41,400 nt of DNA, from assembly GCA_017528825.1 (NCBI GenBank), contig JAFXOI010000020.1, positions 1-41,400 of the forward strand. Direction: 5' to 3'. The DNA comes from Elusimicrobiaceae bacterium. Lineage in GTDB: Bacteria > Elusimicrobiota > Elusimicrobia > Elusimicrobiales > Elusimicrobiaceae. The notes under the pieces were generated by a model that had not been told where the DNA came from, searched no databases, and saw only the letters and a program-made list of their open reading frames with translations. The first letter of the stretch is position 1, and every line of letters starts with the position of its first letter. Shown here in pieces: positions 1 through 41,400 of the stretch. Both the position numbers and the translations under genes were made by a program.

Positions 1-93
1 AATATGTGGCGGCCATCCGGCAATGACTAATTTGCACACAATAGTTTCTTTATGTGCATATACTCTTTTATGGTTGTGGTTTCCCTCTATCAT
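1..93 (-). CDS. Hypothetical protein, N-terminal part (runs off left edge)
   Basis: An open frame reads leftward from an ATG at 93-91 to the window edge, giving 31 residues that begin MIEGNHNHKRVYAHKE. A good ribosome binding site (AGGAAG) lies about 8 nt before the ATG, which is why I accept this short partial gene. It follows the small helix-turn-helix gene at 113-358 on the same strand with about 20 nt between them, so the two are probably cotranscribed within the integrated element. No family is recognised; the visible part is polar and His/Lys-rich. Confidence 0.5.
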   Translation of the reverse strand, partial: MIEGNHNHKRVYAHKETIVCKLVIAGWPPHI

Positions 94-112
94 AATTCAC
101 TTCCTTTTTTGT

Positions 113-358
113 TTAGTATTCGGCCCGGCGGTTATACATTTGCTCTACATCCTCTAATAAGTAAATAGAGCATCCTTTTATGTAGCGGTCCAACGGGCGT
201 AGGCCTTTGCGTTTATAGGTGGTGGCCAATGTTTCTAGGGAGCATTGAAATAACCGCGCTACGGCCTGGCGTTTCAAAAACATATTGCCCGCCAGGTCTT
301 TGATAATTTCCTTGCGGTCAAACATTTTTATATCCAGTTTCTTATATATCGGTTTCAT
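113..358 (-). CDS. Small helix-turn-helix (excisionase/MerR-like) protein
   Basis: This encodes 81 residues. The frame is open further upstream, but the ATG at 358 is preceded by AGGTGG at the right distance, so I start there (MKPIYKKLDIKMF). Residues about 25-75 (FLKRQAVARLFQCSLETLAT, then a basic stretch and YLLEDVEQMY) look like the winged helix-turn-helix used by excisionases and small phage regulators: a helix-turn-helix, a basic wing and a final helix. It is divergent from the XRE repressor gene at 631, with a shared control region between them. A DNA-binding role in the integrated element is inference; Xis-like or transcriptional control are both possible. Confidence 0.55.
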   Translation of the reverse strand: MKPIYKKLDIKMFDRKEIIKDLAGNMFLKRQAVARLFQCSLETLATTYKRKGLRPLDRYIKGCSIYLLEDVEQMYNRRAEY

Positions 359-415
359 AACCCACCTACAAATCTTTGCGCCTGCCCCCATTTTGTTGGG
401 GGAATATGCTAAAAT

Positions 416-455
416 AAAAACGTACGGTCCCTCTGGTAAAGTTCCGTACGTTTTT
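416..455. repeat. Inverted repeat in divergent control region
   Basis: AAAAACGTACGG (416-427) and CCGTACGTTTTT (444-455) form a perfect 12-bp inverted repeat around a 16-nt loop. A second small one, CCCCCA/TGGGGG, lies at 385-390 and 397-402. They sit between the divergent genes at 358 and 631. The 12-bp arms could form a terminator-like hairpin on either strand or be a protein site; I cannot tell which. Confidence 0.5.
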
Positions 456-572
456 GGTACACAAACGGGGCTTCATTCCGTTTGTTGCAAATTGTTTAAC
501 TGCGATTTTTTGAAGCCGTCTAGTGTGTACCAAAAACTCCGACTTATGTACGGAGGTGTTACAAATCACATT

Positions 573-598
573 TATAATTTACAAATTTAATTTGTAAA
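573..598 (+). promoter_or_regulatory. Promoter -10 and palindromic operator of the XRE repressor gene
   Basis: A perfect TATAAT occurs at 573-578. Directly downstream is a 21-bp palindrome with arms TTTACAAAT (578-586) and ATTTGTAAA (590-598). An operator over the expected transcription start is the usual arrangement for an autoregulating phage-type repressor. I saw no clear -35 box. The palindrome ends on the first possible ATG (598), which is one reason to prefer the later start at 631 for the gene. Confidence 0.55.
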
Positions 599-630
599 TG
601 TCAAGTGTTTTTTGTAAAAACAATAATTCT

Positions 631-1011
631 ATGACGAAAAAAGAAAAGGAAAAAATACTCAAAAAGATAAAGGTAGCAATGGCAGAAAGTGGTATTTCTC
701 AAACGCAACTAGCGCAAAAATTGGGGATTACTCAAGCCGCTGTTAGTGCCTGGTTCAAGGGAAAAGGTACACCTAACATAGATACTATTTCCCGTGTGGC
801 CGACACGCTCAAAAAACCTATCAATTATTTTTTTGATAATTCTACTGACGTGCGCGGCAATGGCAATGTCGTCGGCAAAAATATCAATGTAGCCATCGAC
901 GAAGCATTGCGCAAAGACGTCGCCCTACTAACAGCCAAAGTAGCTGCTTTAGAAAGCAAATTAGAAATGCTGTCAATGAAGTACGACCTATTAAAGAAAA
1001 ATCATAAATGA
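631..1011 (+). CDS. XRE-family transcriptional repressor
   Basis: This is a DNA-binding repressor of the Cro/CI (XRE) type, 126 residues from the ATG at 631 (MTKKEKEKILKK). The helix-turn-helix is at about residues 18-55 (SQTQLAQKLGITQAAVSAW, followed by GKGTPNIDTISRVADTLKKP). The C-terminus (about 95-126) is a predicted coiled coil (ALLTAKVAALESKLEML) and probably dimerises. An earlier in-frame ATG at 598 lies inside the palindromic operator and is less likely; neither start has a strong ribosome binding site. It overlaps the next gene by 4 nt and is probably the lysogeny or maintenance regulator of the left-hand element, autoregulated at 578-598. Confidence 0.8.
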   Translation: MTKKEKEKILKKIKVAMAESGISQTQLAQKLGITQAAVSAWFKGKGTPNIDTISRVADTLKKPINYFFDNSTDVRGNGNVVGKNINVAIDEALRKDVALLTAKVAALESKLEMLSMKYDLLKKNHK

Positions 1012-1829
1012 AGAAATTTCTACTTGCAGAAATTGTTATCGCGGCCATTTACGCAGGGGTCTTTTTACCGTGCGGTAACTGGCTAGAATACGTAGGAAAT
1101 GTGATCGGCACTATGCTTTTGCCGCTTGGCATTGGCTATCTAATAGCCGTATGTCATACGCGCAAGTCGCCCCGCATCCATAAAGTCGCCTTTGTTGTTT
1201 TTTGCGTCATTATGTCTATCGTTAGTTTTCAACTTATCTATGAGCGAAATTTACGCCAAGAGCAAGCACAAACATCCAATACAGAAACGACTACAGCCCC
1301 TACCGATAAGGCAGATAGTCCTGTAGAAAAAGACAAACAAGACGACCAAAACGAAGAAGCACAGACCCGCGCTATCGTCGCCAAAGCCGTACAAATGGTA
1401 CAAGAGAGTTTAGCCGTCAAGCAGGATAATACAAACAAGAAAAGTAAATTCTTTACTGATATATCATTTAAGACAAAAATAAAAATAGAAAAATGTTTGG
1501 AAGAAAATATATATTCCAGTGAATGTTTGGATGCTTGCTCGGGTTTAGATAGAAATAGTGCAGCGTGTATAGAATATGATAAGAAATTTTGGGCGCGGGA
1601 ATATGAAATACATAAGGATTATTACGACAATTTGGAAAAATGGAGAAGTGAAGAAATAGCCCGTGAAAAATTTTATACAGTTTTAATTTGGTTAGGCGGT
1701 TGTTTGTTTTTTATCTTTATCCTTTATATATTATTCCGTCTTGTCAAAAACAAAATTTCTTTGCGCATTAAACGCCGCGCAGGCAAACACACATTAGACG
1801 ATGTTTTTGCCGCCGAAAAAAAGGATTAG
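1008..1829 (+). CDS. Hypothetical membrane protein of the integrated element
   Basis: This 273-residue protein starts at an ATG that overlaps the repressor stop codon (ATGA), so translation is coupled. It has three hydrophobic segments in the first 85 residues, a long polar linker rich in Gln/Asp/Thr (about 85-130), a soluble middle region with four Cys (about 150-185), and one more transmembrane segment near residue 230 (IWLGGCLFFIFILYILF) before a basic tail. I do not recognise the family. Its place between repressor and integrase suggests a cargo or exclusion-type membrane protein expressed from the integrated element, which is inference. Confidence 0.6.
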   Translation: MKKFLLAEIVIAAIYAGVFLPCGNWLEYVGNVIGTMLLPLGIGYLIAVCHTRKSPRIHKVAFVVFCVIMSIVSFQLIYERNLRQEQAQTSNTETTTAPTDKADSPVEKDKQDDQNEEAQTRAIVAKAVQMVQESLAVKQDNTNKKSKFFTDISFKTKIKIEKCLEENIYSSECLDACSGLDRNSAACIEYDKKFWAREYEIHKDYYDNLEKWRSEEIAREKFYTVLIWLGGCLFFIFILYILFRLVKNKISLRIKRRAGKHTLDDVFAAEKKD

Positions 1830-1831
1830 TT

Positions 1832-3004
1832 ATGTCTGCAAAAAGAATATCTTGTGTAGGGCGCATTGGCCGGAATGGCAAGCGCTATCGCAAGCAAATA
1901 AACGGTCGTGTTTATGACAAATGGATAGCTGGTAATGCGGACCAGCGGGAGCGTGCGTACAAAGAATGGGTGGCCGAATTAGAAAAGAAACACGCGCGTA
2001 GTGCAGTAGATAACTCTATCACTTTTTTAGATTTTAGAGAAAAATTTGTTACTTATATCCGAACCCTTAAAGATAAAAATACAGGAGAGTTACGGTATAG
2101 TCCGCGCACGGTGGAAGAATACCGCTACCACCTAGCGGAGTTTGAACGTGTAATGAAGATACGCTATGCCGGAAATGTAGATTATGCAATGTTGGCAGAG
2201 TTTAGGCGTAAATCTCGTGATGCGGCCGATAAGGCAAAGCAAAATTATTATGGTGTAAATAAGAAAATGGGTAGTGTTACACGTGCCCTAAAGTGGGGAA
2301 TGGCCGAGGGCCTTATAAATGTTTTTAACACAGCCCCGTTGGAAACAAAACTTGACACGGGTAAAGTTATTGTAAAAACGCTTACTAACTCGGCAGTATC
2401 TCTTTTAGTCAAATATAGTTCTGCAAAATGGAGCACAGCTGTCAAAATAGGATATTATGCTGGGTTGCGCCCCGAAGAAATGCTTAATCTGTTGGTATCA
2501 AAAATTGATTTCAAAACAGGTATTACAAAAATATGGGAGCACGCGGCCGATCAACGCCGTGGTATTGTGGCTTGGGCTCCCAAAAGAGATAAGCGCCGTT
2601 TAGTACTCTTGCCGCCCGATGTGCTAAAAGATATTAAACAACTGCACCCGAAAGAATATGTACTAACTAACAAACACGGCGAGCGGTACGATTTGGATAA
2701 CTTTGGCAAGGCGTGGAACAAAAATCTTAAACACGTCAACCGTTGCATTTTGCGTAACGAGCCGGACACACCACCTATTCGTTGCACATATAAAATCCTG
2801 CGCAAATCAAACATCACGGCTCTTATGGATATGGGGCTAGAAGAACAAGATGCTTCTTTAAGTTTAGGGCACGCAAACAAAAAAACTAGCGAGAAACATT
2901 ACATCAATGCAGATACTTTATTGCGCCAGCAAGAACACGCGCAGTTAGTGCAGATCCAAAAAATTAAGAAATATATTTTGTCTTTGCCCAAAACGATACG
3001 ATAA
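1832..3004 (+). CDS. Tyrosine recombinase (integrase) of the left element
   Basis: This 390-residue tyrosine recombinase would integrate or excise the element. An N-terminal SAM-like core-binding domain is seen at about 60-160 (YSPRTVEEYRYHLAEF). Catalytic Arg lies in YYAGLRPEEMLNL, the beta-hairpin Lys region in PKRDKRRLVLLP, the second Arg in YKILRKSN, then LGHANKKTSEKHY with the nucleophilic Tyr. The usual His of HxxR is replaced (KILR), a tolerated variation. Start: ATG 3 nt after the membrane-protein stop, with AAAGGA upstream. The gene ends about 145 bp from the 3' end of tRNA-Ser at 3150, the normal position of an integrase beside its attachment site, with direct repeats (3006-3080) between them. 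Confidence 0.9.
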   Translation: MSAKRISCVGRIGRNGKRYRKQINGRVYDKWIAGNADQRERAYKEWVAELEKKHARSAVDNSITFLDFREKFVTYIRTLKDKNTGELRYSPRTVEEYRYHLAEFERVMKIRYAGNVDYAMLAEFRRKSRDAADKAKQNYYGVNKKMGSVTRALKWGMAEGLINVFNTAPLETKLDTGKVIVKTLTNSAVSLLVKYSSAKWSTAVKIGYYAGLRPEEMLNLLVSKIDFKTGITKIWEHAADQRRGIVAWAPKRDKRRLVLLPPDVLKDIKQLHPKEYVLTNKHGERYDLDNFGKAWNKNLKHVNRCILRNEPDTPPIRCTYKILRKSNITALMDMGLEEQDASLSLGHANKKTSEKHYINADTLLRQQEHAQLVQIQKIKKYILSLPKTIR

Positions 3005-3005
3005 C

Positions 3006-3080
3006 TGTACCCAGTTTTTGTACCCAGTTTGAAACCTTGTTTTTCCCTGTTTTAGTTTGGTAATGTTTGGTAATGTTTGG
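3006..3080. repeat. Two sets of direct repeats, probable integrase arm sites
   Basis: TGTACCCAGTTT occurs at 3006-3017 and 3019-3030 (13-bp period). TAATGTTTGG occurs at 3061-3070 and 3071-3080, with a partial third copy just upstream. They lie between the integrase stop and tRNA-Ser, where arm-type binding sites of an attachment site are expected. Function is inferred from position. Confidence 0.5.
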
Positions 3081-3108
3081 CGCGTTTTCCGACGATAAAA
3101 CACAAAAA

Positions 3109-3140
3109 GAAAACCCCTTACGATATAAAAAGGGGTTTTC
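3109..3140 (-). terminator. Intrinsic terminator after tRNA-Ser
   Basis: An 11-bp hairpin, GAAAACCCCTT/AAGGGGTTTTC (3109-3119 with 3130-3140), lies just downstream of the tRNA on the minus strand and is followed there by a T-rich run. Confidence 0.75.
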
Positions 3141-3149
3141 GTCAAAGCA

Positions 3150-3236
3150 CGGAAGGGGAGGGATTCGAACCCTCGATACAGTTTCCCGTATATCAGTTTT
3201 CAAGACTGACGCCTTAAACCACTCGGCCACCCTTCC
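3150..3236 (-). tRNA. tRNA-Ser(UGA)
   Basis: The minus strand folds as a class II tRNA: acceptor stem GGAAGGG/CCCTTCC, anticodon loop CTTGAAA (anticodon TGA), a long variable arm (TACGGGAAACTGTA), T-arm GAGGG-TTCGAAT-CCCTC and discriminator G. CCA is not encoded. A -10 like TACAAT with TGC before it sits at 3264-3259, about 22 nt upstream. It is the attachment site of the left element and one border of the island to its right. Confidence 0.95.
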
Positions 3237-3280
3237 ATACGACGATAAGTTATATCTTATTGTAGCAAACTATGAGTGAA

Positions 3281-3302
3281 GTGTCCAAAAAGTGTCCATT
3301 TT
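3281..3302 (+). repeat. Left copy of 22-bp terminal repeat
   Basis: Two GTGTCC words 5 bp apart followed by ATTTT are identical in all 22 bases to 14508-14529. The copy lies 45 bp inside the island beside tRNA-Ser. Paired short words of this type resemble integrase arm sites. Confidence 0.55.
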
Positions 3303-3323
3303 TTCCAAAAATGCCACTTTATC

Positions 3324-4532
3324 CTATCTGGTTTTGTTTGTTTTAGTACCCAGTAAAAAATCAGACAAGTGGATAATTTGTACCCCGTTCACATTTCCTA
3401 CAGCCAAATTGTCTAATGTAACCACATATTTAGGGTAATTATCTTTAATGGCAAGCAAATTATCCGTTTCACGGGTAGAATTTGGCGGCAGATTAACACA
3501 GACCTGCACATATATTTTTTCATCTTGTTTTTGGGCGATAAAATCAATTTCTTTATTTTGATTTTTACCAATAAACACATCATAACCCCTACGGCGAAGT
3601 TCTAGGTAGACTATATTTTCAATAACGGCAGGTAACATCGTGGCATTGTAACCCATCAACCCATATTTTAAGGATACATCCCCCAAATAATACTTTTCTT
3701 GGGTTTTTAGGATGGATTTGCCTATTACGTCATAGCGTTGGCATTTATGAATAATGAAGGCCTGCTCCAACCATTTTAGGTAGTTATAAATGCTCTCTAC
3801 CGATATGGTCCGATGTTCGCTGCGTAAGAATTTAGCAATAGAATTAGCAGAGAATGTTTTACCCATATTATCCAAAATGAATTTTACCACAAGGTCAAAT
3901 AAATCCTGTTTGTTGATACGGTGTCTGCGGATAATATCATTTGTAACAATAGCTTTATAAATATCTTGTACGATTTGATAAGCAGACTGCGTATCTAGTT
4001 TATTAGCGGCAATAAGGGGGAAACCGCCCATTTTGATGTAGTTTTCAAGTAGTTGTTGGGCAGTTAGTTCAGAAGGGCGCATAAAAGCAAGGTATTCTTC
4101 AAAAGATAATGTATAGACAGGAATAGACACATAACGGCCTGATAAATAGGTGGCTATTTCACTAGACATTAGTTTAGAGTTAGACCCGGTGACGTAAATA
4201 TCTATGTTGCCTTGCTCCATTAACTGATTTACTACCTTCTCCCACCCATCAATTTCCTGCAGTTCATCTAAAAATAGGTAATATTTATCATTGTTAGTAA
4301 TATCTTTCTTTACATCAGCCAACATTTCATTAGCAGTTAGGCCGCTTAATTCTACATTGGTATAGTTGCGGACAATAATCTGTTCCTTCTTGATACCACG
4401 CTTGAGAAGTTCATTTTGTATCATTTGAAAGATAGTGGATTTGCCGCTTCGACGTATTCCTGTCAGTATTTTAATAATGGGGACATCTATAAATTTGCTT
4501 ATTTTTTCAATATAATCGGGTCTGTTTATCAT
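3324..4532 (-). CDS. AAA ATPase with DUF4143 domain
   Basis: This 402-residue protein is of the AAA_14/DUF4143 type common in host-associated bacteria; its cellular role is unknown. Walker A is GIRRSGKST (about 25-33), Walker B YYLFLDELQEIDGWE (about 83-97), and sensor-like TGSNSKLM follows near 115. The C-terminal third is the DUF4143 region, ending in a restriction-nuclease-like motif (RRGYDVFIGKNQNKEIDFIA). ATG at 4532 has GAGAGGT upstream. It is the first gene inside the island, alone on its strand, and may be accessory cargo; some relatives sit near toxin-antitoxin or defence genes, but nothing here shows that. Confidence 0.85.
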   Translation of the reverse strand: MINRPDYIEKISKFIDVPIIKILTGIRRSGKSTIFQMIQNELLKRGIKKEQIIVRNYTNVELSGLTANEMLADVKKDITNNDKYYLFLDELQEIDGWEKVVNQLMEQGNIDIYVTGSNSKLMSSEIATYLSGRYVSIPVYTLSFEEYLAFMRPSELTAQQLLENYIKMGGFPLIAANKLDTQSAYQIVQDIYKAIVTNDIIRRHRINKQDLFDLVVKFILDNMGKTFSANSIAKFLRSEHRTISVESIYNYLKWLEQAFIIHKCQRYDVIGKSILKTQEKYYLGDVSLKYGLMGYNATMLPAVIENIVYLELRRRGYDVFIGKNQNKEIDFIAQKQDEKIYVQVCVNLPPNSTRETDNLLAIKDNYPKYVVTLDNLAVGNVNGVQIIHLSDFLLGTKTNKTR

Positions 4533-4585
4533 AAATAGTACCTCTCAATGTATTTATAGTATATAGAAAAACTTGTAAAAAGTCA

Positions 4586-4765
4586 ATAGTTTTTACAGTA
4601 TAACATTAAAAACTATATAAATTTACATAGTTTTTATATATTTTTAGTAATAAATTAATGAAATCATATAAAACTTTAACGGTAGTTTAAACTTTTATTA
4701 AAAACGTAAGAAGTTTAAAAAGTAGTTAAAACTATTTGCTAACCTACACATAGTTTGATAGTTTT
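4586..4765. repeat. Repeated ATAGTTTT boxes left of the integrase module
   Basis: The octamer ATAGTTTT or its complement occurs at 4586-4593, 4609-4616 (inverted), 4627-4634, 4728-4735 (inverted) and 4758-4765. Two more (inverted) lie on the other side of the module at 7673-7680 and 7703-7710. The pair at 4608-4616 and 4627-4635 forms a 9-bp inverted repeat. This may be a set of integrase arm sites or iterons; the surrounding 4533-4794 interval is otherwise very AT-rich and has no gene. Confidence 0.4.
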
Positions 4766-4779
4766 ATGTGTAGATTAGC
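4738..4779 (-). terminator. Hairpin terminator after the integrase, left border of module
   Basis: GCTAACCTACACATA (4738-4752) pairs with TATGTGTAGATTAGC (4765-4779) with one C/A mismatch that becomes a G-U pair in the minus-strand RNA. It lies 16 nt past the integrase stop. Its stem shares the words CTAATCTA and TAGGTTAG with the hairpin at 7739-7764, so the module ends in matching outward-facing hairpins. Confidence 0.6.
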
Positions 4780-4794
4780 ATAAGAGGTTCTATT

Positions 4795-5790
4795 CTATTG
4801 CAGTTGTGGAATTAAATCATCTACTACTTCAATTGATTTGCGTAAATAAGTAGGACTTAAATGCGCGTAGCGTTGGGTCAATTTTAAGTCGCTATGGCCC
4901 AATATACGCTGTAAGTCCGTAACACTTCCGCCGTTCATCATAAAATGGCTTGCAAATGTATGGCGGCACGAGTGAAAACAAATGCCTGTGATACCCGCCT
5001 GTTTGAGGGCGTGGTTAAAGTCAAATTCTATCTGTTTTGTGGATAGATTAAATACTTTTCCGCTCTTTTGTGGATTTAAACTAAGCAGAATCTGTTTCAG
5101 CGTTGGCGCAATGGGTACTTCTCGTTTATAACCAGATTTTGATTCATAAATGTGGATGATGTTGTTTTCCAAATCAACATCTTCCCAATCTACACGCAGA
5201 ATTTCTCCTCGCCGCATACCTGTATAGATAGCAAAAGCAAATAGGGCTTTAGAACGTTCAGCTATACACAACAACATATCTTTGATTTGTGCTTTACTCA
5301 AGAAATTGTTTCGTGGTGGGTTCTCCTTCTGTTTCGCTACACCAATACAAGGATTTTCACCTTTATATATTTTCAACATAATTACTTTATTAATAATTGC
5401 ATTAAGTGTAGTAAGATGTCTATTGGCAGTCGGAGCACTTGTTTGAGCTGACTTCTCATTATAGAACCGTTGCACATCTTCTGTGGTGATTTGAGAAAGG
5501 AGTTTGTCTCCGAAGTGCTTTTTTAATAGATTGATCGTACTTTTCAATTTGGGGCCACTTTTCTTATGGGATAAATGGATATCCCAGTATTTATCGGCCA
5601 CTTGTGCAAAGCTCAATTCTTGCTTTTTCAAATCGGGAAAAAATGTGCCTTCGGCGATATCGCTTTTAATTTTAGCCAATATATTCTTTGCCAGCGTTTT
5701 TCCGCCGACAATGGTTTGACGGTGGCGCCTGTGCTGAGCATCGCGGTAATCAATGGTTACTGTTCCGTTTCCATTATCTTTAATTGACAT
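4795..5790 (-). CDS. Tyrosine recombinase (integrase)
   Basis: This 331-residue integrase has all catalytic elements: Arg in YTGMRRGEILRVDW, a beta-hairpin Lys (YESKSGYKREVPIA), HSCRHTFASHF (HxxR), and LGHSDLKLTQRYAHL with His and the nucleophilic Tyr. The N-terminal part (about 55-150) is a core-binding domain with SAM-like helices. ATG at 5790 is preceded by GGAGGT. It overlaps the end of the excisionase-like gene by 11 nt, so the two are cotranscribed. It is distinct in sequence from the integrase at 1832-3004 and heads a module with the replication protein at 6391. Confidence 0.93.
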   Translation of the reverse strand: MSIKDNGNGTVTIDYRDAQHRRHRQTIVGGKTLAKNILAKIKSDIAEGTFFPDLKKQELSFAQVADKYWDIHLSHKKSGPKLKSTINLLKKHFGDKLLSQITTEDVQRFYNEKSAQTSAPTANRHLTTLNAIINKVIMLKIYKGENPCIGVAKQKENPPRNNFLSKAQIKDMLLCIAERSKALFAFAIYTGMRRGEILRVDWEDVDLENNIIHIYESKSGYKREVPIAPTLKQILLSLNPQKSGKVFNLSTKQIEFDFNHALKQAGITGICFHSCRHTFASHFMMNGGSVTDLQRILGHSDLKLTQRYAHLSPTYLRKSIEVVDDLIPQLQ

Positions 5791-6040
5791 AAGTTACCTC
5801 CAACAAGCTTGCATTTTGTAAGAGGTCTTTTAAGTTATAACTTTGCTTCTTACACATTTCAATAGTTTTATCCACTTCTAATCGGTCATAGCGCACTGAG
5901 CTTCCTACTTTAACACACCATTTAGCGGGGATTTTACCTATGCATTGCCAGGTACGAATGGTTCCTTCTGTACTGCCGATGTAATCGGCTAATTCTTTAC
6001 TGTTTATCAAACGAGTTTCTTGTGTCATAATCGTATCCAT
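5780..6040 (-). CDS. Excisionase-like helix-turn-helix protein
   Basis: The product is 86 residues with a MerR/AlpA-type winged helix-turn-helix: LINSKELADYIGSTEGTIRTW, then the wing VKVGSSVRYDRLEV and a final helix. Small proteins of this fold placed directly before an integrase usually act as recombination directionality factors (Xis). Two close start codons exist (6040 and 6028), neither with a good ribosome binding site. It overlaps the integrase start by 11 nt. The unusual C-terminal tail after the wing (about 66-86) has no match I recognise. Confidence 0.75.
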   Translation of the reverse strand: MDTIMTQETRLINSKELADYIGSTEGTIRTWQCIGKIPAKWCVKVGSSVRYDRLEVDKTIEMCKKQSYNLKDLLQNASLLEVTYVN

Positions 6041-6390
6041 TTATTAAATTTATATAGTTCTAACCGAAACCATATATAAATATAAATGAATTCTTCTTAA
6101 GGTCCTTTATTTTGCCTAATATTTAATTTGCATCTCCATGGTAGCATCTTTTTGTCTGTTTTTCACGGTTTCGAGTGCTGTTCTTCATGGTTTTGGAAGA
6201 AAAATAGTGATCTTCCTCTATATATGATACTAAGAAACTTTTCAAAATCTTGATTTAGTCACTTTTACTTCAATCATTTAAATCATAAAGAATGCTTTTT
6301 GATATACACCAATGAATTTTGATCTTTTCATTTAAATCTTTATAGGAACAATGAAAATTGCTCCTAAATGAAAATAACAGGAGAAAAAAT
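6041..6390. promoter_or_regulatory. Divergent control region of the integrase-replication module
   Basis: There is no gene in these 350 nt. The undecamer TCATTTAAATC is repeated at 6274-6284 and 6328-6338. A small hairpin with a GAAA loop (AGGA...TCCT, 6344-6365) lies just before the replication gene. TATATAA-like AT-rich stretches at 6040-6085 may hold the promoter of the leftward excisionase-integrase pair. The repeats and the position next to a replication gene make an origin possible, but two copies are weak evidence. Confidence 0.35.
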
Positions 6391-7623
6391 ATGGATAGAC
6401 AACGACTATATATCCCATTGAAAAAAATTGAAGTGAAGGAAAGATATCCTTTGGAATTTAAACCTTGGAAGAAAGAATTTTCGAATGAATATTTTCCTGA
6501 AGTATCCGTAAAAAATGATACCCATTATGGGCTTGAGTTATTAATTCAATATTCTCATTCTAAAATTTTATATGGAAATAATCTATTGGAAGCTTCTCCA
6601 GGGCTATTGAGAGAATGTACTGAACAGTTATGTGAAAAACTTGAAAAAATGGGCATAAAAGCGCCGTTTGAAGTTTTATGGGAGCATAGTACGATGAGTG
6701 CTTTGGAAATAGGAAAGAATATAAATTTGGATTCTTTACCTGCTTGGGTAGTAGTGGATTATTTGAAAAAGTTTCCAGCTCCGTGTGGCTATATGGACCC
6801 CGCTGAAGATTATTATCATTCACAAACAAGAAACAATCAATGCCGTTTTTATAGTCGAAGTCATGAAGTGACATTCTATAATAAAACTCAAGAATTACAG
6901 GATAAACTCCAACAGAATATGGAGGGTTTCTTTTTTTGTAGGCCGAATATTTTACGTTTTGAGGTGCGGTTAAATAAATCGGCCTTAAAAACTTTATTTG
7001 GAAAAACGGCCATTAGTTTAAGTGATTTGGCAGCCAAAAAAGATTGTTATGAAGAGGTTGTTGAAAAGTACTGGAACCCTTTTGTAAAAGCAAGTAAACA
7101 CAATCCTATTTATCTTTCTCCCCAGGCACAGTTGGCTCAAGTTAAATCTCATCTAAAGCCACAATCATATATAAATCTATTGGCTTTCAAAGAAATGGAA
7201 TATCGTGAAGGTTTTTGCTATACAAAATGTTTTTTTGAGCGAGAGATTGGCAAACAAGAGACCCATAATATCATTGCTTGTTATAAACGATATCCTATTC
7301 TTAATATCGTAGATAATAAGTATGATATTATAGACAAATTAGATTATGCTATATCGCACCCGCGGTGGTGGCTGAAAATGGAAGATATTTTTAAACCCAA
7401 TGAAAGACCGTTTGAATTTTCTCAGTGTTTAGTAGAAGATTGGTGGACTACGGCAGATTCGTCAGAATACCTCGGTATTTGCGAACGTGCTGTTCAAAAT
7501 AAATGCCGCTCGGGAGAAATCCCCAGTTTCTTTGTTGGAGGAAAATATCGTCTAAAAAAAGCGGATGTAATGAACTATCAATACCAACAAAAATTAATAA
7601 AAAAGACCCCCAACACCCTATAG
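6391..7623 (+). CDS. Phage/plasmid replication protein (gene II/X-like) with C-terminal HTH
   Basis: This 410-residue protein resembles rolling-circle initiators of the phage/plasmid gene II/X family. Typical motifs are HEVTFYNKTQELQDK (about 160-175) and NILRFEVRLNKSALK (about 188-203). The last 60 residues (WWTTADSSEYLGICERAVQN, then GEIPSFFVGGKYRLKKADV) form a separate MerR/excisionase-type helix-turn-helix, an uncommon fusion. ATG at 6391 has AGGAG upstream; an earlier in-frame TTG is not needed. It is divergent from the integrase pair. In a family setting it would nick DNA at an origin after excision. The catalytic Tyr/His residues are not assigned with certainty. Confidence 0.7.
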   Translation: MDRQRLYIPLKKIEVKERYPLEFKPWKKEFSNEYFPEVSVKNDTHYGLELLIQYSHSKILYGNNLLEASPGLLRECTEQLCEKLEKMGIKAPFEVLWEHSTMSALEIGKNINLDSLPAWVVVDYLKKFPAPCGYMDPAEDYYHSQTRNNQCRFYSRSHEVTFYNKTQELQDKLQQNMEGFFFCRPNILRFEVRLNKSALKTLFGKTAISLSDLAAKKDCYEEVVEKYWNPFVKASKHNPIYLSPQAQLAQVKSHLKPQSYINLLAFKEMEYREGFCYTKCFFEREIGKQETHNIIACYKRYPILNIVDNKYDIIDKLDYAISHPRWWLKMEDIFKPNERPFEFSQCLVEDWWTTADSSEYLGICERAVQNKCRSGEIPSFFVGGKYRLKKADVMNYQYQQKLIKKTPNTL

Positions 7624-7738
7624 TACTACAATCAATCAATAATATACCCAATCCAATAACTTTAAACCTTATAAAACTATAAAAATTTAAGCCTTATTAC
7701 TAAAAACTATCAAATAAAGTTAAATTAAATTTCTCAAT

Positions 7739-7764
7739 AAGCTAATCTATCCATAGGTTGGCTT
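7739..7764 (+). terminator. Terminator after the replication gene, right border of module
   Basis: AAGCTAATCTA (7739-7749) pairs fully with TAGGTTGGCTT (7754-7764), allowing two G-U pairs, followed by ATGTTTTTAT. The stem words match the hairpin at 4738-4779 in inverted orientation. A further hairpin, TCCCACC/GGGTGGGA at about 7793-7814, follows without a T-run. Confidence 0.6.
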
Positions 7765-7842
7765 ATGTTTTTATATTGTAATGCTATCAAAATCCCACCA
7801 TATAACGGGTGGGATAGTGATTAGAAATACTGATTTATTACA

Positions 7843-7968
7843 TTATTTGAGAGAATTTCTATTAGATATTGCCTCTTCAATTAAAGATTCAAGATGACTT
7901 TCTATATTAGCATCTATCCATCTTCTGATAGCATCATTACTGTCTCTTTTCTTTACTAAATTTCACAT
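7843..7968 (-). pseudogene. Broken small ORF (about 40 residues)
   Basis: A strong AGGAG precedes ATG (7968-7966), but the second codon is TGA. The same frame then stays open to 7843 and encodes a plausible small helical protein ending RRWIDANIESHLESLIEEA plus a short tail. Reading GTG at 7967 gives VKFSKEKRQ and then stops, so a one-base change would join a good start (KFSKEKR) to the open frame. I interpret this as a recently broken small gene. The rest of 7624-8105 shows only AT-rich sequence and the hairpins noted separately. Confidence 0.4.
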
Positions 7969-8136
7969 TTTTACTCCTAATCATTTGCTATTTGTATAAT
8001 GTAAAAATATAATATCAATATATTATTATTTTTGGATATAAAATAAGATAAATTTTCATTTTTACATACTATTTGCTAAAATATCAATATCTTATTTGAG
8101 GAGTTTATAGTACAGCCCAAACAATGGCGTAACTTA

Positions 8137-8359
8137 CAATTTAATCTGTTTTTGGAATCCTATAGAGAATAGGATTGCACCTTGGTGATAAACCAAAGTT
8201 CAATGAGAGTCCAAAAATAGCTGGTTTAGGCAGAACGTAGAAGGAAGTCATGAGCCTTCTATGCTCTGCCAAGTGTATCTATTAGAGCATTAATAGATAC
8301 CACGGCTGTTTAGGATCTAAGGCACTCTCATTGACTTAGTACTAGGCGGCCGTTTTTTT
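8137..8359 (+). ncRNA. Structured RNA, copy 1, upstream of polysaccharide operon
   Basis: The helices can be traced by eye. P1 is 8146-8156 with 8210-8220 and encloses P2 (8156-8163/8169-8176; P1 and P2 share one base at the junction) and P3 (8179-8186/8192-8199). P4 is 8229-8244/8255-8270, P5 8275-8284/8291-8300, and P6 8302-8308/8347-8353, followed by seven T. TCAATGAGAG (8200-8209) pairs perfectly with CTCTCATTGA (8325-8334) inside the P6 loop, a pseudoknot. The same architecture recurs at 26484-26264 with different stem sequences. A -10-like TATAGT lies at 8106-8111. The first gene of the operon begins 74 nt after the T-run. I do not recognise it as a known RNA class. Confidence 0.75.
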
Positions 8360-8433
8360 ATATCTCGTTTTTATTCTTCTCTATAGGATATAGTATTTAG
8401 TCAGTAGTTTTGATTTATACCTAGGAGGAGAAT

Positions 8434-9108
8434 ATGACTGTTAATGCTATATTATTCGATTTAGATGTATTCATAGATACAAAAAGATGTTATTATGAAG
8501 TGCTAAACACAGCCTTAACAAAGAAAGGATTTGCTCCTCTGTCTTATTCAGGATATTTAACGCAATTTAATTGTTTACCTACCGACTTAATACTTAGAAT
8601 TCATATCCCAAATCAAACTCAAGAAACATATGTTGAAATCGAAAAATTAATGCAGTATTTCTATCGTTACATAGATCCGCAACTTTGTGTAGTAAATCCT
8701 TGTTTTCTCAAAACATTAAGAGCGCTCAAACGGAAGGGGTATCATTTAGCTGTATATACCCCATTGGATGAAGTTATTGCTTCCGAAATACTAAATAAAA
8801 GTAATTTGCTCTCCTTATTTGACAACTCATTTTTTAATCAGAAGGTTCAAGCAGACTATTCTCTTTCGAGCTTGTACCTCAATATATTTAAAAAAATGGG
8901 GGTTTCAGCAGACCAAGTGTTAATTTGTACGGCTCCACAAAGAAATAAATCTGTTATTGAATCACTAAAAACTCATCTGTTCTTGACTAATGGAAATAAT
9001 TTTAGTGTGGAATCAATAATGCAAGTTATAGAACACGCTGATAAACACAGAAACTATTTATTTCCTCACAGTAAAAGAAAATTTCGTTTCAAAGAATATA
9101 TTTCTTAG
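8434..9108 (+). CDS. HAD-superfamily protein with degenerate active site
   Basis: This 224-residue protein keeps the HAD/Gph-type fold outline: motif I ILFDLDVFIDT with both Asp of DxD, a helical cap (about 20-85), motif II region LAVYTPLDE, and a motif IV position at VLICTAPQRNKSVIE. The Thr after DxDG is missing in motif I, and the acidic GDsxxD pair of motif IV is absent, so catalysis is doubtful. ATG follows AGGAGGAG closely. It heads the six-gene surface-sugar operon and is spaced 11 nt from the nucleotidyltransferase. It could be a binding or regulatory partner rather than a phosphatase. Confidence 0.7.
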   Translation: MTVNAILFDLDVFIDTKRCYYEVLNTALTKKGFAPLSYSGYLTQFNCLPTDLILRIHIPNQTQETYVEIEKLMQYFYRYIDPQLCVVNPCFLKTLRALKRKGYHLAVYTPLDEVIASEILNKSNLLSLFDNSFFNQKVQADYSLSSLYLNIFKKMGVSADQVLICTAPQRNKSVIESLKTHLFLTNGNNFSVESIMQVIEHADKHRNYLFPHSKRKFRFKEYIS

Positions 9109-9119
9109 CGGAGCATAAT

Positions 9120-9857
9120 ATGAAATGCAATGTGATTATTCCTATGGCAGGAGCAGGAAGTCGATTTAGGGCATCAGGATATGCCTTGCCAAAGCCATTT
9201 ATTGAGTTTGAAGGAAAAATGATGATTGAGCATGTATTAGCATCTTTTTCTGCAATTCAATCACATATTATTTTAGTGCTTCAGGAAAAATTTTTAGAAG
9301 AACAAAAAGAGCAACTTGCAAAAATACAACAGCATTACCCAATTGATTTTGTAACTGTGCCAAAATTAACAATGGGCGCCGCCATTACTGCATTGGCTGC
9401 ACATAAAAAAATAGACCCTAATTTTGACTTATTATTTGCTGATTCTGATAATATATTCTCTCCTAAGGATGTTAAAGATTTTTTAATTAATGTCCGAGAA
9501 AGAGACCTAGCAGGAGCAATGCTTACTTTCTTTTCGAATAAACCTTGTTTTTCCTATGCCAAAACAAATGAGGAAGGATATTTAATTGAGACGAAAGAAA
9601 AAGAAGTTATTTCTTGCCATGCTATTGCAGGTATGTATTATTTTAAGGCATTAGAAGTATTTAAAGATGCAGTGATAGATATGATTGTAGAGGCGGATTT
9701 ATCGAAGGGAGAATTTTACATGTCAAATGTGTTTAATCATTTGAAAAAATTTACTTCTCAAATTGGACTCTATGATATAGAACATTTTGATTGTGTCGGC
9801 ACACCAGAGCAGTTAAATGAGTATTTAAAGAGGAATCATCATGCAAGAATTCAATAA
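9120..9857 (+). CDS. Sugar-phosphate nucleotidyltransferase
   Basis: This 245-residue NTP-transferase has the Rossmann-like start IIPMAGAGSRF (G-x-G-x-R), then LPKPFIEFEGK with the substrate Lys, and a metal-binding LLFADSDNIFS (about 100-110). GTPEQLNEYL near the end is typical of glucose-1-phosphate or mannose-1-phosphate nucleotidyltransferases. It would activate a sugar or polyol phosphate with a nucleotide in the cytoplasm for transfer to a surface glycan. The exact substrate cannot be read from sequence. It is the second gene of the operon and overlaps the next gene by 17 nt. Confidence 0.85.
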   Translation: MKCNVIIPMAGAGSRFRASGYALPKPFIEFEGKMMIEHVLASFSAIQSHIILVLQEKFLEEQKEQLAKIQQHYPIDFVTVPKLTMGAAITALAAHKKIDPNFDLLFADSDNIFSPKDVKDFLINVRERDLAGAMLTFFSNKPCFSYAKTNEEGYLIETKEKEVISCHAIAGMYYFKALEVFKDAVIDMIVEADLSKGEFYMSNVFNHLKKFTSQIGLYDIEHFDCVGTPEQLNEYLKRNHHARIQ

Positions 9858-11523
9858 TATTGTTCTATTTGGTGGTAAGACAAAAAACGAGAATATGCCT
9901 ATGGGGTTTTATTCTTCTCTGTCACTCTTACCTTTAAGAGGAAAGTCTATAATTTGGTGGCAGTTAGAAAATTTGAAAAGTTATGGAATAGATCAAGTAA
10001 TTTTAGCCATCACCAAGGATAATATTAAGCTAGCAGATTATGTAAAAAATGTCTTAGCTGCTCATTTCCAAATACAGCTAGTACAAGTAGGAAGTAATAA
10101 AAATATTTTATCATCACTCAAATATGCCTTGCGTAAGGCTGATATGAATCTGCCAACTCGGGTTATTCTGGGAGATTGTTTTATTCCTGAAAGTATTAAT
10201 GATGAAACAGATGTATTGTTTACATCAAATAAAATTGTTTCTTCTAAAAATTGGTGCCTTGTAGATAAGAATTCAAAGGGGTATTTAAAATTTATTGATA
10301 AGGAATTAAATATTCCGTTACAGAATAAAGAAGCTTTGGTAGGATATTTTTCATTTTCAGATACTAAGTTCTTGTTACATTGTTGTACCAAAGCCCGTAT
10401 TATGCTTAAAAAAGAAATTTCTACCGCTTTGGAAATGTACCAGCAAAAGTATCCTATTACTACTAAAAAAATAGAAGATTGGTATGATTTGAGACATACT
10501 TCGGGTCTTATTAAATTAAAGAATACTTTGTTTAGTGTTCGAGATTTTAATTCTATTACGGTAGATACGTCGTTAGGCACGCTTACTAAATCCAGCACCA
10601 AAATACAAAAGCTTGAAGATGAAGCCTATTGGTTTAATCACTTACCAAATGAGCTAAAAATTTTAACTCCACGTTTTATTAGCTTTACAAAAGGAAATCA
10701 TAAGGCTGAGTTAACCCAGGAATTGTATGGTTATCCATCTTTGCAAGAATTGTACTTGTCGGGAGAAGTGAATATAGAAGATTTTAGTTATATTTTGGAA
10801 AAATTATTTGCATTGCACAAAAGATTTGAGAAATATACTAGTAAAGAAAATGAATCAGCTTTACGATGGCTATATGTAGATAAGACTGCGGAAAGAATAG
10901 AGGAATTAAAACGGCAAAAAGTATATTGGCAACAATTATTCCGAGAAGATATTTTGACAATTAATGCTACCTCTTACCACGGAATTCATTATTTAAAAGA
11001 AGAAATCATCAAATATGCCACAAGAATAAGCAAAAATATACCGCAAACCATTATTCATGGAGATTACTGTTTTTCCAATATATTATTTGATTCGTCCAAT
11101 TATACATTTCGGTTAATAGACCCACGTGGCAGATTGGATGCTGAAGCTACTATTTATGGGGATCCTCGCTATGATATTGCTAAATTGAGGCACAGTGTAT
11201 GTGGATTGTATGATTTTATTGTGCAGGGGTTATTTAAAATTAGTGAAAAACAGAAAAACTTTGAATATAAAATTTTTGCCATGCCAGAATATGCAGTACT
11301 AGAAAATATCTTTGATAGATTGGCTGTTCAGAATGGATATAATCCCCAAGATATTAAGTTTATAGAGGGACTTTTGTTTTTGTCAATGATCCCTCTTCAC
11401 AAGGACAATTTTAATAGACAGAAAATGTTTTATATACGAGCAGTAGAATTACTAAATGATGTGTTAAGTCAGGCAAAAGAGGAAATTAATTATGGAAAAA
11501 AAGACCTTAAGAATATGCATTGA
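9841..11523 (+). CDS. Nucleotidyltransferase-like / APH-type kinase fusion
   Basis: This 560-residue protein has two parts. Residues 1-about 235 resemble an NTP-transferase (IVLFGGKTKNENMP, then LLPLRGKSIIWWQLENL), but the G-x-G-x-R loop is not conserved. Residues about 260-540 resemble the aminoglycoside phosphotransferase/choline kinase fold, with Brenner motif IIHGDYCFSNILFD and the metal-binding Asp in FRLIDPRGRL. Such pairings occur in capsule and LPS loci that attach small phosphorylated groups. The start overlaps the previous gene by 17 nt (GAGGAATC upstream), and the end overlaps the next gene by 32 nt, indicating one operon. Substrate unknown. Confidence 0.75.
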   Translation: MQEFNNIVLFGGKTKNENMPMGFYSSLSLLPLRGKSIIWWQLENLKSYGIDQVILAITKDNIKLADYVKNVLAAHFQIQLVQVGSNKNILSSLKYALRKADMNLPTRVILGDCFIPESINDETDVLFTSNKIVSSKNWCLVDKNSKGYLKFIDKELNIPLQNKEALVGYFSFSDTKFLLHCCTKARIMLKKEISTALEMYQQKYPITTKKIEDWYDLRHTSGLIKLKNTLFSVRDFNSITVDTSLGTLTKSSTKIQKLEDEAYWFNHLPNELKILTPRFISFTKGNHKAELTQELYGYPSLQELYLSGEVNIEDFSYILEKLFALHKRFEKYTSKENESALRWLYVDKTAERIEELKRQKVYWQQLFREDILTINATSYHGIHYLKEEIIKYATRISKNIPQTIIHGDYCFSNILFDSSNYTFRLIDPRGRLDAEATIYGDPRYDIAKLRHSVCGLYDFIVQGLFKISEKQKNFEYKIFAMPEYAVLENIFDRLAVQNGYNPQDIKFIEGLLFLSMIPLHKDNFNRQKMFYIRAVELLNDVLSQAKEEINYGKKDLKNMH

Positions 11524-11869
11524 TTTAGATGGAACTATTTGCACAATTAAAAAGCCAAATGAGAGTTATGCAGATGTCAAAGTACAACCTGGAGCAAAAG
11601 AATTCATAGATGCTTTAAAAGCTGACGGACACACGATTATTATCAATACTGCACGCAATATGAAAACACAGGGACATAATGTAGGAAAAGTAATGAAAAA
11701 TATTGGCAAAATCACCCTAGACTGGTTGGATGAACACGAAATACAATACGACGAGATTTTCTTTGGTAAACCCAACGCTGATATTACTATAGACGATAGA
11801 GTGGTACGCTTTACTGATTGGAAGAATATACAGATTGAAGATCTTGTTAAAATCGCGAAGGAGAGATAG
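11492..11869 (+). CDS. HAD phosphatase, capsule-biosynthesis type
   Basis: This compact HAD phosphatase has 125 residues and an intact active site: ICIDLDGTIC (DxDGT), IIINTARN (motif II Thr), and GKPNADITIDDRVVRF with the motif III Lys and motif IV acidic pair. Small C0-type HAD proteins of this kind are frequent in capsular polysaccharide loci and dephosphorylate a sugar or polyol phosphate. The start lies inside the end of the preceding gene, with GAGG upstream, so translation is coupled. In contrast to the degenerate HAD gene at 8434 this one should be active. The substrate is not predictable here. Confidence 0.85.
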   Translation: MEKKTLRICIDLDGTICTIKKPNESYADVKVQPGAKEFIDALKADGHTIIINTARNMKTQGHNVGKVMKNIGKITLDWLDEHEIQYDEIFFGKPNADITIDDRVVRFTDWKNIQIEDLVKIAKER

Positions 11870-11875
11870 ATCATT

Positions 11876-13033
11876 ATGAAATATGCGATTGTTACCCCGA
11901 CGTATGCTCCACATTTTAAATTTGTAGATAAATATTTAAAAAGTTATAACCGTTATGTACAAGATAAAGAGCAGATAGAAATCATATTTACAATTTCTAA
12001 AGATGAGAAGGAATCTTTTTCTAAAATATTAGAAAAGTATTCAAATCTTAATATTAAAATTATTCTCTTCGAAGATTTGCTTGCTAAATATAATATTGTT
12101 TATACGCCACAAGAATTGCTGGAAAGATATAAAAAATATTCATTTCAAACATTAAAGAAATTTTATACTATGCTAGACTCAGATGCTGATTATTTCTTAG
12201 TCTTAGATTCTGAATCTATGTGGATTAGACCGACCGTAATGACAGAGTTATTTGAAAATTATTATAAACATCCTTTTTTAATATATTCATCAATAAGGAA
12301 GCGCCCTTGTGTTGATCCTTTTACTCAGAATGTTATTCAAAATGTTAATTATCTATTGAATAAAAAATGTGATAAATGGTTTTTAGAGAATTTTATATGG
12401 TTTTATGACAAAATACATTTAAAACGACTCTTTAGCGAGTTTGGGTCTCCAATTCAACTAGTAAAGAAAATATATGATTTACAGCATGAAAGTAGTATTG
12501 AAGCAGGGGTTTTTGAGATAGTATTGTATCAAACATATTTATACCACAATAGCAGTGCTTATAAATATCGTGTAATTGATGCTGACAAGCTTCTTGCAGA
12601 ACATCTAAATAAAACAGAATTAGAGTTTTATAGGAAACGACATGATTTATATTTTCAAGGAAATTGCGGTCTTCTAGAGCGTATTATGAGTTTATTATCT
12701 AAATCTAATTACCAAAAATTAGCTAAACTATGTAAAAGTCAGAGTTTTAGTATTATTCGATGTGAAACACATCATCTGGAAGATTATTTATTACAAAAAG
12801 CATTTTTAGATATTCTACAACCTAATATTTTAGCGGCATCGCAAGATCACGCATTTGGGGTAAGTAACTCCTATTCGATTTTACTTAAAAAAACTAAATA
12901 TTATCTGAAATTGCAGAAACATGTTAAGCGATTCGGTGAATTTCTGAATAATTTTTTTGAGCCAATTGCTATTGTATATTATGCAATTAGAGTATTGTTG
13001 TATATCCCCAAATTCTATAAACGGTACAAATAA
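11876..13033 (+). CDS. Glycosyltransferase-like protein (DUF6492-like)
   Basis: This 385-residue protein begins like a GT-A glycosyltransferase: YAIVTPTYAPHFKFVDKYL, a strand-helix repeat (EQIEIIFTISKDE), and a DxD-like acidic motif in ADYFLVLDSESMWIRP (about 100-115). Related proteins are annotated as family DUF6492 in polysaccharide clusters. The C-terminus (about 340-385) is aromatic and basic and may touch the membrane. AAGGAGAG precedes ATG. It follows the HAD phosphatase by 6 nt and overlaps the WavE-like gene by 1 nt. Donor and acceptor are unknown. Confidence 0.65.
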   Translation: MKYAIVTPTYAPHFKFVDKYLKSYNRYVQDKEQIEIIFTISKDEKESFSKILEKYSNLNIKIILFEDLLAKYNIVYTPQELLERYKKYSFQTLKKFYTMLDSDADYFLVLDSESMWIRPTVMTELFENYYKHPFLIYSSIRKRPCVDPFTQNVIQNVNYLLNKKCDKWFLENFIWFYDKIHLKRLFSEFGSPIQLVKKIYDLQHESSIEAGVFEIVLYQTYLYHNSSAYKYRVIDADKLLAEHLNKTELEFYRKRHDLYFQGNCGLLERIMSLLSKSNYQKLAKLCKSQSFSIIRCETHHLEDYLLQKAFLDILQPNILAASQDHAFGVSNSYSILLKKTKYYLKLQKHVKRFGEFLNNFFEPIAIVYYAIRVLLYIPKFYKRYK

Positions 13034-14133
13034 TGACTCTATATAAAGATATCTCTGTGGTGGTGCAAGGAACTGTAGATCCTACCCAGACGCCTACGTG
13101 TTTGGCCTCTGTCCGCAGATGTTTGCCTGGTTCTACCCTTATCTTGTCTACATGGCAAGGGAGTAATGTGGATGGGTTGGAATATGATGAATTGGTCCTA
13201 AGCAAAGATCCAGGAGGAATTAAGAGCAAAGATTTAGAAGAAAAGACTTTTTATAACAATACAAATCGTATGATCTTGGGTGTTCAAGAAGGGCTGAAAA
13301 AAGTACGTACCCCTTATACACTCAAACTTCGTAGCGATATTATTTTACATGATGCAGATTTTCTAAATTATTGGGATAAATTCTCTGTACGAGATTCACA
13401 ATACAGCTTATTCCAACACAGAGTTCTTAATTACTATTTATTTACCCCTCAATTTGGCAATTATTATGGGAGGAAATTTCCAAGTTTATTTCATCCGTCT
13501 GATTGGATGTTTTTTGGGTTAACGGAAGATATTCAATTTTTATATTCCATACCCTTACAACCAGATCCAGAATATTCGCTGTGGTGGACTATACATCAAA
13601 AACCACCTCATCAAGTTAATTGTTGGCCCGCTAGCCAATGGCGTTATTCTCCAGAGCAATATTTATTCTATTCTGCAGTTAAAAAGCGATTTCCTACTAT
13701 TTCATTTGAGCATTATCTAGATGTTACGCGTAAAAAAGAGGATTTCTCACGTCGAATGATGATAAATAATTTTGTAATTTTAGATTACAGACAATGGCAT
13801 ATTTCTATGTCTAAATATCAAGAAGACATGGGAAAAATTCCGTATGGCCAAACCTCTCATGCTCAATGGCAAGAAGATTATAAAAACTATTGTGATCCTT
13901 CGTTTTATGTGTCATGGCAGCAGCGACTATTTAAATATTATCACTTAATCAAACCAAAAAAAATTGAGTGGGAAAAAAGGCTAACTCGAAAATTATTTTC
14001 GCGTGTATACAAATGGTATATTTATAAAAAATATGCCAAGTATCCTATTAAATTAAAGCAAAAATTAGCTGCTTTTGAGCCATCTGATAATTATTATATA
14101 TACGTAGAAGATAGGCCCCGATATATGAAGTAA
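13033..14133 (+). CDS. WavE-like lipopolysaccharide synthesis protein
   Basis: This 366-residue protein matches the WavE family pattern: start ISVVVQGTVDP, LILSTWQGSNVDGLEYDELV, NNTNRMILGVQEGLKKV, TPYTLKLRSDIIL (about 90-110) and PSDWMFFGLTEDI near 155. Members occur in LPS core or O-chain loci and are presumed glycosyltransferases. It shares one base with the stop of the previous gene and is last in the operon. The C-terminal 80 residues are rich in Tyr, Lys and Arg. No membrane segment is seen. Confidence 0.75.
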   Translation: MTLYKDISVVVQGTVDPTQTPTCLASVRRCLPGSTLILSTWQGSNVDGLEYDELVLSKDPGGIKSKDLEEKTFYNNTNRMILGVQEGLKKVRTPYTLKLRSDIILHDADFLNYWDKFSVRDSQYSLFQHRVLNYYLFTPQFGNYYGRKFPSLFHPSDWMFFGLTEDIQFLYSIPLQPDPEYSLWWTIHQKPPHQVNCWPASQWRYSPEQYLFYSAVKKRFPTISFEHYLDVTRKKEDFSRRMMINNFVILDYRQWHISMSKYQEDMGKIPYGQTSHAQWQEDYKNYCDPSFYVSWQQRLFKYYHLIKPKKIEWEKRLTRKLFSRVYKWYIYKKYAKYPIKLKQKLAAFEPSDNYYIYVEDRPRYMK

Positions 14134-14151
14134 TTTAGAGGTTATCTTTTT

Positions 14152-14311
14152 TTATTTAAACACCTTTTTTACTTGTTCAATAATCTGCTTGCTACGTTTG
14201 CAGATCAAGATTTGTTTGCCGTGCAAGGTCCAGCGTGTCTTGCTCCGTGGGTAAACCTTGGCCTAGAACAGTCGTGATGTGCTGCGCATTAAACCTTTCG
14301 GAAGGGAAAAA
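14152..14311 (-). pseudogene. C-terminal remnant of an unidentified gene, frameshifted
   Basis: On the minus strand one frame reads FPSERFNAQHITTVLGQG and continues through TEQDTLDLARQTNLD. A neighbouring frame carries on as ICKRSKQIIEQVKKVFK and stops at 14154-14152. Joined by one frameshift they make a convincing protein C-terminus, but no intact upstream part exists. It is probably the decayed end of an older cargo gene at the island border. The remaining sequence from 14312 to 14507 is AT-rich with no gene I can support. Confidence 0.35.
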
Positions 14312-14507
14312 TCTTAAAACAAATAAAATAATTAAAGAAAATAAAGAAATTATAGGTTTATAAAAAATATTTTTTAGCTATGGCGTCTTCGGAAAGAACT
14401 AGAAAATATCCGATAAATTGTTAAAAAAATAAACATAAAAATAAGAAATTTTTGAGTTTTTTACCTCATTTCTTCATTTTTCTCGTCGGTAAAGGTTCTA
14501 AAATAAG

Positions 14508-14529
14508 GTGTCCAAAAAGTGTCCATTTT
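14508..14529 (+). repeat. Right copy of 22-bp terminal repeat
   Basis: Identical to 3281-3302 and in the same orientation, about 105 bp inside the right border tRNA copy. No integrase gene adjoins it here, so it may be the trace of one that has been lost. Confidence 0.55.
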
Positions 14530-14564
14530 GGGTTAAAAATCATTAAATTTTGTTAAAGATGATT

Positions 14565-14597
14565 AAAAAAGCCTTCCGTTTAGTGAAAAGGCTTTTT
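14565..14597. terminator. Bidirectional hairpin terminator
   Basis: AAAAAAGCCTT (14565-14575) and AAGGCTTTTT (14588-14597) form a hairpin flanked by A and T runs, so it can act on both strands. It lies downstream of the degenerate tRNA-Ser copy on the minus strand, mirroring the terminator after the intact tRNA. Confidence 0.65.
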
Positions 14598-14632
14598 ATC
14601 GTTTTTTTCGTCGTGCATTAGTCAAATCAATT

Positions 14633-14719
14633 CGGAAAGCGAGGAACTCGGATCCTCGATACAGTTTCCCGTATATCAGTTTTCAAGACTGACGCCTTAA
14701 ACCGCTCGGCCACCCTTCC
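14633..14719 (-). pseudogene. Degenerate tRNA-Ser(UGA) copy, right border of island
   Basis: It is alignable to 3150-3236 over its full length with 7 differences in 86 positions, six of them in the 20 bases of the T-arm and 3' acceptor side. The T-loop becomes TCCGAGT, losing the invariant T at position 55. The acceptor stem has one G-U and one G-G pair. One T-stem pair has changed on both sides (G-C to A-T), keeping the stem. Anticodon and variable arms are identical to the intact gene. No -10 box as good as that of the intact copy is seen. A functional tRNA is possible but unlikely. Confidence 0.7.
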
Positions 14720-14788
14720 TCTTCTCTTATTTTATGAAATTTTGAAAGACCTGTCTGCACTTTCTATTTTTGCATGTTCCTAAACTGC

Positions 14789-14794
14789 TATAAT
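14789..14794 (+). promoter_or_regulatory. Extended -10 box of the backbone operon
   Basis: TATAAT preceded by TGC, about 18 nt before the radical SAM start codon. No good -35 is visible. It is probably the main promoter of the operon that starts at 14813. Confidence 0.55.
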
Positions 14795-14812
14795 TTATAA
14801 AGAGGCTTGTAT

Positions 14813-15454
14813 ATGGCAGAAAGGACTATTGTCTATCGTTTCAAAGAAGGTTTGTATATTAATTTAACAAACCGGTGCCCGAATTTGTGTGTTTTCTGTA
14901 TTAAAACAAAATGGCATATGCAATTTGATGGGCATAATTTGGATTTGGCCGGTCAAGAACCTACCGCGCAGGAAGTATTAATCGCTTTGGAAAAAGAGAT
15001 AACGAAGGCCCCGGTCAAGGAAGTAGTTTTTTGCGGGTATGGGGAATGTACCATGCGTTTAGACACCTTGGTGGAAATCGGGCGTAGCTTGAAACAAGCC
15101 CAACAACAAGGTAAATACCCGGCTTTTCCCATTCGCTTAAACACCAACGGACTGGGCAATTTAATCAATAAGCGTAACATTGTACCGGAGTTGAAACAAG
15201 CGGTAGACATCATTTGTGTCAGCCTCAATGCGGAAAATGAAACCTTGTGGCGCCAACTGGTTCGTCCGGCACCCGGATATGAAAACGGTTTCCCGGCAGT
15301 ATTGGATTTTATACATTTATGTTCCCAAGCCGGTTTTACACGGGTAACGGCCAGCTGTGTGGAAAACACGGGGGCCAATCCGCAAGCCGTACAGGCGTTA
15401 GCCTGCCAATATGGGGCCCAGTTTAATGAAAGGGAGTTTTTGGATGAACAATAA
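14813..15454 (+). CDS. Radical SAM protein, TatD-associated type
   Basis: This 213-residue radical SAM protein has its iron-sulfur Cys triad in NRCPNLCVFC (C-x3-C-x2-C, about residues 20-28), then the GYGECTMRLDTL glycine-rich strand (about 78-90) and LRLNTNGLGN-like residues near 115. Length and motifs fit the TatD-associated radical SAM family, whose reaction is not established. ATG at 14813 has GAGG 7 nt upstream; an earlier TTG at 14807 is less likely. It overlaps the next gene by 11 nt and heads the operon running to 19496. No TatD gene lies in the window. Confidence 0.8.
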   Translation: MAERTIVYRFKEGLYINLTNRCPNLCVFCIKTKWHMQFDGHNLDLAGQEPTAQEVLIALEKEITKAPVKEVVFCGYGECTMRLDTLVEIGRSLKQAQQQGKYPAFPIRLNTNGLGNLINKRNIVPELKQAVDIICVSLNAENETLWRQLVRPAPGYENGFPAVLDFIHLCSQAGFTRVTASCVENTGANPQAVQALACQYGAQFNEREFLDEQ

Positions 15455-15899
15455 AAAACCCGGAACTCTATTTGCTTTTTTGTTGTTGATATTGTGTGGC
15501 GTACTCACGTGGTTTTTTGTCGTGGCGGAGGATTTTTACGATTATACAGCCGGTTCTGTAGAGAGTGCCGCCTCTTCGGTGCCACTCGATAAAGACGATT
15601 TAACCAAACTAACCACCCCCACGCAGGAAAAGTTAAATACAGAAATCAAATTCCGCAATTTTTTTATTACTGTCCCCGGGGCTAAAAAGGTAGAGTTGCA
15701 AGCTGATTTTAACGGATGGGGAAAAGTGCCGCTTGTCTTAAAATCCTATGCGCGAGGCTATTTTGAAATTTCACTGGCTTTGGCGAGCGGTGAATATAAA
15801 TATGTCTTTGTGGTGGACGGAAAAGATGTTTTAGACCCCAGTAATTTAGACCGCGTAGAAGAAAACGGGCGGATGGTATGCATCAAAACAGTCAAGTAA
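15444..15899 (+). CDS. Membrane-anchored protein with glycogen-binding (AMPK/CBM48-like) domain
   Basis: The product is 151 residues: an N-terminal membrane anchor (LFAFLLLILCGVLTWFFVV, about 8-27), a polar linker, then a beta domain from about 75 to 148 with the glycogen-binding pattern VELQADFNGWGKVPL, YFEISLALASGEYKYVFVVDG and DPSNLDRVEENG. The domain would face the outside if the anchor is N-in. ATG at 15444 has GGGAG upstream and overlaps the radical SAM gene by 11 nt. Such domains bind alpha-glucans in enzymes; as a lone anchored domain its ligand is unknown. Confidence 0.75.
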   Translation: MNNKKPGTLFAFLLLILCGVLTWFFVVAEDFYDYTAGSVESAASSVPLDKDDLTKLTTPTQEKLNTEIKFRNFFITVPGAKKVELQADFNGWGKVPLVLKSYARGYFEISLALASGEYKYVFVVDGKDVLDPSNLDRVEENGRMVCIKTVK

Positions 15900-16381
15900 A
15901 AAATTCATGGGTTCTTAGCTCTTCCTCTCCTGCTCAAACACAAGCCTTAGCACAACGTTTCGCGGCTTTATTGCAGGGCGGGGAGATTATCTTTTTGCGG
16001 GGGCCCATCGGGGCAGGAAAAACCATTTTTGTAAAGGGAATTGCCCAAGCATTGGGTTTGAAAAGTTCCCCTACTAGCGCCAGTTTCAGCCTGATGAAAC
16101 GATACCAAAATCGCCAATATACCTTGTTCCATATTGACCTTTTTCGCTTGACGGAAGGAGAGGTGTTTAATTTGGGATTTGAAGAGATGTTGGAGGATGA
16201 AAAAGCCATTATTCTGGCGGAGTGGCCGGACCCGCTGGCACACATGATGCCGGCAGATCGTTTGGAAATGACTTTTACGTTAACCGGTGGGGATAGTCGT
16301 CAAATTACCTTGCAAGCACACGGAACGGTTTCTCAGAATTTAGCGGAGCATATATGCAAAACAAACAACCTGTCATTTTAG
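15878..16381 (+). CDS. tsaE: tRNA t6A biosynthesis ATPase TsaE
   Basis: TsaE is the small P-loop ATPase of the TsaB-TsaD-TsaE complex that makes threonylcarbamoyladenosine at position 37 of ANN-decoding tRNAs. The product is 167 residues with Walker A FLRGPIGAGKTIFVKGI (about 38-54), the switch-like SPTSASFSLMKRY and FHIDLFRL (Walker B region). LAEWPDPL near 110 is typical. It overlaps the preceding gene by 22 nt and tsaB by 28 nt, so all are translated from one message. Confidence 0.92.
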   Translation: MHQNSQVKNSWVLSSSSPAQTQALAQRFAALLQGGEIIFLRGPIGAGKTIFVKGIAQALGLKSSPTSASFSLMKRYQNRQYTLFHIDLFRLTEGEVFNLGFEEMLEDEKAIILAEWPDPLAHMMPADRLEMTFTLTGGDSRQITLQAHGTVSQNLAEHICKTNNLSF

Positions 16382-17043
16382 CAATGGATAGCTCTAATCC
16401 TCTGTTATTGTTAGGAATAAAAAAAGGGGAGAAAATCTATAAATCCCAGCGACGCGGAATTAAGCAGGAACAATTTTTCCTGCCTGCCTTACAAAAATTG
16501 TTGGCTAAGGCAGATGCTTCTTTACCGGATATTAAACATATCTTTTTTGTACGCGGTCCGGGCCGGTTTACGGGAATTCGTATCTCGCTTACTTTTGCTT
16601 CCATGATGCAGGCTCTGAATGGGGCACGGGTATCCAGTGCTACTATTTTTGAAATTTTACAGACCCAAGTACATCATTCGCAGGCCTTTATTCGTTGGCA
16701 GCAGGACCATCCGCAAGGGATATTAGCCGTTGTGTTACACGCTTTTCGGGAAGAGTATTTTTTGCAACTTTTTAATTCGGAAAATGCTACCCCCATGTGG
16801 CTATCCAAAGAAGAATTATTAAATCAGTTGGCTAAACAAACGGCCCCCTTATATGTGGCGGGTATGGACAAGGAAGGACAATCCTTACAAACTTTGTTAG
16901 GAGATAAATACCGTTTGGCTCCCCTAGTAGATAGTCATATTCGCGTGCAAACTCTGCTTGAAATGGCCGCTAATCCTGTGTATGAGAAAAACGCATTAGA
17001 GCCGTTGTACTTAAAACCGGCGCGTTTTGAGTTGGGACAGTGA
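16354..17043 (+). CDS. tsaB: tRNA t6A biosynthesis protein TsaB
   Basis: This 229-residue ASKHA-fold protein partners TsaD in t6A formation. The start ILAMDSSNPLLLLGI is the phosphate-1-like strand. The family signature FFVRGPGRFTGIRISLTFA (about 65-83) matches the GPGSFTGLRIG consensus with an Arg in place of Ser. TsaB lacks catalytic residues and acts as a scaffold. It is flanked by tsaE and rimI with overlaps on both sides, the classical arrangement. The C-terminus ends LYLKPARFELGQ, typical of the family. Confidence 0.92.
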   Translation: MQNKQPVILAMDSSNPLLLLGIKKGEKIYKSQRRGIKQEQFFLPALQKLLAKADASLPDIKHIFFVRGPGRFTGIRISLTFASMMQALNGARVSSATIFEILQTQVHHSQAFIRWQQDHPQGILAVVLHAFREEYFLQLFNSENATPMWLSKEELLNQLAKQTAPLYVAGMDKEGQSLQTLLGDKYRLAPLVDSHIRVQTLLEMAANPVYEKNALEPLYLKPARFELGQ

Positions 17044-17471
17044 ATATACGTTTAGCCGTCAGAACCGATGCTCCTGCTTTGGCTGTCTTGGAACAGCGAC
17101 AACCGCGTGCAGCTGGTTGGGGAGAACATGGTTTTAGAACGGAATTAGAGCAACCGGCGGCGCGCATTTGGTGTGCAGAAGATGGGCAAATTATAGGATT
17201 TGTAGCCGTACGCCTGGCGGCCGGTCAATGTGAAATTTTGAACGTGGCGGTTGATCCGCAATACACGAAACAAGGCATAGGTTACGCCCTTTTGCAACGC
17301 GCATTGGCTGATTTGCAGGCGTGTGGAACGGAGCAAGTAAGTTTAGAGGCTGCCCAAGATAACACTGCGGCCAATGCCTTATACGCGAAAGCCGGATTTG
17401 CGATGTGGGGCCAACGAAAGGATTTTTACGGACAGGGGAAAGACGCTTGGATATGGGGAAAAAAATTTTAA
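17040..17471 (+). CDS. rimI: Ribosomal-protein-alanine N-acetyltransferase (GNAT)
   Basis: This GNAT acetyltransferase of 143 residues most likely acetylates the N-terminus of ribosomal protein S18. The acetyl-CoA loop is in YTKQGIGYALLQRAL (Q-x-x-G-x-G, about 80-94), preceded by the strand CEILNVAVDP and followed by VSLEAAQDNTAANALYAKAG and the FYG motif. The start is a GTG overlapping the tsaB stop. Position directly after tsaB supports RimI over other GNATs, though the substrate is not proven. Confidence 0.85.
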   Translation: MNIRLAVRTDAPALAVLEQRQPRAAGWGEHGFRTELEQPAARIWCAEDGQIIGFVAVRLAAGQCEILNVAVDPQYTKQGIGYALLQRALADLQACGTEQVSLEAAQDNTAANALYAKAGFAMWGQRKDFYGQGKDAWIWGKKF

Positions 17472-19021
17472 TTACATTGCTGAGTTTTGGCCTGGTAACG
17501 GTAGGTGCTTGTTTGTTGGCTAAAGAGTTGCCCGTAAGCAAGCAAGGCCGGCAGGAAGCGGCTTTGTATTTGGAAATGTTGCAAGGATTTTTGGCCGAAA
17601 ATGATCAGAGACAAGAAGGTTGCTCTCATTATCAAAAAGCACTTTCTTATTCGCCGGACAATAAATATATTAAGCGACAGCTTTTGGTGTGTGCCATGGA
17701 GAAAAACGAGCTGGAGCAAGCGGCCCAATATGCTGATTTTATAAATCAGGAACCTAACGAAGCAGATGATTTCTCTGTATATGCTTTTTATCAATGGCGT
17801 CGCGGAGAGATAGCCAGTGCGCAAGAATACTACCAAAAAGCTTTACAACTGGCTCCGGATGATTCCCGTGCTTTATATCAATATGTGGTGTTGGTCAGCT
17901 CATTAGATTTAGACCGTGCGGTGGCTTTATTACAAGGGGCGAAATCTTCTTTGCCGGATCTTTCTGCCGCTTTAGATTATGAGACGGGCAATTTGTATCG
18001 TCAACATAAAAATTGGCAACAGGCTTTGAATTATTACCAGCGGGCATTGGATCAACAACCACGCTACGTAGAAGCGCGTTTGGCGCGGGCAGAAATTTTT
18101 GAAAAACTTTCCCGATATTTTTTAATGATGCATGAATTTGAAGAGTTAGAAAAAATAGGCTATCATAATGCGCAAATGTTCTCTCGTATGGGATCTTTTT
18201 ACGTACTGGTAAAAGATGAAAAACGTGCCAAAAGTTATTTTTTGAAGGCGAAAGAGGAAGATTTTTCAGAGAATATAGCGGGCTACTTTTTAGCGGTATT
18301 TGCCGAGCAAGAGGGAGATTTTTTGCAGGCGGCGAAATACTTACAAGAAACGGCCGATTATCCGAAAAATGCGGCGCGATGGCTACAAGTGAGCTTTTAT
18401 CAGCAACAAGTCGGAGAGGAACAACAAGCCTTAAAAACATTAGAGCAAGCCTATCAGCGTTTTCCTCAAAATGTAGAAATAGGATATTTTTACGGACTAC
18501 TCTTACAAGATGAAAAGCAATATAGTCGTTCGGCCAAGGTGCTCAAGGGTGTGTTAGTTACCAATCCCGATTATGAAAATGCCCGCTTAGCCTATGCCTT
18601 TGCTTTAGATGGATGTAAAAAGTACAAACAAATGGAAGAGCAAGTCCGTTTGATTTTAGCTAAAAATCCACAACACCCGGCAGCGAATAATTTGCTAGGG
18701 TTTAGTTTGGCAGACCGAAATACGCGCTTGGAAGAGGCCGAGCAGTTGGTTACGAAAGCCGTGACGGCTGTTCCTACGGATCGGTCTTATATAGATTCAT
18801 TGGCGTGGGTATATTACCGACAGCATAAATATCCACAGGCTTTACAATTATTAAATAGTTTAGATGAAGAATTTATTTTGGAAAATCCGGACGCAGCTTA
18901 TCACTTAGGCGCTGTCTATGCGGCCCTGGGGGAAAACGAAAAGGCGATATTTTATTTGCAACAGGCGGCCGCTACTCAAAAACCCGCCGCTAAATTATTG
19001 CGTCAGCTCAAGAAGAAATAA
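17453..19021 (+). CDS. Exported TPR-repeat protein
   Basis: The product is 522 residues. An N-terminal signal sequence (MGKKILITLLSFGLVTVGAC) has Cys after V-G-A, so it may be a lipoprotein. The rest is a series of tetratricopeptide repeats; clear ones include YYQKALQLAPDDSRALYQYV, YYQRALDQQPRYVEARLARA and LEENPDAAYHLGAVYAALGE-like helices at the end. TPR proteins scaffold complexes, often in envelope assembly or pilus systems. The start at 17453 lies within rimI; a start 16 codons earlier would put polar residues before the signal. It is followed by the EIIA-like gene after 10 nt. Confidence 0.8.
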   Translation: MGKKILITLLSFGLVTVGACLLAKELPVSKQGRQEAALYLEMLQGFLAENDQRQEGCSHYQKALSYSPDNKYIKRQLLVCAMEKNELEQAAQYADFINQEPNEADDFSVYAFYQWRRGEIASAQEYYQKALQLAPDDSRALYQYVVLVSSLDLDRAVALLQGAKSSLPDLSAALDYETGNLYRQHKNWQQALNYYQRALDQQPRYVEARLARAEIFEKLSRYFLMMHEFEELEKIGYHNAQMFSRMGSFYVLVKDEKRAKSYFLKAKEEDFSENIAGYFLAVFAEQEGDFLQAAKYLQETADYPKNAARWLQVSFYQQQVGEEQQALKTLEQAYQRFPQNVEIGYFYGLLLQDEKQYSRSAKVLKGVLVTNPDYENARLAYAFALDGCKKYKQMEEQVRLILAKNPQHPAANNLLGFSLADRNTRLEEAEQLVTKAVTAVPTDRSYIDSLAWVYYRQHKYPQALQLLNSLDEEFILENPDAAYHLGAVYAALGENEKAIFYLQQAAATQKPAAKLLRQLKKK

Positions 19022-19031
19022 GAGAAGGAAT

Positions 19032-19496
19032 ATGAACCATTTAACCAATATATCAATAGTACCTTTATTGGCAGACCGCATTGTTTTGTGTGCTGCGGGA
19101 CAAACCAAAGAGAAAGTATTATCTCAACTAGTAAAATTAATTTGTCGTGCGGTACCTAGTTTAGATGCTTCTTCCCTGCAAAAGCAACTTTTGCAACGCG
19201 AGCAAACGATGTCTACTACTTTAGATACAGGACTAAGCATTCCTCATATACGTGTTGACGAGGTGGAACAAGTGACGGCCGCTTTAGCCATTTTGCCCGA
19301 AGCATTGCCCGATACAAACGGCAAACAGATTAAAGCCATGTTTTTATTTTTATCTCCAAACCGGCCGGCCTTTTTTCAACAACATCTACAATTACTGGCT
19401 CATTTAGCCGAAACTTTTACGCCGGAGTTGTTAACTCGTTTGTCTTGTCTAGTCACTACGCAGGAAGTATTAGAAGAATTGGGAAAAAAGCAATAA
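19032..19496 (+). CDS. PTS EIIA type-2 domain protein (PtsN-like)
   Basis: This is a single-domain EIIA of the fructose/nitrogen type, 154 residues. The phospho-accepting His is in TLDTGLSIPHIRVDEV (about residue 72), equivalent to the TGIGNGIAIPH motif. The C-terminal half (QHLQLLAHLAETFT) has the LLA.LA helix of the family. No sugar-permease domains are attached, which suggests a regulatory PtsN-like role, but no HPr or EI gene lies in the window. AGAAGGA precedes ATG at 19032. Confidence 0.8.
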   Translation: MNHLTNISIVPLLADRIVLCAAGQTKEKVLSQLVKLICRAVPSLDASSLQKQLLQREQTMSTTLDTGLSIPHIRVDEVEQVTAALAILPEALPDTNGKQIKAMFLFLSPNRPAFFQQHLQLLAHLAETFTPELLTRLSCLVTTQEVLEELGKKQ

Positions 19497-19509
19497 GTTG
19501 TATAAATGC

Positions 19510-19515
19510 TATAAT
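19510..19515 (+). promoter_or_regulatory. -10 box giving a leaderless peptide deformylase mRNA
   Basis: TATAAT with TGC in front ends 6 nt before the ATG at 19522, so transcription should begin at or next to the start codon. No Shine-Dalgarno sequence precedes the ATG. Confidence 0.6.
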
Positions 19516-19521
19516 ACGAAT

Positions 19522-20043
19522 ATGAAATATAAAGTGGTAAAATACGGCGACCCTATTTTGCGCCAGAAATTAAAACCAACCGATTTTTCCGTACTGGCTC
19601 CTATCTTGCCGCAATTGCTGGCGGATATGGAAGAGACCTGCTTGGCGGTGCACGGTGTGGGGTTGGCGGCCAATCAAATTGGGTTGGATTACCGCTTGGC
19701 TTTGATTTTAATTCCCGAATCTGAGAGAAAGAACGCTCCGTTAAAACGAGTGGTAATTATTAATCCGGAGTTTGTGGAAAAACAGGGCGAAGTGGTAGAG
19801 GAAGAAGGTTGTTTATCTTTACCCGGTCTGTGGGTGGAAGTTCCGCGTGCTACAGATGTAACGATTACGTGCCTCAATGAACAAGGCCAACGCGTGAAAA
19901 TCCGCGCCCGCGGTTTACTAGCTAAAGCCATTCAGCATGAAATGGATCACTTAGAAGGACATTTGTTTATTGATCATGCAGATCCTGCATTAAAACCTGC
20001 TATTAAAAAAGAACTCAAAAAGTTACGTCCTACTTGGGATTAG
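19522..20043 (+). CDS. def: Peptide deformylase
   Basis: This 173-residue metalloenzyme removes the formyl group from the initiator methionine of new proteins. All three motifs are intact: GVGLAANQIGLD (motif 1), EEGCLSLPG (motif 2, metal-binding Cys) and QHEMDHLEGHLF (motif 3, HExxH). The start at 19522 begins MKYKVVKYGDPILR, as in the family. There is no ribosome binding site; a -10 box ends 6 nt before the ATG, indicating a leaderless message of its own. A terminator follows at 20078-20099. Confidence 0.95.
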   Translation: MKYKVVKYGDPILRQKLKPTDFSVLAPILPQLLADMEETCLAVHGVGLAANQIGLDYRLALILIPESERKNAPLKRVVIINPEFVEKQGEVVEEEGCLSLPGLWVEVPRATDVTITCLNEQGQRVKIRARGLLAKAIQHEMDHLEGHLFIDHADPALKPAIKKELKKLRPTWD

Positions 20044-20077
20044 TTCTTCCGTTTCACGTTTTTAATTTACCAAAACA

Positions 20078-20099
20078 AAAACCACCTCGCGGTGGTTTT
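20078..20099 (+). terminator. Intrinsic terminator after def
   Basis: AAAACCACC/GGTGGTTTT with a TCGC loop, followed by CTATTTTT. Confidence 0.85.
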
Positions 20100-20156
20100 C
20101 TATTTTTGCAAAATGGTCGGGCAATAGAATTTGCACCAGTTGCAGATTTTTCAAAA

Positions 20157-20256
20157 AAAATCCTTTGAATCTAGACGCAGACAAGGAAGTGTGTACTGTA
20201 AAAGGCCGGAGGCCGAGGTACCCGACCGAGTCTGCAACAACGAGTCAAAGGATTTT
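20157..20256 (-). repeat. 100-bp palindromic element ending in a T-run
   Basis: AAAATCCTTTGA (20157-20168) pairs perfectly with TCAAAGGATTTT (20245-20256). An inner stem GCAGAC/GTCTGC (20177-20182 with 20230-20235) and an inner GGCCGGAGGCC add more structure. Read on the minus strand the outer stem is followed by eight T, so it could terminate the tRNA-Pro transcript. The size and nested stems are larger than a normal terminator and resemble a mobile palindromic repeat or small RNA. Confidence 0.55.
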
Positions 20257-20267
20257 AGATGAAAAAA

Positions 20268-20343
20268 TGGTCGGGGCGGCGGGATTCGAACCCACGACCT
20301 CACGGTCCCGAACCGTGCGCGCTACCAACTGCGCTACGCCCCG
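20268..20343 (-). tRNA. tRNA-Pro(CGG)
   Basis: The minus strand gives a complete cloverleaf: acceptor CGGGGCG/CGCCCCG, anticodon arm CACGG-TTCGGGA-CCGTG (anticodon CGG), T-arm GTGGG-TTCGAAT-CCCGC, discriminator A and encoded CCA. Confidence 0.95.
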
Positions 20344-20377
20344 TAAAACAACTTTACTGCTTAGTAACAAATCTAAA

Positions 20378-20452
20378 TGGTCGGGGAAGCGGGAATCGAA
20401 CCCGCGGTCTCTCGCACCCCAAGCGAGCACTCTACCACTGAGCCATTCCCCG
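20378..20452 (-). tRNA. tRNA-Pro(GGG)
   Basis: Minus-strand cloverleaf: acceptor CGGGGAA, anticodon arm CTCGC-TTGGGGT-GCGAG (anticodon GGG), T-arm GCGGG-TTCGATT-CCCGC, and encoded CCA. It lies 34 nt upstream of tRNA-Pro(CGG), so the two are probably one transcript. Confidence 0.95.
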
Positions 20453-20500
20453 ATAGATTGTCAAAATGTTTACGGCTACAAGTTGTGCCGTACTTATATT

Positions 20501-20839
20501 TTAGCATTCTTTGAGGATTTGTGAAAGAGTTTCTTTTATTTCTGTCAGAAATTTCACATCTACGGTGTTGGCTTTTTCACCGTATTTCAAACCATGTTTG
20601 GAGAGTTGCTTCTTGGCCCCTTCCAAGGTAAGTTTGTGCTTATAGATCAAATCTTTAATTTTGAGAATGGAATAAACATCTTCCTTGGTATAACGGCGAT
20701 GTCCGCTCTCAAGCCGAATCGGTTTAATTAAGCCAAATTCCGCTTCCCAGTAGCGTATAGAATACTCCGGCACGCCGGTGATGCGTTTGACGTCACCGAT
20801 GCTAAAGTAATCTTTCTGTTCAATTTCTTCCAAACTCAT
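20501..20839 (-). CDS. MerR-family transcriptional regulator
   Basis: The product is 112 residues with a full MerR DNA-binding domain: YFSIGDVKRITGVPEYSIRYWE, then GLIKPIRLESGHRRYTKEDV (wing) and KIKDLIYKHKLTLEGAKKQL. After about residue 85 only a short helix follows, with no effector domain, Cys cluster or cobalamin motif, so no inducer can be inferred. Its ATG is 6 nt downstream of a TATAAT box and lacks a ribosome binding site, pointing to leaderless expression. Confidence 0.88.
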   Translation of the reverse strand: MSLEEIEQKDYFSIGDVKRITGVPEYSIRYWEAEFGLIKPIRLESGHRRYTKEDVYSILKIKDLIYKHKLTLEGAKKQLSKHGLKYGEKANTVDVKFLTEIKETLSQILKEC

Positions 20840-20845
20840 ATAGAT

Positions 20846-20851
20846 ATTATA
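20846..20851 (-). promoter_or_regulatory. -10 box giving a leaderless merR-type mRNA
   Basis: Minus-strand TATAAT preceded by TGC, ending 6 nt before the ATG at 20839. No -35 box is evident. Confidence 0.6.
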
Positions 20852-20955
20852 GCAAAACCAAGTTATGAATCTTGTAAATAACTCTATTTGTTGTTTCTTC
20901 TTTTGTCGTTTTTCGTTACTCTACCCACCGTCATCTCATCTTAGTATCCCTTGTC

Positions 20956-20980
20956 ATCCCGCAATGTTGTAGTGCGGGAT
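20956..20980. repeat. Short intergenic palindrome
   Basis: ATCCCGCA (20956-20963) and TGCGGGAT (20973-20980) form a hairpin in the gene-free 20840-21119 interval, within the phrase GTCATCCCGC that recurs in dispersed intergenic repeats of many bacteria. Nothing else in the interval is supported apart from the flanking promoter and terminator. Confidence 0.4.
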
Positions 20981-21067
20981 AGGGTCTCGCAATAACGTTA
21001 TACTCCAAAATTTGAAGATCTTCCGGCTCAAGAATAAATACCGTAGATTATTATAAAACACAAAACA

Positions 21068-21092
21068 CCCCGCTTGCTACTTTCAAGCGGGG
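21068..21092 (-). terminator. Intrinsic terminator after the HIT gene
   Basis: CCCCGCTTG/CAAGCGGGG hairpin (21068-21076 with 21084-21092) followed on the minus strand by TGTTTTGTGTTTT. Confidence 0.8.
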
Positions 21093-21119
21093 CGCTTTTA
21101 ATGCTTCTTTCTGCAATAG

Positions 21120-21455
21120 TTATCCGGCGGGCCATAAAAAGCGTCTGCCGGCCATTAAGTGAAAGTGTAAATGGTCCACACTTTGTCCGGCGCCTTTGCC
21201 GTTATTAGTTACCAGACGGAAATCCGGTAAATTGTATTTCTTAGCCAAATCACGTGCGGCCAGTAATACTTTACCCAAGAGTTCCGCGTCGCCGTCTTGC
21301 GCTTCTGCCAAGCGGCTGATGTGTTTTTTGGGGATGATTAGTAAATGCGTGGGGGCTTGCGGATTTAAATCCTTAAAAGCGACCACGTCGTCATTCTCGT
21401 ACACGAGCTGACTTTTTACTTCCCCGCTTACAATTGCGCAAAATATACAGTTCAT
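21120..21455 (-). CDS. HIT-family nucleotide hydrolase (HINT-like)
   Basis: This 111-residue HIT protein begins MNCIFCAIVSGEVKSQLVYE and has the histidine triad in QSVDHLHFHLMAGR (H-x-H-x-H). THLLIIPKKHISRL near 50 is the usual core. HINT-type enzymes hydrolyse adenosine phosphoramidates or acyl-AMP. The CxxC near the N-terminus is common in bacterial members. I start at 21455 because the family begins there and a TATAAT lies 7 nt upstream; in-frame codons further upstream would add a spurious hydrophobic tail. Confidence 0.92.
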   Translation of the reverse strand: MNCIFCAIVSGEVKSQLVYENDDVVAFKDLNPQAPTHLLIIPKKHISRLAEAQDGDAELLGKVLLAARDLAKKYNLPDFRLVTNNGKGAGQSVDHLHFHLMAGRRFLWPAG

Positions 21456-21462
21456 AAATAGT

Positions 21463-21468
21463 ATTATA
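21463..21468 (-). promoter_or_regulatory. -10 box giving a leaderless HIT mRNA
   Basis: Minus-strand TATAAT ends 7 nt before the ATG at 21455, and no ribosome binding site is present. Unlike the other leaderless promoters it lacks the TGC extension. Confidence 0.55.
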
Positions 21469-21524
21469 TAAAAAGGATGTGCCAAAAACATATTCTTGTT
21501 AGAAAAGCAGTTAGAGGGGGCCCT

Positions 21525-22097
21525 ATGAAAAAATATATCTTGTTGTGCGGTTGTTGTTTGCTGACTGCATGTGCCGGTTTGTTAGGGGAAACAGACGGCT
21601 ACAAAATGAATACCTTACGGCAAACGCCGTATTATTTGACCACCGAGGCCGAACAAGTGGAAGATACTTGTCCGGGAAATGATATTCTCAAGCAATACAC
21701 TTGTACAAAAGATATGCCGGACGGCATGAGATGCTTTGATGCCTATATGGTACAGGGTAGTCCTGCCCCGGAGCAACGTTATACATTATTGCAAGAGAAA
21801 GTGGAAAAACAAACTGTTTCCGCTCAACCTGAGTGTCCGGCCAACATGCAACCCAATTGCCAATCCTTTTTACAGGCCTTGCAAGATAATTTGGAATTTT
21901 CATGGTATTTAGTCAATTTTCCATCTTCCTCTTTTGAAAAATGTCGGGAAACGTATGACTGTAAACGGATTGACTGTTACTTGCCGGATCATACGACCGG
22001 GCCGGAGCCGTCAGCCACTTTGGTTTCCTGTGTGTTCAAACGAAATCAATTGTTTTTTGTCGGCTCGGAAGTGACGTGCCGCAGAAAATTTCAATAA
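21525..22097 (+). CDS. Predicted lipoprotein, Cys-rich, unknown function
   Basis: The product is 190 residues. The signal peptide MKKYILLCGCCLLTACAG ends in the lipobox L-T-A-C. The mature part has about ten further Cys, many in short pairs (CPGNDILKQYTC, CRETYDCKRIDCYLP), suggesting disulfides in the periplasm or outer membrane. I do not recognise the family. ATG at 21525 has GAGGGGG upstream; earlier in-frame ATG codons would disrupt the signal peptide. It is divergent from the HIT gene and 81 nt before the PAS protein gene. Confidence 0.7.
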   Translation: MKKYILLCGCCLLTACAGLLGETDGYKMNTLRQTPYYLTTEAEQVEDTCPGNDILKQYTCTKDMPDGMRCFDAYMVQGSPAPEQRYTLLQEKVEKQTVSAQPECPANMQPNCQSFLQALQDNLEFSWYLVNFPSSSFEKCRETYDCKRIDCYLPDHTTGPEPSATLVSCVFKRNQLFFVGSEVTCRRKFQ

Positions 22098-22178
22098 TTT
22101 TGCCTTGCAAGAGTGTTGTGAATTTATTAGCATATAACAAACGGCGTGTTAAGCTGTGTTTACGTGTGAGGAGCGACT

Positions 22179-25100
22179 ATGGGGAGCCATCTGTTTTCCA
22201 TGTTTTCTAAAGAAAATCAATTGCCTGAGAAAATAAAATCTTTTCTGGAGATGCTCACTTGGTTACCGGTACCGGTAACCTTGGTGGATGCCGACGGGAA
22301 AGTAATCGGCATCAATACTCGCATGGAACAGTTAATCGGATTTACCAGTGAGCAAATTGCCGGCCAGCCACTCTCTAAATATGGGCTGGTTTGGGCAGAT
22401 GTGCAAGCCTTATTAAAAGCTTCCGCTACCGATAAAATCATTCGGGAAATTGTCACACGCGACATGGAAAGTTTGCACGTGAGCGTCGGTGCTACCCGCG
22501 TGCCGGATAGCCCGTACACCTTACTTACCTTTGAAGACGTGCCGGATTACCGCAAAACAATCGGAGAGAAACAGTTTTTACAATCTATTGTCTCGCATTA
22601 TCCTTTTGCCGTTATGGTGCAAGATGCTTACGGCGTGTGCCGTGCTTGGAATGACAAGATGACACAGCTGTTTCACGTTTCTTCCGCCGATGCTGTAGGA
22701 AGAAAAGTGTCGGAACTCATGCCGGTAGAATTGTCTAAAATACTGGGGATCTTGGACCATGAGGTATTGCAACAACAGCAAAGTTATCTCTCCCGTAACA
22801 TGAGTTTTCGCAAGCCAAACGGAGAAGAAGTGGCTTTAGCGGTAAGTAAAGTGCCTATGCTCAAGTCAGACCGCGTGGCTTCCATTCTGACCGTTTTTGA
22901 AGATATCACATCGCGCCACGCACAAGAAATCGAATTGGTGCAAACCCGTAATTTATTGCAAGCTATTTTGGATAATGTTCCGTTAGGCATTTATACCCGC
23001 ACTGCCGAAGGCCGCATGACGTATTATAACAAACAGAGCATGAAGGTGCTGGGAGTTTCAAATACGCAATACGTTACCACTCCGCACCCCAATCAGAAAT
23101 TATCTGATGTGCGCGGATATGCCAGCCGTGAGAAGGCCATTTTGGAAGAGGGAAAATTAAAAGAATATCCGGATGAAATTTTTGTGGATCAACAGGGAAA
23201 TGAGAAAGTGATTCATATGATTAAAGCTCCGTTGATGCATGCCGGTCCGGAACCGCTCGTGCTTAGTATTGTAGAAGATGTGACCCAAAAACGGGAACAG
23301 GAACGCAAGCTGATGCGTGCCAATGCCTTTTTAACCGCTATCGTAGAAAATATGCCGGTGGGATTGTATGCCCGCGATAAAGACGGGAAAATGTTGCTGA
23401 GCAATAAAAAGAGCGAAGAAATTTTCCACGATAAAAACGATCAGTTGGATGAGCGGGGGGCGGCCGCGCATGAAACAGAAGATCAAATTCGCGAGTATTT
23501 GAAACGCGAAACGGATTTGTTAGAAAGCGGCCAAATCTTGGATATCGCCGAAGAGCCTTATATGACGGAAACCGGCGAGTGGATTTCGTTGCATATCGTG
23601 AAGGTGCCTGTTTCTGATGTGGCGGGGCAATTTAGCTTCGTCATTACGATGGTGGAAGATATTACCAAACGTAAAGAACAGGAACGCAAACTGGCTAAAT
23701 TCAGTCAATTCCAACAAGCTGTTTTAGACAATGCGCCTTTAGCTATTTATGCCCGCAGTATGGACAAAACATGGACCTTTATCAATAAAAAAGCTAAAGA
23801 ACTCTTCCCGCAGGAAACTTTGTATTTAGATGAACATGACTTTTATAGCGAGCGAGAACGGAAAGTATTAGAAGAAGGAACTATTTTGGATATTCCGGAA
23901 GAGGAATATATTAATAGAAACAATGTAAGACTACTGCTCCACTTGATTAAAGTACCCGTAATGGATCAAGAAGGGCGTCCGTTCATGATGCTTTCTATTG
24001 CCGAAGATATTACGCAAAAGAAGCAACAAGAAAAAGAAATTCTGCAGAGCAAAAATTTCTTACAAAATATCGTAGACAATTTGCCGGTGGCCTTGTCTGT
24101 TAAAAAACCGGATGGTACCTATATTTTGTGGAATAAACGCAGTGAACAAATTTTTGGAGTGGCGGCTAATACCGTCATCGGTAAACAAGATTACCGTCAG
24201 GACATTACCAGAGAACAGCTGGACTTTGTGTTGGAGTCCGATAAGAAGGTGTTTAACAGCCATCGGGAGCTCAACATCGCCCAAGAGCTGATTTCTACCC
24301 CCAACGAAGGTGTGAAAATTATGCACACCGTCAAAACTCCTTTGTATAATTCTGACGGAGATGCCGATTATTTGCTCAATGTATCGGAAGATATTACGAG
24401 CAAGACCAAAATGGAACGCAAAATGCGGGAAGCGGGGGAGAAGAACTCTTTGCTAGTAGAAAATGTGCAAGAAGGAATTGTCATTTTAGAAGATCGGAAA
24501 ATTATTTATTCCAACCGCACCGCTTGCCAAATGTTAGGTGTATCTTCCTCTGAGGAATTAACGGATAAATTGTTAGCGGATTTCATTAGCCCGGATCATC
24601 AACCGATTGCGCGCGAAAAATACGAAGCGGTGGTCAATGGTTTGGAAGGGTCTCAAGAACCGTTACAATTGTATTTTGCCCGGCCCGATGGAGGCAGAAC
24701 GGAAGTGGAACTATCTGCTTTAGCTGAAAAGTATTTGGGCCGCCGTATTGTGTTGGTTTTCTTCCGAGATATGACACGCGCCAATAAGATGATGCGGGAA
24801 ATCCGCTCCGAGCGTGAAACTTTCAAAAATGCGTTTGAAAAAGCAGTTCACCCGATGTTGATTTTGAATTCTAAAGGATATATTCAGACCATGAACCAAT
24901 CTGCTCGGGAACTCTTTCACCTGCAAGAAAAAGATAAAGTGTTTTATCGTAATGTTTACATGCGCCCTATGTTGGCGCTGGAAACACGGCGGCAAATGTC
25001 CCAAGGGCAACCGACAGAAATGGATTGGGTGTTTGATTTCGATAAAGCAGCCGAGAAATTCCCCGGGCGTATTACCGGAGAAGGCAAACTGCCTTTACAT

Positions 25101-25190
25101 ATGAGCTTTGTGCCGTTTAACAAGCGAGATACTTCGGACGGTCAAGTATTGGCAGATTATTTGGTTACGCTACAAGTAAAACCTTCCTAA
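22179..25190 (+). CDS. Multi-PAS sensor protein without output domain
   Basis: This 1003-residue soluble protein has about eight PAS domains in tandem. Each begins with an F-L-x-x-I-V/L-D-N-x-P helix and a strand such as PLGIYTRTAEG, and most end with a LSIVEDVTQKREQE-type PAC strand and linker. Approximate domain starts are residues 20, 132, 262, 382, 508, 628, 752 and 868. The C-terminus (DYLVTLQVKPS) is itself a PAC strand; no histidine kinase, GGDEF, EAL or other output domain and no membrane segment follow. GAGGAG precedes ATG. It may be a scaffold or partner for a separate kinase. A terminator shared with the convergent pilin gene follows. Confidence 0.85.
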   Translation: MGSHLFSMFSKENQLPEKIKSFLEMLTWLPVPVTLVDADGKVIGINTRMEQLIGFTSEQIAGQPLSKYGLVWADVQALLKASATDKIIREIVTRDMESLHVSVGATRVPDSPYTLLTFEDVPDYRKTIGEKQFLQSIVSHYPFAVMVQDAYGVCRAWNDKMTQLFHVSSADAVGRKVSELMPVELSKILGILDHEVLQQQQSYLSRNMSFRKPNGEEVALAVSKVPMLKSDRVASILTVFEDITSRHAQEIELVQTRNLLQAILDNVPLGIYTRTAEGRMTYYNKQSMKVLGVSNTQYVTTPHPNQKLSDVRGYASREKAILEEGKLKEYPDEIFVDQQGNEKVIHMIKAPLMHAGPEPLVLSIVEDVTQKREQERKLMRANAFLTAIVENMPVGLYARDKDGKMLLSNKKSEEIFHDKNDQLDERGAAAHETEDQIREYLKRETDLLESGQILDIAEEPYMTETGEWISLHIVKVPVSDVAGQFSFVITMVEDITKRKEQERKLAKFSQFQQAVLDNAPLAIYARSMDKTWTFINKKAKELFPQETLYLDEHDFYSERERKVLEEGTILDIPEEEYINRNNVRLLLHLIKVPVMDQEGRPFMMLSIAEDITQKKQQEKEILQSKNFLQNIVDNLPVALSVKKPDGTYILWNKRSEQIFGVAANTVIGKQDYRQDITREQLDFVLESDKKVFNSHRELNIAQELISTPNEGVKIMHTVKTPLYNSDGDADYLLNVSEDITSKTKMERKMREAGEKNSLLVENVQEGIVILEDRKIIYSNRTACQMLGVSSSEELTDKLLADFISPDHQPIAREKYEAVVNGLEGSQEPLQLYFARPDGGRTEVELSALAEKYLGRRIVLVFFRDMTRANKMMREIRSERETFKNAFEKAVHPMLILNSKGYIQTMNQSARELFHLQEKDKVFYRNVYMRPMLALETRRQMSQGQPTEMDWVFDFDKAAEKFPGRITGEGKLPLHMSFVPFNKRDTSDGQVLADYLVTLQVKPS

Positions 25191-25196
25191 TAAAAC

Positions 25197-25224
25197 TCCC
25201 CCAATGCAAAGTTGGGGGATTTTT
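25197..25224. terminator. Bidirectional terminator between PAS and pilin genes
   Basis: CCCCCAA (25198-25204) pairs with TTGGGGG (25212-25218), with A-rich sequence on the left and ATTTTT on the right, so it serves both convergent genes. Confidence 0.8.
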
Positions 25225-25230
25225 GCAAGA

Positions 25231-26225
25231 TTAACATTTAGGCGCAGATGCGGAACAATATCCTTTTCCATAATCTTCACAAACCCTCCGTTTTTGTAAG
25301 TTACCGGTAAAAAACTACTATCTGCGGAACAAGCACCAGGTACATTTGCAATACATTTACCACCATCAATCGTGGTTCCAATACATCCATCACTGCGATT
25401 CGCGACACAAGCTCCTCCTTCATAGATTGTGGCATAAACACACGGAGCGGTACCACTACCCGGATTAGCTTCACATACTCCTCCATTATAAATTTTTGCA
25501 TAACTGCACGAACAGTATCCTGCATCTGACTTACATATTCCTCCATCATATACTTTCACAGATCTACACCCACCGTCAGTTGCTTCGCATATACCGCCTT
25601 CGTTAATGATCGGATTTGTCCAATCATTTTTGTACCCACACATCCCATTTGCATATGGCATACCCATAGCAGTACAGCGCGCTTCTTCACTCACATAACA
25701 TTGCCCCGTCGTATTGGCCCACGCACAGGGGCCGGGGTAATCTAATAAATATTTATCATAGCCGTTTTTACTGCCTGCCTTTTGTCCGGCTAATAGATTT
25801 TTACACAAGCGCTCCGCCCGGGCATCTCCGCTTTTGGCTTCACAAAACAAATAACTGTCCGGGTTTTTAAGTGCCATAGAAAGTCTTACATTCGGCAGGG
25901 TATCTAATTGTCCGGTAATGGTACTTTGACTGGCGGTTTTGGTATCTATACTATACTCGGCATCCGGCATAATATATTTATTATCTTGCGCTTCTCCGGG
26001 CAAAGATAAGACTAATGCACTAGTATCCTCTGCGTATGCTCCGTTTTCCATATAGGCGGCCGTTTGAGCGGTTTGTAATGCTTTGGCCGGGGCCAATAGG
26101 GTGCTCCAGCGGCTTTTGTCAATTGCGCCTTGATACATGGGGATAGCAATGGCTGATAAAACACCGATAATCAGTACGACTACTAGTAGTTCTACTAGGG
26201 TAAAGGCATGTTTGCTGTTTTGCAT
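25231..26225 (-). CDS. Cys-rich type IV pilin-like protein, frameshifted near its end
   Basis: This is a type IV pilin or pseudopilin. The prepilin signal HAFTLVELLVVVLIIGV has Ala instead of Gly at the cleavage site. Residues about 30-210 form the globular part; then about six repeats of some 20 residues with pattern G-G-x-C-x-A-x-x-x-x-G-C. The uninterrupted frame runs through the terminator to 25170, inside the PAS gene. Shifting frame at the GGG run (25284-25286; one more G needed) gives VCEDYGKGYCSASAPKC and a stop at 25231, matching the SNAPKC end of the homologue at 36209. AGGAG precedes ATG. The structured RNA at 26264-26484 lies immediately upstream. Confidence 0.85.
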
Positions 26226-26263
26226 ACTATTCTCCTTTTATTTCTGTTTTGGAAAATAGACGC

Positions 26264-26484
26264 AAAAAAACGGCCGTCCTATTTGAGCCTTTTCACCTAA
26301 TCCAAACAAAACAGCCGTGGTTTGCCGCGCCCGAAGGCGTGGCAAACACTCGGCAAGTATCCCTTTGGGAGCTACCCATTAAGATACTTGCCTGATAACG
26401 AGCTGTTTTTGGAGGTGAAAAGTGCCTTGGGGTTCCCCAAAGCTCTCCGCATTCCACATGCGGTTCCAAAAACAGATTAAATTG
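26264..26484 (-). ncRNA. Structured RNA, copy 2, leader of Cys-rich pilin gene
   Basis: Same fold as 8137-8359, read on the minus strand. P1 is 26475-26465 with 26413-26403 (11 perfect pairs), P2 26463-26458/26452-26447, P3 26442-26435/26432-26425, P4 26392-26383/26361-26352, P5 26347-26336/26331-26320, and P6 26318-26312/26276-26270, then six more T. The pseudoknot pairs plus-strand AGGTGAAAAG (26413-26422) with CTTTTCACCT (26289-26298). The first 20 bases of the two copies are identical, while P2, P4, P5 and the pseudoknot differ in sequence but stay paired. Only 38 nt, without a promoter, separate the U-run from the pilin ATG. Confidence 0.78.
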
Positions 26485-26494
26485 ATACTACGTA

Positions 26495-26522
26495 CCTAGT
26501 ATAACAAAATTTTTATACTAGG
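26495..26522 (-). promoter_or_regulatory. Promoter and operator-like inverted repeat of RNA copy 2
   Basis: CCTAGTATAA (26495-26504) and TTATACTAGG (26513-26522) are perfect 10-bp arms. The left arm contains a minus-strand TATACT (26503-26498) suitable as the -10 box for the RNA, whose conserved part begins 14 nt later. A regulator bound here would block transcription of the RNA and probably of the pilin. Confidence 0.5.
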
Positions 26523-26548
26523 GTGACAACAAGCCGCATTTCCAGCGA

Positions 26549-26968
26549 CTATTGATTAATTTCTTTTACTTCCACTTCAAAGGTTAATTCTTTGCCTGCC
26601 AGTGGGTGATTAAAGTCCAAGGTAATTTCTTGATCGGAAATTTCCTTCACAATAGCGCGGAAGGTATGTCCGGCATTGCTGGCTCCCACCATATCCCCTA
26701 TTTTGAGTTGATCTGCATTCATAATAGCGGTTTTAGGAACACGTTTGATAGCTTCTTCCAATACGGGACCGTATGCTTTTTCGGCGGCAATTTTTACAGT
26801 TTTTTTGTCGCCGACATTCATTTGTTCCAATACTTCTTCTAATCCTTTAATGATTTGTCCGGCACCGTGCGTATATTCCAGCGGACCCCGTCCGGCGGAA
26901 GTATCTTGTACTTTGCCGTCTACAGTTAAGGTATAATCAAATTTTACTTTTGCGCCTTTTTGAATCAT
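26549..26968 (-). CDS. FKBP-type peptidyl-prolyl isomerase, SlyD-like
   Basis: This 139-residue prolyl isomerase has the SlyD/FkpB layout: VKFDYTLTVDGKVQDTS, PLEYTHGAGQIIKGLEEVLEQM, then an inserted flap of about 50 residues (EEAIKRVPKTAIMNADQL...) and the closing strand FNHPLAGKELTFEVEVKEI. The His-rich metal-binding tail of E. coli SlyD is missing. It acts as a folding catalyst or chaperone, cytoplasmic since there is no signal. AGGAGA precedes ATG. It lies downstream of GMP reductase with its own -10 box in the gap. Confidence 0.9.
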   Translation of the reverse strand: MIQKGAKVKFDYTLTVDGKVQDTSAGRGPLEYTHGAGQIIKGLEEVLEQMNVGDKKTVKIAAEKAYGPVLEEAIKRVPKTAIMNADQLKIGDMVGASNAGHTFRAIVKEISDQEITLDFNHPLAGKELTFEVEVKEINQ

Positions 26969-27007
26969 GTTTTTCTCCTTTATCCGCTGGTCAGGGCGGT
27001 TTTTCCT

Positions 27008-27013
27008 ATTGTA
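27008..27013 (-). promoter_or_regulatory. Candidate -10 box for the FKBP gene
   Basis: Minus-strand TACAAT after TTTGT, just past the GMP reductase stop and about 40 nt before the FKBP start. A small CCGC/GCGG hairpin lies between. Confidence 0.4.
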
Positions 27014-27019
27014 ACAAAT

Positions 27020-28126
27020 TTAAGACTCACTCCCAAATATATTATTCAGCTGCCGGTTTACACGGTAAAAAGTGGCTCGTTTGGACATGTCTTTTAGCCG
27101 TTTAGATCCGATATAGGTCATGCAGCTGCGCAGTCCACCTAAAATCTGCAGTAAGGTAGGTTCAATCGGCCCGCGGAAAGGTATTTCCACCACTTTGCCT
27201 TCGCTGGCACGATATTTTTTCAAGCCACCGTAGTGGGCGTCCTGCGCATAGGCAGAGCTCATGCCGTAGAATTTCTTAAATTGTTTTTCTTCAATATGCA
27301 AAGCACAATGTTCTTTATCAATCATTTCTACTTCGGGGGTTTGATAATATTTGGTGGCTAGTTCTCCGTCACTTTCTTCGTGGCCGGCCAACATACCGCC
27401 CAACATAACAAAGTCCGCACCGGCACAGAAACTTTTGCAAATATCTCCCGGACACGTGCAGCCGCCGTCCGCACACACCATACCGCTTAGCCCATGGGTG
27501 GCATCTGCACACTCAATCACCGTAGAAAATTGCGGTCGGCCCACGCCGGTTAATTTGCGAGTTGTACAAACAGAACCGGGACCGATGCCTACTTTGACGA
27601 TATCGGCTCCGCTTAAAATTAAATCTTCGCACATATCACCGGTTACTACATTTCCGGCCATGATTAAACTATCCGGCCAAGCGGAGCGTACTTTTTTGAC
27701 ATAATCTACCAAATAAGGAGAGTATCCGTTGGCCACATCAATACAAATATTATGAACCAGTCCGGACTTCATAATGGTGCTTATCCGTTGAAAGTCCTCT
27801 TCCGAAACACCGGAACTGATAAAGAGTAAATCATTGGTTTTAAATTGCTTTAAATTTTCTTGTAAAAAGGTGATGATTTCATCGACTTGATAATGTTTAT
27901 GCAGGGCAGTAAAAAGATGATGTTTTTGCATCTCTTTGGCAATGGCAAAAGTACCGGTGGTGAACATATTAGATGCCACAATACCGGTCGCTTCAATGGA
28001 ACGGGGACACCACTTAAAGGAATACGTGCGTAATACATTTACTTGAGAGCGTGAGGCCAACATGGAACGTTTGGGACGTAATAATACATCACAATAATCT
28101 AACTGAATATCATCTTGAATTCGCAT
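27020..28126 (-). CDS. guaC: GMP reductase / IMP dehydrogenase family enzyme
   Basis: This 368-residue TIM-barrel enzyme converts GMP to IMP with NADPH if it is GuaC. The catalytic Cys loop is VGIGPGSVCTTRKLTGVG; LDYCDVLLRPKRS at the N-terminus, GMVCADGGCTCPGDICKSFC (phosphate site), and a flap near PFRGPIEPTLLQILGGLRS follow. There is no CBS domain pair, which with the length near 350 and the N-terminus favours GMP reductase over IMP dehydrogenase. AGGAGA precedes ATG, with a TATGAT -10 box at 28178-28173 (TGC extended). It is divergent from the pilin cluster. Confidence 0.88.
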   Translation of the reverse strand: MRIQDDIQLDYCDVLLRPKRSMLASRSQVNVLRTYSFKWCPRSIEATGIVASNMFTTGTFAIAKEMQKHHLFTALHKHYQVDEIITFLQENLKQFKTNDLLFISSGVSEEDFQRISTIMKSGLVHNICIDVANGYSPYLVDYVKKVRSAWPDSLIMAGNVVTGDMCEDLILSGADIVKVGIGPGSVCTTRKLTGVGRPQFSTVIECADATHGLSGMVCADGGCTCPGDICKSFCAGADFVMLGGMLAGHEESDGELATKYYQTPEVEMIDKEHCALHIEEKQFKKFYGMSSAYAQDAHYGGLKKYRASEGKVVEIPFRGPIEPTLLQILGGLRSCMTYIGSKRLKDMSKRATFYRVNRQLNNIFGSES

Positions 28127-28197
28127 AATCTCTCCTACATACTAAAATAAGTCATCAACAAGTCCGCTACATATCATAGCAAATTTGAAGCGAGGTA

Positions 28198-28226
28198 TTG
28201 GCAAATTGAAGGGATTAAGTTATAAT
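28198..28226 (+). promoter_or_regulatory. Promoter of the first pilin gene
   Basis: TTGGCA (28198-28203), 17-bp spacer, TATAAT (28221-28226): a near-ideal sigma-70 type promoter 36 nt before the pilin start. Confidence 0.75.
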
Positions 28227-28261
28227 GGAAAATAGGAAATATATTATTGGGAAGGGGAATT

Positions 28262-28741
28262 ATGTCTCAGAAAAATAGAAAAAAGGGTTTTACCTTGATA
28301 GAACTGTTAACAGTTGTGTTAATTATTGGTATTTTATCTGCTATTGCATTGCCACAATACCGGCGGTCAATAGAAAGAACGCGCGTGGCGGAAGCATTAT
28401 CTTTGCTACGTGCTATTTATGACTCTTGCGAGAGAAGAGCCTGGGAAAAACAATGGAATTCGTGCGAAGAGGCGATTAGCGAAGGGGAGATTACATTCCC
28501 TAAGTTAGACATTGCTGTAAAAGGGACTTACGCAGATGGTGATCTTACCCTCAATACGGAAAACTTTTCCTACAAATTATCAGAAAGTGGTGTTGCGGGA
28601 TTAAAAGCACAAGCTACAAAAGGAAACTATGCAGGAGCTGTAGTTAAGTTTAACGGACAAACATTTACTTGCCAAGCAGGTTCTTCCGGTGACGCAGCCA
28701 ATGCCTGTACAGCCTGGGGATCCAGTACGTGGAATAAATAA
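28262..28741 (+). CDS. Type IV pilin-like protein
   Basis: This 159-residue prepilin has a class III signal NRKKGFTLIELLTVVLIIGI cut between Gly and Phe, Glu at +5 and a long N-terminal helix ending LPQYRRSIERTRVAEAL. The globular domain (about 45-159) has a Cys pair near the C-terminus (QTFTCQAGSSGDAANACTAW), as in minor and major pilins. ATG at 28262 has AAGGGG upstream. It is followed 9 nt later by another pilin gene, and the three pilins 28262-29734 form one operon. Confidence 0.92.
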   Translation: MSQKNRKKGFTLIELLTVVLIIGILSAIALPQYRRSIERTRVAEALSLLRAIYDSCERRAWEKQWNSCEEAISEGEITFPKLDIAVKGTYADGDLTLNTENFSYKLSESGVAGLKAQATKGNYAGAVVKFNGQTFTCQAGSSGDAANACTAWGSSTWNK

Positions 28742-28750
28742 GGGGATATT

Positions 28751-29203
28751 ATGAATAAAAAAGGATTTACGTTGGTTGAAGTGTTGGTGGTAGTAGTCAT
28801 TATTGGTATTTTGTCGGCGGTTGCTTTACCGCAATACCGTAAAGTGATGGAAAAAGCTAGTTTTACCAAGGCAGAAGTGATGGCTAAGTCTTTGTATGAC
28901 TCCTGCGAGCGTATGGTAGCGGAGTGGGGCGTAGAAGAGTGGGGGGATATTAATTCTTCCGCACGTAAATTAGCCCGCTTGGATATTGGCGAAAATAGTT
29001 TATTACCTAATGGTTTCAGTATATCCGGGGAAACTATTACCGGGGCCGGATTTATCTACACATTGCGCAATTCCGGAGCTTGTTACGTAACCATTACTAA
29101 GCCATCCGGAGATGCCTATGCCGGGGTTTCCGTTGGATATAACGGGGCCAGTTTTTCTTGCAGTGGCAATGCAACAGCTTGCAATGTCTATGGTTTGGAC
29201 TAA
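28751..29203 (+). CDS. Type IV pilin-like protein
   Basis: This 150-residue prepilin has the signal NKKGFTLVEVLVVVVIIGIL, helix end LPQYRKVMEKASFTKAEV, and a C-terminal disulfide candidate (FSCSGNATACNVYG). It has the same general plan as its neighbours but a different globular domain, so the cluster supplies varied subunits. It is second in the three-gene pilin operon. Confidence 0.92.
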   Translation: MNKKGFTLVEVLVVVVIIGILSAVALPQYRKVMEKASFTKAEVMAKSLYDSCERMVAEWGVEEWGDINSSARKLARLDIGENSLLPNGFSISGETITGAGFIYTLRNSGACYVTITKPSGDAYAGVSVGYNGASFSCSGNATACNVYGLD

Positions 29204-29212
29204 GGAGTATAT

Positions 29213-29734
29213 ATGAAAAATAATAAAAATGGTTTTACTCTCATTGAGATTCTGGTAGCTGTTTTAATTATGATTATTTTGGTCACAATGGCGGTGCCAA
29301 TGTATGAGAAGGCTATTGAAAAATCCCGTGTGGCGGAAGTAAGTACCACTTTGAAAAAGATTGGGGATTCCAAGTTGCGGATTATGGATCAGATGAACTT
29401 AGCTAATTTTCATGGGGGTGCCAGTAATGATTTCAACATGAAATCTCTGGACGTAGAAATGCCTACTAGTAATGAATTTACCTATTCGTTGTATCCGGAG
29501 AGTTATCCCAATGCTGTTTGCGCGGTGCGGGCAAAAGGAGAATATCAGGGCACTGTCTTTTTGTACTTAGGGGATGCTGCCGCGGACTATTGTGATTGTT
29601 CTACTTCGCACAGTAGCGGTAGCGTGTGCCATGAATATTGCTTGCGCAGTACGAAAGTGTTTTGCGGCGGTACACACTGTGAAGAATATGGTATGGATAA
29701 TTTCTCAGTCGGAACGTGTAATACAAGCAATTAA
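29213..29734 (+). CDS. Type IV pilin-like protein, more diverged
   Basis: This 173-residue prepilin has the signal NKNGFTLIEILVAVLIMIIL; the helix (VTMAVPMYEKAIEKSRVAEV) departs from the SAIALPQY consensus of the others. The C-terminal third has about seven Cys (DYCDCSTSHSSGSVCHEYCL and more), suggesting several disulfides. It is third in the operon; its stop overlaps the convergent ankyrin gene by 4 nt. Confidence 0.9.
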   Translation: MKNNKNGFTLIEILVAVLIMIILVTMAVPMYEKAIEKSRVAEVSTTLKKIGDSKLRIMDQMNLANFHGGASNDFNMKSLDVEMPTSNEFTYSLYPESYPNAVCAVRAKGEYQGTVFLYLGDAAADYCDCSTSHSSGSVCHEYCLRSTKVFCGGTHCEEYGMDNFSVGTCNTSN

Positions 29735-30453
29735 TAGGAATTTTTATTGCCCGCAAGACAATTTTTCAGATAGATATCTTGCAGTAAATCATACATCGGC
29801 GCCGGAGCTATTTCCGGTGCCGATTTTCCTTCGTAAGTTTGGCAAACATTAGCTTTGTACTTTAATAACAGTTGTACGATTGCCGGACTTTGCAATTCCG
29901 TAACAGCATAATAAAGCGCATCGGTTTTCCATTGAGTCTGCAAATTGGGGTTGGCTCCTCTTTTCAGTAAATATTTTATGAGGGTTTCCCGGTCTTTTTC
30001 TGTTTTGAAATCGGCCAGTATTGCCATGATAAGAGCGGTGGTTTTTGTGTCTGTGAGATGATTGATGTCCGCGCCGGCTCGTATTAAGCGGGCTGCTGAT
30101 TCCGCATGTCCATCTCGCACGGCAATAAACAAGGGCGTCCATTGGCGGCTGTTTTCTATGTTTACATCCAATCTTTGATTGATTAAATAAGAGATTAATT
30201 TTTCATTACCGCTAGAAGCGGCGGCTTGTAACGGATCAAAATCCATATTTTCGTAATGGCGAGCCGGGTCATTAAAATAAAGCACATAGTTCAGAGGGGC
30301 TCCCTCTTCCAAAAGATTTTTTACGCCGATTAAATCGCCCTCGTAGGCGGCAGCAATAAGTTCTTCTCCCAATTGGGCCTGATGGGCTTTGCGGTAGCCG
30401 ATGGCTAATATAGACACCAAAATGATTAAAAGAAAAATAATTAATTTCTTCAT
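29731..30453 (-). CDS. Membrane-anchored ankyrin-repeat protein
   Basis: The product is 240 residues. One N-terminal membrane segment (LIIFLLIILVSILAIGY) is followed by about five ankyrin repeats: LIAAAYEGDLIGVKNLLEEG, PLQAAASSGNEKLISYLINQ, TPLFIAVRDGHAESAARLIR, TALIMAILADFKTEKDRETL and ALYYAVTELQSPAIVQLLLK. Ankyrin repeats bind other proteins; here they would lie outside the cytoplasmic membrane. Its position inside the pilin cluster, on the opposite strand, does not show a partner. The start codon is 6 nt from a TACAAT box. Confidence 0.88.
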   Translation of the reverse strand: MKKLIIFLLIILVSILAIGYRKAHQAQLGEELIAAAYEGDLIGVKNLLEEGAPLNYVLYFNDPARHYENMDFDPLQAAASSGNEKLISYLINQRLDVNIENSRQWTPLFIAVRDGHAESAARLIRAGADINHLTDTKTTALIMAILADFKTEKDRETLIKYLLKRGANPNLQTQWKTDALYYAVTELQSPAIVQLLLKYKANVCQTYEGKSAPEIAPAPMYDLLQDIYLKNCLAGNKNSY

Positions 30454-30459
30454 GTGTCT

Positions 30460-30465
30460 ATTGTA
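30460..30465 (-). promoter_or_regulatory. -10 box giving a leaderless ankyrin mRNA
   Basis: Minus-strand TACAAT preceded by TGC, ending 6 nt before ATG at 30453. Confidence 0.55.
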
Positions 30466-30479
30466 GCAAAATGTAAAAG

Positions 30480-30508
30480 TTGATTTCTGGGGTTTTTTCA
30501 GCTATACT
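30480..30508 (+). promoter_or_regulatory. Promoter of the pilin gene at 30545
   Basis: TTGATT (30480-30485), 17-bp spacer, TATACT (30503-30508). AAGGAGG lies before the ATG. Confidence 0.65.
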
Positions 30509-30544
30509 ACAAAGAAGTACCCTTTTTGATAATAAGGAGGAATT

Positions 30545-31093
30545 ATGAACAAGAAAGCCTTTACGTTGATTGAATTATTGGTAGTAGTGTTAATTATTGG
30601 TATTTTGTCAGCCATTGCTTTGCCACAGTACAATAAGGCTGTGCAAAAAGCACGCACGGCACAGGGACTGGTCATGGCGCGCACCATGCGTGATAAAGCG
30701 GCTGCGTGGGTAATGGAGAATGATGCTATGCCTAACCTGTTGGAATTTAGTGAATTGTTGGATTTCCCTGATAAGACCTGTGATAGCAGCAGTTGTAAAG
30801 CACAAAATAAACCCAGCGGGTCTTGTACGTGTACAGTGGGGGATTATGCAGTTCTATATCGTATTACCAGCACCACCAAACATATGGCTTACTTTATATA
30901 TGCTCCCAACGGAGTAGCTAATGAGACGGACGCGATTGGTAGCGGGTTTTACGTCAATACCGCAGACGGACCACAAATACGCTTGACCTGTGTGGCTGAT
31001 AAAAACTCTGCTTCAGCCCTTAAGACGTGCAAAACCTATTCCACCACGCGTTTGGTCAACAATGACGGAATAGATTGGTATAGCATGGAATAA
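30545..31093 (+). CDS. Type IV pilin-like protein
   Basis: This 182-residue prepilin has the signal NKKAFTLIELLVVVLIIGIL with Ala before the cleavage site and helix end LPQYNKAVQKARTAQGLVMA. The globular part contains a central Cys cluster (KTCDSSSCKAQNKPSGSCTC) and a C-terminal Cys pair (LTCVADKNSASALKTCKTY). It is monocistronic, with its own promoter and a terminator at 31121-31148. It differs in its globular domain from the three-gene operon upstream. Confidence 0.92.
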   Translation: MNKKAFTLIELLVVVLIIGILSAIALPQYNKAVQKARTAQGLVMARTMRDKAAAWVMENDAMPNLLEFSELLDFPDKTCDSSSCKAQNKPSGSCTCTVGDYAVLYRITSTTKHMAYFIYAPNGVANETDAIGSGFYVNTADGPQIRLTCVADKNSASALKTCKTYSTTRLVNNDGIDWYSME

Positions 31094-31120
31094 AAGTAAA
31101 TAGTATATAAGATATATAAA

Positions 31121-31148
31121 AAACCCCTGCTCGTGTGAGCAGGGGTTT
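31121..31148. terminator. Intrinsic terminator after the pilin gene
   Basis: AAACCCCTGCTC/GAGCAGGGGTTT hairpin with GTGT loop and a T-run on the plus strand; the A-run on the left lets it act on the minus strand too. Confidence 0.85.
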
Positions 31149-31237
31149 TTAGCGTTCAGTTTCTAGTAGTAATAATTTTTTCGTCAGGCTCAATAACCGT
31201 GAGTTTTGTTTATATAAGTCGCGTCTGTCAGATATAA

Positions 31238-31272
31238 GAAAGCCCCTTCTTGCTTGCGCAATCGGGGCTTTC
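31238..31272 (-). terminator. Intrinsic terminator after PFOR
   Basis: GAAAGCCCC/GGGGCTTTC (31238-31246 with 31264-31272), 20 nt past the PFOR stop on the minus strand, followed there by a short T-rich stretch. Confidence 0.7.
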
Positions 31273-31291
31273 AATGCTTGAGATATAGATT

Positions 31292-34200
31292 TTATTTCAA
31301 GACTTTTTCTTCCGGTTGGATAGCGGCCAAGTGTTTGTACAAGTCGCGTCTCCAAGCATATTCGCTTTCGGCGCGCTTGATTAACTCTTGGGCTAAAGCC
31401 GGGTTATCGCGCATTAAGCCTTTGAAGCGGTTTTCACCACTCATGTAATCGGCTAACGGCAAGGTCGGCGCGGTAAGCGGGCTGTCCACCTTGAGAGGGT
31501 TTTTACCCTCGTAGCGCATTTCCGGATTGAAGCGGTACAAAATCCAGCGTCCGGCCTGTACGGCGCGTTTGGCTTCTCCCATACCTTTGGCCATATCAAT
31601 GCCGTGGGCAATACAGTGAGAGTACGCAATGACCAAGGCCGGGCCGTCATAAGCATCAGCTTCGGCTAAGGCTTGGATGGCTTGGTTCATGTTGGCCCCC
31701 ATAGCAATTTGCGCTACATAGATGTTTCCGTAGGTCATGGCAATCATACCGAGGTCTTTCTTCGGCATCGTTTTGCCACCCGCAGCGAACAAGGCTTTGG
31801 CGCCTAACGGAGTGGCTTTAGACATTTGACCGCCGGTGTTGGAATATACTTCGGTATCTAACACCAAAATCTTGATGTTTTTACCGGAAGCTAACACATG
31901 GTCCAAACCGCCGTAACCGATATCGTAAGCCCAACCGTCACCGCCCAAGATCCAGACGGATTTGCGGACGAGATAATCGGCAAAGCTCAAGAGGCGTTGG
32001 CCTTTTTCGCAGGTAGATTTAGAAAGAATTTCTTTCATTTGAGCAACGTTCTTGCGTTGTTCTTCTATTTCTGCGTCGGTTTTTTGTGCGTTGTTGATAA
32101 TAGCATCTGCTAAAGCAATGTGTTCTTTCAAGCAGCAATTCTTGGTTTCTTCCACGAGGGCTAAGGCATCTTTGGTGAGTTGGTCATAGGCCACGCGAAT
32201 ACCTAAACCGAACTCTGCGTTGTCTTCGAACAAGGAGTTAGACCAGGCAGGGCCTTTACCGTCTTCGCGGGTGCAATACGGCGTAGTGGGCAAGTTACCA
32301 CCATAAATGGAGGAACAGCCGGTTGCATTGGCTACCGCTAAACGATCGCCGAATAATTGGGTCAAGAGTTTTACATACGGCGTTTCACCGCAACCCGCAC
32401 ACGCACCGGAGAACTCAAACAACGGTTTTCTCATTTGAGAACCTTTGACAGATTCTTTTTTGGTTTTTACGTCGGCTTGTTTGAGGCCCAAGAAGAAAGC
32501 GAAATTATCAATTTCATTATCGCGTACTTCGAGTTGATGTACCATATTGATAGCTTTCTTTTCCGGGTTGGTTTTGTTCTTAGCCGGGCAGTTAAAGATA
32601 CAGGCACCGCAACCGGTGCAGTCTTCTACTGCTACTTGTACGGTAAATTTCTTACCGGCCAAGTCGGCTTTACCGTCGACAGATTTAAAGGTTTTGGGAG
32701 CGTTTTTGAGCTCATCTGCTTCATAGGCTTTGATGCGGATTGCTGCGTGCGGGCAGACCATAGAGCAGAAACCACATTGGATACAAGTTTCCGGATCCCA
32801 GGCCGGTACTTGAATGGCGATATTGCGTTTTTCATATTGGGTGGTACCCGTGGGGAAAACGCCGCCTTCCGGCATCTTAGAGGTCGGCAAGCTGTCGCCG
32901 CGTCCGGCAATCATTTCGCCTAATACATCTTTTACAAAGGCAGGAGCATCAGCCGGTACAGGAGCCTTGGTGTGTTTGGTAGAGGTTACTTGAGCCGGAT
33001 ATTTGACTTCGTGTAATCCTGCCAAGGCGGCATCAACGGCTTTGTAGTTTTTCTGTACGATTTCTTCGCCTTTTTTGGAATAAGTTTTTTCAATGGCGTG
33101 CTTAATGTCGGCGATGGCTTTTTCCGTCGGGATTACACCGGCGATACCGAAGAATGCCGTTTGCATGATGGTGTTGGTGCGGCTACCCATGCCGGTGGCC
33201 AAAGCAATATCGGAAGCGTCAATGGTATAAACTTTGAGCTTTTTGTCGATAATTTGCTTTTGTACTTCGGCCGTTAAATGATTCCAAATTTCATCGGCAG
33301 CATACGGAGCGTTAATGAGCACCGTGGCTCCTTCTTTGGCTTTGCCGAGCACATCGTACTTGTCCAAGAAATCAAACATATGTACGCCGATAAAATCGGC
33401 CGCTTGAATTAAGTACGGAGCGCGGATGTAATTTTTACCAAAGCGAATATGAGAAGTGGTCATGGAGCCGGATTTCTTAGAGTCATACACAAAGTAACCT
33501 TGAGCAAAAAATCCGTTGGCGCTGATGATCTTCATGGTGTTTTTGTTGGCACCGACGGTACCGTCAGAACCTAAACCGAAGAACATAGCTTCAAATACAT
33601 CTTCGTGCGTTTTGCCTTGCAAAGTGGTGGTCGGCAAAGATTTATGGGTCAAATCGTCTACGATTCCGACGGTAAAATCTTTTTTCGGTTCTTTCAGAGC
33701 CAGATTGTCATAAACGGCTTTTACATCGGCCGGTGTGAAATCTTTAGAACCGATACCATAACGTCCGCCAATGATAAGCGGGGTGGTCGCAAATTTGGCT
33801 TTTGCTTCATCGGTCAAGAAAGCCGCGCAAACATCTTGGAACAACGGCTCACCCAAGGAACCCGGTTCTTTGGTGCGGTCCAAGACAGCCACTTTTTTAA
33901 CGGTGTTAGGAATGACACGGATGAAATCGGCAATAGAGAAGGGGCGGAATAATTTTACTTTGAGTACGCCCACTTTTTGACCTTTCAAGGCTTCGGCGGC
34001 AATTTGAGCTACGTCGGCGCCGGAACCCATAACCACGATCAAGCGTTCCGCATCAGCATCACCGACATATTGGAACAAATCGTATTTGCGGCCGGTCAAT
34101 TTTTCAAATTCGGCCATTTTTTCTTTTACGATTTCCGGTACGGCATTGTAAAATTTGTTCACGGCTTCGCGTTCTTGGAAATACACATCCGGGTTAGCGG

Positions 34201-34852
34201 CGGTACCGCGCACGGTCGGATGTTCCGGATTTAAGCCGCGGCCTTTATGTTGGGCAATTAATTTTGCGTCCATCATGCTGGCCATTTGTTCTTTGGTCAA
34301 GGGTTCGACCATGTTTAATTCGTGGCTGGTGCGGAAACCGTCAAAGAAGTGTACAAACGGTACGCGGGCTTTGAGTGTAGCGGATTGAGCAATCAGAGCC
34401 ATATCCATAGCTTCTTGCGGATTATCAGAGCAGAGCATTGCCCAACCGGTTTGGCGTACGGACATAATGTCGGAGTGGTCTCCGAAAATGGACAAAGCCG
34501 TGGTGGCTAATGCACGGGCAGACACGTGAAATACGGTAGGGGTCAATTCACCCGCGATTTTGTACATATTCGGGATCATCAAGAGTAAACCTTGAGAAGC
34601 GGTAAAAGTGGTGGTCAAAGCACCGGCAGTTAATGCACCATGTACGGCACCGGAAGCACCGCCTTCGGATTGCATTTCCGTAACAACGGGTACATTGCCC
34701 CAGATGTTGGTCTCGCCTTTGGCGCTTTTCGCATCGCAGATTTCACCCATCGTGGAAGACGGAGTAATGGGGTAAATAGCGATGACTTCATTGGTGGCGT
34801 GTGCGACGTGTGAAACGGCCGCATTACCATCCATCGCGACTAATTTAGCCAT
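31292..34852 (-). CDS. nifJ: Pyruvate:ferredoxin (flavodoxin) oxidoreductase
   Basis: This 1186-residue single-chain PFOR oxidises pyruvate to acetyl-CoA and CO2 and reduces ferredoxin, the central step of anaerobic pyruvate metabolism. Domains in order: PFOR N-terminal TPP-type half (about 1-240, IYPITPSSTMGEICD), core domain II, gamma domain (about 410-600), EKR region, two 4Fe-4S clusters (CIQCGFCSMVCPHA and CTGCGACIFNCPAK, about 680-750), and a C-terminal TPP domain with GACAGCGETPYVKLL and ILGGDGWAYDIGYGGLDHV. The start at 34852 has AAGGAGA and matches the family (MAKLVAMDGN). Promoter and palindrome lie upstream. Confidence 0.96.
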   Translation of the reverse strand: MAKLVAMDGNAAVSHVAHATNEVIAIYPITPSSTMGEICDAKSAKGETNIWGNVPVVTEMQSEGGASGAVHGALTAGALTTTFTASQGLLLMIPNMYKIAGELTPTVFHVSARALATTALSIFGDHSDIMSVRQTGWAMLCSDNPQEAMDMALIAQSATLKARVPFVHFFDGFRTSHELNMVEPLTKEQMASMMDAKLIAQHKGRGLNPEHPTVRGTAANPDVYFQEREAVNKFYNAVPEIVKEKMAEFEKLTGRKYDLFQYVGDADAERLIVVMGSGADVAQIAAEALKGQKVGVLKVKLFRPFSIADFIRVIPNTVKKVAVLDRTKEPGSLGEPLFQDVCAAFLTDEAKAKFATTPLIIGGRYGIGSKDFTPADVKAVYDNLALKEPKKDFTVGIVDDLTHKSLPTTTLQGKTHEDVFEAMFFGLGSDGTVGANKNTMKIISANGFFAQGYFVYDSKKSGSMTTSHIRFGKNYIRAPYLIQAADFIGVHMFDFLDKYDVLGKAKEGATVLINAPYAADEIWNHLTAEVQKQIIDKKLKVYTIDASDIALATGMGSRTNTIMQTAFFGIAGVIPTEKAIADIKHAIEKTYSKKGEEIVQKNYKAVDAALAGLHEVKYPAQVTSTKHTKAPVPADAPAFVKDVLGEMIAGRGDSLPTSKMPEGGVFPTGTTQYEKRNIAIQVPAWDPETCIQCGFCSMVCPHAAIRIKAYEADELKNAPKTFKSVDGKADLAGKKFTVQVAVEDCTGCGACIFNCPAKNKTNPEKKAINMVHQLEVRDNEIDNFAFFLGLKQADVKTKKESVKGSQMRKPLFEFSGACAGCGETPYVKLLTQLFGDRLAVANATGCSSIYGGNLPTTPYCTREDGKGPAWSNSLFEDNAEFGLGIRVAYDQLTKDALALVEETKNCCLKEHIALADAIINNAQKTDAEIEEQRKNVAQMKEILSKSTCEKGQRLLSFADYLVRKSVWILGGDGWAYDIGYGGLDHVLASGKNIKILVLDTEVYSNTGGQMSKATPLGAKALFAAGGKTMPKKDLGMIAMTYGNIYVAQIAMGANMNQAIQALAEADAYDGPALVIAYSHCIAHGIDMAKGMGEAKRAVQAGRWILYRFNPEMRYEGKNPLKVDSPLTAPTLPLADYMSGENRFKGLMRDNPALAQELIKRAESEYAWRRDLYKHLAAIQPEEKVLK

Positions 34853-34921
34853 ATTGTAAATCTCCTTGTTGGTAATATAAAACGTTTCCTGCCGGTTACG
34901 GCAGATACTAACTACCTTTAC

Positions 34922-34958
34922 ATTGTACAAATTCCGCGCGCTTGCGCGCAACCGCGCG
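34922..34958 (-). promoter_or_regulatory. PFOR promoter -10 with GC-rich palindrome upstream
   Basis: Minus-strand TACAAT lies at 34927-34922. Upstream, 34935-34958, is an almost perfect 24-bp palindrome: CGCGCG arms around TTGCGCGCAA, broken by one symmetric mismatch. It covers the -35 region and is far more GC-rich than its surroundings, so it looks like an operator for a regulator of PFOR. Confidence 0.5.
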
Positions 34959-35003
34959 CGTAAGAGAGAATATTAAGCGTATCACGGATGGAAATCTTGG
35001 TCA

Positions 35004-35033
35004 TAAAAAACCCACCCTCACGGGTGGGTTTTT
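35004..35033 (-). terminator. Intrinsic terminator after the exported-protein gene
   Basis: CCCACCC (35011-35017) pairs with GGGTGGG (35022-35028), flanked by an A-run and a T-run, 16 nt from the stop of the gene at 35049. Confidence 0.8.
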
Positions 35034-35048
35034 AAGTGTAGTGAATAG

Positions 35049-35831
35049 TTAAATGTTCACTTTTTGTCCTTCCCGTTGAGTAGTGGGCAAGGGCATTTGT
35101 TCAACTTGTTGGAAGATGCCCAGCTGCAATTGTTGTAATTGTCTTTCATCTTTACCTTCGGTTTTGAGCTGATCTTCATACACATATGAGGTGATATAGC
35201 TTGAACCGTCATAATTGTATCTTTTGTTATTGTAATTGTAGACCATACGGATGACCACAAAACGACCTGTTTCCGGATAATAGTAAGCAAATACAGCGGA
35301 ATCTTTTTCAGGTACTATGCGATAAAGTGTCGGTTCAACCCCTTCCGTTTGCGGTAAATAAGATGCCCATGTATCTCTATTGTTAATCCCTCTAAACGTT
35401 TTCCGGTAAGGACGATCTAAAACCTCTGCTTTTACCTGAGAATAAGGAGCCAACAACTCATTACGATAGAAATACTGCAAGTGCGGAAAATTCAGGCGCG
35501 GCGCCACTATGTATTTGGTAACTGTAAAGCGGCGAGGAGAGTTCTCATCATTTGAATAAGTATTTATAACATCTTTATCGAGATAGAAATCTACTTCCTC
35601 GTATGCGCCATGATGCACATCACGGAGAGGCAATACCTCATTATTAATTTTAACTACCGGATTGGTAGCAGGGATATTTTGTTGTTCGTAAGCTTCTTGA
35701 GCTTCTGCGCTTGCTGCCTCTAAGCTGGCTTCATTGATTAGAGCTTCGCCAGATTGAGCGTTTTTTGCTGGTTTAGCAAACAGCACGGTGCTTGCGATGA
35801 CCAAGCAGATAAGTGTTACTAGTTTTTTCAT
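35049..35831 (-). CDS. Exported protein of unknown function
   Basis: The product is 260 residues with a clear Sec signal (KKLVTLICLVIASTVLFAKP, cleavage after FAKPA or similar). The mature protein is rich in Tyr and Asn and mostly beta-like (RRFTVTKYIVAPRLNFPHL, FAYYYPETGRFVVIRMVYNY), with a Gln-rich C-terminus (ERQLQQLQLGIFQQVEQM). No Cys and no known domain. ATG has AGGAGG upstream and a TATACT -10 box (TGC extended) at 35872-35867. It is transcribed alone. Confidence 0.75.
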   Translation of the reverse strand: MKKLVTLICLVIASTVLFAKPAKNAQSGEALINEASLEAASAEAQEAYEQQNIPATNPVVKINNEVLPLRDVHHGAYEEVDFYLDKDVINTYSNDENSPRRFTVTKYIVAPRLNFPHLQYFYRNELLAPYSQVKAEVLDRPYRKTFRGINNRDTWASYLPQTEGVEPTLYRIVPEKDSAVFAYYYPETGRFVVIRMVYNYNNKRYNYDGSSYITSYVYEDQLKTEGKDERQLQQLQLGIFQQVEQMPLPTTQREGQKVNI

Positions 35832-35866
35832 AATACGCCTCCTGTAAAATGTACTCCTCGCATATT

Positions 35867-35872
35867 AGTATA
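35867..35872 (-). promoter_or_regulatory. -10 box of the exported-protein gene
   Basis: Minus-strand TATACT preceded by TGC, 36 nt before the start codon. Confidence 0.5.
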
Positions 35873-35890
35873 GCATTTCTTTCAAAAAAG

Positions 35891-35959
35891 TCCATAGGTC
35901 AAAAGACCTATATGGAAAAATATTGATACCCAGAAAAAGCGGGCCCCTTTTGTTCCCGC
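35891..35959. repeat. Two hairpins in the gap before the second Cys-rich pilin
   Basis: TCCATAGGTC/GACCTATATGGA (35891-35916, a two-base bulge) and GCGGG/CCCGC (35939-35943 with 35955-35959). They lie in the 377-nt gene-free interval 35832-36208, which otherwise holds the two promoters listed separately. The fold does not match the structured RNA found before the other Cys-rich pilin. Confidence 0.35.
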
Positions 35960-36094
35960 AAAGCCTACAGATTTGCCGCACTAATGTTATGAAAGAATTT
36001 TCATAGACACATCGTCTTTTTATGTAATGTATGAAACCCTGCAGGGGCCTGCTTTTCTTGTTTGGTCGTTTTCTCGTCGGGAAATAAAAAAGGC

Positions 36095-36122
36095 TTGACT
36101 CGTTTTTTTTTTTTGCTACGAT
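36095..36122 (+). promoter_or_regulatory. Promoter with T12 spacer tract upstream of Cys-rich pilin
   Basis: TTGACT (36095-36100) and TACGAT (36117-36122, preceded by TGC) are 16 bp apart. The spacer contains an uninterrupted run of twelve T (36103-36114). Changes in run length would alter the spacing between the two boxes and so promoter strength, the known mechanism of several phase-variable promoters. The pilin gene starts 87 nt downstream. Confidence 0.6.
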
Positions 36123-36208
36123 TTCTTAGAACGCCGCTGTTTTCAAGACACTTGCTTGCGAAACGTTGCATTACGGGCGTTTTAAGATTATTAAACAGGA
36201 GAATAAAA

Positions 36209-37327
36209 ATGTCAAAGAAAGCCTTTACTTTAATAGAACTATTAATCGTAGTTCTTATTATCGGTATTTTGTCAGCTATTGCAATACCAATGTACCAAGG
36301 AGCAGTAGATAAAAGTCATTGGAGCACAATGTTACCGGGAGCCAAAGCGATAAAAGACGCAGAGGAAGCCTTTAAAATGTCCAATGACGGATATACCGAC
36401 ACGATGGCTAATTTGGACGTGACTATGGAGAACAGCGATTTAATATTTAACTTAATTACACCCAATAACACCTCTGAGCCCAATGTAATCAGAGTGACGA
36501 ATAGTAAGTTAGCTAATGTACGGTTAGCCAGTTATTTAGACCAAAGTCCCATGTTTGCCGGGCAGTTGCATTGTGAAGCTAAGACAGGCGATGAACGGGC
36601 AGAAAGACTTTGCGGAAAATTACTTATGGGACAAGAACTAACTTCATCAGACGGCTACACGGCGTATTTATTAGACCAAGAGATTGATAAAGCCACGTGT
36701 GATAACGCCAGCCGCAGTTGGAGCACGAGTAAAACCAAATGTTACCGAACCACAACGGATAGATGTGAAGCCTTAGGTATGCCGGTCTTAGCCAGCGAAG
36801 GGGATGTGTGTGGCTATACGAATACTTCTTCCTCTAATCTAACCATAAAGGAAGGTATGTGTATCGCAACAGGAAACAATGGCTGTAGCCATATTACATT
36901 TGATGGAAATGAAAGTAGTTGTGAAACAAGAGATTCATTTGATAACTGTCGGTATGGTAATTTTAAAAATGGAGCCCAATGCACCGCTACTGCACAATGG
37001 GGGTGTATGGATTCTCATTATGCATCTGAAAGTACTTGTACCGCTAATGGGCCAGACGGTTGTAGAAATTCTACCTTTAGCAGTGGGGCTGTATGTGAAG
37101 CTAATATAAGTACTACTTGTTATGGAAGCACTTTTAATGAGGGGGCTAGCTGTAAAGCCAATCAGACTCAAGGTTGTGGTAGATCTACATTTAAAGCGGG
37201 TAGTAAATGTATTGCGAATGCTCCCAATACGTGTTGTGTGAATGGCTGCAATTGGTACGGGAGTGTTACTTATGACGGTGGCTGTTGTGAAGGGCCCTAT
37301 TGCCCGAGTAATGCGCCCAAATGTTAG
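36209..37327 (+). CDS. Cys-rich type IV pilin-like protein with repeat domain
   Basis: The product is 372 residues. The prepilin signal is KKAFTLIELLIVVLIIGIL, with Ala before the cut. The globular part (about 30-210) shares many blocks with the pilin at 25231-26225 (IPMYQGAVDKSHWSTMLPGA, CEAKTGDERAERLCGKLL). From about 215 to the end come seven or so repeats of about 20 residues with pattern G-x-x-C-x-A-N-x-x-x-G-C-x-x-S-T-F, two Cys each, ending SNAPKC. AGGAGA precedes ATG. Probably a long pilin-associated adhesin or tip subunit; this is inference. Confidence 0.9.
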   Translation: MSKKAFTLIELLIVVLIIGILSAIAIPMYQGAVDKSHWSTMLPGAKAIKDAEEAFKMSNDGYTDTMANLDVTMENSDLIFNLITPNNTSEPNVIRVTNSKLANVRLASYLDQSPMFAGQLHCEAKTGDERAERLCGKLLMGQELTSSDGYTAYLLDQEIDKATCDNASRSWSTSKTKCYRTTTDRCEALGMPVLASEGDVCGYTNTSSSNLTIKEGMCIATGNNGCSHITFDGNESSCETRDSFDNCRYGNFKNGAQCTATAQWGCMDSHYASESTCTANGPDGCRNSTFSSGAVCEANISTTCYGSTFNEGASCKANQTQGCGRSTFKAGSKCIANAPNTCCVNGCNWYGSVTYDGGCCEGPYCPSNAPKC

Positions 37328-37328
37328 T

Positions 37329-38615
37329 TTACCGGAGCGGTTCCAGCCAGCGTTTGTAGCCGTCTGCTTTAACTACTTTGGCTTTGAAAATAGAGCCCGC
37401 CTTGACAGGGCGTGTAAAGGTCACTTGTCCATCAATATCGGGGGCATCTTTATAAGTGCGCCCAAAGGTTTCGCTGTCGGCAATCGCTTCCAGTGTAGTG
37501 CCTAGCAAACGTTTGTTAATACGGTCAATAACGCGGCTTTGCACTTCTTCCAGGCGTTGGTGGCGTTCTTGCTTAAGTGCTTGCGGCACTTGGTCTGGCA
37601 AATCATAAGCGGCGGTGCCGGCTTCTCTAAAATATTCAAAGACGCCTAAATTATCAAATTCATATTCATGGGTAAAAGCCAGTAACTCTTGGAAATCCTG
37701 TTCCGTTTCGCCCGGAAACCCTACAATAAAATTGGTGCGCAAAGACACATCCGGCACCCGTTTTTTCAGCATATCCAAGGTGCGGCGGATTTGCGCTCCG
37801 TCACAGTGGCGGTTCATCCGCTTTAATACCGGATCAGCAATGTGTTGCAAAGGAATATCCACATAGTGAAAAATACGGGCCGTAGAGGCCATTAACTGCG
37901 CCAGTTGCGGCGTGACACGATGCGGATAACCGTACATAATACGCAAGCGTTTAATGCGACGGTTTTGCAACAGTTTTTCCAGTAATTCTACCAACTGCGG
38001 CTTACCATATAAATCTTGCCCGTAAGAGGTGGTGTCTTGCGCAATGAGCGAAATTTCTTTGACCCCGTTTTGAGCCATTAAATCTGCCTCGCGCAGGACT
38101 TCTTTCATAGGTTTAGAACGGTAAGCACCGCGTAAAAAAGGAATGGTGCAATAGGCACATCGGTTGTTACAACCGTCGGCAATTTTGAGATATGCCGTAT
38201 GCGGAGCGGTCAGACTCATTTTGTATTGCGGCAAATATAAACTTTTAGGAAGGGGGGAGAGTATGGCTCCCTTTTTTTGTAAAGTTTCTTCAATGTTTTC
38301 TTGCTCGGAAATGGAAAAGGCAACATCAATATCCGGAAAGTCTTTCAAAATTTTCTCTTTGAACCGTTCCACCATACATCCGGTCACGGCTACTTTTTTG
38401 ATGCGGCCGGATTTTTTAAGTGCCAAAGCGGCGCGGATTTCGTTTTCGGCCTCTTCGACTGCCGAAGCAATAAAGCCGCAGGTGTTAATGATAAGCACAT
38501 CCGTTCCTTCAGGGTCGAGCTGGAACTCATGCCCTTTGGCCAGCAAGCGAGCGGTAAATTCTTCGCTATTGGTTAAATTTTTAGGACAGCCTAAACTAAT
38601 CAGAGAAAATTTCAT
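37329..38615 (-). CDS. rimO: Ribosomal protein S12 methylthiotransferase RimO
   Basis: This 428-residue radical SAM methylthiotransferase modifies Asp of ribosomal protein S12. It has an N-terminal UPF0004 domain with the RimO-specific start ISLGCPKNLTNSE and Cys ligands at CGFIAS and TGCMVE; the radical SAM cluster CNNRCAYCTIPFLRG (about 145-160); and a C-terminal TRAM domain (about 360-425). The start LISLGCPKNL distinguishes it from MiaB. It begins 24 nt after the potassium transporter stop on the same strand, so they are probably one operon. The 3' end abuts the convergent pilin gene by 1 nt. Confidence 0.95.
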   Translation of the reverse strand: MKFSLISLGCPKNLTNSEEFTARLLAKGHEFQLDPEGTDVLIINTCGFIASAVEEAENEIRAALALKKSGRIKKVAVTGCMVERFKEKILKDFPDIDVAFSISEQENIEETLQKKGAILSPLPKSLYLPQYKMSLTAPHTAYLKIADGCNNRCAYCTIPFLRGAYRSKPMKEVLREADLMAQNGVKEISLIAQDTTSYGQDLYGKPQLVELLEKLLQNRRIKRLRIMYGYPHRVTPQLAQLMASTARIFHYVDIPLQHIADPVLKRMNRHCDGAQIRRTLDMLKKRVPDVSLRTNFIVGFPGETEQDFQELLAFTHEYEFDNLGVFEYFREAGTAAYDLPDQVPQALKQERHQRLEEVQSRVIDRINKRLLGTTLEAIADSETFGRTYKDAPDIDGQVTFTRPVKAGSIFKAKVVKADGYKRWLEPLR

Positions 38616-38639
38616 ATTGATATCGGGTAATATAAAAAA

Positions 38640-40016
38640 TCAGACAGCGAGGTCGGCCCGTTGGGTTTTTTCTTCTTCTTTGAGCAATTCGTCTTCATCC
38701 CGTTTTAACAAAGCCATACCAAATGTGAGCACCCCGACGCGGCCTACTAACATTGCCATGATAATAATTAGCTTGCCAAGTACGCTGAGCTTCTCGGTGG
38801 CGCCGATACTCATTCCGCCGGTACCCAAAGCGGCGACCGCTTCAAAAAACAAATCCAAGAACGGTAAATTTTCCGTCCACACTAACAAGAACAAAGTCCA
38901 GAACAATAAAATGCTATAGAAAATAAAGGTAGAGTTAGCAATATATAAGCGGTGTACCGGAATTTGTTTGCCTAAAAAGGTAATATGTTTGCGTCCCAGT
39001 AAATGACTGGAAACAGTGGCTATCAGACAAGTAAAAGTGGTCGTTTTCAAACCGCCGCCGGTGCCGGAGGGGGAGCCGCCTATAGTCATCAGTGCCATGA
39101 TAATGAGCAAAGAACAAGGAGCCCATGACTGGATAGATACCGTGGAAAAACCGGCAGTAGTCATGGCCGCAATGGCTTGGAAAAGCGCCGCAGAGGCATC
39201 TAAGCCGGGATTAGTCACTATAATCACAAAAGTGCTTGCCAACAAGGCTGCCAGTGTAGAAAGTACGATAATTTTAGTGGTATAAGAAATTTCTGCAGTA
39301 CGGCGGAAAAGGCGGTTAAACAAATCGGTTACCACAATAAAGCCCATGGCTCCCGCCAGTGATAACAGAGAAATGACAAGGTTGATTGTTTTGCTCCCTT
39401 CAAAGGATAGGAAACTATCCGGAAACAAGCTAAATCCGGCCGTACAAAATGCAGATACACTATGAAAAACAGCGTACCATATTGCATTGAATACCCCATA
39501 GCCGTGGCGATAAAAATAATTGTATAAGAAAGCCGTCCCAATCAGTTCCGCCACGAAAGTAAAAATAATAACCGCGTGCAAAAAGTCATTGAGCCGTACC
39601 GTGCGGGGGAGTGCAAATTCCGTATTTAACAATTCCATATGGCGGTGGCGCAGCCGGTGGGAAAAAGACAGATAAATAAAAGAAGACATAGTCATGTAAC
39701 CAATCCCAGCGAACTGAATAAACAGTAGCACGATTAGTTTGCCCAAAAAATTGTAAGACTCTGCAAAATTAACACTTGTCAGTCCTGTAGTAGAAACAGC
39801 GGAAGCAGCGGTAAATAGATTGTCAATCAAACTGATGGGTTTACTCTGCATAAAAGGCAAGGATAAAATGATAAAACCGGTAAAGGAGTATAGCAATACC
39901 GCCCGTAACATATTTTGATGCGGCGATAAGCGCAATACAAATAAGGTGTATCTGCGAAGGCTATTTCGTATAAACTGTAGACAGACTATAATCCAGTGCA
40001 GGCATTGTTTTATCAT
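38640..40016 (-). CDS. TrkH/KtrB-type potassium transporter subunit
   Basis: This 458-residue membrane protein has about eight to ten transmembrane segments and four selectivity-filter loops: AVSTTGLTSVNFAE, SAFCTAGFSLFPD, AAMTTAGFSTVSIQ and AALGTGGMSIGAT. It translocates K+ (or Na+) together with a cytosolic TrkA/KtrA RCK subunit, whose gene is not in the window. Length below 480 favours KtrB over the longer TrkH. The ATG lies 6 nt from a TACAAT box without ribosome binding site. rimO follows. Confidence 0.9.
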   Translation of the reverse strand: MIKQCLHWIIVCLQFIRNSLRRYTLFVLRLSPHQNMLRAVLLYSFTGFIILSLPFMQSKPISLIDNLFTAASAVSTTGLTSVNFAESYNFLGKLIVLLFIQFAGIGYMTMSSFIYLSFSHRLRHRHMELLNTEFALPRTVRLNDFLHAVIIFTFVAELIGTAFLYNYFYRHGYGVFNAIWYAVFHSVSAFCTAGFSLFPDSFLSFEGSKTINLVISLLSLAGAMGFIVVTDLFNRLFRRTAEISYTTKIIVLSTLAALLASTFVIIVTNPGLDASAALFQAIAAMTTAGFSTVSIQSWAPCSLLIIMALMTIGGSPSGTGGGLKTTTFTCLIATVSSHLLGRKHITFLGKQIPVHRLYIANSTFIFYSILLFWTLFLLVWTENLPFLDLFFEAVAALGTGGMSIGATEKLSVLGKLIIIMAMLVGRVGVLTFGMALLKRDEDELLKEEEKTQRADLAV

Positions 40017-40022
40017 ATATCT

Positions 40023-40028
40023 ATTGTA
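40023..40028 (-). promoter_or_regulatory. -10 box giving a leaderless potassium transporter mRNA
   Basis: Minus-strand TACAAT preceded by TGC, ending 6 nt before ATG at 40016. Confidence 0.55.
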
Positions 40029-40048
40029 GCAATTTTGCGCAGAAAAAA

Positions 40049-40069
40049 GCCTCTTGCTTTACAAGAGGC
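40049..40069 (-). terminator. Intrinsic terminator after the OsmC gene
   Basis: GCCTCTTG/CAAGAGGC hairpin followed on the minus strand by six T, 10 nt past the OsmC stop. Confidence 0.85.
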
Positions 40070-40078
40070 CTATAAAAT

Positions 40079-40468
40079 TTAGTCAGCGGTGACTGAAAAA
40101 GTAATGTCGGGTCGTAAACTGTTATGTACCGGACATTTTTCGGCCGCTGCCACTAGTTTGTTGCGAATGTCTGCCGGTGTATCCGGCGGAAAATGCAAAT
40201 GCACCGCAACCGATTTTAGACCGGATAAATTTTCGCCAAATACAGGTTTTAGTTGTATTTGCAAGCCGTCCATATTCTGTTTGTATTTTTGCGCAACGGC
40301 TCCAATCATGGTAAGCATACAAGCTCCTAAAGATGCCACCAACATATCGCCCGGCGTTACGTAGCGGCCACTGTTATCGTGAATGGTGTGTAAGATGTCG
40401 CTAATACCGCTGATTTGAAGTGTTACTTGGGAATTATTGCTATAAGTTCCTTGAATTATTTCTTCCAT
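40079..40468 (-). CDS. OsmC-family peroxide reductase-like protein
   Basis: This 129-residue OsmC/Ohr fold protein has the two catalytic Cys in place: SLGACMLTMIGAVAQK (first, about residue 51) and AEKCPVHNSLRPDI (second, about 110). The family reduces organic hydroperoxides. GRYVTPGDMLVASLGAC is the usual helix start. AGGAG precedes ATG. The symporter gene lies about 100 nt upstream on the same strand; a separate promoter is possible. Confidence 0.9.
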   Translation of the reverse strand: MEEIIQGTYSNNSQVTLQISGISDILHTIHDNSGRYVTPGDMLVASLGACMLTMIGAVAQKYKQNMDGLQIQLKPVFGENLSGLKSVAVHLHFPPDTPADIRNKLVAAAEKCPVHNSLRPDITFSVTAD

Positions 40469-40568
40469 AAATGCTCCTTGAAACAGAAGTCAGTTTTTTA
40501 TTGCTTTCTCAGCGTTTAGTATAAAATTTTTACATACGGTAAGCAAGCTGAAAATCGGATTATATCGC

Positions 40569-41400
40569 TTACCGGAGTGCCTTGTGCAAATAACGTTTTG
40601 TTTCTGTAGCTAATTTGTGACGTAAGCGCCAAATCATATACAGGTTGGGCAAGGTCATTACGGTCATCGTTAGGACGGCCAGTGCCCACGCGAAACGGGT
40701 GCTGATTCCCACTTCGGAAGCATCTAGGGAAACAGTTAAACTAAGCGAAAAAGTGGTCCCTAATCCGCCTCCTATCGCACAGGCTATTAAATAAAGTACG
40801 CGCCAAGTTTTAATCCATTTGCTACCAAATAGAAATTCTGTTGCTTTTTCTCCATAATAAGACCAACTGATTAAAGTGGTGAAGGAAAAAATAATTAAGG
40901 AGAAGGTTAAAACAGGTGTGCCAATATAAGGGACCGTGTGAAAAGCGCTGTTGCATAAATTGGCCGCAAATACGTCCGGATTTTGCCAATCTCCGGCCAA
41001 AATGATTACCAAACCGGAAAGTAAACAAATAAACATGGTCCAGATAACAGATGTGGCAGAGATAATACCCATTCGAGCCGGACTATGTGTAGTGGCTGCA
41101 GAAGCGGCAATAGAGGCACTTCCCATACCGGCTTCCGTGCTCATCACACTGCGTGATACGCCAATTCCCATACCGTTTAGGGCAGATACCACAACGGCGT
41201 ATAAGGTAGTTCCTACGGCTCCTCCATATAGGGCCTTGCCGGTAAAAGCACTAGTAACCATAATTGCCAAGGCTTGCGGAATTTGAGAGAAATGCCTGCT
41301 CATTACAATTAATGTGATGAGCAAATACATGCCTCCCATGATAGGTACCAACCACTGCGAATAAGCGGCAATACGTTTGACGCCGCCGATTGTTACCAGT
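40569..41400 (-). CDS. Sodium:alanine symporter family (AGCS) protein, C-terminal part
   Basis: The frame is open from the right edge (it reads TIGGVKRIAAYSQWLVPIMG) to a stop at 40569, so this is the C-terminal 277 residues or so of a larger symporter of usually about 450. The AGCS signature is MSTEAGMGSASIAASAATT, and SWSYYGEKATEFLFGS is also typical. About seven transmembrane segments are visible here. It would import alanine or glycine with sodium. The final tail KLATETKRYLHKALR is cytoplasmic and basic. Confidence 0.92.
   Translation of the reverse strand, partial: LVTIGGVKRIAAYSQWLVPIMGGMYLLITLIVMSRHFSQIPQALAIMVTSAFTGKALYGGAVGTTLYAVVVSALNGMGIGVSRSVMSTEAGMGSASIAASAATTHSPARMGIISATSVIWTMFICLLSGLVIILAGDWQNPDVFAANLCNSAFHTVPYIGTPVLTFSLIIFSFTTLISWSYYGEKATEFLFGSKWIKTWRVLYLIACAIGGGLGTTFSLSLTVSLDASEVGISTRFAWALAVLTMTVMTLPNLYMIWRLRHKLATETKRYLHKALR

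Follow-up and report, generated by a model that had tools for sequence, protein, structure and literature searches.

The window, the whole 41,400-nucleotide stretch of Elusimicrobiaceae DNA analysed here (GCA_017528825.1, contig JAFXOI010000020.1), carries two RNAs of ~220 nt, at 8137-8359 (+) and 26484-26264 (-). The first-pass annotation had singled them out, and their positions were borne out by covariance-model matches with cmsearch (copy 1, 8140-8358 (+), 140.7 bits; copy 2, 26265-26481 (-), 187.4 bits). Six helices (P1-P6) and a fully covarying 10-bp pairing between two strands, PKa and PKb, are common to both copies; the helices and the pairing strands, TCAATGAGAG/CTCTCATTGA in copy 1 and CTTTTCACCT/AGGTGAAAAG in copy 2, were found exactly as first quoted. 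Copy 1 precedes a surface-polysaccharide cluster encoding a HAD hydrolase, sugar nucleotidyltransferases, a capsule-phosphatase-like protein and WavE (Pfam/NCBIfam), and copy 2 precedes a type IV pilin gene. The features are as follows.

8137..8359, + strand: leader RNA copy 1 (cmsearch), ahead of the HAD / nucleotidyltransferase / WavE cluster (downstream genes by Pfam/NCBIfam)
8146..8156, + strand: copy 1, P1 5' strand, the putative anti-antiterminator strand, CTGTTTTTGGA
8158..8174, + strand: copy 1, P2 hairpin
8178..8200, + strand: copy 1, P3 hairpin
8200..8223, + strand: copy 1, predicted antiterminator 5' strand, composed of the PKa tag (8200-8210), P1' (8210-8220) and CTG
8229..8270, + strand: copy 1, P4 hairpin with the self-complementary loop TCATGA (8248-8253)
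8275..8300, + strand: copy 1, P5 hairpin
8303..8359, + strand: copy 1, P6, predicted intrinsic terminator with T-tract and with PKb (8324-8334) in its loop
8434..9108, + strand: first gene after copy 1, HAD-like hydrolase (PF13419, E 1.1e-11), putative regulated gene 1
26498..26507, - strand: promoter-like TTGTTATACT (-10 type), ~20 nt before copy 2, read in the sequence
26264..26484, - strand: leader RNA copy 2 (cmsearch), ahead of the type IV pilin gene
26465..26475, - strand: copy 2, P1 5' strand, CTGTTTTTGGA
26447..26463, - strand: copy 2, P2 hairpin
26424..26443, - strand: copy 2, P3 hairpin
26399..26422, - strand: copy 2, predicted antiterminator 5' strand, composed of the PKa tag CTTTTCACCT (26413-26422), P1' and CTCG
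26352..26392, - strand: copy 2, P4 hairpin with the self-complementary loop core AGCT
26320..26347, - strand: copy 2, P5 hairpin
26264..26317, - strand: copy 2, P6, predicted intrinsic terminator with PKb AGGTGAAAAG (26289-26298) in its loop
25170..26225, - strand: type IV pilin (N_methyl) of 351 aa (PF07963, E 5e-07; NCBIfam pilin models), putative regulated gene 2

The two RNAs had been presented as a pair. Both are real, but they are not isolated, as the genome holds ~48 copies of what is a high-copy leader family. The first 18 conserved bases recur all over the genome to which the window belongs (1.53 Mb in 41 contigs), and a covariance model (R1) built from 38 of its copies gave 45 matches above 60 bits on this genome, together with a few weaker ones. 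The search of Elusimicrobiota with such a model, which the first-pass annotation had proposed, was run and matched 96 of the 341 genomes of the phylum. The leader occurs in nearly all genomes of two genera of the window's family (f1) and a few others of that family, and also in several genera of one other family (f21), while the families between them that were searched had none. The number of copies per genome ranges from 0 to at least 65 among close relatives. The named records with the leader are Elusimicrobiota, and many come from the gut (rumen, faeces and others). The P1 search pattern also hit records of Gammaproteobacteria, Nitrospirae, Scytonema and Bacteroidetes as well as three viral contigs; these matches were discarded as due to chance. 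In total, 283 distinct copies were assembled from Elusimicrobiota (f1 and f21), of which 271 were parsed.

The proposal that the RNA stands outside the known classes also held. In the Rfam 15 search of the window at the gathering threshold, only tRNAs were matched; at E 10, the sub-threshold matches of the leader were at chance level and included no riboswitch, and the T-box model matched it at neither setting. No description was found in the literature, supplements and preprints lying outside the scope, so that an unnamed prediction in a large screen (e.g. PMC8040213) is possible. The leaders are a real and hitherto undescribed RNA family, and its novelty lies in the locus-tagged antiterminator, the copy number and the self-complementary P4 loop described below.

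Comparative sequence analysis establishes the helices. The paired changes between the two window copies, first read as a sign of selected RNA structure, extend across the phylum: in an alignment almost free of training sequences, 97.1% of the paired cells of the nested helices are paired and 36 of the 47 pairs have changed on both sides. The P1-P6 covariation score was 0.43, as against 0.06-0.08 with slid partners, and none of 500 shuffled alignments was as good as the real one (the covariation alignments held 87 and 43 sequences). Covariation is also seen at a purine-pyrimidine pair that lies outside P5 and has a bulged U (G-C 136, A-U 84, G-U 15, A-C 1). In the parsed copies, P6 with its T-tract is a predicted intrinsic terminator between promoter and gene. 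Upstream, TATAHT is found at -90..-15 in 59% of copies, compared with 26% in shuffles; downstream, the median distance from the RNA end to the start codon is 38 nt. The P1' sequence (CCAAAACAG) was observed a third time between the terminator and the Shine-Dalgarno sequence, at 26244-26252 of the window and in equivalent places, and a GAGCCCGA-type element takes its place in other copies. This post-terminator repeat (P1'') is striking in the window genome and present in only about one third of all copies; it was dropped from the core model as not general.

The 10-bp pairing, described at first as a pseudoknot, is real, but its reading as a single static pseudoknot had to be revised, since it is nested in a longer antiterminator in which PKa-P1' pairs with the P6 5' arm and PKb. 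The RNA thus has several states that exclude one another, the antiterminator competing with both P1 and the terminator. PKa adjoins P1' with a gap of 0-2 nt, PKb lies 10-17 nt after the terminator 5' arm, and the PKa-P1'-NCG strand is complementary, in matching order, to the 5' arm, the inner arm and the loop of the terminator. The resulting antiterminator has 22.5 bp on average, and 11.1 if its PKb is replaced by that of another copy. Both alternative pairings of P1' are established by sequence comparison. When transcripts were cut at the end of PKb, the nested PKa:PKb pairing appeared in 99% of 262 minimum-energy folds, P1':P6-5' in 97% and P1 in 0%, and the antiterminator state was better than the P1 state by 13.1 +/- 2.8 kcal/mol (ViennaRNA, which ignores pseudoknots and kinetics). 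At full length, P1 plus terminator was favoured by 10.9 +/- 3.4 kcal/mol, likewise ignoring kinetics and not counting the pseudoknot. With only the P6 5' arm out, P1 and the antiterminator were balanced (0.8 +/- 1.9 kcal/mol, ViennaRNA), although some similarity in energy is expected because both share a strand. Taken together, these calculated energies are the thermodynamics of a three-state attenuator.

Sequence variants follow the same pairing. The CUA variant of the P6 5' arm always accompanies P1' UAG or UGG and never CAG. Furthermore, three divergent leaders, L294 (genome G078) and L300 and L304 (both in G304), have a terminator stem of GGCGG.. or GGCGATTA.. instead of CGGCTG, and their P1' reads AATAATCGCT, AATAATCGCC and AATAATCGTC, respectively, instead of AACAGYCG. 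The rewritten P1', AATAATCG(C/T), matches the rewritten terminator stem, and antiterminators of ~22 bp re-form. The gene downstream of L294 is of the same zinc-ribbon kind as those of L054, L080, L081 and L108.

The PKa and PKb strands act as tags of the locus in sequence comparison. Among the 38 window-genome copies, PKa and PKb form on average 9.6 Watson-Crick pairs in cis and 4.1 in trans, and across the phylum 261 of 271 copies reach at least 8 bp in cis, as against 1.0% of mismatched pairs; the pairing is therefore not due to chance. In the window genome, the antiterminator strand pairs with its own partner at -27.6 kcal/mol and with others at -17.8, and 31 of 36 copies prefer their own partner over every other; given the matching tags, the switches should work without interference between loci. 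Paralogues have different tags, and orthologues retain the same tag even at ~10% divergence elsewhere. In one pair of orthologous leaders (L127:6075 and L084), both tag strands have been replaced together in an RNA otherwise ~98.6% identical, and L043 has mismatched tag halves, as recombination between copies would leave. Identical 9-nt tags are shared between copies 44 times, versus 2.9 under a Markov null; a finite tag vocabulary was considered and set aside, since common descent with slow tag change explains the recurrent tags equally well. The split into conserved and hypervariable parts offers a testable rule for the orthogonality of many near-identical RNA switches in one cell, which would be useful for synthetic attenuators.

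Association with surface genes is evident from the sequences. Of the 48 leader places in the window genome, 39 are followed within 0-500 nt, on the same strand, by a prepilin N-terminal motif, compared with 1 in the control on the upstream side and 1 on the opposite strand; the remaining copies stand before other genes or at the ends of contigs. This genome (1.53 Mb) has 113 prepilin motifs, about a third of which carry a leader, and another genome (G031) has at least 150. The leader number follows the pilin number only loosely (for example, 106 pilins with 2 leaders and 111 with 21), and such a dependence was not retained. Among 209 copies, whose downstream genes were assigned by reading the sequences except for the Pfam/NCBIfam-tested genes of the window, 132 are followed by a pilin-like ORF. 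The others include GT2 and GT8 glycosyltransferases, type III and EcoRI-like DNA methylases, lipoproteins, outer-membrane proteins, zinc-ribbon membrane proteins and TPR proteins, and the targets share no common biochemical pathway that would point to a ligand. Pilins, glycosyltransferases, DNA methylases and outer-membrane proteins are classes usually found under phase variation. With ~50 leaders of one family on pilin and surface genes in genomes of 1.5-1.8 Mb, RNA attenuation would be one of the chief means by which members of a poorly studied gut phylum control their surface. In four copies (L004, L015, L020 and L036), short palindromic repeats (GTCATGCTGAG.., GTCATTCCCGAA..) lie between the pilin start codon and the GFTLIELL motif; they appear inserted, apparently in frame in some, and resemble protein-coding palindromic elements.

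The P4 hairpin has a further property. In 260 of 271 copies (96%) the P4 apical loop includes a palindrome of 4 nt or more, and in 189 one of 6 nt or more, whereas the P5 loop does so in 56 and 18. Counted over 58 distinct P4 loops, 90% have a 4-nt and 60% a 6-nt palindrome, as against 16-24% and 1-6% for P2, P3 and P5. There are ~20 cores (TAATTA, TTATAA, TCATGA, GATC, AGCT, TTCGAA and others), commonly arranged as 2 nt + core + 1 nt. Of the 11 non-palindromic loops, six are GACG tetraloops, a type of loop that is self-complementary in Moloney virus (PMC7357161). Judged from these loops, P4 probably mediates loop-loop dimerisation of the leaders, and the loops would then be an unusually well-sampled natural series of candidate bacterial RNA kissing dimers. 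Since two of the three divergent leaders lack the P4 hairpin, dimerisation is not essential to the switch, and P4 is an addition rather than part of its core.

On this comparative evidence, we consider the leader RNA to be a cis-acting transcription attenuator, with a probability of roughly 80%. We infer that the leader is transcribed and that its termination is controlled, with P1-P2-P3 as the putative sensing domain. In the proposed mechanism, P1-P2-P3 would fold first on the nascent leader, and the terminator 5' arm and loop, once made by RNA polymerase, would invade P1. PKa-P1'-NCG would then pair with CGGCUGUU..UUUGG..PKb in a ~22-bp antiterminator enclosing P4 and P5, and the downstream gene would be transcribed. 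If a signal, a protein or a partner RNA were to stabilise P1 through the P1-P2-P3 domain, P1' would be unavailable, the P6 terminator would form and transcription would stop before the gene, P1 thus serving as anti-antiterminator and P6 as terminator. P1', P1-5', P6-5' and P6-3' constrain one another and vary little; PKa and PKb have to match only each other, so that each locus has its own tag and cis pairing would be kept among dozens of near-identical leaders. In the terminated state, PKa:PKb could also form as a true pseudoknot.

How such an attenuator would be set is a separate matter. It is possible, if tentative, that switching is stochastic or depends on RNA dosage without any ligand, with P4 dimers and a balanced P1/antiterminator equilibrium giving ON and OFF states on unchanged DNA. 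P1 and the antiterminator lie within a few kcal/mol in most copies, the P4 loops are self-complementary in nearly all (260/271) and the targets belong to typical phase-variable classes, but two divergent copies have no P4, and the A-U-rich DIS-like loops would kiss weakly. Somewhat more doubtful is a classical riboswitch, in which the P1-P2-P3 junction would bind a metabolite or second messenger. A three-way junction closed by an anti-antiterminator helix is the usual place for an aptamer, and one signal could set many surface genes together. However, an ordinary small-molecule aptamer is disfavoured because P1-P2-P3 has few conserved or invariant unpaired bases; P2 and P3 are free in sequence and length, the targets lack a common pathway, and Rfam gave no riboswitch match even at E 10. 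Rather unlikely is a self-recognising, dimerising attenuator on dozens of contingency genes (pilins, glycosyltransferases, methylases), in which P4 loops would meet their own kind and the tag would pair either within one transcript or between two made from the same gene. If true, each gene would read its own transcript level and switch independently, which amounts to phase variation by RNA only, with the DNA unchanged.

Outside the attenuator reading, a static pseudoknotted RNA, in which a tertiary contact of PKa with the terminator loop stabilises the terminated leader as a small RNA or an OFF lock, is improbable. In its favour, PKb is located in the loop of the terminator and PKa within the junction that P1 encloses, so that P1, P6 and PKa:PKb can be drawn together, and the best full-length fold is P1 plus terminator. 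Against this, PKa adjoins P1' and PKb comes after P6-5' in matching order, which gives one nested 22-bp helix; the P1' flanks and P6-5' covary beyond what P1 alone requires, and a loop of ~10 nt would need to pair along its full length. Antitermination by a NusG paralogue (RfaH, UpxY or LoaP type) or by leader-peptide translation was rejected as very improbable, even though operons for surface polysaccharides and pili are under the control of such systems (for the leader peptide, PMC3894217): each of 13 genomes with and without the leader has exactly one NusG gene, and among 271 copies an ATG occurs in P2 in only 124, with the three frames about equally used and no conserved reading frame. That the hairpins are the ends or recombination sites of a mobile DNA element rather than RNA, as the copy number of 0 to at least 65 among congeners, two contigs ending in the same copy and the position of copy 1 between two tRNA-Ser genes might suggest, is hardly credible in view of the single-strand compensatory changes including G-U pairs, the T-tract terminator on one strand, the fixed orientation to the downstream gene and the orthologues kept at the same locus.

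Among known systems, the attenuator proposed here resembles riboswitch and T-box attenuators in that it ends with an intrinsic terminator and that the 5' arm of this terminator can pair alternatively with a strand sequestered by P1 in the third state. Unlike these, one half of its antiterminator is hypervariable, specific to the locus and makes use of the terminator loop, it has a self-complementary P4 loop and neither an Rfam match nor a recognisable aptamer core, and it is present in dozens of copies per 1.5-Mb genome. The EAR element, RfaH/ops and LoaP bring about processive antitermination of surface operons; they share with the leader a structured RNA or leader before surface genes that controls termination (predicted here), whereas our leader carries its own terminator and antiterminator and involves no NusG paralogue. 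In Streptococcus gallolyticus pil1, pilus genes undergo phase variation at a premature terminator, which is opened by a leader peptide with a varying number of GCAGA repeats (PMC3894217). Pilus genes and a premature terminator, with termination predicted in our case, are common to both, but the Elusimicrobiota leader has no conserved leader peptide or repeat, and its switch would be RNA-RNA. Retroviral DIS loops (the HIV-1 palindrome and MoMuLV GACG loops; PMC7357161) are like P4 in their self-complementary apical-loop core, often with 2 nt + palindrome + 1 nt; the leader is bacterial, in contrast, with many cores that are often A-U rich, and its dimerisation is predicted from sequence.

Finally, several observations concern the surroundings of the leaders. 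Two contigs of the window genome (C15 and C16 of G000, bases 1-135) both end in an identical leader with different upstream DNA, which suggests either that leader-pilin copies have recombined recently or that the locus undergoes shuffling. In the window, two tRNA-Ser(TGA) genes that are 92% identical, at 3150-3236 and 14633-14719, flank a segment with a replication-protein-like ORF (6358-7623), with leader copy 1 and with the polysaccharide cluster; a tyrosine recombinase gene lies at 1832-3004. The arrangement looks like a tRNA-targeted genomic island, and the tRNA-Ser copy at 14633 may be a degenerate attachment-site duplicate. A protein of 1003 aa with repeated PAS domains is encoded at 22179-25190.
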